Part shown: piece after piece, positions 1 to 26,421 of the stretch
Layout of the letters: each line of letters opens with the position of its first letter
How positions within the stretch are numbered: position 1 is the stretch's first letter
IMG/VR virus record: IMGVR_UViG_3300029268_000112
Coordinates: 1-26,421 of that record
DNA length: 26,421 nt
From: a virus
Reading direction: 5' to 3' (one strand)
Notes under the pieces: generated by a model
Databases searched by the model: none
What the model saw: the letters and a program-made list of their open reading frames with translations, nothing else
Told to the model about the DNA's origin: nothing
Program-made: the position numbers and the translations under genes

Positions 1-456
1 ATCCATCTCATCTACTTTAATCATGTCATTTACTGTCAACAGTCTTACTTTTACCACATCACCACACTTCGGCAATTTTATTTCATATGGTTGTTTAAAA
101 TTGTCAGGAAGTTCAGTAACATCTAACTTAGATAAATCAACCACAAATTCAGAAGTCTTCCAACAGTGTTCACATTCATGCTTTAAAGTAAAATTAGGAG
201 AATAAGAGTTCATTGCTTCCCATATTGCAACAAACAATCGGTCTCCTAAAGTAAGCTTCTCAACATCAACACCTTGAATAACACTTCTCAATACTGCGAG
301 AAATTTCTTCTCGAAGTTATCTCCACTAATTTCAGATATTAGTTTTTCGTCTTTACCTTTGAGAGGACGGATAAGAATCTTGGACTTGTCTACACCTTCA
401 TAGGTTAGACACTTCGAGGGTAAATTAACAGGCAACCATTTCTCTTCAATGCTCAT
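1..456 (-). CDS. Baseplate hub assembly protein, T4 gp26/gp51-like (3' end outside window)
   Basis: Translating the minus strand from the ATG at 456 gives at least 152 codons without a stop, so the C-terminus lies beyond position 1. A strong AAGGAGGAG site stands 5-6 nt before the start. The protein opens MSIEEKWLPVNLPSKC, then has IRPLKGKDEKLI, a LTLGDRLFVAIWEAMNSYSP stretch, a CEHC knuckle and a LPKCGDVVKVRLLTVNDM segment. This order (RPL..DEK, LT..D, aromatic SY, CxxC, LP..G..V..R.LT..D) is that of the T4 gp26/gp51-type baseplate proteins, which help build the central baseplate hub. It follows two tail-tube family genes, which fits a tail and baseplate cluster. The family call rests on remembered motifs, not on a search; the exact T4 counterpart (26 or 51) is open. 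Confidence 0.7.
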   Translation of the reverse strand, partial: MSIEEKWLPVNLPSKCLTYEGVDKSKILIRPLKGKDEKLISEISGDNFEKKFLAVLRSVIQGVDVEKLTLGDRLFVAIWEAMNSYSPNFTLKHECEHCWKTSEFVVDLSKLDVTELPDNFKQPYEIKLPKCGDVVKVRLLTVNDMIKVDEMD

Positions 457-488
457 TGTGCTCCTCCTTTGTTTTTATTCGGAGTAAC

Positions 489-1055
489 TTAATACACGGT
501 TTCAACTACATCAACACTCATATCAACATCAACACTAATAATAGTATTTGTTGCATAGTCTAAATTATACTTCGGCATTCCTAATGGAAATACTCCAGAA
601 AATTTATACCGATTTACAGGAACCCCAGTTGTATCAAGAAACAGTAAATATATCATCTTCGCATATTTTGTCTTAGGAGCGTAAAGACCAGATGGACTGA
701 TCATTGCTTTTCTCCATTGCGTAAAATATGTAGTAACTAAATCAGGTACTGTCTTTAGAAAGGTTAGTTTCATTGTTTCAATCTTCATCCCACCTGGATA
801 TTTAGCTTCAAATGCGCCAAATCGTGTAGTATCACTCTCTATTGTATAATCACCGAATGAAATCTTTTGGCACATCTTGGATAAAAGTATTCCCGGCATC
901 GGAACAAACCCGGCCATAAAAGTAGGCAAGACGATCTCCCACATATAATTCCGCTGAAAATGTATACCATTGAAATCGGTGGTAAACAATCCAGAAGGAT
1001 TAAGTGATTGAAGAGCTGACTTGCCTACTTTCGAATAATCGCCGAGTACACTCAT
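489..1055 (-). CDS. Second gp19-family tail tube or tube-initiator protein
   Basis: 188 residues. It shares its fold signature with the next gene upstream: an early RNYMWEIVLPT stretch matches RDYLWEVIIPT there, followed by all-beta sequence and a C-terminal VDVDMSVDVVETVY strand. In T4 the tube protein gp19 and the baseplate protein gp54, which starts tube polymerisation, are related. By position, between the tube gene and a baseplate hub gene, this copy could play the gp54-like part or be a minor tube subunit; that is inference. It starts 2 nt after the stop of the upstream tube gene. Confidence 0.6.
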   Translation of the reverse strand: MSVLGDYSKVGKSALQSLNPSGLFTTDFNGIHFQRNYMWEIVLPTFMAGFVPMPGILLSKMCQKISFGDYTIESDTTRFGAFEAKYPGGMKIETMKLTFLKTVPDLVTTYFTQWRKAMISPSGLYAPKTKYAKMIYLLFLDTTGVPVNRYKFSGVFPLGMPKYNLDYATNTIISVDVDMSVDVVETVY

Positions 1056-1057
1056 TA

Positions 1058-1573
1058 TTAAGCGCTAACCTCAATATTGTCAACTGCAAATGTTATAGGA
1101 TATTTAACAATCCCATTTGTCTCATAGCTTAAAGACACCTGTCCTAAAGATGAAGGATAGCATCCCTTAAGTTTAATTGTTCTTACTGTTGTTCCAGTAG
1201 TAGAAATTAAGGTCAACAGAATATCAGTCTTAATTGAAGAATCCCCTGCACCTAATCCTGTACCTAATGCTACAATCTCTTCCATCCAATCATTAACTGC
1301 ATCATAAACTTTGTGATCCTCTCCCTCAATGAATGTACATTCGAAGGTATGAGCAATTGCAGCTTTACCTGGCACAACTATTCCAGGTGTTTGCTTATAA
1401 GGAATAGGAATTGACTCAAATGTCCTAGCAGGAATTTGGGCGGTCTGTGCTCTTAACTGATATGTTTCTACTTCCCCACCACCAATAGGCGTAGGGATTA
1501 TTACTTCCCACAAATAATCTCGCTGTGGATTTGTGAGATTTGCTTTTAATGCATCACTCGACATATTTGGCAT
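1058..1573 (-). CDS. Tail tube protein, T4 gp19-like
   Basis: 171 residues, the usual size for the gp19 family (about 160-170). It carries RDYLWEVIIPTP near residue 18, the YQLRAQTAQIPARTFESIPIPY segment split by a Pro, then HTFECTFIEGEDHKVYDAV, a pattern typical of myovirus tube proteins (bend at R..E, then a strand and D..V.D.W). It would form the inner tube through which DNA passes. It lies directly after the sheath gene, with one homing endonuclease between them, reproducing the T4 order 18-19. An AAAAGGAGAAAATTAAG site precedes the ATG at 1573. Confidence 0.8.
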   Translation of the reverse strand: MPNMSSDALKANLTNPQRDYLWEVIIPTPIGGGEVETYQLRAQTAQIPARTFESIPIPYKQTPGIVVPGKAAIAHTFECTFIEGEDHKVYDAVNDWMEEIVALGTGLGAGDSSIKTDILLTLISTTGTTVRTIKLKGCYPSSLGQVSLSYETNGIVKYPITFAVDNIEVSA

Positions 1574-1592
1574 CTTAATTTTCTCCTTTTAT

Positions 1593-2342
1593 TTAATGCT
1601 TACTATTTTCAAATACCGATTCAACATTTTTTATTTTTCTTAAACAATGATCTTCCCAATCTTTCTGAAATAAATCAGTATCATCTAAAAATACTACTCT
1701 CCATCCAAAATTATTAAATAGCCGGCTCCTTTCAGCTATATAACCTTCTACCCCATTTTTATGATATAGTCGTTTAAAAACTTCAGAAAATACTTCTATC
1801 ACAACTTTAGAGCCGTTTACATTTACAAAATCAGGATTCAGATGTTTACCTTCTGACGTTATCCAAAAACTACCATTACCAGTATATTGATAAGGAAGAG
1901 AATATTTAGTAATCATATCTAGTATTTTAGTTTCATAAGATGTAATTTTATTTCTTCGACATGATTTTTTACTACTATTGTGCCCCCAAATATATTTTTT
2001 ACTGCTTTTACTTCGGCAAACAAATGTTTCACCACATCCACAAGCACAAGTTCGTGTTTCTCGTTCTTGATAATTATGTGGTCTCTTACCTTTAAGATGA
2101 GCAAAACAACTTTCTCTTAAACCTGGATTTTTAATGAAAGATATTTGCGTGCCTTTAGAAATATTCTTACTTATTTCTTTAGCCCGTTCTGATCCATATC
2201 TCTCAATAAGTGTAAGACCTTTGTTATGAGGAGCTTTTCCCCGTTTACTCTCCCCATAACAAAGTCTTGAACAGTATTTAGCATTTGATCGATTTGGAGT
2301 AACTTTAAATTTCTTTTTACAAATCAAACAAACTTTTAACAT
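1593..2342 (-). CDS. Free-standing homing endonuclease, PD-(D/E)XK/Vsr-like with zinc fingers
   Basis: 249 residues. The N-terminus holds a CLICKKKF...YCSRLC zinc finger, then a RYGSERAKEISKNIS repeat-type DNA-binding segment and a second Cys cluster (TCACGCGETFVC). The catalytic region is C-terminal: a SYETKIL helix with a Glu, NPDFVNVNGSKVVIEVF with PD and E, and a closing GWRVVFLDDTDLF strand, the arrangement seen in Vsr-like (EDxHD) homing nucleases. The ATG overlaps the TGA of the sheath gene (TGATG), so translation is probably coupled. It separates sheath and tube genes and has no intron core at its ends, so it is free-standing. The gene is more AT-rich than its neighbours, which fits a recent arrival. 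Confidence 0.8.
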   Translation of the reverse strand: MLKVCLICKKKFKVTPNRSNAKYCSRLCYGESKRGKAPHNKGLTLIERYGSERAKEISKNISKGTQISFIKNPGLRESCFAHLKGKRPHNYQERETRTCACGCGETFVCRSKSSKKYIWGHNSSKKSCRRNKITSYETKILDMITKYSLPYQYTGNGSFWITSEGKHLNPDFVNVNGSKVVIEVFSEVFKRLYHKNGVEGYIAERSRLFNNFGWRVVFLDDTDLFQKDWEDHCLRKIKNVESVFENSKH

Positions 2343-3946
2343 CAGAGGTTCGCTCCACGACTAATTAATTCGGTAAAACTAGTACTTGTGTTTGTAATAA
2401 TTACATTCAACTGAATAAACTCGGCCATTCTAATAGGCTTAATGAAAATATCAACATGTAACTCATTCCTATCAATTGTAGCAGGAGTATTATTTGTAGT
2501 ATCACAAACTACTTTATATCCTTTGTCTCCAGTTTCAGTTTGAAAAGCGCCTTTTGAACCTAATAAATCAAGGTACTCTTCGCACATCGCTGTAATTCTG
2601 AACCTAGTTAATTCACTATTCGGCTCAAATACAAAGAATCTTAAAGAAGCTGCAATAGCTTTTTCAAGAACAATCAGAAGTCTTCGAACATTCAATCGGT
2701 CCAAAGCCGATGGTTTAGTCTTCTCCATCTTCTGACCCCATATAACATTACCGTCACCCCTGAATGTCTGTAATGGGTTTAATTCTGCTTCATATAATGT
2801 ATCTCTCTCGCCTTCAGTGAAGACCTGAGTTAATCCCAGTGCACTAGAAAGTATACCCCTGTTGAGACCGGCCGGAGCAAACCATGGCTGGCCAACAAAA
2901 TCGTTGTACGCGATCTGAGAACCGACAAATCCAGATGGAGGCAATTCAACAATCTTATCATTATACTGGTCATACCATTTTATCCATGGAGTATATAATG
3001 CGCAATAGCTAGAGTTGAAATTCTGAGTACTGTCTCTCCAAGTAACCATTGAAGATACCGAAGTCAATTGAGTATAAGGCATATCAAGAATTGCAACACA
3101 ATCTTTTCTTGATTCTGCTATTGTCTTCATTTTAGTTTGAACTGTTAACTGATCACTATTACCTTCTCCACCACCACCTTGCAAAAGCATCCTTACATCT
3201 ACATCATCAGGGTTGGCAAAGAAATCCCATCCAGTATCAATGTGAGTAGCAGTTACTGCTGAACCGTCCACTCCACCACCTAAGACTACAGCAACTGAAT
3301 TGGTTTTAGGTAATACATCAGTACCTAATAAACTATCAGCGACATAAATATAATCGCTATACCCATTGATTTTGTCTTCTAAATATTGCTGTCTGCCATA
3401 TCCGTCAACCTGAGTTTTTCTAGACACTGTCCATGTCTCGGTTAACTGAGCAGTACCATCACTATCCAATACATATACCTGAATGTCAAATTCATAAGAT
3501 GCTGCTACAACATTTGCAATCTTAATTGACACATTGGCATTCCATACTCCGGGATCTTTTCCGAAAATCATGAATACATTGTCGCTATCGGAATCATCAA
3601 CGAAAATCGGAGTTGATTTGCCGGTTCCTAAAGTAACATTAACTTCTGAACTATCCGATTTCTTTACTTCCATGCCGCCATACAGCGCACCATTAACTAC
3701 CCTCAAGCAATATAACCTATTACCGTTTTCAAGGAATGCTAATGCGGTATAGTGAAAATAATTGCCAGGAACTGGCTCACCATATTCATTAATGAAATCC
3801 TGAGTATTTGTAATTAATATTAACTGTGTAATATCTCCCTTAGCTGAATACCCTACTAAACCTGCAGTAGTAGTAGAAACGTTAGGAATTATATTGCTAA
3901 GATCGGTTTCTTTTGTATACACCCCGGGACTGATGGGAAAGCTCAT
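2342..3946 (-). CDS. Contractile tail sheath protein, T4 gp18-like
   Basis: 534 residues. The start FPISPGVYTKETDLS followed by VSTTTAGLVGYSAKGD is the classic sheath N-terminus (SPGV...E.D.......T..A..G...KG). The C-terminal domain has NPLQTFRGDGNVIWGQKM, LDRLNVRRLLIVLEKAI and FEPNSELTRFRITAMCEEYL, the conserved assembly region of myovirus sheaths, then IFIKPIRMAEFIQLNVIITN. The middle (about 90-260) is a variable domain. It surrounds the tube and shortens on contraction. An AAGGAGGAGTAAT site precedes the ATG at 3946. The stop overlaps the start of an endonuclease gene. Confidence 0.95.
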   Translation of the reverse strand: MSFPISPGVYTKETDLSNIIPNVSTTTAGLVGYSAKGDITQLILITNTQDFINEYGEPVPGNYFHYTALAFLENGNRLYCLRVVNGALYGGMEVKKSDSSEVNVTLGTGKSTPIFVDDSDSDNVFMIFGKDPGVWNANVSIKIANVVAASYEFDIQVYVLDSDGTAQLTETWTVSRKTQVDGYGRQQYLEDKINGYSDYIYVADSLLGTDVLPKTNSVAVVLGGGVDGSAVTATHIDTGWDFFANPDDVDVRMLLQGGGGEGNSDQLTVQTKMKTIAESRKDCVAILDMPYTQLTSVSSMVTWRDSTQNFNSSYCALYTPWIKWYDQYNDKIVELPPSGFVGSQIAYNDFVGQPWFAPAGLNRGILSSALGLTQVFTEGERDTLYEAELNPLQTFRGDGNVIWGQKMEKTKPSALDRLNVRRLLIVLEKAIAASLRFFVFEPNSELTRFRITAMCEEYLDLLGSKGAFQTETGDKGYKVVCDTTNNTPATIDRNELHVDIFIKPIRMAEFIQLNVIITNTSTSFTELISRGANL

Positions 3947-3957
3947 ATTACTCCTCC

Positions 3958-4425
3958 TTATTTGTTATTAAAAAATTTTAACCATCCAAATAAACCTTTT
4001 TTCTGTACCTTATCTATTGCTTGCTGCAAATTACTTTTTAACTTTATCTCAATATCAAACTCCTCCTTACGATTTTTCCCTTCCATATCTTGATACCTTC
4101 TATAGAATATAAGACGATTTGTAGCTAACTGGTCTATATTCCAAAGCCCATATAACTTATTTGCTTCAGCATTACCGACTTTATCCAAAAAGTAATCATT
4201 ACTAACTACTCTTCCCTTTTGGCCGTTTTCTGGATCATTATGTTTTATCTCAACGGTACCCCAAACGGTAAGTCTCAACAACCACGCTTCCAATGTTCCG
4301 TCAAAATCGCAAGGCCGCATATCTGGATGAGCTAGCATTTTACGCTCTTCTTCAGATTCTTCAGGAGTTAAGTTCTCCATTATTGATTCTTTTACCACAC
4401 TTGATAATTCTTCAAATAATCCCAC
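3958..4425 (-). CDS. Unknown protein between tail completion and sheath genes
   Basis: 155 residues, no family recognised. The N-terminal 35 residues are strongly acidic and helical (MENLTPEESEEERKM). The middle has DFDGTLEAWLLRLTVWGTVEIKH and a WNIDQLATNRLIFYRRYQDMEG segment; the C-terminus is basic and ends GLFGWLKFFNNK. By location between the gp15-like gene and the sheath it is probably a tail or neck assembly protein, which is inference. An AAGGAGGAGC site precedes the ATG. Confidence 0.6.
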   Translation of the reverse strand: MGLFEELSSVVKESIMENLTPEESEEERKMLAHPDMRPCDFDGTLEAWLLRLTVWGTVEIKHNDPENGQKGRVVSNDYFLDKVGNAEANKLYGLWNIDQLATNRLIFYRRYQDMEGKNRKEEFDIEIKLKSNLQQAIDKVQKKGLFGWLKFFNNK

Positions 4426-4434
4426 AGCTCCTCC

Positions 4435-5316
4435 TTAACTCTCGTCACTTGTTACTACTGTATACGATGCCAGTAAAATAGAATTAGCAGTGGTCGTATA
4501 AACCAACCCGCTTGCTGAAGTACTAAAGGCTAAATCAACAGTAAGAGAAGTATTGTTAGTTATTGTAACAATAATCCTCTCTCCTTCACCACTAACATAT
4601 ATTTTATCCCCGACTGTACGTGAAAGAAAATCGGTTCCTACGCCAGTTAAAGTAATTGTACCATTAGTAGTAACGGTCCCGACTCCAGTATTTACACCTG
4701 CAGTAGTTATATCATCGCTATACCAAACATCCATATAAATCTTGAGTATAGTTTTAAAATCTACAAGCGTTACTATCCACGCTTCTAAATCGAATGAAAC
4801 TTTATAAACAAATAATGCACCTTTATTATATTGGTCTTCTAAATAAGTACTCTCATCAGTAACGCCTTTAAACTTTATATCCATCTGCATAGGATATAAA
4901 TTGTTAAAACTTATAGAAAGATTTGGGTTAATATGAACCCAATTTAAATATGTCTCAATTGCTGCCATTACTTTATCCAAAGAACGAGACCAAAACCAAA
5001 CATCATAACTGATTGTAGCAGGAACAGCCTTAGCCGTAACTATACTTGTATGAGTTCCGTCACTGTATTCCATCATAATCCCGCGTCTAGCGACCGGAGA
5101 TCTCTGCCTTGCCCAATCAAAATCTATTCCCGTTCTCCAAAGACTAATGAATTCAGCTTGATTTGCCCCACGTTTTTCAGCAATTGTTCGTTGTGCAATT
5201 GATTTAGGAAAGAAAACCAGGTCAGTATTCTGAGTTGTCAGCCCCATATCGGTCTGAAACTTTGTAAATACTAGGGTTTTCATCGCGTCGTCAACTGTCT
5301 TTATGAAACTACTCAT
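4435..5316 (-). CDS. Tail completion/sheath stabiliser, T4 gp15-like, with an added C-terminal beta module
   Basis: 293 residues. Residues about 110-200 contain the segments VWFWSRSLDKVMAAIETYLN, INPNLSISFNNLYPMQMDI and VYKVSFDLEAWI, the pattern of gp15-like tail terminator proteins in T4-related phages (alpha helix with W..R.LD, then P.L...F). Such a protein caps the finished tail and joins it to the head. From about residue 205 a Thr/Gly-rich module (VGTVTTNGTITLTGVGTDFL, then DKIYVSGEGERIIVTITN) resembles the small beta repeats common in phage structural proteins; it is extra to the gp15 core and may be surface exposed. The stop codon of the upstream 85-residue gene overlaps this start. 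The place just upstream of the sheath matches the T4 order. Confidence 0.6.
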   Translation of the reverse strand: MSSFIKTVDDAMKTLVFTKFQTDMGLTTQNTDLVFFPKSIAQRTIAEKRGANQAEFISLWRTGIDFDWARQRSPVARRGIMMEYSDGTHTSIVTAKAVPATISYDVWFWSRSLDKVMAAIETYLNWVHINPNLSISFNNLYPMQMDIKFKGVTDESTYLEDQYNKGALFVYKVSFDLEAWIVTLVDFKTILKIYMDVWYSDDITTAGVNTGVGTVTTNGTITLTGVGTDFLSRTVGDKIYVSGEGERIIVTITNNTSLTVDLAFSTSASGLVYTTTANSILLASYTVVTSDES

Positions 5317-5573
5317 TAGCTTTTAGCTTTCTCTATTAATAAATACATGAACTCATTCCAAAATGAATGCTCTTCTGCTTTATGTAAAGTAATATTAAGA
5401 TTCTTCTTTATCCAGTCTTCTACAAAATGTTCAGGTTCAGTACATGGAAAAACACTTTGAGTTAATTTAAAATCTACAAACGCTTTATGAGCGAGTAATC
5501 TAAACGCCGCAAGTTTAAAACAATTTGTTGCTCCTACCATTTTCTTAGGTTTTGAAGTTCCACGCTTAGCCAT
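5316..5573 (-). CDS. Small unknown structural-region protein (85 aa)
   Basis: 85 residues, not recognised. The N-terminus is basic (MAKRGTSKPKKM), followed by two helical stretches (FKLAAFRLLAHKAFVDFKL and FWNEFMYLLIEKA) and an FVEDWIKKNLNI segment. It overlaps the gp15-like gene by one base and starts 2 nt after the stop of the upstream 70-residue gene, so it is part of the neck/tail completion group by position only. Confidence 0.55.
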   Translation of the reverse strand: MAKRGTSKPKKMVGATNCFKLAAFRLLAHKAFVDFKLTQSVFPCTEPEHFVEDWIKKNLNITLHKAEEHSFWNEFMYLLIEKAKS

Positions 5574-5575
5574 AG

Positions 5576-5788
5576 TTAGTCCTTTAAATACTCTAATCCT
5601 TCGTTTACAGGAAGAACCTCACTTAAATCTAATTCTACTTCGACCAATCCATATAAGGCTGAAAGATTGCATACTTCTCTATTCTCTATAATATCCCCAG
5701 GCCCTAAATATATAGTAGTGAATGCATCAATCTTAACAGGTATTTGAGCATTCGAAATATTCTTCAATTTACGAACAACTTTATGCAT
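5576..5788 (-). CDS. Small unknown neck-region protein (70 aa)
   Basis: 70 residues, not recognised. It is predicted to be mainly beta: IPVKIDAFTTIYLGPGDIIE and YGLVEVELDLSEVL. The L.PGD.I motif followed by a short helix and V.V.LDL strand is seen in many small phage proteins near head-tail joining genes, but I cannot name a family. It directly follows the neck protein gene. Confidence 0.55.
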   Translation of the reverse strand: MHKVVRKLKNISNAQIPVKIDAFTTIYLGPGDIIENREVCNLSALYGLVEVELDLSEVLPVNEGLEYLKD

Positions 5789-6226
5789 TTATTTCTTTCT
5801 GAGCGGTGCTAATTTAAACCATCTATAAGTTTCACTTGAATAAGTATTAGATAACAAAATATCAACAATCTCGAAACAATCAGTATCATAAGTCCCGGGT
5901 ATATATCTAACTGGAACTCTAATATAACTTCTGATCAATACTTCAGGAAAATTCTTGAAATAAGCAGTTATTGGTGCTTCACCTTCTGCAAATATTCCTA
6001 ATTTCCTAAGTCTTTCTAAATCTTTTGCAAACCAGCGAATCCAAACCTTCTGTCCAGTATACTCTCTAAACGTTATATTAGAAGGATCAGTATACGCGTC
6101 ATTAGGTTCCTGTGCAGTCAAATTTGTAGGAATATAAAGCGTACAATCAATACCGTAAGTATCAACAGTAAGATCGTTGAAGGTCCGCAAGACGTCAATT
6201 GTACGATCTGGTATTATTCCACTCAT
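5789..6226 (-). CDS. Probable head-tail joining (neck) protein
   Basis: 145 residues. The sequence is beta-rich (GIDCTLYIPTN, YTGQKVWIRWFA, AYFKNFPEVLIRSYIRVPVR, CFEIVDILLS, YRWFKLAPLRKK). A short beta-barrel protein placed three genes ahead of a gp15-like tail terminator would fit a head-completion/neck protein comparable in position to T4 gp14, but I see no diagnostic motif. Its ATG (6226) overlaps the TAA of the upstream membrane protein gene (6223). Confidence 0.45.
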   Translation of the reverse strand: MSGIIPDRTIDVLRTFNDLTVDTYGIDCTLYIPTNLTAQEPNDAYTDPSNITFREYTGQKVWIRWFAKDLERLRKLGIFAEGEAPITAYFKNFPEVLIRSYIRVPVRYIPGTYDTDCFEIVDILLSNTYSSETYRWFKLAPLRKK

Positions 6227-6630
6227 TTGGTAATCGACATTCCTTCCTTCACCATCTCTTCTACCAAAGCTTTAGTTTCTTTCTTCGAAAATTCCCGTGC
6301 ATCTATAACTCTGGTTATTACAGTAACTACAGAAGTAACAATTATAATTGCTATAGCTATCACACCTACAAAAGCCTTGATGTTTGCAATATTTACCTTA
6401 TTACACCCGGTATCATCTTTAACTGCTTCCATTAATTTACGGCAATCAACACATTGCTTGCTTACTTGTTCAACTATCTCTTTAGTAATACCATTATGAA
6501 GTCTAGTATTAATTTCTTTCATGGTCTCAGAAGCTGTTTCAAGAGAAGTAGTTATCTTCTCTAAACTTACAGCCGTTTTACCCATTACTTCTACAAGCGT
6601 AAATACTTCTTCTTTTGAGAGTTCACTCAT
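6223..6630 (-). CDS. Single-span membrane protein with coiled-coil region (possible holin-like or envelope protein)
   Basis: 135 residues. Residues 1-80 look helical and coiled-coil forming (LEKITTSLETASETMKEINT), with three Cys (C-V-D-C and DDTGCN). One clear membrane segment follows (residues about 84-108, IKAFVGVIAIAIIIVTSVVTV), then a charged tail (FSKKETKALVEEMVKEGM). A membrane protein is odd inside a virion assembly cluster; holin, superinfection-exclusion or membrane-anchored assembly roles are all possible. Its GGAG ribosome site lies in the last codons of the upstream GIY-YIG endonuclease, which overlaps it by 8 bases. Confidence 0.6.
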   Translation of the reverse strand: MSELSKEEVFTLVEVMGKTAVSLEKITTSLETASETMKEINTRLHNGITKEIVEQVSKQCVDCRKLMEAVKDDTGCNKVNIANIKAFVGVIAIAIIIVTSVVTVITRVIDAREFSKKETKALVEEMVKEGMSITK

Positions 6631-7213
6631 TTTTACTCCTAGTAACTCCTAAACTTATTAATTTTTTAGTATTTTCGGAATGTTTCCTACCGTACATAGG
6701 ATTATCTTTTCCAAATCGGTGAATTCCAAACATAGGATTCTTCTCACCACTTCGATCTGCCCCATACATAGGATGATTTTCGCCAGAGGTTGCCTTGCTA
6801 ATTTTTGCACGAGTTTCCAATGAATGCCTCTTTCCTAATCTTTTAATCCTTATCTTCTGTTTAGTTTCTTCGGAATGTTTTCTCCCGTACATACCATTAT
6901 TTTTACCATTAATATCTGCATAGTTTCCAGTATTACCGCCATCTCCGCCGTCAGATATATTATATAACCTGTTTTTATTAAATCTTTTTCTATACTCTGC
7001 TATGTATTGTTTTTCTAATGAATTAAGTTCAACTTTATTATTAGCATAGACTACAACCTCAAGCCTAAATGAATCTTTACCGTGCTTATTTAATGCTCGT
7101 TGTAAAATTATACCACTTCCATAATAATCAGAATCGAAATTACCTTTGCGTTTTCCTATATAGATTCTATTATTGCGATTATTTATAGTTTTATATATGT
7201 AACCGTAATGCAT
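6623..7213 (-). CDS. Free-standing GIY-YIG homing endonuclease (Seg-like) with NUMOD3 repeats
   Basis: 196 residues. The N-terminal GIY-YIG nuclease domain shows GYIYKTINNRNNRIYIGKR, then KHGKDSFRLEVVVYANN and the catalytic Glu in LEKQYIAEYRKRF, ending YNISDGGDGG. After it come repeated NUMOD3 DNA-binding units: GMYGRKHSEETKQKI, HPMYGADRSGE, NPMFGIHRFGKD and NPMYGRKHSENTKK. This matches SegA-type phage mobile endonucleases. Its 3' end overlaps the start of the next gene and supplies that gene's ribosome site. No group I intron core is visible around it. Confidence 0.9.
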   Translation of the reverse strand: MHYGYIYKTINNRNNRIYIGKRKGNFDSDYYGSGIILQRALNKHGKDSFRLEVVVYANNKVELNSLEKQYIAEYRKRFNKNRLYNISDGGDGGNTGNYADINGKNNGMYGRKHSEETKQKIRIKRLGKRHSLETRAKISKATSGENHPMYGADRSGEKNPMFGIHRFGKDNPMYGRKHSENTKKLISLGVTRSKNE

Positions 7214-7226
7214 TTATTTTTTCCAC

Positions 7227-7661
7227 TTACTTTTTATTATAACTTTTCTCGGCCGGCACACAAATAGTTGCACATTTTGAATTATCTTCCAAGGCGGTAA
7301 CCGAATGTTCATGGCCCGCGGGTATAGAAACGCATTGTCCGGGTTCTATAATTCTAACAATTGTTTTGAAGCTATATAATTCTACAGCGAAACTACCTTT
7401 GACACAGATTAAATATTGATGAGACAGTTCATGAATATGATTAGGATATTTATCCCCAGCCTTCATACCATACGCCATTGTAAAATTTGTATCATCATCT
7501 TCATACACCGTCTTATTTTCTATATCTAGCCCGAGTATATTACCGGGCTTTTTATATTTAAACATACCTAATTTCAATAGGTTATCTATTGTCTTCAGTT
7601 TTGAATCTACTCGTTCTGAAACTTCAGCGAACTTCAGAAACTGCTCCTGTAAAAAAGTCAT
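7227..7661 (-). CDS. Cupin-domain protein
   Basis: 144 residues. An N-terminal helix (residues 1-35) precedes a single cupin barrel: the first motif appears as GDKYPNHIHELSHQYLICVKG (residues about 90-110) with the metal-binding His pair, and the second as PGQCVSIPAGHEHSVTALED with the third His. This is a complete small cupin, probably metal binding. The substrate cannot be told; cupins include dioxygenases, isomerases and sugar binders. It sits between candidate virion proteins and a neck cluster. A GGAGG site precedes the ATG. Confidence 0.75.
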   Translation of the reverse strand: MTFLQEQFLKFAEVSERVDSKLKTIDNLLKLGMFKYKKPGNILGLDIENKTVYEDDDTNFTMAYGMKAGDKYPNHIHELSHQYLICVKGSFAVELYSFKTIVRIIEPGQCVSIPAGHEHSVTALEDNSKCATICVPAEKSYNKK

Positions 7662-7680
7662 TTATCAACCTCCACACCAT

Positions 7681-8178
7681 TTATCTCAAAATGATATTAG
7701 TTTCTATTCTAGCTAAAGGAATAAGAACTTTAGCCATATCGAGATCTTTAAGCTGAATGTCTGGAGATACCCCTAATTCTTTAGCAACGTATTCAGCTTG
7801 ATAGTCTCCTTTTTTAGTTTTAAATACTCGCATGTATTCTCTTAGCGTTTCATTAGGATTCTTTCTCTGATGATTTACTAAATTCTTCAAGCCCGCTCTA
7901 ATCCCGTCCTCAAGAGATGCAAATATAGCATGACCGAACTTATCCTTACCTGTCATGCCTTTCCAATTGTCAAAGGCTTTTAAATTAATTGGATTGTTAT
8001 TCTTCTGTCCTAAAGTCTGATGAATTGCAGCAGTAGGCTTTGCTTCAACTCCACTTGGTGAACCGAAAGCAAGGGCAGCGGCAGTCAATCCAGTTGCAAC
8101 TGCACCTTGCCAATTAAGTTCGCAGAGTTTCTGAACATCCTTATCTGCTACTATATATTCATACAGCTTGTTATCCAT
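7681..8178 (-). CDS. Virion-associated lysozyme-like protein with an N-terminal tag
   Basis: 165 residues. Residues about 55-165 read KNNNPINLKAFDNWKGMTG, FGHAIFASLEDGIRAGLKNL, ETLREYMRVFK and YAEYVAKELGV-like elements. This is the NNP.N, W.G..G, F..F.....G.RA pattern of small phage virion proteins of the lysozyme/transglycosylase-like superfamily, often carried in particles to open the cell wall. I cannot point to a certain catalytic Glu. The N-terminus MDNKLYEYIVADKDVQKLCE resembles that of the next two genes upstream and ends in an LxE-type protease site. A hydrophobic stretch (GAVATGLTAAALAFG) follows. Confidence 0.5.
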   Translation of the reverse strand: MDNKLYEYIVADKDVQKLCELNWQGAVATGLTAAALAFGSPSGVEAKPTAAIHQTLGQKNNNPINLKAFDNWKGMTGKDKFGHAIFASLEDGIRAGLKNLVNHQRKNPNETLREYMRVFKTKKGDYQAEYVAKELGVSPDIQLKDLDMAKVLIPLARIETNIILR

Positions 8179-8179
8179 A

Positions 8180-8668
8180 TTATTTCTTTACTTCCTCGGT
8201 CTTCTCCATTAAATCCTTACGATCTTTCTCATCATACTTTGCAGGATCAGCAGGAATCTTACCTTCCTCGGTTTTAACTTCAACTTTGGCTTCAGCAGCA
8301 ACAGGCTCGTCAACTACCGGAGCTTCAGCGGCAGGACCTTCTTCGGCAGCAACTTCATCTTCCTTCGCTAGCTCTTCTTCCATCAGTGCTAATGCAGCAT
8401 AATAATCTTTACCTGGAAATTCGTTGATATGATCTAAAACAATCTTTCCAATTATTGACATATCATTGTCAACTGATTCGGCATGCTCGATCTCAACTGA
8501 TAATCCAGCTTCGAAAGCTGCCTTCTGCTCTTCAGATACTCCTAACTCCTCAACTAATTCAGCAACTAACTCCGGTGTAATTTCAGGAAGAGCAGAAGCT
8601 TCATCCGCCATCGGATTAAAATCTTCAGCTACCACCTGCTTTATTCTCGCATATAACGTGTTATCCAT
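8180..8668 (-). CDS. Acidic, probably head-packaged protein
   Basis: 162 residues, very rich in Glu and Ala, especially the C-terminal third (EEELAKEDEVAAEEGPAAEA). The start MDNTLYARIKQVVAED matches MDNKLYEYI in the next gene and MDGLYKYIREN in the one before, suggesting a shared N-terminal tag. The end EEGKIPADPAKYDEKDRK is almost a copy of NEGKIPAEPAKVDDTTK in the 472-residue neighbour. It also has an INEFPGKDYYAALALM segment. An internal head or prohead core role is inferred from composition and context. Confidence 0.55.
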   Translation of the reverse strand: MDNTLYARIKQVVAEDFNPMADEASALPEITPELVAELVEELGVSEEQKAAFEAGLSVEIEHAESVDNDMSIIGKIVLDHINEFPGKDYYAALALMEEELAKEDEVAAEEGPAAEAPVVDEPVAAEAKVEVKTEEGKIPADPAKYDEKDRKDLMEKTEEVKK

Positions 8669-8694
8669 TTGTTTCCTCCCTTTAGTTAATAAAA

Positions 8695-10113
8695 TTATTC
8701 CTTCGATTCAAGTAATATATTTAAAAATTTCTTCAGCGTTTCAACGTCCTTATTTTCCATTGCAGTTTTAAGAGCATCAAGTCCGATCCTATCCATTGAT
8801 TTCAACTTGCCCGCTACCCGCTCTAATGTAACATCAGTACCTAATAACGTCTTCAGCGAAGCTTTAACTGATTCAGCATATCCCCAAGTAAAGTCATCGG
8901 CCGATTCTTTAATTATCTCTTTAGACTCAGTAACCCCGAGTTTCTTAGCTACTTCTATCGCCTTTTGTAAAGCTAAAATAAATTCTTCAGTTTTAGCAAT
9001 ACTAGAAGTTCCTATTCCAGGCCAGTTGATACCTTTAGAACGTCCAGTACCTTTCATATTATAAACTGTAATCATTCGACTGCCATTTACTATAATATCA
9101 GCATAATCCTCGCCTTCACGATGATCTACTTCTATATTCTCATCTACCTTCTCCTCTTTCTTTGCTTCGATCGGTAACTCCTCTTCCTTAGGCTCTTCGC
9201 CTGCAACGGGTTCTTCAACTACCGGAACTTCAGCAGCAATCGGCACTACTTCAGTATTTATAGACGGAGTATCGAGTGTAGTAATCTGCGTTCCACCTTC
9301 AGTAGATACTATATTTACTTCTTTATCTTCAGTCTTAATCGTAACATCTACATCTTCTTTAACTTGAACTTCTTCTTTCTTTTCCTCTTCTATTTCCTCT
9401 TCTTCTTTTGCAGTAGGTTCTGTCTCAGGTGCCGTAGGATTTTTCTCTAATGCTTCCTTACGCCTGGCCAATGCAGCCTTCAATCTGGTTTCCTGCTCTC
9501 CACTGATCTTTCCACTTGTAGCAGTCTTCTCTATATTGTTCATTATATCTTCTAATGCTGCAATATCTGCGGCCTTGTGGATCTTTCTTAATAAAGATGT
9601 AGCCATCTTAGTTACTGCGGCAGCGGCTTCGTCTTCTTTCTTTGATTCCTTCATCGAAGTAACTACCCACTTCTTCGTTTCAGGATCTTGACTAACTGCA
9701 CCTTTATTCGAGGTAGCAAAATTCTTAGCAACTTGCTCATCGCTGAACTCACCTAAAACAATTTCTTGCTTGTCGTCTTCAGTAAGTGTCTGCTTAGTTG
9801 TATCATCGACCTTTGCCGGTTCAGCAGGAATCTTGCCTTCATTCTTCTTTTCAGCTGCAGCTTTATTGATCTCGTCTTCTTTGCTTTTGTTTGCCGCACG
9901 TGTAGCCGCCTCTAAATCTGTATCCTTAGGCTCTTTAACTTCCTTAACCTTCTGCTCCAATTCATTAACCCGATCCTCTAATGTCTTCGGAATAATTACA
10001 GTATCAGCAACTTTAGTCTCTACAACTTTTTGTATTCCGGCTTTCTCAATTTCAGATTCAGAAACATTTTCTCTTATGTATTTATAAAGCCCGTCCATAA
10101 TATTCTTACTCAT
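8695..10113 (-). CDS. Large acidic low-complexity protein, probably prohead core/internal head protein
   Basis: 472 residues, not assigned to a family. The N-terminus has MDGLYKYIRENVSESE, like the two following genes. The body is Glu/Lys/Ala rich with predicted helix and coiled coil, a proline-rich linker (VVEEPVAGEEPKEEELP) and an ordered C-terminal part with SRMITVYNMKGTGRSKG, LQKAIEVAKKLGV and GTDVTLERVAGKLKSM. Residues about 255-285 (KEDVDVTIKTEDKEVNIVST then EGGTQITTL) form a module also found in the protein at 25728-26390. The charge and the shared tags suggest a capsid interior protein; a DNA-binding or assembly function is not shown. AAAGGAG precedes the ATG, just after a GGTC hairpin. 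Confidence 0.55.
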   Translation of the reverse strand: MSKNIMDGLYKYIRENVSESEIEKAGIQKVVETKVADTVIIPKTLEDRVNELEQKVKEVKEPKDTDLEAATRAANKSKEDEINKAAAEKKNEGKIPAEPAKVDDTTKQTLTEDDKQEIVLGEFSDEQVAKNFATSNKGAVSQDPETKKWVVTSMKESKKEDEAAAAVTKMATSLLRKIHKAADIAALEDIMNNIEKTATSGKISGEQETRLKAALARRKEALEKNPTAPETEPTAKEEEEIEEEKKEEVQVKEDVDVTIKTEDKEVNIVSTEGGTQITTLDTPSINTEVVPIAAEVPVVEEPVAGEEPKEEELPIEAKKEEKVDENIEVDHREGEDYADIIVNGSRMITVYNMKGTGRSKGINWPGIGTSSIAKTEEFILALQKAIEVAKKLGVTESKEIIKESADDFTWGYAESVKASLKTLLGTDVTLERVAGKLKSMDRIGLDALKTAMENKDVETLKKFLNILLESKE

Positions 10114-10131
10114 GCAATTCTCCTTTGCTTT

Positions 10132-10144
10132 GGTCCCCTAGACC
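10132..10144. repeat. Inverted repeat copy A (GGTCCCCTAGACC)
   Basis: GGTCCCCTAGACC, itself able to form a small GGTC/GACC hairpin. It is the inverse of GGTCTAGGGGGACC at 10732-10745, with one C inserted in the other copy. On the minus-strand message it lies between the stop of the 182-residue gene and the AAAGGAG of the 472-residue gene. The two copies could also pair with each other over 12-13 bases. Confidence 0.6.
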
Positions 10145-10156
10145 TTTAACTTGATT

Positions 10157-10705
10157 TTAACGTAAGTTAACTATACTTCCATCTACTACATAAGTACCAA
10201 TTGTTGAAAACTTGGCAACTGAACAATTAATTGGGACTGTCGTTAATGCACTACATCCTAATGCTAATCCCGTGACATTTGAACCTGACCCACAATAGTG
10301 TATGTCATCTCCTGCGCCTTGAAACTGATTACCAAAAACTTTAGGCTGATATTCCTGCCAAGTTATAGCATATGGAAAATACCAAGGAGATCGATCTCTC
10401 TCAATTATTGTTTCCTTCTCCTTGATAATAATAACCACTGAGACCTTCTTTGCCTCTTCATCCTTTTCTTGTCTCTCGGCTATTCTGTCTAACCGTCCTT
10501 CTTTCATATCGTCTAGATCCATCCTTAAGATTTTTCGCTGATCCTCGAGCTCTTTAACTCGGTCTTTAGCTTTACTAATATCTTTTTCGACCTTATTAAT
10601 TTTCTCTAGCGTCTTAAGAACGATCTGCTTTACTTCTTGTATCTGTTTTTCTTTTAAGGAATCCTCGGCTTCCTCAACGGCCTTTTTAACCATTTCACTT
10701 GTCAT
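10157..10705 (-). CDS. Coiled-coil protein with a beta C-terminal domain
   Basis: 182 residues, not recognised. Residues 1-95 are a continuous charged heptad-rich helix (LEKINKVEKDISKAKDRVKE, then LEDQRKILRMDLDDM). A short strand VSVVIIIKEKETII leads to an aromatic linker (SPWYFPYAITWQEYQPKVF) and a small C-terminal domain with three Cys (HYCGSGSN, LGCSALT, PINCSV). The build, long coiled coil plus compact tip, fits a fibrous or whisker-like virion protein; this is inference. Both ends of the gene are flanked by inverted GGTCCCC hairpins. Confidence 0.6.
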   Translation of the reverse strand: MTSEMVKKAVEEAEDSLKEKQIQEVKQIVLKTLEKINKVEKDISKAKDRVKELEDQRKILRMDLDDMKEGRLDRIAERQEKDEEAKKVSVVIIIKEKETIIERDRSPWYFPYAITWQEYQPKVFGNQFQGAGDDIHYCGSGSNVTGLALGCSALTTVPINCSVAKFSTIGTYVVDGSIVNLR

Positions 10706-10729
10706 TTTACTTCTCCTTTTCCCTTGTTA

Positions 10730-10747
10730 TTGGTCTAGGGGGACCAA
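10730..10747. repeat. Inverted repeat copy B with 6-bp hairpin
   Basis: TTGGTC and GACCAA form a perfect 6-bp stem around a 6-nt loop, containing the GGTCTAGGGGGACC that mirrors copy A at 10132-10144. In the message it lies between the TAA of the 235-residue gene and the AAAGGAG of the 182-residue gene. Confidence 0.6.
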
Positions 10748-10748
10748 A

Positions 10749-11456
10749 TTATTCTTCAATACGTAATTGTTGACCATCATATTTTAAACTCTTAATACTT
10801 CTAAGAAAAATCTTAGCGCTAGAAAAATCTAATTTACACACTGCTATATTCAAATTCTTAGCTAATTCTTGCTCCTCAGTATCACACGGCTGTTTAGTCC
10901 ACATATTTAACATCTTACTAAGCTTATCTGAATCTTCCTTCTGAGCTTTCTCTGGCGAATCGTCATAATGTAAAGTCTTAGCATCTAATGCCTGAAATAA
11001 TCTTTCAAGCCTCTTAACCTTTTCCATTATGTAACCCATATCATTATATGACTTACTCAACTCTCTAAAAATATCGCCAGCACCTTCTAAATCATATCTA
11101 AAAGTAGACTTCCATTCTTTATGAACTAATACTTCTTGATTGGCTTCTTGATAGGATAATGGACTAGTAGATTCTTCTAATCCATACTCCTTGCGGATCT
11201 TGTTAACATGGTGCTTAACGAATGCTCCCATTGCCCAATCTCTTGTTACTTTATATGCAGTCTTTACTTCCCCACTTCGCTTCAATATCTCTTGATAATA
11301 TGCAGTAATCTTCTTAATTCTATCTGACCTTACTTCAGGCCCTAACGTCTCAATCTCGTCTACAAATTCCTGAATCAACGGTTCGATCCCAGTCCCACGT
11401 TCTATACCTTCAATGATCTGCACACTTTTAATTATATAATCAATCATTTCAATCAT
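10749..11456 (-). CDS. Unknown alpha-helical protein (235 aa)
   Basis: 235 residues, mostly helical with no recognised family. Segments include DYIIKSVQIIEGIERG, KKITAYYQEILKRSGEVKTA, YIMEKVKRLERLFQALDA and SSAKIFLRSIKSLKYDG. Two methionines near the start (M1 and M4) are both possible; the first overlaps the upstream stop (ATGA). It is part of a run of overlapping small genes between capsid and neck genes, so a head assembly role is likely by position only. Confidence 0.55.
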   Translation of the reverse strand: MIEMIDYIIKSVQIIEGIERGTGIEPLIQEFVDEIETLGPEVRSDRIKKITAYYQEILKRSGEVKTAYKVTRDWAMGAFVKHHVNKIRKEYGLEESTSPLSYQEANQEVLVHKEWKSTFRYDLEGAGDIFRELSKSYNDMGYIMEKVKRLERLFQALDAKTLHYDDSPEKAQKEDSDKLSKMLNMWTKQPCDTEEQELAKNLNIAVCKLDFSSAKIFLRSIKSLKYDGQQLRIEE

Positions 11457-11692
11457 AGTATTTTGCTATGTAATAATTCCTGAACCTTAGCCGGTACTGC
11501 CTTATCTGAATTTAAAATACCTTCTAAAACCTTCTGTACTTCGGTATCTTTAGATATTACTTTCAATCCTTCGTTCATACATTTCTCTAGCAACGTGCTT
11601 ACTGGAGTTCCTGGGAAATGCTGAACATAGTCATTCAATATAGGTAATAATAACTTATATATATTTAAATCTCGCTGCTCATTAAGGTTCAT
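11453..11692 (-). CDS. Small helical protein (79 aa)
   Basis: 79 residues, unknown. It begins MNLNEQRDLNIYKLLLP, similar in style to other MNL-type starts in this region, and contains VQHFPGTPVSTLLEKCM, a FPG motif also seen in the proteins at 8180 and 12066. It overlaps the upstream gene by 11 bases and the downstream gene by 4, so the three genes are probably translated together. Confidence 0.55.
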   Translation of the reverse strand: MNLNEQRDLNIYKLLLPILNDYVQHFPGTPVSTLLEKCMNEGLKVISKDTEVQKVLEGILNSDKAVPAKVQELLHSKIL

Positions 11693-11948
11693 TTATATTA
11701 GGATTAATATTGTCTTTAAAATGTTTTGACGCTTCACCATTAGTAATCTTTTTTGCACTAACTATATCCCCGTCATTCTTTTTCTTCCATTCTGCAAAAC
11801 ATTTATCACAAAACCAAGCATGCGCCATTCCTTCAGCCCATTTAACTTCAATAGACGGCGGATTACTACAATTCATACACTTACTTCTACTATGACTTTC
11901 GTTAATTACCAAACTAAGTATTCCGATTAAATCTCGATTTTCGTTCAT
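11682..11948 (-). CDS. Small zinc-finger protein (88 aa)
   Basis: I choose the ATG at 11948 (MNENRDLIGIL) because it follows a GGGGA stretch; an in-frame upstream non-ATG start at 11963 would add five residues. The protein has a four-cysteine zinc-binding pattern, CMNCSNPP followed 23 residues on by FCDKCFAEW, the CxxC...CxxC spacing of a zinc ribbon-like knuckle. Function unknown; such small proteins may bind nucleic acid or partner proteins. Its 5' end overlaps a possible 50-residue reading frame. Confidence 0.55.
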   Translation of the reverse strand: MNENRDLIGILSLVINESHSRSKCMNCSNPPSIEVKWAEGMAHAWFCDKCFAEWKKKNDGDIVSAKKITNGEASKHFKDNINPNINEP

Positions 11949-12066
11949 ATCGCCCGTCCCCACTATGACTATTTAACCATTTTAATATTGGCAACATCCA
12001 AGTCGGCTGTCCACAATCTACCCATATTGCCCACCAGATATAATGAAATGGCTTAAGTATTTCCAT
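11914..12066 (-). CDS. Possible small Trp-rich protein (50 aa)
   Basis: A 50-codon frame starts at an ATG that shares its A with the TAA of the upstream gene (TAATG), a common translational coupling layout here. The product begins MEILKPFHYIWWAIWVDCGQ and continues PTWMLPILKW, with five Trp in the first 30 residues and a basic tail. It fills the only gap between the 291-residue gene and the zinc-finger gene, overlapping the latter by 35 bases. It could attach to membrane or be a remnant; support is context only. Confidence 0.4.
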   Translation of the reverse strand: MEILKPFHYIWWAIWVDCGQPTWMLPILKWLNSHSGDGRYERKSRFNRNT

Positions 12067-12941
12067 TACTTCTTTTTCTCTTCTTTCTTAACCTCGGGCG
12101 GCAGCGAGTCAATAGTATCTCGAATATTGCCGAAAAATCCATTGTTGAATATTCCTTGAATTGGATATACAACAGTACCAGCAATTCTGACTACTCGGGA
12201 ATAATATCCCAATTCATTCAACAACTCGTCATCATCTACAATAATAAACTGAGTTACCCTAAAACTTAAATTTACGAAAGTATGAAGAGTCAATTCAATC
12301 CCTTCATATGTCGACTTCAATATATCCCCAACTATATATTCATATTGAGCTAATGTTGGTACCATATTCAGTGAAGTCGTATTTTCAATTGCATCTACTA
12401 ATAACTGCATATTACCTATTTCGCCAGACTCTTTCATCTGTTTTATTATCTTATCTGAATCTCTTCTATAATTCAAAGAAGAGATTGCACATTTAGCATA
12501 CTGCTCAGCAGTAGTACCTGGGAATTCTTGTCTCCATGCATTTACCGATCTCAATATTACCTGTACTTGAGGAACCTTGATTAAAGTATCGGTCAATGCA
12601 GTCTTGACATCGTTGATTGAATTGACTGTGAATGTACCGACTTCTTCATTCAACATTTGAGACAAATCTATTTTGTTCAATCCTTCGATCTGCAATACAT
12701 TCTGATTAAATTCAGCATAGTCTTCTTTATTAATCCCAATCTTTAGAGAATTCTCGAAGGCTACTTCGTAGAGATCCCCTTGATCTAATATCTTTATTCC
12801 CCATTCTTTCTTAACCTTGCTTAGTGCTGCTATTGCATTACGTACAGTAGTAAAACCGCCAGGAATATAGGAAATGTTTGCTGAAGTAGTATCTTCATTC
12901 AGAACTCTTACTAATTTAGAAACAAATTCGCTTAGGTTCAT
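12066..12941 (-). CDS. Unknown head-region protein with a possible capsid-targeting N-terminus
   Basis: 291 residues, not recognised. The first 16 residues (MNLSEFVSKLVRVLNE) form an amphipathic helix ending in an LxE site, like the short capsid-targeting peptides of T4 internal proteins that the prohead protease removes. A QEFPGTTAEQYAKCAISSL segment is shared in style with two other proteins here. Near the C-terminus is a hydrophobic stretch (VVRIAGTVVYPIQGIF), then a Lys/Glu tail. Packaging into the head is a hypothesis. Start overlaps the upstream stop by 4 bases. Confidence 0.55.
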   Translation of the reverse strand: MNLSEFVSKLVRVLNEDTTSANISYIPGGFTTVRNAIAALSKVKKEWGIKILDQGDLYEVAFENSLKIGINKEDYAEFNQNVLQIEGLNKIDLSQMLNEEVGTFTVNSINDVKTALTDTLIKVPQVQVILRSVNAWRQEFPGTTAEQYAKCAISSLNYRRDSDKIIKQMKESGEIGNMQLLVDAIENTTSLNMVPTLAQYEYIVGDILKSTYEGIELTLHTFVNLSFRVTQFIIVDDDELLNELGYYSRVVRIAGTVVYPIQGIFNNGFFGNIRDTIDSLPPEVKKEEKKK

Positions 12942-13675
12942 TCCTGTTCCTCTTCCTTTGGCTCTTCTACTTCAGGTTCTTGTTCTATTTGACTCTTTCC
13001 TCGGGTATATGTATTTGCCTGTTCTTTTTCCTTTTTAGCTAAAGCCCCTGCTGCCTTCTTGACCGCCCCTACTTCTTTATTACTCATTGCTTCAGCTGCC
13101 TTGATTTCTTTACTATAGAAATCTCTTAAATACCCAGCAAAATCGCTAGTATATGCCGGTAATACTTTCCATACTGACTGACCGTGCTTGCACATTGCTC
13201 CATATTCTTTAGGATTGTTTCTCTTCGGCGGTCTGTTCTCAGGATTACCGAATTTAGCTTTACGCTGAGTACGAATATACTCAGATCCAGAGAAGGTGTC
13301 CGCCATACAGTCACAATCCTCTTCCATATCTACTCGGTTCAGTACTTCGGCCGCTAACAACTTATAATTTACACGACTTCCATCTTCAAGCCAAATACTT
13401 CTATCTCTAACTGCCTTATTAATTACATCTACTATATTTTTAAATGCTACATACACATCATAATCGGCGCCAGGAGTTGTACCTGAAGCTACAGAAAATC
13501 TCCATACCCCAGGTTTCTTTTCTTTCAATCTAATCCCGCCATTTGCTGAAATATCTCTAATTCGTTGAGCAAACTTATCAGGATTGTACAAACGAGTAAC
13601 TGAACGTTGTTTGTTTGCAATCTGACCAAACGTAACCTCATTTAATATATGACTAGCAAATTCAGTTATACTCAT
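12938..13675 (-). CDS. SWIM-like CxC...CxH protein, possibly packaged
   Basis: 245 residues. It starts MSITEFASHILNE, again a short helix closing with an LxE-type site. The middle holds EEDCDCMADTFSGS, GNPENRPPKRNNPKEYG and AMCKHGQSVWKVLPAY: a CxC pair followed about 40 residues later by CxH. This resembles the SWIM zinc-binding pattern, with a longer spacer than usual. Comparable sequences with GNPE.RPP..NP..G..CKH occur in other phages in my memory, but I cannot name a tested function. The C-terminus is a Glu-rich tail. Starts one base before the end of the upstream gene region. Confidence 0.55.
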   Translation of the reverse strand: MSITEFASHILNEVTFGQIANKQRSVTRLYNPDKFAQRIRDISANGGIRLKEKKPGVWRFSVASGTTPGADYDVYVAFKNIVDVINKAVRDRSIWLEDGSRVNYKLLAAEVLNRVDMEEDCDCMADTFSGSEYIRTQRKAKFGNPENRPPKRNNPKEYGAMCKHGQSVWKVLPAYTSDFAGYLRDFYSKEIKAAEAMSNKEVGAVKKAAGALAKKEKEQANTYTRGKSQIEQEPEVEEPKEEEQE

Positions 13676-14374
13676 TTATATTCGGCTCGCTAAAGCAACC
13701 CAGCGCCCTTCATTCATCAGCTGTTCTTGAAGATCTTTCATTTCTTCCCGGCCTTCATTATATAAAGTCTGCCCATCATTGTTTACTCCTATTGCGCTAG
13801 ACTTCCTTAAAGCATTCCCCTCGGCCTGTTTTACTAATGCCTTTACATATTCTAATATCCATCGTAAAGGTGCTTCATCTATAATTTCATCCGTTTCGGT
13901 TGCAAGACTAAATCTTCTAGTCCCCAACACATAAATCTTTTGGATATTGCTTGCTTGATTAGAGAGATAAATATTTCCTCCTACGGTCGGGTCATTCGAT
14001 CTTTCAAAATGCCATTTAAATCCAGAGGAAATATATCCCTTATAATTCTTAAAGGCTTCAGTCATCATAATCAAATCATTGTTCACGCCATCTAATATCG
14101 AAATACCTAATAGAGACCACTGTGGATAGTTCTGAGTTATCCATTCTTCTGGAGGCGAAGGCAGAACTTTGACCACTGTTTTAATATTTGCACTTACTTG
14201 TATTCGGGTTAATTCAGAAGTAATAGAAATCATTTCGGCATACTTGAATGCCGAGTGAGTATTCAGATAACGAACAGCATTATCAATAAACTGGGAGATA
14301 GTCTCTTGCCCAGTAATTAATTGTATAGGTTTGAATTCACTTTGTACCCAATTTATTATATCAGTTCTAATCAT
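13676..14374 (-). CDS. Candidate neck/head-completion protein (T4 gp13-like by position)
   Basis: 232 residues. An N-terminal helical part (IINWVQSEFKPIQLITGQET, then ISQFIDNAVRYLNTH) is followed by beta-rich sequence and a long helical C-terminus (LRWILEYVKALVKQAEGNAL and EMKDLQEQLMNEGRWVALA). Phage head-tail adaptor and neck proteins often have this helical, strand, helical layout, and in T4-like genomes gp13 lies near the tail completion genes. No diagnostic motif is visible, so the call is weak. Confidence 0.4.
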   Translation of the reverse strand: MIRTDIINWVQSEFKPIQLITGQETISQFIDNAVRYLNTHSAFKYAEMISITSELTRIQVSANIKTVVKVLPSPPEEWITQNYPQWSLLGISILDGVNNDLIMMTEAFKNYKGYISSGFKWHFERSNDPTVGGNIYLSNQASNIQKIYVLGTRRFSLATETDEIIDEAPLRWILEYVKALVKQAEGNALRKSSAIGVNNDGQTLYNEGREEMKDLQEQLMNEGRWVALASRI

Positions 14375-14402
14375 TCTCGTCCTTCTATAGTGTAGAGAGG
14401 AT

Positions 14403-14549
14403 CTATTTATCTAATGACTTCAAATAATCTAGTGCTTCACGACCACTTAAAATTCTATTCAACGGCAGCGGATTAGTGTCCGCCTTCTTCTCTTCTTTCT
14501 TTACTTCTACTTCAGGTTTCGGATTTGCTATTCTCTTTTTCAGTCTCAT
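14403..14549 (-). CDS. Small basic/acidic protein downstream of the capsid gene (48 aa)
   Basis: A 48-codon frame with GGAG nine bases before its ATG at 14549. The product starts MRLKKRIANPKPEVEVKKEE, then PLPLNRILSGREALDYLKSL. It is not recognised. It lies directly behind a strong 10-bp hairpin and ahead of the neck gene, with clean spacing to both, which supports a real gene. A head accessory role is only positional. Confidence 0.6.
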   Translation of the reverse strand: MRLKKRIANPKPEVEVKKEEKKADTNPLPLNRILSGREALDYLKSLDK

Positions 14550-14563
14550 AATTTAAAACTCCA

Positions 14564-14591
14564 GGAACGGGGGATCGAAGGCCCCCGTTCC
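14564..14591 (-). terminator. Strong hairpin after the capsid gene (terminator or mRNA end-protecting stem)
   Basis: GGAACGGGGG and CCCCCGTTCC form a perfect 10-bp stem around an 8-nt loop that reads CCTTCGAT on the message strand. It stands 14 nt after the capsid stop. Downstream on the minus strand follows TGGAGTTTTAAA, so the U-tract is broken by the GGAG ribosome site of the next gene. It may stop part of the transcripts or set a stable 3' end for abundant capsid mRNA. Confidence 0.7.
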
Positions 14592-14604
14592 ATAGAGTAA
14601 TTTG

Positions 14605-14741
14605 TTAACTTAAACCAGAAATCGTTCCATGACAGAACGCGCCTGGATTAATTACCTTGTACGCAGCAGAAGAAAGAAATCCCTTCTGAGCCTTCAAGTC
14701 TGTAGCAGTAATCAGCGTAGGTGTAGTGAACAGAGGAATAT
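14605..14741 (-). CDS. Major capsid protein, exon 3 (native C-terminus)
   Basis: The last 137 nt of the capsid gene (2 nt of a split Tyr codon, 44 codons, stop). Joined to exon 2 they give CPYIPLFTTPTLITATDLKA and end GTISGLS. The join is placed by the intron 2 end: intron ...AAAAATG, exon ATATTCC, where ATAT can pair with the ATAT next to the guide sequence (P10). The same 44-residue sequence is also encoded, with other codons, at 15763-15899 directly behind exon 2. Codon style here (GC at 16 of 44 third positions) resembles the body of the capsid gene more than the intron copy does (8 of 44). The endonuclease frame in the intron reads into this exon in phase. Confidence 0.8.
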
Positions 14742-15621
14742 CATTTTTGTTACCATCACGAATGATGGGCTTAGTGATTTCTAGTTCTCCTAAGCTCCTA
14801 ATATCGCTACTAGGATCAGACTGTACCATATTCTCTTTCGAGATTTGTCGATTACAGTCGTTGAACCTCTTGTCATTATGAAAATTAACAATCTTTGTTA
14901 ACAAACTAACTCTATTAGAATCTACTAATTCGGATTCCCAAATAATAAGTAAATCATATCCGTGATCTTTAAAAAATTTTATTCGATCAAATTCAGACAT
15001 AATATTTGGAAATTTATTAGCATCATGCCAATAGTCGCCGAACATATCAATCATTTTGTTATTATTAATTGATATAATATCCGGATGTCTATTACCGACT
15101 AACTTTCCGCCTTTCGGATAATTTAATTGATAACAGCCAGGTAAAATTGATTCCAAAATATTAATAAGATAAACTTCTTTATCATTAGGGAAAGTCTTAG
15201 ATGCCCGAATTACATTAGTAATACGGGTAGTATTTTTAGCAAGCTTGCTTTTAATCTTAGCACGTACTTCCGGCCTTTTAGCTGGATTCTTATCCCCAAT
15301 CATCCTAAGAGGTGTATGTTCTGCACAATAAGTTGAATCACTATATGTTCTTATTTTGCAAACTGGACAATACTGCCAAGTATCTTTATACTCTTTCCCA
15401 TCCCTATGTAATATCATATTTGTTATCATTTCTAAAGAATGTTTCTTACCATAAAATGGATTATTTTCACCTGTTAATTTGTTAACTCGATCATCTGATG
15501 TAAATTTAGTTATTCCATATAATTTAGTAGCTTCATCTTCAGTTATTTTATGTTTTCTTAACAAATGTATCTGCAAGAAATCATATCTACTATCGCATAT
15601 AGGACAACTTAATTTACCCAT
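14605..15621 (-). CDS. Intron 2-encoded homing endonuclease (reads through into exon 3)
   Basis: 338 codons, of which about 293 are intron sequence and the last 45 (including the split codon) coincide in frame with capsid exon 3. The N-terminus is a C2H2-type finger (LSCPICDSRYDFLQIHLLRKH), followed by NNPFYGKKHSLEM (NUMOD3-like) and a CPVCKIRTYSDSTYC cluster. The nuclease part has HPDIISINNNKMIDMFGDYW and closes with YDLLIIWESELVD, as in Vsr-like PD-(D/E)XK homing nucleases. A GGAG site lies 6 nt before the ATG at 15621. The codons past about residue 245 also form ribozyme helices P7, P8, P3 and P9, so the true nuclease probably ends near there. Confidence 0.8.
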   Translation of the reverse strand: MGKLSCPICDSRYDFLQIHLLRKHKITEDEATKLYGITKFTSDDRVNKLTGENNPFYGKKHSLEMITNMILHRDGKEYKDTWQYCPVCKIRTYSDSTYCAEHTPLRMIGDKNPAKRPEVRAKIKSKLAKNTTRITNVIRASKTFPNDKEVYLINILESILPGCYQLNYPKGGKLVGNRHPDIISINNNKMIDMFGDYWHDANKFPNIMSEFDRIKFFKDHGYDLLIIWESELVDSNRVSLLTKIVNFHNDKRFNDCNRQISKENMVQSDPSSDIRSLGELEITKPIIRDGNKNDIPLFTTPTLITATDLKAQKGFLSSAAYKVINPGAFCHGTISGLS

Positions 15622-15899
15622 TCATAACTCCAATTTGGCTGCTGATTGACCGCACTAAAACATTTTTACTATTTCTAGTAGTTTTAGATACTCGGTTATT
15701 CCAGCAAGTTTCGACATTTTCTATATAAATTTCTTTATATAGCCGCATATATATCCCTTCCTTTAGGATAATCCGCTTATTGTTCCATGGCAAAACGCGC
15801 CTGGATTTATTACTTTATACGCTGCTGAACTTAAAAAACCCTTTTGGGCTTTAAGATCTGTAGCAGTAATTAAAGTACTTGTAGTAAAAAGTGGAATAT
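14742..15899 (-). ncRNA. Group I intron 2 in the capsid gene
   Basis: Core pairings are visible on the minus strand. P2 is a 9-bp stem with a GAAA loop (15721-15742). P3 pairs TGTCGA (15711-15716) with TCGACA (14846-14851). P4 pairs TTGCTG (15702-15707) with CAGCAG (15639-15644). P5 pairs CTAAAAC with GTTTTAG (15681-15687 and 15655-15661). P7 pairs GACTGT (14854-14859) with ACAGTC (14819-14824). P8 is TCTC-GAAA-GAGA (14832-14843). A P9-region hairpin CCATCA-TTCG-TGATGG lies at 14753-14768. The exon end CCGT can pair with GCGG (15743-15746), giving the U-G pair at the splice site, with P10 next to it. The endonuclease ORF sits in the P6 loop. P1 has an unusually long loop holding a recoded copy of exon 3. 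Confidence 0.85.
15763..15899 (-). repeat. Recoded copy of capsid exon 3 inside intron 2
   Basis: This 137-nt stretch continues the exon 2 reading frame and encodes the same 44 C-terminal residues as exon 3 (14605-14741), with one change: Ser instead of Pro at capsid residue 453. By direct codon comparison 25 of 44 codons differ synonymously, 18 are identical and one is changed. Both copies end in TAA and have equal length. It lies between the predicted 5' splice site and the guide sequence, in the P1 loop, so unspliced message makes a complete capsid protein. Confidence 0.9.
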
Positions 15900-16984
15900 A
15901 CGGGCAGAATGCAAATGCGCCTTGAATAAAACTGTCACCTTTCCATCCAAAGATTATTTCAGCTGCAGATAAGAACGGATCATGAACAACAACGCGACCG
16001 TCCAGTGTACCTAAAACATAAGGACCTGTAGGTGTAATACCGTCAAGACCGGGAGCGGCTTTAAAGTTCGGAGCCAACTGACGAATAAGTCTTGATGTAT
16101 CGTTACCGGCAATAATCCAAGAACATTGCATCCTTAATGTCTTAGCTAAGATGTTAACGTTTGCTTTTTCAACGAAATCAAGGAACTGATATTTCTTCCA
16201 AATCCATTCTGCGCCAGTAGCAACAGTAGCGGAGAAATCGCCTGGAGTAGTAGCACAGCCAGTACCAGTTGAAGCATCGTTGATCAAGTCGATACCTAAG
16301 TGGTCCATCGTAACACGAACTTCTCCACCTAAATATTTTACTACTTCGTCTTCAAGAGAAAGACCATGAGCCTTCTGAAGATCAAATGCAGCAGCTAAGC
16401 TGTATTGAGCCATCAGAGGGAAATCCTCGGCAGTTACTGTCTCATAAGTTAAGTCGAAATTAACTGAAGGAACAGCAGCTGAGGTCTTTGTTTCGTAGTT
16501 GTATTTGTATGTTGCGCTACCAGATGTGATCGCGAGGTCATTTGTAATTTCAATTGCACCAGTTGTATAGTTGATTGTACCAGCTTCAAGTAAAGAAGCA
16601 TCGTCAGCAACCAATACATTCGCGCCATTATCTGTATATGTACGAGTACCACCTGCATCTACAATGGTAATAACTGCAGAACCGGCAATTACAGGAATAT
16701 AAGCTAATGTACCAGTTTTAATGTTCGCAGCTTGTCCGACTTTAGTTGTCAAAACAACAACTTCGTCCTGAACTCTCGTAGAAGCATACCTACGACCAGC
16801 CCTTGTTGTATTATGGCCAGTTTTTGCAGCCATCATATTTGAATCTGCAGCAATTGCGCCTTTAGCCTGACCATACTTCACGTCAAGATAAAAAACTCCG
16901 CCAGATCGGCGGTCTAAAGCCTGAACAATCGCCAACTCGTTTAATACTGTGCTAGGAATAAGAGCAGCTATAATAGGTAACTGT
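15763..16984 (-). CDS. Major capsid protein, exon 2 plus intron-encoded tail (T4 gp23-like)
   Basis: True exon 2 is 16984-15900; the frame continues through the recoded tail to 15763. After splicing to exon 1 the protein is 490 residues. The exon starts with QLPIIAALIPSTVLNELAIV, then DRRSGGVFYLDVKYG, equivalent to the gp23 stretch of IPNLIAFDICGVQPM and GQVFALRAVYG. Later come LEDEVVKYLGGEVRVTMDHL, WIIAGNDTSRLIRQLAPNF, LDGRVVVHDPFL and FAFCPYIPL, all in the gp23 order. The HK97-fold protein builds the head shell. An apparent start at 17082 (MFQIAPSSQNR) would add 33 codons that overlap intron helices P3, P7, P8 and P9, so I do not take it as the real N-terminus. Confidence 0.9.
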
Positions 16985-18097
16985 CGTTCTGTAATCTCTT
17001 CTTTAGAAGAGTGTCGGACTATATCATCATCCTCAAAATATTTACTAATTCTATTTTGGGAGCTGGGCGCTATTTGAAACATTATTAGACCTTTCGTCTT
17101 CAGTTTCTAGTCTCTGCACCTTACAATTACTTAATTTATTGTCCATATTATCTTGTAATTCAGACAATAGAAAGGGTAACTGTCTTGGCTCAGGATTACC
17201 ATAAAAATAATTAAAAATATCTTTAGTATATAAACCATACATTAATCCATTAACCTTGCAATAATCTCTAAGAGCATTTAATTTCGTTATCGTTAACTTA
17301 TCATTTAATAAATGTGAACCTTTTATTTCAATTATTGCAATAGTTTCATTATTCACATTTAAAATTTTAAAATCTGGATAAGTATTATGCCCGTCATATG
17401 GAATAGCAAGTTTACTGCGCTGAACTATTAATAGAGAACCTATTCGGCGTTTAAATCCATGCAAAAATTCAAGTTCTAATCCAGAACCGTAGAATACATT
17501 ATCAAAATATCCACGTTTAACCTTTCCATAAAGTGATAATGAACTTCTAAAATCAATACCTTCTTGTGATGAATTCCATTCGTTCATCTTTATGGCAGTT
17601 CTATCATGATATTCCGGATCTGACCAAATCTTTGTCATTGATTTAGACATTTTTTCTCGTTTTAATATTGCCTTTTCTATTCCCATTTGCTCTTCATAAG
17701 ATCGAGAACTCTTTTCACTTAATTGTTTTCTAATTTGCAAGGCCTTCTGGATACCGTATTGCTGTTCAAAAGTTTTACAGCGTCTTTTATCGCCAGACAC
17801 TTTCCCACCAATCTTAGTAAATCCCGTTTCCATTACTGTTTTAATAAGACCGGCTCGTTGTTTAGCTATCTTCTTATTAGCGTGTTCTTCACCATATCTT
17901 TCAATATATGATACCCCAGCTAATAAATGATTCTGATAACTAATATGACAAGACCGACTACAAAACTCGCGTTTCGACGGTATTTCCTTTGAACATTGTC
18001 TACAAATATTTTTAACTTTATTTTCCATTAGGCTTCCCTGAATTCACCCAGTTATTAAAATTGGATTACTCCAATTTGGGACACAGTTTAATTACGC
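16985..18097 (-). ncRNA. Group I intron 1 in the capsid gene
   Basis: The exon end GGGAT with the next GC pairs with GTGTCCC (18078-18084), forming P1 with U-G at the splice site. Exon 2 start ACAGTT (16984-16979) pairs with the adjoining AACTGT (18088-18083) as P10. P2 is AAATTGGA-GTAA-TCCAATTT (18058-18077). P3 pairs CTGGGTG (18045-18051) with CGCCCAG (17063-17069). P4 pairs TTCAGG (18037-18042) with CCTGAG (17189-17194), within the typical core strings TTCAGGGAAGCC and AATCCTGAGCCAAG. P7 pairs AGACTA (17108-17113) with TAGTCC (17016-17021), preceded by GTGCAGAGACTAGA. P9 is CTCTTC-TAAA-GAAGAG (16996-17011). A P7.1-like hairpin suggests a subgroup IA intron. Length 1113 nt, with an endonuclease ORF in the P5 region. 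Confidence 0.92.
17051..18028 (-). CDS. Intron 1-encoded homing endonuclease, PD-(D/E)XK type
   Basis: 325 codons. The N-terminus has an ICRQCSKEI...FCSRSC zinc finger, then RYGEEHANKKIAKQRAG-type helical DNA-binding repeats, ending with a nuclease domain with a Glu in GLELEFLHGF and the pair YPDFKILNV and AIIEIKGSH, a clear PD...ExK active site. The ORF begins within the P4-P5 part of the intron, and its 3' end is folded into ribozyme structure: GNPEPRQ is encoded by the P4-P6 core string and CKVQRLETED by the P7 region, so these last 50 residues are constrained by RNA. The weak ribosome site suggests low expression. Confidence 0.85.
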   Translation of the reverse strand: MENKVKNICRQCSKEIPSKREFCSRSCHISYQNHLLAGVSYIERYGEEHANKKIAKQRAGLIKTVMETGFTKIGGKVSGDKRRCKTFEQQYGIQKALQIRKQLSEKSSRSYEEQMGIEKAILKREKMSKSMTKIWSDPEYHDRTAIKMNEWNSSQEGIDFRSSLSLYGKVKRGYFDNVFYGSGLELEFLHGFKRRIGSLLIVQRSKLAIPYDGHNTYPDFKILNVNNETIAIIEIKGSHLLNDKLTITKLNALRDYCKVNGLMYGLYTKDIFNYFYGNPEPRQLPFLLSELQDNMDNKLSNCKVQRLETEDERSNNVSNSAQLPK

Positions 18098-18348
18098 ATC
18101 CCTAAGAAGTCGATGTTACTAGAATCAGTAGTTTCAAAAAGTTTCGAAACCCTTGATTTACCAGCATTTAACAGAGCGTTTTCTGCGCAACGAGATATGT
18201 TGTGCTTCATATTCTCTGTTAACTCTTTTCCTTGTTTCTTCATATAACCTTCAGCAGCTTTGATAATCGGTGCCCATGCTTCAGACAACGCGGTTCTCTC
18301 TGCATTCTGAGCGGCCATACGCGATTCTAATAATTCGTTGATCTTCAT
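18098..18348 (-). CDS. Major capsid protein, exon 1 (propeptide)
   Basis: 83 codons plus two bases. It encodes MKINELLESRMAAQ, SEAWAPIIKAAEGYM and later SRVSKLFETTDSSNIDFLG. This matches the gp23 propeptide plan (a W.P.I..EG stretch, then a helix, then a cleavage site), and KLFE, residues 69-72, is an LxE site like FLTE in T4 gp23, where the prohead protease cuts. Removal would leave a mature protein of about 418 residues. Without splicing the frame gives only an 86-residue product ending GMRN. Codon 84 (Ile) is completed by exon 2. AAAGGAG lies 11 nt before the ATG. Confidence 0.85.
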
Positions 18349-18371
18349 TTAAATAATTCTCCTTTAATTTG

Positions 18372-21300
18372 TTATTGCCCCATTGCTCTAAAAGCGGAAG
18401 CAATTTGTTTAGATATTACTGATTCTTCAATCGGCTCGCCAACATTGATCTCGGTCACAGGATTAAAGTGTAATCCATTTCCTCTAATCATGTCTTGAAC
18501 CATTTCAATAAGTTTATCTACTTCCGATACTGACTTACATGATTCGAAAAGTGTTCGAACATTGTCAGGAAGCTTCAAACCCATTGTTTTGACCTTTGTT
18601 TCGGTATATGTCTTAACGAGCCCCATAGCGTGGGACTCTTTAAGCAATCTAATTTGCTTCTCATTTGATTCTTTAAGCTGCTTTATTTGATCTTCGATAT
18701 TCTTCAATTGTTTTTCTAATTTAGATTTTATTTCTTCGGCTTTTGCTAATGCAGAAGATTTATCACCTAATTTTTCATTCAATTCTTTTATTGTCTTCTT
18801 CGATTCTTCTAATTCCCCATGCTCTTTATGAAAATTAGCAGAAACTTTCACCAATTCCGCTGTTTTTGCATCCAAATGGGCAGATACGTCTCTTAGCTTA
18901 GAAGACAAATCTGAAACATCATGCGTATAATTTGCGGATACTTCGTTAACTCTCTTCTCTAATACAGTACCTAATTCAATTGCCTTATCCCGTTCGGCAA
19001 TTAGGATTGCTTCAGAAACTTTTGTTTTAGACTCATTATTAAAACCGACCCTTAATAATTCTTTAAAAAATGCGGGGTTTTCTTTCATAATTCTCTGCAT
19101 TTCTTCTTTATCTTTTTTATCTGATTCCTCATTCGCTTCCTTAGCCTCTACCGTAGTATTAACCGTCTTGATCTCGCCCTTACCGTCTTCCCTCTTCTCT
19201 TTGTACTCTTCGGCCTTCTTGTCTTTAATATCCTGTTTGTCGATAATATCTTGCTTGACAGTTTCAGGTGTTGTAATTGCCGCTTCATTCTTCTTTTCAT
19301 TCATATAAGTCTCGGCTCTCTTTAACGATTCTTTATATTCCCAAACCATTGTTGAACACTCTATAATTTTTTCTTGCCGTAAATCAATAACTATATCTAT
19401 CTTTTTGCCCATTTTCTTTTCTAAACTGTCAGTTATTTCAGATATTTGTCCTTGATAATCGGTAGTAAATACATTAGAATCTATTGCAACAAAAACATAA
19501 TTTTCAGGCATAAATATAATATACCCGCCTATTAAATACTTATCCTCTTTTTTATATCCTAATTCAATTAAATCCTTTTTGCCATCATAATATTCTAATT
19601 TAGCAGAGCCAGTATTATATACCCAAGTGCCAATAGGTAAAGCTCCACGTTGTACAATAGACCAGGACCTAGATAAAACGGTTTGTTTTTTCTGTTCATC
19701 AGTTAAGTCTTTAAAGTCTTCAGTTAATCCTACTATTTTAATATATGCTTGATTTAAAATCAGACTCTCACCTATCTTCATGATCTCAGCTTCCAATCCA
19801 CGTCTCTGAATTTCTTTCATCAGTGCATCGACTTCCTTGTTTAATTCTTGATGATCGTCAGAAGCCATTGATTTATACCTAGTTAATATCTCTTCATTGG
19901 ACAATTTGGAAAGATCTGCAGATTCAGTAATATCCTTTTTCTCTCCCGGCCCGCCAAATTCATTCTCTAATTCAGCTTCAGTTTTATCCACCAATTTCTT
20001 AAATTCAGCAGGACTGATTCCCCTCTTATCCGCATATTTCTTGGCCAATTCCGGATCGTCTGAACCTGAATTAATATAGTCAAGAATATCAGCCGGAACT
20101 TTCTTACCTTCCACCACCTTCGATTCCTTCATCAATGAATCAGGATAATGTTTAGACATTTTATTTTTGTTATTGGCCCAGAATAAATCGGCTTGTTTAC
20201 TATACTTGCCCTTCCACCAATTTGCAGCAGCAACATTCGCCTTATCTTCTGGCCATCCTAATTGAGATTGACATTCAGCAGATACTGAACCGAAATTATT
20301 ACCGCCGACTCTACCTGCTATAACACTTATTTGCCAAGCTTCTTTATCGGTCAAAACTAAACTCGCCTCTTCTACCTTGGCTTCAGTTACTACCATAAAA
20401 TCCTGAGCCGAATCGTCTGAATCTAATTCAACTATAACCTTATTACCGTCCGCTTTCATATGAATAATATGCTTATTGCGTAATTCCTTAAACGTAGTCT
20501 CATTTGTTTTAGCTTCATTCGACACCTTAGCTCCTATCCACTTTACCTTATTAGATTTGCAAGCCGGACAAATCATTCGATCGTTTTGATCTACTGAAAC
20601 TGCAAATATATCTCCATTCCATCCACAGTCAGGACAGAACATTTTGCAGCTTTCGTCTAACGATTCTTTCAATTCTTCTCTAGTTCGAGCAATAACCTTA
20701 GGCAATAACTCCTTCAGCAATAAAACATTGTTCTCAGGATATTTCTCCCCTATTACTTTAACTATCTCTTCATCAGTATTGCCATCTATCACCATGTCCT
20801 TTACGACCGCTTCAATATCGTCGTAAATACCTTCGTCTAACTCCTTTAATTCATCCTTTAAATCTTTGGTAATGGTTTTGATCTTCTCAGTATCATTGTT
20901 AATCTTTTGAATATCATCTTTAATGGCCTCATCGACAATTGCAGCATCACAGCATGAACTCTTGTCATCGCCTTGAGTTACTCGAGCCCCACATTTAGAA
21001 CAGACTTTGCCATGGGCGATCTTGTTGTCGTCGTTCTGATAGTCTTCTTTTACTTCAATTTTATTCTTTAATTTCCATAATTCACCCGATTCTAATTTAG
21101 AAATCTGACCATCGTTTTCAGCCTTTTCTATTTCATCCTCAATTACTGATAATGCCGGTCTATTTATATAATTAGGATTGGTAATCATATCTACTAATTC
21201 ATCGTATCTTCTGCTTTCTTTTACTTCGACTTCGTTAGCATGCTCACATCCGCCACTACACTTCTTTTCCCCTAACTTACATTTACACTCTTTATGCTGC

Positions 21301-21959
21301 TTGTCTATAGAAATATCTTCTTTCAGCTTGAGTGCCTTCTTCGATCCGGCCTTTTCTAATAAAGCAATAGCAACATTTTTATTTATAGCATGAGATTCAT
21401 AATTAGTCCGTACCGCTTTAACAATATCTTCAGGTTCAGTTTTAGAACAACTAGGATCCCCAGTGTGATCAACTGTAATAAATTTATATGAATCAGGTAT
21501 TACTCGACTATACTTCTCGCCCGATTCATCAACTTCTTCTGATAATTCACCATCGGCCCTAGTACTTGCTGGAACTTTTACGCCTGCTTCATGTAAAATC
21601 CAAATGAACTTTCCAGAATCTGTAGGAAGTATATCAAAATCAGCTTTAACCTCATTAGTAGATTCATCTATAAACATATTACTAATAACATGTGAAGTCC
21701 GATCTTTATCTAATTTAATTGAAGATTCGGCTGGATGCTCATGCTCGCCTAATATTTGTCTAGCCTTTAATTTACTTTGAAATTCGGGATCATTAAGAAC
21801 ATTATCCCAGACTTTCCGTCCATAAATCCGTTTATTAGCATTTTTTTCGTCAATTACACAAATAGTCCGACGAATTCTAGCCAAAATACCGGATGGCAAT
21901 TTTTTAGGATCGTTCTCTAAAATTTGTGTTTCATCTAAAATTCGTTCATTTAAATTCAT
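18372..21959 (-). CDS. Prohead protease fused to scaffold/core protein
   Basis: 1195 residues, several times the size of T4 gp21 (212) or gp22 (269). Residues 1-190 are the gp21-like serine protease: ICVIDEKNANKRIYGRKVW, RQILGEHEHP (catalytic His region, 69-76), TSHVISNMF and KVPASTRADGE (nucleophile Ser near 132). The middle carries three cysteine clusters (CKCKLGEKKCSGGCEH; VCSKCGARV...SCCD; FCPDCGWNG...ICPACK) and two unassigned ordered stretches. Residues from about 940 on are acidic and coiled-coil (LEESKKTIKELNEKLGDKS, EEIKSKLEKQLKNIEDQIKQ), ending in VISKQIASAFRAMGQ, like gp22 scaffolds. It would both form the core and, after self-cutting, mature the head. The ATG overlaps the upstream endonuclease stop (ATGA), with GGGAG inside that gene. 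Confidence 0.85.
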   Translation of the reverse strand: MNLNERILDETQILENDPKKLPSGILARIRRTICVIDEKNANKRIYGRKVWDNVLNDPEFQSKLKARQILGEHEHPAESSIKLDKDRTSHVISNMFIDESTNEVKADFDILPTDSGKFIWILHEAGVKVPASTRADGELSEEVDESGEKYSRVIPDSYKFITVDHTGDPSCSKTEPEDIVKAVRTNYESHAINKNVAIALLEKAGSKKALKLKEDISIDKQHKECKCKLGEKKCSGGCEHANEVEVKESRRYDELVDMITNPNYINRPALSVIEDEIEKAENDGQISKLESGELWKLKNKIEVKEDYQNDDNKIAHGKVCSKCGARVTQGDDKSSCCDAAIVDEAIKDDIQKINNDTEKIKTITKDLKDELKELDEGIYDDIEAVVKDMVIDGNTDEEIVKVIGEKYPENNVLLLKELLPKVIARTREELKESLDESCKMFCPDCGWNGDIFAVSVDQNDRMICPACKSNKVKWIGAKVSNEAKTNETTFKELRNKHIIHMKADGNKVIVELDSDDSAQDFMVVTEAKVEEASLVLTDKEAWQISVIAGRVGGNNFGSVSAECQSQLGWPEDKANVAAANWWKGKYSKQADLFWANNKNKMSKHYPDSLMKESKVVEGKKVPADILDYINSGSDDPELAKKYADKRGISPAEFKKLVDKTEAELENEFGGPGEKKDITESADLSKLSNEEILTRYKSMASDDHQELNKEVDALMKEIQRRGLEAEIMKIGESLILNQAYIKIVGLTEDFKDLTDEQKKQTVLSRSWSIVQRGALPIGTWVYNTGSAKLEYYDGKKDLIELGYKKEDKYLIGGYIIFMPENYVFVAIDSNVFTTDYQGQISEITDSLEKKMGKKIDIVIDLRQEKIIECSTMVWEYKESLKRAETYMNEKKNEAAITTPETVKQDIIDKQDIKDKKAEEYKEKREDGKGEIKTVNTTVEAKEANEESDKKDKEEMQRIMKENPAFFKELLRVGFNNESKTKVSEAILIAERDKAIELGTVLEKRVNEVSANYTHDVSDLSSKLRDVSAHLDAKTAELVKVSANFHKEHGELEESKKTIKELNEKLGDKSSALAKAEEIKSKLEKQLKNIEDQIKQLKESNEKQIRLLKESHAMGLVKTYTETKVKTMGLKLPDNVRTLFESCKSVSEVDKLIEMVQDMIRGNGLHFNPVTEINVGEPIEESVISKQIASAFRAMGQ

Positions 21960-22627
21960 GTTTTACTCCCAATTAAATTATCTATTTCATCTTCCCAAAT
22001 AAATATAACTTTATAACCGGCAGTTGTAAATGGTAGAGAATCTATCTTCTCAACTGACCGTTTATTTTCCTCAGTAATTTCTAAACCATATTTACGTAAA
22101 TGCCAGTAAATACCGTGAAAAAGAGCAACGGTCTTCAATTCTTCAGAATAAGCATCCGGCGATCGACCATTTATTAAAAACGTACAATCACCAGTATATT
22201 TAAATTTGTTATTATAAATGGTATTTAAATAATTTAAAGCTTTCCCCTCAAATATATTAGGTCTATAACTAGCTTTAAAATATGATTGTTTTAACCATTT
22301 TTCAAGTCCGATCTTTTTTATTACCTTTTTCATACTAACAGATTTCTTTGCCTTCGAAATTATCGCCTTTTCTTCGCCAAATCTTTTATCAAAAGACATT
22401 CCTGTTAGCCGTTTACTTTGTATTTCAGCTAATTCTTGTATTCTTTTATCCGTTTCTTTAGACAAGCCCTTATTCCATGGATCATTTGGAAAATTATGTT
22501 TATTTGATTTCCGTTTTTTTGGACTTTGATTAAAACATATTATTCCACAAACTTGATTCTTTCGATCTTTAGGATGAACATATTTTTTGCCACAGACAAT
22601 GCATATTCGTTCATCTTTTGTGCTCAT
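21956..22627 (-). CDS. Free-standing homing endonuclease, Vsr-like with zinc finger
   Basis: 223 residues. N-terminal zinc finger ICIVCGKKYVHP...VCGIICF, then NDPWNKGLSKETD (NUMOD-like) and helical FGEEKAIISKAKKSVS. The nuclease part includes FEGKALNYL, a SPDAYSEELKTVALFHGIYW strand pair and the closing YKVIFIWEDEIDN, similar to the other Vsr-type proteins here. The usual acid after PD is less clear (VALFHG in place of V-E), so activity may be reduced. It stands between the cold-shock gene and the protease-scaffold gene and contains the latter's ribosome site. No intron core is seen. Confidence 0.75.
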   Translation of the reverse strand: MSTKDERICIVCGKKYVHPKDRKNQVCGIICFNQSPKKRKSNKHNFPNDPWNKGLSKETDKRIQELAEIQSKRLTGMSFDKRFGEEKAIISKAKKSVSMKKVIKKIGLEKWLKQSYFKASYRPNIFEGKALNYLNTIYNNKFKYTGDCTFLINGRSPDAYSEELKTVALFHGIYWHLRKYGLEITEENKRSVEKIDSLPFTTAGYKVIFIWEDEIDNLIGSKT

Positions 22628-22649
22628 TTATGTTCTCCAAATTAGTTAC

Positions 22650-22868
22650 TTACTTTTCTACTGCTTTAACCTCAAGTACCTTAACTTCAGTCGCGACCTT
22701 ACCCTTAGCACTTTCACCTGGAGTAAACTCAACAGCCTGTCCGTCTAATAGATTCTTGTAACCATCCATGACAATACTCGTGAAGTGAACAAAATAATCT
22801 AATTGATCCTCACCGTTTACAAAACCCCAACCTTTTTGCTTGCTGAACCATTTCACTGTACCGTACAT
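22650..22868 (-). CDS. Cold-shock domain protein (CspA-like)
   Basis: 72 residues, the size of bacterial Csp proteins. It has the start YGTVKWFSKQKGWGFVNGED with RNP1 (KGWGFV), RNP2 (YFVHFT) and the DGQAVEF strand and TEVKVLE end. It should bind single-stranded RNA or DNA and may melt mRNA structure. In a late operon with two self-splicing introns, a role as RNA chaperone is attractive but untested. AAAGGAG precedes the ATG. Confidence 0.93.
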   Translation of the reverse strand: MYGTVKWFSKQKGWGFVNGEDQLDYFVHFTSIVMDGYKNLLDGQAVEFTPGESAKGKVATEVKVLEVKAVEK

Positions 22869-22894
22869 TGTTGTTTCTCCTTTACTTGCATATA

Positions 22895-23092
22895 CTACTT
22901 TCTAATTACTTCCCCGTTTTCATTTACTGTAAATTCAGTAGCCAATACTTCTCGCAAATTCTTGTACATGCCGAATTCTACCATCTTCCTCCGAATGCTG
23001 ACCGGACTATTGCCGGTCAGCTCAGAGATTTTAGTTACTGTCAACTTCTCATCTATATGTTTCTCGATTAAGTATTCTTTAGTAAGTTCCAT
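22895..23092 (-). CDS. Small helix-turn-helix protein (65 aa)
   Basis: I take the ATG at 23092, preceded at 4 nt by TAAGGAG, which also contains the stop of the collagen-like gene; a longer frame from 23152 has no such site. The product starts MELTKEYLIEKHIDEKL and contains VTKISELTGNSPVSIRRKM, a helix-turn-helix pattern (helix, turn at GNS, recognition helix). It is likely a DNA-binding regulator or a small assembly factor; target unknown. It is followed closely by the cold-shock gene. Confidence 0.65.
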   Translation of the reverse strand: MELTKEYLIEKHIDEKLTVTKISELTGNSPVSIRRKMVEFGMYKNLREVLATEFTVNENGEVIRK

Positions 23093-23100
23093 AGTTCTCC

Positions 23101-24207
23101 TTACGCCTTGGACTGAATCAGACCATTCACAACTGTTATTGTGAAATCCCATCCATCGATGAAGGTACCAGTAAACCCACTTACTGCTCCAGAATATCCT
23201 GAGAATCCAGAGATTCCAGAGTAACCTGATTTGCCAGAGTACCCACTGAATCCAGAGATTCCTGAATAACCAGAAATACCTGAGTATCCTGAAATTCCAG
23301 AATACCCGCTGAATCCAGAAATACCAGAATAACCAGAGAATCCACTTATACCCGAATAGCCAGAGAATCCAGAGATACCTGAATAACCTGAAAATCCAGA
23401 GATACCAGAATAACCTGAGAATCCACTTATACCACTATACCCGCTATAACCTGAAATTCCTGAATAGCCAGAAAATCCTAATGTAGTAGGTTCTCCTGAA
23501 ATTCCAGAGTATCCGCTGAATCCTGAAATACCGCTATATCCAGAGATACCAGAATATCCTGAAATACCGGAATATCCACTATACCCTGAGATACCTGAAT
23601 AACCAGAATATCCTGAGATTCCTGAGTATCCGGAGATTCCACTATAGCCTGAATATCCTGAAATACCCGAGTAGCCAGAGTAACCAGAGATTCCAGAATA
23701 ACCACTAAATCCGGAAATACCTGAGTAACCTGAAGTTCCCGGGCTATCTCCTGAATATCCTGAAGTTCCTACTCCTGAATAACCAGAGATACCAGAATAA
23801 CCTGAGTAACCAGAAATTCCGGAGTATCCACTGAATCCTGAAATACCGCTATATCCTGAATAGCCTGAGATTCCAGAATATCCACTGAATCCTGAAATAC
23901 CTGAGTATCCGGAAAATCCTGAAATACCAGAGTAACCAGAATAACCGCTGATTCCAGAGTAACCACTTATACCACTGTAACCTGAAATTCCAGAGTAACC
24001 TGAGATACCGGAATAACCAGAAAATCCTGAAATGCCTGAGTAACCTGAAATACCTGAGTAACCTGAGATACCTGAGTAACCTGAGATACCGGAATAACCT
24101 GAATATCCAGAGATACCTGAATATCCTGATTCCCCGCCGGCTTGACCAGAGATTCCAGAATAGCCGCTTGCTCCTGTACTGCCTCCACCACCGTGATATA
24201 TACTCAT
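23101..24207 (-). CDS. Collagen-like fibre protein, Gly-X-Ser repeats
   Basis: 368 residues. After MSIYHGGGGSTGASG nearly the whole protein is a run of Gly-X-Ser triplets with X almost always Tyr, Ile or Phe (GYS, GIS, GFS), broken by short inserts near GVGTSGYSGDSPGTS and GEPTTLG. The C-terminal 27 residues differ (FTGTFIDGWDFTITVVNGLI) and resemble the small trimerising ends of phage fibres. Strict Gly at every third place supports a collagen triple helix, although X is aromatic and proline is nearly absent. Probably a head or tail surface fibre that may stick to cells or surfaces. GGGAG precedes the ATG. Confidence 0.85.
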   Translation of the reverse strand: MSIYHGGGGSTGASGYSGISGQAGGESGYSGISGYSGYSGISGYSGISGYSGISGYSGISGFSGYSGISGYSGISGYSGISGYSGISGYSGYSGISGFSGYSGISGFSGYSGISGYSGYSGISGFSGYSGISGYSGYSGISGYSGVGTSGYSGDSPGTSGYSGISGFSGYSGISGYSGYSGISGYSGYSGISGYSGISGYSGYSGISGYSGYSGISGYSGISGYSGISGFSGYSGISGEPTTLGFSGYSGISGYSGYSGISGFSGYSGISGFSGYSGISGFSGYSGISGFSGYSGISGFSGYSGISGYSGISGYSGISGFSGYSGKSGYSGISGFSGYSGAVSGFTGTFIDGWDFTITVVNGLIQSKA

Positions 24208-24243
24208 AGTACTCTCCCTCTTAAGAAATTATATATAAGGCCG

Positions 24244-24660
24244 TTACGCTAATGTTAAATCTACAATCGTAGCATTTGCTGCATATACTAATATAATAGA
24301 TGAAACTGCTGTAGCATCGATACACTGCTTGAACCCGTCTCCGGTAATCAAACTAGTTGCCGGAGTATTTGAAGCCGAATTGAAGAATACGTCTACCCGC
24401 CCAGTTACACAATAAATATCCAGATCTAAAGTGAAGTTTCCAGTAGGTACTGTAATTGTGTCTACTTCAGTATCGTCTCCAGTATATGATTCTGAAACTA
24501 TATTGCTATTACTTGCATATGGGGCATCTGAAGTCTTCGTTATCCCCGTAGGCAAAGGAGTTCTGATTGTCTCATATGTTTCCTTTGATTCCCCGGGTTC
24601 TATTCTTGTACTTCCGACTGTTACTACTGTTGCTGTACTGTTAAGATAGGTTGGACACAT
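24244..24660 (-). CDS. Small beta-rich virion protein, probable partner of the collagen-like fibre
   Basis: I choose the ATG at 24660 (MCPTYLNSTATVVTVG) because AAGGAG stands 6 nt upstream; a longer frame from 24687 adds nine residues inside the preceding endonuclease. The 138-residue product is beta-rich: STRIEPGESKETYETI, TITVPTGNFTLDLDIYCVTG, VDVFFNSASNT and ILVYAANATIVDLTL, the pattern of small phage surface or decoration domains. No family named. It lies 36 nt before the fibre gene. Confidence 0.65.
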   Translation of the reverse strand: MCPTYLNSTATVVTVGSTRIEPGESKETYETIRTPLPTGITKTSDAPYASNSNIVSESYTGDDTEVDTITVPTGNFTLDLDIYCVTGRVDVFFNSASNTPATSLITGDGFKQCIDATAVSSIILVYAANATIVDLTLA

Positions 24661-25606
24661 GTTCAACTCCTTCTTTATGAAATTCAATTAATTTTTGTTT
24701 TAATAATATTTTATCTTTTAACTCTTTTTCCCAAACAACTAAAGTTTTATAGCCATACTCACTATATTTTTGTAATCTATTATTATCTTTTTCTTCAGAA
24801 CCTGATATATTATGCCAATAATCTCCATAAAGCTCAACAATCTTCTTTTGACCGTTAATATTTATAAAATCAGGAAAGAATCCTCCTATCATAACTTCAA
24901 ACCCACCTACAAATTTGTAGTTACTAGGAAATAAATTATTTAGTATATCTAATAATTTTTGTTCTGATTTATTAATTTTTTTATTATGAGAACTAGCTTT
25001 AGTCATCATTAACATATGTTCTTTAGAATTAACTTGATTTGTTTTAGCTTCTTCCTTTTTAATTCCAGACATATTTTTACACACTTCATCTCGTTTTTCG
25101 GTATGTGACCAATGAGATTTGTCCCTCTTTGCTCGATATTCAGGACTTTTCCACATATTTAATCTGGCAATACTTCTATTCTGTATAGCTTCAGGAGTAG
25201 CATTACCAATTTTTCTTTTCTCTAATAATTTATCTCTTCGGATAGGATCAGACCATATTTGTTTCCAACCGAATAATTTATAATTTATAACACACAAATG
25301 AGAACAGAATTGTTGATCAGATCGCTTACCTATAAATATATTATTACATGTTAGACATTGCTTTTCTTTTATTTTAGATTTCACATTTTCTCTATAACAT
25401 TTTCGAGAACACACTTGTTTATATCCTTTAATTATATGAACAAATTTTGTAGAATTACCACATATTATACAACACCCATCTAATTCTTTCTTTAAGTATT
25501 TATCATAATAAACCCTAGAAGAAAGTTTATGCGTTCTCCATACATGTTTAGATAACCCTATTATAGTATTAAATTGTCTATTACATATTAAACATGTACA
25601 AATCAA
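24641..25606 (-). CDS. Free-standing homing endonuclease, Vsr-like with several zinc fingers
   Basis: 321 residues, with a TTG start supported by AAGGAG 6 nt before it. It opens with a C2H2 finger (CTCLICNRQFNTIIGLSKHV, then RTH), a CCIICGN...VCSRKC cluster and a CLTCNNIF...FCSHLC cluster, then basic helices with IWSDP and MWKSPEYRAKRD. The nuclease domain shows KSEQKLLDIL, FPDFININGQKKIVELYGDYW and TLVVWEKELKD, close to the intron 2 enzyme. Its end overlaps the next gene by 20 bases and holds that gene's ribosome site. Confidence 0.85.
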   Translation of the reverse strand: MICTCLICNRQFNTIIGLSKHVWRTHKLSSRVYYDKYLKKELDGCCIICGNSTKFVHIIKGYKQVCSRKCYRENVKSKIKEKQCLTCNNIFIGKRSDQQFCSHLCVINYKLFGWKQIWSDPIRRDKLLEKRKIGNATPEAIQNRSIARLNMWKSPEYRAKRDKSHWSHTEKRDEVCKNMSGIKKEEAKTNQVNSKEHMLMMTKASSHNKKINKSEQKLLDILNNLFPSNYKFVGGFEVMIGGFFPDFININGQKKIVELYGDYWHNISGSEEKDNNRLQKYSEYGYKTLVVWEKELKDKILLKQKLIEFHKEGVEHVSNLS

Positions 25607-25637
25607 CCTTTTCTCCTTGCTTAATTCCTAAAATTAT

Positions 25638-25720
25638 GGGCGGCAAATAATTTGCTGGCGCGCCTTCATTACGAGTATCAGTCGTAGAAGAGCTGACGTC
25701 CTTTTATATAAAGGCCGCCC
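25638..25720. other. Branched intergenic structure (83 nt)
   Basis: The only intergenic stretch over 100 bases apart from intron sequence. GGGCGGC (25638-25644) pairs with GCCGCCC (25714-25720). Inside are a GCAAAT/ATTTGC hairpin at the 3' side of the message strand, a GGCGCGCC palindrome, TACGA-CTGATAC-TCGTA (5-bp stem, 7-nt loop) and CCTTT-TATAT-AAAAGG. This looks cloverleaf-like but lacks tRNA T-loop and D-arm features. It could be a regulatory RNA, a processing site or a remnant. Confidence 0.45.
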
Positions 25721-25727
25721 GAAACTA

Positions 25728-26390
25728 TTATTCTTTCATTGATTCCTGAATCGACTTCAGTATATCTTTATTCTCTACATGAACTACTTTTCTCTTCGAC
25801 TCATATGGCTTCTTGTCGATCTTCATATTCAAATCATTAGCTAATCTTCTGATTTCGCTATCAGCACCTTCCCATGTTTCCCAAGCTTCAGAAGGAAGAT
25901 TGTCTACTACATAATCAGTTACTTCAGAATTCCCCTCTAATCCAGCCTTATGAGCCATTCTAACGAGCTCTTTGATCTTTCCTCTATACTGAGGGCCGAT
26001 CGTGCGAGCTTCTTTGATCTTCTTTGAATCTCTTTCCTTCTTGCTTAATGGAGTATAAGGATAAAGTGTTCCGGTACCTTTGTCGCCATCATCCACTTTG
26101 TCTTCCTTCTTCGCTTCTTCAGTAACTATATCAGGTTCTACAACTGGAGCTACTTCCTCTTTCTTCTCTTCTCCAGGAATACCAGTTATAGTACGATCGA
26201 TTGGTTGTACCTCAGGATTTACCGTCGTCACCTGAATTCCACCTTCTGTAGTAACGATGTTAGTTTCCTTATCCTCATCCTTTATTATTACCTCGACATC
26301 CTCTTGAACTTTGGTCTGAGCCTCATGTACTTCTTTTAATTTACTATCAACTAATTTAGCATATTTAGAAAGATCTTTTGTAGTTAACAT
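25728..26390 (-). CDS. Acidic protein related to the 472-residue head-region protein
   Basis: 220 residues. Residues about 26-62 (VQEDVEVIIKDEDKETNIVT, then EGGIQVTTV) match VKEDVDVTIKTEDKEVNIVS and EGGTQITTL in the gene at 8695-10113, followed in both by Pro/Glu-rich linkers. The C-terminal half is ordered: RTIGPQYRGKIKELVRMAHKAGLEG-type helices split by a Gly, then LPSEAWETWEGADSEI. The N-terminus (MLTTKDLSKYAKLVDSKLKE) is a helix with an LxE end, possibly a head-targeting peptide. Function unknown; a paralogous head-interior protein is the best guess. Confidence 0.6.
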   Translation of the reverse strand: MLTTKDLSKYAKLVDSKLKEVHEAQTKVQEDVEVIIKDEDKETNIVTTEGGIQVTTVNPEVQPIDRTITGIPGEEKKEEVAPVVEPDIVTEEAKKEDKVDDGDKGTGTLYPYTPLSKKERDSKKIKEARTIGPQYRGKIKELVRMAHKAGLEGNSEVTDYVVDNLPSEAWETWEGADSEIRRLANDLNMKIDKKPYESKRKVVHVENKDILKSIQESMKE

Positions 26391-26421
26391 TCCTTTGTCC
26401 TGTCCATTATAAAAACAAAAT

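Follow-up and report, generated by a model that had tools for sequence, protein, structure and literature searches.

Where does the major capsid gene of this uncultured T4-like phage start and end, and how much of it is exon? The window analysed here, a viral stretch of 26,421 nucleotides (IMG/VR record IMGVR_UViG_3300029268_000112), carries the gene on its minus strand, and plain open reading frame (ORF) calling gives an 86-residue product and a 439-residue capsid product. A sequence-only reading had attributed both products to a group I intron at 18097–16985 and had taken the 3′ end of the gene as simple. The coordinates of that intron are correct; the 3′ end, however, holds a second group I intron together with two copies of the terminal exon, between 15899 and 14605. 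We lean, with modest confidence, towards a model in which the gene contains two introns, the second of which tolerates failed splicing by virtue of alternative terminal exons, 3a and 3b.

On the evidence of sequence and pairing, the minus-strand segment 18097–16985 (intron 1, 1,113 nt) is a group I intron, subgroup IA-like with P7.1 and P7.2 present. Its P1 and guide sequence occupy 18102–18078, where the exon end GGGAU (18102–18098) and the first intron bases GC pair with GUGUCCC (18084–18078) over 7 bp, with a U18098·G18082 pair at the 5′ splice site. The 3′-terminal base is G16985, and a 6-bp P10 joins ACAGUU (16984–16979) to AACUGU (18088–18083). Besides these two helices and P2, P3, P4, P7 and P9, all of which the sequence-only reading had paired, P5, P6/6a/6b, P7.1, P7.2 and P8 were located as well (in each of the two introns, helix boundaries were first set manually from the sequence and afterwards located), and an equally good combination of P1 and P10 arose in 0.14% of guide-region shuffles with the exon ends fixed. 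Compared with the capsid-gene introns of two relatives, L030 and L032, P4 carries two compensatory pair changes, and the intron 1 site is empty in uninterrupted capsid genes of relatives. The Rfam search that the sequence-only reading had proposed as a check supported it in part: Intron_gpI (RF00028) matched 16995–17254 on the minus strand with E = 1.4e-6 for a 1.3-kb stretch and 2.9e-5 for the whole window, at a score of 33.8 bits that lies under the curated cut-off of 50 bits, a recognition threshold rather than a structural feature. The score is probably depressed because an endonuclease ORF of about 800 nt splits the core in P5, and the whole window gave no Rfam match at the gathering threshold. 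A helix-only descriptor scan for the group I core returned tens of thousands of matches and was abandoned as having no power.

Removal of intron 1 would restore a regular capsid protein. Exon 1 (18348–18098) encodes a putative propeptide up to Glu72, mature residues 73–83 and two bases of codon 84, and exon 2 (16984–15900) matches Gp23 (PF07068, E = 4.4e-31) as well as T4 gp23 structures. Joining the two completes codon 84 and gives LFETTDSSNIDFLG-I-QLPIIAAL against IFETTDSSAISFLGIQLPVIAAL, exactly as in eleven uninterrupted relatives; the closest relatives read IFETTDSSAISFLGIQLPVIAALLPS where the spliced window has LFETTDSSNIDFLG-I-QLPIIAALIPS, with no gap across codon 84, and the joined capsid also aligns through with more distant isolates. 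The exon phase and the joined gp23 protein of the sequence-only reading are thereby supported, as is its view of the 439-residue ORF as an artefact: the first 34 residues of that ORF do not fit the relatives, whereas the spliced protein aligns without a gap. The product fits the predicted gp23 layout, with a Gp23 domain and an (L/I)xE cleavage site behind an N-terminal propeptide. Cleavage after Glu72 (LFE/TT, the slash marking the cut), as proposed before, is plausible because this glutamate is an invariant column in the isolate alignment and because the upstream gene has a prohead-protease-like domain. The intron does not separate the propeptide from the mature domain, as had been claimed, since the splice interrupts codon 84, which lies in the mature part, 12 codons beyond the cleavage site. 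The gene upstream of the capsid starts with a Peptidase_S77-like domain (E = 3.5e-5, below cut-off); this 1,195-residue ORF (18372–21959), directly upstream, resembles a fusion between a prohead protease and a long coiled-coil scaffold, an arrangement also annotated in Maribacter phage Molly_1.

At the other end of the gene, the last exon is duplicated. When the record was searched with the capsid, the last 44 residues recurred at 14608–14739 with 98% identity, and the DNA repeat begins at 15899 and 14741, exactly the predicted splice points of intron 2 (15899–14742, minus strand, 1,158 nt). Exon 3a (15899–15763, 44 codons and a stop) directly continues exon 2 and would supply the capsid end of unspliced mRNA; exon 3b (14741–14605), in which this 44-codon end and its stop occur again, would supply that of spliced mRNA. 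The elements follow in the order exon 2, exon 3a, core with endonuclease ORF, exon 3b, with 3a interposed between splice site and guide sequence, where it would form the P1 loop. In the relative L032 (IMGVR_UViG_3300031576_000183), by comparison, the splice site is followed immediately by the intron itself, and there is a single last exon. The exon 3a stop and the bases following it (TAAAGGAAGGGATA, 15765–15743) resemble the start of the L032 intron (TAACGGAAGATAGGGG, 3687–3702), as if 3a had been inserted just ahead of the intron's original first bases. Plain ORF calling thus misreads the capsid genes of uncultured phages at both ends.

The segment between the two copies contains a group I core with P2 (closed by a GAAA loop), P3, P4, P5, P6, P7, P8, P9, P9.1 and P9.2, and its folding z values are −3.1 and −3.4. 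Rfam gave weak fragments only, the isolated 3′ half scoring 11 bits. L032 carries an ORF-less 312-nt intron (3687–3998) at exactly the codon of intron 2, CCCT/...AATG/ATATCC with slashes at the splice points, and the two introns have the core motif GGTTCAACGACTGTAATC in common. Of 36 core pairs compared between them, nine have both bases changed, one has a single base changed and one is broken, a covariation signal that is destroyed by sliding the pairing. This same-site intron and the compensated pairs argue that intron 2 is a group I intron at a site shared with a relative. The guide sequence GGGAUAUAUAUGCGG (15757–15743) would pair with CCGU/AUAU (15903–15896) to form P1 (CCGU:GCGG and AUAU:AUAU), in which the exon part is 4 bp and exon 3a would make up a loop of about 145 nt, and with 14741–14738 to form P10. 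A strict P10 has 4 bp, and P1 and P10 alone stand at a chance level of 4%. Within about 200 nt, no U other than U15900 is able to form 4 bp with the GCGG of the guide, and the repeat sets in exactly there. In an unconstrained fold of 15910–15743, P1 closes around 3a with a minimum free energy of −45.3 and a pair probability of 0.39; the probability was matched by 15 of 200 loop shuffles and the energy by one of 200.

How are the two terminal exons related? They differ at 35 of 132 bases and 26 of 44 codons, yet at a single residue (Ser/Pro454), whereas random changes led to a mean of 21 altered residues, with at least 14 in every one of 5,000 trials. Comparisons between phages of the clade show codons just as scrambled, but protein identity there reaches 88% at most, against 98% for 3a and 3b. 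Both copies share features confined to this lineage, such as an extra residue in ATD that no relative has. Near-synonymy and these lineage-only residues together argue for an origin of 3a and 3b in a single lineage and for constraint on each copy to encode the same protein. Exon 3b has capsid-like codon usage over its 44 codons and carries the proline of the family, whereas 3a, also judged on 44 codons, resembles the intron ORFs and falls outside every 44-codon window of exons 1 and 2. From the family proline and the codon usage we infer that 3b is the native copy and that 3a was carried, or long held, by the intron. As to a foreign origin of 3a, its codon usage is unlike that of the capsid, yet it shares the lineage-only residues with 3b. 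The near-synonymy could also predate a recent transfer, having arisen in two separate phages, in which case it would be silent on present use. The idea that 3a was recoded for compact folding or P1 closure was discarded: 3a does better than its synonymous permutations (2/200), but so do the last exons of six of 13 relatives (z near −2.4 or lower).

Each intron contains an endonuclease-like ORF. The 325-residue ORF of intron 1 (18028–17051) starts in P5, overlaps P4′, P6, P7, P3′ and P8 at its 3′ end, and is PD-(D/E)xK-like by motif (YPDF...IIEIKG); it matches phrog_15427, an endonuclease family (E = 5.8e-5), and a TnsA-like domain below cut-off (E = 0.001). The intron 2 ORF (15621–14742) starts in the P6 loop at 15621, and its frame continues into exon 3b for a total of 338 residues. 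It matches the DNA-binding motif NUMOD3 above cut-off (E = 2.2e-6) and phrog_22215 (E = 4.6e-8), with no catalytic domain match and a Vsr-like motif recognized by eye. Outside this phage, protein searches turned up no relative of the two endonucleases, and a PDB search gave none for either. A 44-codon ORF (15749–15618, minus strand), which spans P2–P6, has a good ribosome-binding site provided by the intron 2 guide sequence (AAGGAAGGG), and its stop overlaps the endonuclease start codon, so that the two may be translationally coupled. Elsewhere in the window, an endonuclease-like gene at 24641–25606 has a DUF559 domain and remotely matches the intron 2 ORF, and the gene at 6623–7213 encodes a homing endonuclease (phrog_314, E = 7e-44).

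In bacterial group I introns, ribosomes trail RNA polymerase closely and may enter the intron before it has folded; such translation commonly runs into a stop codon early on, and what it has made goes to waste. We propose that the capsid gene of a T4-like phage was invaded by two endonuclease-bearing group I introns with different consequences. Removal of intron 1 would be required for a capsid, its self-splicing through P1 and P10 joining codon 84. Removal of intron 2 would be optional, its 5′ end holding, as 3a, a synonymously diverged version of the last 44 codons and the stop. Ribosomes that leave exon 2 before the core exists would enter 3a and complete an intact capsid, whereas folding and splicing of intron 2 would lead to the exon 3b end and nearly the same protein, apart from the Ser/Pro454 difference. 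The penalty of failed splicing would then be lifted for intron 2 and not for intron 1, in a gene that has to yield large quantities of its product. Splicing in vivo, including self-splicing of intron 1, and use of both products are what we infer from the sequence. Whether a selfish intron has made its own splicing optional, with capsid produced from spliced and unspliced mRNA alike, we regard as an even proposition. If 3a is used, the waste from translation into an intron becomes functional capsid, and the locus would offer a clean natural system for studying translation versus splicing, since a single residue and many silent bases tell the two outcomes apart.

The same arrangement would arise if intron 2 were dead. 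In that case, insertion of 3a would have separated the 5′ splice site from the guide, all capsid would end in 3a, and the ribozyme, the endonuclease and 3b would be a relic or a free-standing element. For a capsid, the uninterrupted frame through 3a would suffice, P1 is weak, and the mRNAs of Glomus atp6 and cox2 lack the native copy (PMC3630166); yet intron 2 retains every core helix, P1 and the 3′ G, and exon 3b is intact, with capsid-like codons and the family proline, although a recent event could leave these features in place. We consider a dead intron 2 unlikely but deserving of weight. Conversely, intron 2 might always splice efficiently, with 3a a useless passenger left by recombination between an intron-bearing and an intronless allele. 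An intact core, intron-like codons in 3a and a 3b whose codon usage suits the end of a highly expressed capsid are all consistent with such a history, but even with 26 codons changed, 3a has kept its frame, its stop and all but one of its 44 residues, and we judge this account improbable.

More radical alternatives dispense with the introns or with the duplication. Plain insertions of endonuclease genes, with the capsid starting inside the 439-residue ORF, would agree with the lack of an Rfam match at the curated cut-off; a full core with covariation in both introns, the misfit of the first 34 residues of that ORF and the gapless alignment of the spliced protein make this very improbable. An assembly chimera might be suspected because the arrangement is known from metagenomic contigs only, but the 35 base differences are almost all synonymous, the copies start exactly at the splice points, and the arrangement is identical in two contig records; we give this explanation hardly any credence.

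The second of these records is a 92-kb contig (IMGVR_UViG_3300029286_001043) identical to the window over 26,276 bases, with the last 145 differing; the two represent one lineage, and the duplication has therefore been seen once. The differing end (26277–26421) has 73 mismatches, which may be strain variation in the gene at 25728–26390 or a contig-end artefact. Two adjacent genes, 489–1055 and 1058–1573, both match the tail tube family phrog_45. Capsid relatives in IMG/VR are about 41–58% identical over the whole protein, and the eleven uninterrupted ones are empty at both intron sites. A DNA search of a phage collection gave no match for intron 1 and the capsid gene and short weak matches only for intron 2; a distant-capsid profile was too diverged to be used for a collection scan, and a bacterial genome collection held no capsid relative. 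Intron sites in gp23 lie near residues 84, 94, 310, 442 and 447 and are occupied in four of about 15 phages read, which makes gp23 an apparent hot spot for introns in this clade. Other short stretches that look like group I introns occur in gp23 of the related uncultured phages L032 (2680–2950 and 3341–3672), L045 (3690–4001 and 4639–5001) and L030 (3707–4001), two of those in L032 being parted by a 15-nt exon. An apparent interruption near the intron 1 site in L046–L049 was set aside, as reading L046 and L048 revealed continuous, more diverged capsids.

Group I introns in capsid genes are already known, and intron 1 taken alone is a further member of this group. Mycobacteriophage LittleE has a group I-like intron in its major capsid gene, with splicing proven by RT-PCR and N-terminal sequencing (PMC3706429). 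It likewise bears an endonuclease and sits close behind the maturation cleavage site, whereas splicing is predicted here, LittleE is an unrelated phage, its LAGLIDADG-type ORF is on the opposite strand, and its terminal exon is single. In Bacillus phage SP-15 (KT624200), the annotation of gp23 likewise joins two pieces across an intervening endonuclease gene, but the insertion is mid-protein, at another site, and no duplicated exon was seen. The L032 intron shares with intron 2 the insertion site, a homologous core and covarying helices, but at 312 nt it lacks both an ORF and a last-exon copy. SIOphi and Twort orf142 show alternative splicing by phage group I introns through exon skipping (PMC11878797); there, as predicted here, one intron-bearing phage gene yields more than one mRNA, but exon skipping alters the protein, whereas the present alternatives would give nearly the same one. 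Our literature search, which covered sources outside subscription journals, found no exon duplication in a phage group I intron. A parallel is provided by fungal mitochondrial elements of Allomyces and Glomus (in atp6, atp9, cox2 and nad3), which bring a diverged C-terminus and displace the native one (PMC3630166). They too place an in-phase C-terminal copy beside the host gene, with an endonuclease ORF and the native end downstream, and their copy is identical or near-identical in protein. The present case differs in affecting a phage capsid gene, in the 98% protein identity of its copies and in its element, an intact group I intron with splice sites that would reconnect the native end; if 3a is used, it would extend to phages an arrangement that we found described only in fungal mitochondria.

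Follow-up and report, generated by a model that had tools for sequence, protein, structure and literature searches.

The 26,421-nucleotide stretch analysed here (the window; IMG/VR virus record IMGVR_UViG_3300029268_000112, positions 1 to 26,421) carries a gene that encodes a gp21-type prohead protease and a scaffold-like coiled coil in a single 1195-residue chain (P0001). The two ends are homologous in relatives while the middle varies; part of the middle of P0001 is common to another phage and has joint-like borders, and short candidate cut motifs are enriched in the P0001 insert. We give about an even chance to the reading that the gene product is a self-cleaving head-core polyprotein delivering variable small proteins into the head.

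Gene integrity and relatives

The initial annotation read protease and scaffold as parts of one protein, and the reading frame bears this out. It opens at an ATG with GGAG 6 bases 5' of the start, lacks internal stops and showed no frameshift. A second IMG/VR contig from this virus, 92 kb long, encodes it with all 1195 residues identical and matches the window DNA at 99.98% identity across 13.9 kb. Homologous single ORFs are present in four relatives (L030, L063, L064 and L065), and a chimeric assembly was rejected on the agreement of both contigs and these homologues. Ahead of the coiled coil, the 1195-aa ORF contains no in-frame ATG preceded by a strong Shine-Dalgarno sequence, and on that ground a distinct internal start yielding the scaffold alone was rejected. 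Weak Shine-Dalgarno-like sites precede GTG 479, ATG 522 and GTG 615, and T4 gene 21 has an internal start; both points lend something to the explanation that the fusion is an assembly or annotation artefact, or that its parts are made separately via an internal start or frameshift. Against the two contigs, the homologous ORFs and the missing strong start, this explanation is very improbable. The herpesvirus assemblin-scaffold precursor is also a single chain that cuts itself and unites the two functions, and its scaffold is additionally made alone from an internal start; unlike P0001, which shows no such strong start, it is not known to have cargo modules between protease and scaffold.

In this phage and in G002 the gene order is portal, core protein, protease/scaffold and capsid protein, the present gene lying between the portal gene (G001:45917-51196) and the major capsid gene (window 15763-17082). 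Relatives were recovered by scanning with alignments of a few close sequences; a broad protease alignment contained no segment sufficiently conserved for such a scan. Single-protein scans of IMG/VR with P0001, with its residues 540-900 and with the terminase returned the virus itself only, while the capsid protein added one 32% capsid match. Residues 190-1000 had zero matches among 50,697 phage records at E 1, a PDB sequence search with the whole of P0001 gave nothing useful, and P0001 did not match PHROG 207 at E 1, although four relatives do. A scan of genome contigs added four further relatives on MAG contigs labelled Bacilli, Clostridia, Acholeplasmatales and Firmicutes, with protease frames of 497, 494, 543 and 148 aa, the last being short.

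Conserved ends

Judged from its sequence, the segment comprising residues 1-188 is a T4 gp21-type protease, as had been suggested initially. Its catalytic residues are invariant in 12 aligned sequences, and likewise in an alignment with T4 gp21, in agreement with the His-Ser-Asp triad of the T4 prohead protease family (excerpt of PMC5694885), and the 12-sequence family profile matches the T4 gp21 structure 5JBL at 5.5e-28. Pfam Peptidase_S77 aligns to residues 39-146 of P0001 with E 3.5e-5 and 23.8 bits, under the 27-bit cut-off, which is exceeded in L030 (38.1 bits), L063 (44.2), L064 (32.4) and L065 (32.1). Three cysteine clusters noticed at the outset were confirmed at 225-238, 320-337 (Cys 320, 323, 336 and 337) and 438-467 (Cys 438, 442, 445, 464 and 467). 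The first lies directly behind the protease and is common to the nearest relative, with four cysteines at this position in L030, two in L064 and none in L063 or L065; the second and third lie inside the insert.

The C-terminus looks scaffold-like, as proposed: it is conserved within the clade, and coiled-coil families match residues about 1000-1113 at low scores. None of the gp22 models matched the C-terminus, the matches being generic coiled-coil ones.

The initial annotation set the protein against T4, whose protease and scaffold genes are separate. T4 is a misleading standard here, since fusions of the two are common. Both parts share one chain of roughly 430-590 residues in 16/26 other IMG/VR protease relatives, and fusions occur in the cultured phages Rhizobium TM61, Bacillus SP-15, Listeria LIS04, Acinetobacter Ab1-TPeters, Maribacter Molly_1 and Xanthomonas phiXF1. 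The PHROG 207-type fusions of Molly_1, TM61 and SP-15 resemble P0001 in their N-terminal gp21-type protease, their C-terminal coiled-coil scaffold and the position of the gene immediately ahead of the major capsid gene, but they are 432-568 aa long with little between the ends, whereas P0001 has 697 aa of modules there. From these sequence comparisons, the fusion alone is ordinary and the modular middle is the distinctive part. Among the matches listed in literature searches, none described a protease-scaffold protein with cargo inserts.

A variable insert of putative modules

Among five full-length clade proteins with homologous ends, the insert measures 697, 407, 324, 132 and 114 aa, and its content differs as well. 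The nearest relative, L030, is 846 aa long and accounts for the 407-aa insert. The features are collected in Table 1, where the site-based module borders were drawn from the same motif that was tested for enrichment.

Table 1. Features of the protease-scaffold gene and its neighbours (window coordinates; arrows mark presumed cut positions)
Feature	Residues	Coordinates	Strand	Remarks
Whole gene: protease, modular insert, scaffold-like coiled coil	1-1195	18372-21959	minus	1195 aa
gp21-type prohead protease	1-188	21396..21959	minus	His75, Ser132, Asp164 invariant, T4 gp21 included
Protease tail with Cys cluster 1	189-248	21216..21395	minus	Cys 225, 227, 234, 238; ends VKE↓S
Variable insert	249-945	19125..21215	minus	homologous flanks, unalignable middle in relatives; enriched xxE[SA] sites
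Putative module 1, Cys cluster 2	249-344	20928..21215	minus	borders inferred from KES 248, DEA 344
Module common to L060	373-436	20652..20843	minus	match 4.6e-11; 48% identity over 61 residues
Putative zinc ribbon (CPDC...CPAC)	437-483	20511..20651	minus	matches all under curated cut-offs
Putative small module	484-526	20382..20510	minus	sites only; ends VTE↓A
Putative Trp-rich module	532-612	20124..20366	minus	sites only; ends MKE↓S
Putative helical module	613-679	19923..20123	minus	sites; pLDDT 67-86 around 618-668; ends ITE↓S
Putative helical module	680-731	19767..19922	minus	weak likeness to L030 insert, pairwise E 0.009; ends IGE↓S
Putative alpha/beta module	732-877	19329..19766	minus	borders from sites; fold not resolved; ends YKE↓S
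Scaffold-like coiled coil	946-1195	18375..19124	minus	conserved in six relatives, E 1.5e-11 to 8.3e-6
Capsid-protein propeptide exon		18088..18348	minus	86 aa; presumed cut site LFE↓T
Second multi-module protein		8695..10113	minus	472 aa; modules in common with 758-aa protein
Third multi-module protein, C-terminal part		25728..26390	minus	758 aa, whole in G001:41375-43651
Free-standing DUF5661 protein		8180..8668	minus	162 aa

The homology between residues 373-436 and L060 opens at LDE↓G in one protein and LQE↓G in the other and closes at KE↓S and TE↓S, giving one module with two joint-like borders. Cys cluster 3 resembles a zinc ribbon, although its match to NCBIfam YnfU (6.8e-4) falls short of the cut-off. 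Searches of NCBIfam, PADLOC and the PDB gave no significant match of known function for any module, and no effector or defence family matched in PADLOC or NCBIfam. Folded stretches had been expected in the middle. In single-sequence AlphaFold2, residues around 618-668 are the only part of the insert proper to reach pLDDT 67-86. Over residues 179-962 the mean pLDDT of 43.7 is too poor to show folds, and over 732-877 it is 38.6. Pieces of L030 and L063 resembling each other or the 472-aa protein were discarded because the matches (pairwise 3e-4 and 0.004) are short and biased in composition.

Candidate cut sites

T4 gp21 cleaves after L/I-X-E (excerpt of PMC9026906), and SPN3US gp245 after AXE with Ser preferred at P1' (excerpt of PMC10052503). 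The motif [LIVMFKN]xE[SA] occurs 12 times in the window insert against 3.8 in shuffled sequence (about threefold, p 0.0004) and 8 times against 2.7 in the scaffold; D, K and reversed control motifs show no enrichment. Pooled over seven protease-scaffold proteins there are 88 sites for 35.0 expected, compared with 154 for 131.8 in 130 background ORFs. For the strict T4 motif [LI]xE the insert shows no enrichment (13 vs 10.6), and neither does the 472-aa protein (5 vs 4.4) or a 457-aa protein (2 vs 2.2) for the general motif. Candidate joints of the insert also include LKE↓S 432, LDE↓S 436 and a site at 531. Further xxE sites are found within modules, at 290 and 661, and within the protease, at 99, 124 and 145. 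The propeptide of the capsid protein ends in [LMV]xE↓[TA] in 8/8 cases, and in L064 joints of the form ES[KRN]x[NV]E number three in the protease protein (0.01 expected) and five in a 1098-aa core protein (0.03 expected).

Sites are likewise enriched in the scaffold part of plain fusions, in 10/14 tested (14 of the 16 existing fusions, two apparent duplicates being excluded), a result that supports the polyprotein reading but also the explanation that the insert is enlarged scaffold only, its spacer domains shaping or filling the core before being cut up with the scaffold and leaving ahead of DNA packaging. The breakdown of T4 gp22, gp67 and gp68 to small peptides (excerpt of PMC9958956) points the same way, as does the mostly negative net charge of the insert when set against the basic T4 internal proteins (excerpt of PMC9026906). 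Yet insert sites are sparser than those of the scaffold (12 in 675 residues vs 8 in 280), which would leave stretches of 43-146 residues; the scaffold is conserved while insert content varies, and modules reappear in other proteins at 48-72% identity. We consider a purely scaffolding insert rather unlikely, if still a serious candidate.

Cutting might instead be confined to the two junctions of the insert, with the protease and with the scaffold, leaving the insert as one long multidomain internal protein of polyvalent-like type. The L030 insert, with 2 sites for 2.4 expected and zero ES for 2.2, is compatible with such tethering, and so are the two sister proteins (472 and 758 aa), which join several modules in one chain but carry no protease. 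The enrichment within the window insert and the shared module flanked by sites in two phages argue against it, and we hold it to be improbable.

Proposed mechanism and known systems

We propose a self-cleaving polyprotein that would be carried into the prohead core jointly by its two ends, the gp21-type serine protease at the N-terminus and the coiled-coil scaffold at the C-terminus. Upon shell closure the protease would cut after Glu at short [LIV]xE↓S/A joints, destroying the scaffold, freeing itself and freeing small modules at the same joints. The freed modules (two Cys-rich, several helical and one alpha/beta) would be too large for easy exit and would remain in the head, likely entering the host as T4 internal proteins do. 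Release of the insert by the protease, as initially suggested, has gained comparative and motif evidence of an indirect kind; we infer the cutting at joints and retention in the head, together with ejection and an effect on the host. Because the joints would be interchangeable, modules could be gained, lost and moved among P0001 and its two sister core proteins. A wider formulation, possible but somewhat short of an even chance, is a cassette-like cargo system that makes protease, scaffold and changing internal proteins as one polyprotein with the cutting motif as standard joint: any folded module between two joints would enter the head in a copy number equal to that of the scaffold and be set free inside it, and joints would let modules move among three or more core proteins.

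T4 likewise places protease (gp21), scaffold (gp22) and internal proteins (IPI-III and Alt) in one core, gp21 cutting after (L/I)xE, and its internal proteins are kept in the head and then ejected (excerpts of PMC9026906 and PMC9958956). Unlike the present case, where cargo would share the protease-scaffold chain, T4 uses separate gp21 and gp22 genes and N-terminal targeting peptides. The SPN3US/phiKZ system (gp245-gp175) also has a gp21-like protease that cuts after xxE, with Ser preferred next in SPN3US (excerpt of PMC10052503), and many ejected head proteins, but its protease is separate with its own C-terminal propeptide, and what its substrates lose is mostly an N-terminal propeptide. Polyvalent proteins (Iyer et al. 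2017, excerpt of PMC5512222) are multidomain phage proteins that are packaged for injection and combine a number of disparate effector domains, mostly enzymes; they often include a peptidase, in some cases assemblin-like and then always C-terminal. In P0001 the peptidase is an N-terminal head-maturation protease with a scaffold at the opposite end. Beyond the protease, no effector-type family scored above cut-off in P0001 or the 472-aa and 758-aa proteins, and membership of P0001 among polyvalent proteins was rejected, no enzymatic effector domains being recognised.

If true, the mechanism would provide a simple rule for recognising as yet unknown proteins delivered by the heads of uncultured T4-like phages, namely to read between the xxE↓S joints of core proteins; it would explain how differing cargo can reach the head in fixed amounts with no targeting signal of its own, and would offer a natural design for loading foreign proteins into phage heads. 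T4 IPI is an early counter-defence protein, and the small changing modules are candidates for such proteins.

Other multi-module proteins

No mention of DUF5661 or DUF6582 was found in the literature searched. The multi-module build recurs in two more proteins of this phage and in several of its relatives, and the DUF5661 domain, free-standing in the window, is also embedded in the L060 multi-module protein.

The protease–scaffold fusion

In the protease–scaffold gene, GGAG precedes the ATG, and the first four bases are shared with the end of an endonuclease-like ORF. The window is a 26.4-kb virus record; the same virus is represented by the 92-kb contig G001 (IMGVR_UViG_3300029286_001043), whose match to the window has 99.98% identity over 13.9 kb and leaves out the final ~116 window bases. 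The initial annotation was right in describing a single 1195-residue protein with protease and scaffold-like parts; the gene is one open frame.

Pfam Peptidase_S77 aligned to residues 39–146 with a score under the family cut-off, while a profile of 12 protease sequences (the window and 11 phage relatives) matched the T4 gp21 structure 5JBL at 5.5e-28. His75, Ser132 and Asp164 are invariant in the 12 sequences and in gp21 from the T4 record. The 5JBL chain is taken to be an active-site mutant because it carries alanines at the positions aligned with His75 and Ser132, although both residues are present in the protein encoded by T4.

A tblastn search with the window protein matched 27 of 50,697 phage records, every match being confined to the protease; further fusion-bearing phages were reached via the capsid protein and terminase. 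A protease and a coiled-coil scaffold form a single chain in TM61 (503 aa), SP-15 (568 aa), LIS04 (559 aa), Ab1-TPeters (465 aa), GXN1 (558 aa), Molly_1 (432 aa) and phiXF1 (474 aa). Stand-alone proteases of ~210–225 aa are found in, for example, Phosso, Atu_ph07, SCTP-2, Hallingskeid and Vibrio 2.275. The 26 IMG/VR relatives other than the virus itself comprise 16 single chains (472–592 aa, four ending at a contig edge), one long chain with an insert (L030, 846 aa), seven chains of another kind (863–1029 aa), one short 273-aa protease and one protein interrupted by the contig end. Protease–scaffold fusion by itself is ordinary: the fusion first described is real, but its contrast with T4 overstated its rarity, given the several phages and 16 of 26 relatives with single-chain fusions.

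The 863–1029-aa chains (L048–L050, L052–L055) have an extra N-terminal region. All seven contain the S77 protease above the Pfam cut-off, and a putative C-terminal capsid protein was recognized by eye, with Pfam Gp23 matching two of the seven, once above cut-off. These chains would be polyproteins of protease, scaffold region and capsid protein.

A variable insert between homologous ends

What sets the protein apart is not the fusion but its insert, which is long, modular and lineage-specific and carries joint-like sites. Searching with the window phage and L030 capsid proteins identified five further clade phages (L060 and L062–L065; capsid identity 38–50%) plus four more distant ones. The protease–scaffold gene adjoins the capsid gene in each of the five. 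In the five complete proteins, with borders placed by hand from local alignments, the insert spans 697 residues in the window protein, 407 in L030, 324 in L064, 132 in L065 and 114 in L063; the L060 and L062 proteins, whose 5' ends are missing, are at least 606 and 537 aa long.

Residues 190–1000 of the window protein gave zero matches at E 1 in the 50,697 phage records. When ORFs from 55 other loci and the window virus were searched, residues 373–436 matched L060 residues 6–64 (48% identity, 4.6e-11), the homology starting at LDE|G and LQE|G and ending at KE|S and TE|S, respectively (the bar marks the presumed cut); no remaining insert piece matched below E 1 in this set. A short piece ending KNES or RNES is common to L062 and L064 (pairwise 5e-7).

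Putative cleavage joints

T4 gp21 cuts after L/I-X-E (PMC9026906, in excerpt); its SPN3US relative cuts after AXE and prefers Ser at the following position (PMC10052503, in excerpt). Expected motif counts come from shuffling each sequence; the insert was tested as residues 241–915 with 5000 shuffles. The motif [LIVMFKN]xE[SA] occurs there 12 times versus 3.8 expected, a count reached by 2 of 5000 shuffles, and [LIV]xE[SA] 8 times versus 1.9. Controls lacked the excess (Asp for Glu, 1 versus 3.3; Lys, 1 versus 4.5; reversed, 2 versus 3.8). Elsewhere in the protein, the wider motif is found 8 times versus 2.7 in the scaffold part and 4 versus 1.4 in the protease. In a comparison set of 76 further ORFs from the virus, a few of them overlapping and one being a fragment of the 758-aa protein, the count is 67 versus 74.4. 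Of 14 plain fusions tested, 10 had this excess in their scaffold part (Asp control, 0 of 14). An independent hint of the cutting rule comes from aligned capsid propeptides, all eight of which end [LMV]xE|[TA] immediately ahead of the conserved capsid-domain start. Counting against the joint reading, strict [LI]xE is not enriched in the window insert (13 versus 10.6 shuffled) and the L030 insert has zero excess of [LIVMFKN]xE[SA] (2 versus 2.4 shuffled).

Sister modular proteins

Two more chains of small units, of 472 and 758 aa, are encoded by the window virus, their common pieces being 59–72% identical. Counterparts of the 758-aa protein have 457 aa in the L030 contig, between the portal and protease genes, and 1098 aa in L064. 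In L064, three copies of the joint ES[KRN]x[NV]E lie in the protease protein (0.01 expected) and five in the 1098-aa protein (0.03 expected). In 130 background ORFs of clade contigs this joint occurs four times (0.29 expected), three of them in two L064 proteins (760 and 271 aa) that look modular themselves and one in a 583-aa L062 protein. The shorter ES[KR] is found 21 times versus 6.5 expected in seven protease–scaffold proteins, 16 versus 4.0 in five sister proteins, and 21 versus 21.8 in background ORFs. DUF5661 stands alone as a 162-aa protein next to the 472-aa gene in the window (8e-14) and is embedded in a 503-aa modular protein of L060 (5.2e-8).

Proposed model

The gene parts, the conservation pattern and the joints as sequence were established in the present analysis. 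By extension from T4 and SPN3US, the polyprotein would enter the core via its scaffold, and the protease, activated once the shell closes, would cut after xxE; small peptides would be lost, while folded pieces would be kept in the head and ejected along with the DNA. Insert pieces would match the scaffold in copy number. The chance that this polyprotein reading is right is about even. T4 IPI, which is injected and inhibits a restriction nuclease, provides a model for the possible role of the insert pieces, offered as an analogy and not as evidence of the same role. Stretches between joints measure 43–146 residues, close in size to the T4 internal proteins of about 8, 10 and 20 kDa (PMC9026906, in excerpt). 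One insert piece is probably a zinc ribbon.

Neighboring genes

Locations of the modular proteins and neighboring genes
Feature	Location	Remarks
Protease–scaffold gene	18372-21959, minus strand	1195 codons, single open frame
472-aa multi-module protein	8695-10113	
758-aa multi-module protein	G001:41375-43651	end at window 25728-26390
Interruption of the major capsid gene, with propeptide exon	16995-18348, minus strand; also L056:2245-2988	propeptide exon 18088-18348, separated from the gene body by the putative intron
Putative group I intron	16995-17254	Rfam RF00028, 33.8 bits (under 50-bit cut-off)
Endonuclease-like ORF	17051-18028	inside capsid-gene interruption
Endonuclease-like ORF	14605-15621	NUMOD3
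Endonuclease-like ORF	21956-22627	
Endonuclease-like ORF	24641-25606	by eye only
Portal ORF (L019)	G001:45917-51196	1759 aa
Collagen-like protein	23101-24207	368 aa
Small cold-shock-like ORF	22650-22868	by eye; upstream of protease gene
Three successive radical-SAM-like ORFs (L018)	G001:409-3659	by eye; near tail genes

The capsid gene is interrupted at the identical place in the related phage G002 and is uninterrupted in L060, L062, L063 and L064. Four endonuclease-like ORFs flank the head genes, three with weak or partial Pfam support. The NUMOD3 ORF holds a second copy of the capsid gene's last ~43 codons (77.7% identity over 121 bases), and a similar broken arrangement is present in L065. 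The portal ORF has three apparent intein-like insertions, recognized by eye, each starting CLRGNT and ending HNF...HN. The collagen-like protein consists almost entirely of GYSGIS and GFSGYS repeats, and the radical-SAM-like ORFs carry CxxxCxxC-type motifs.
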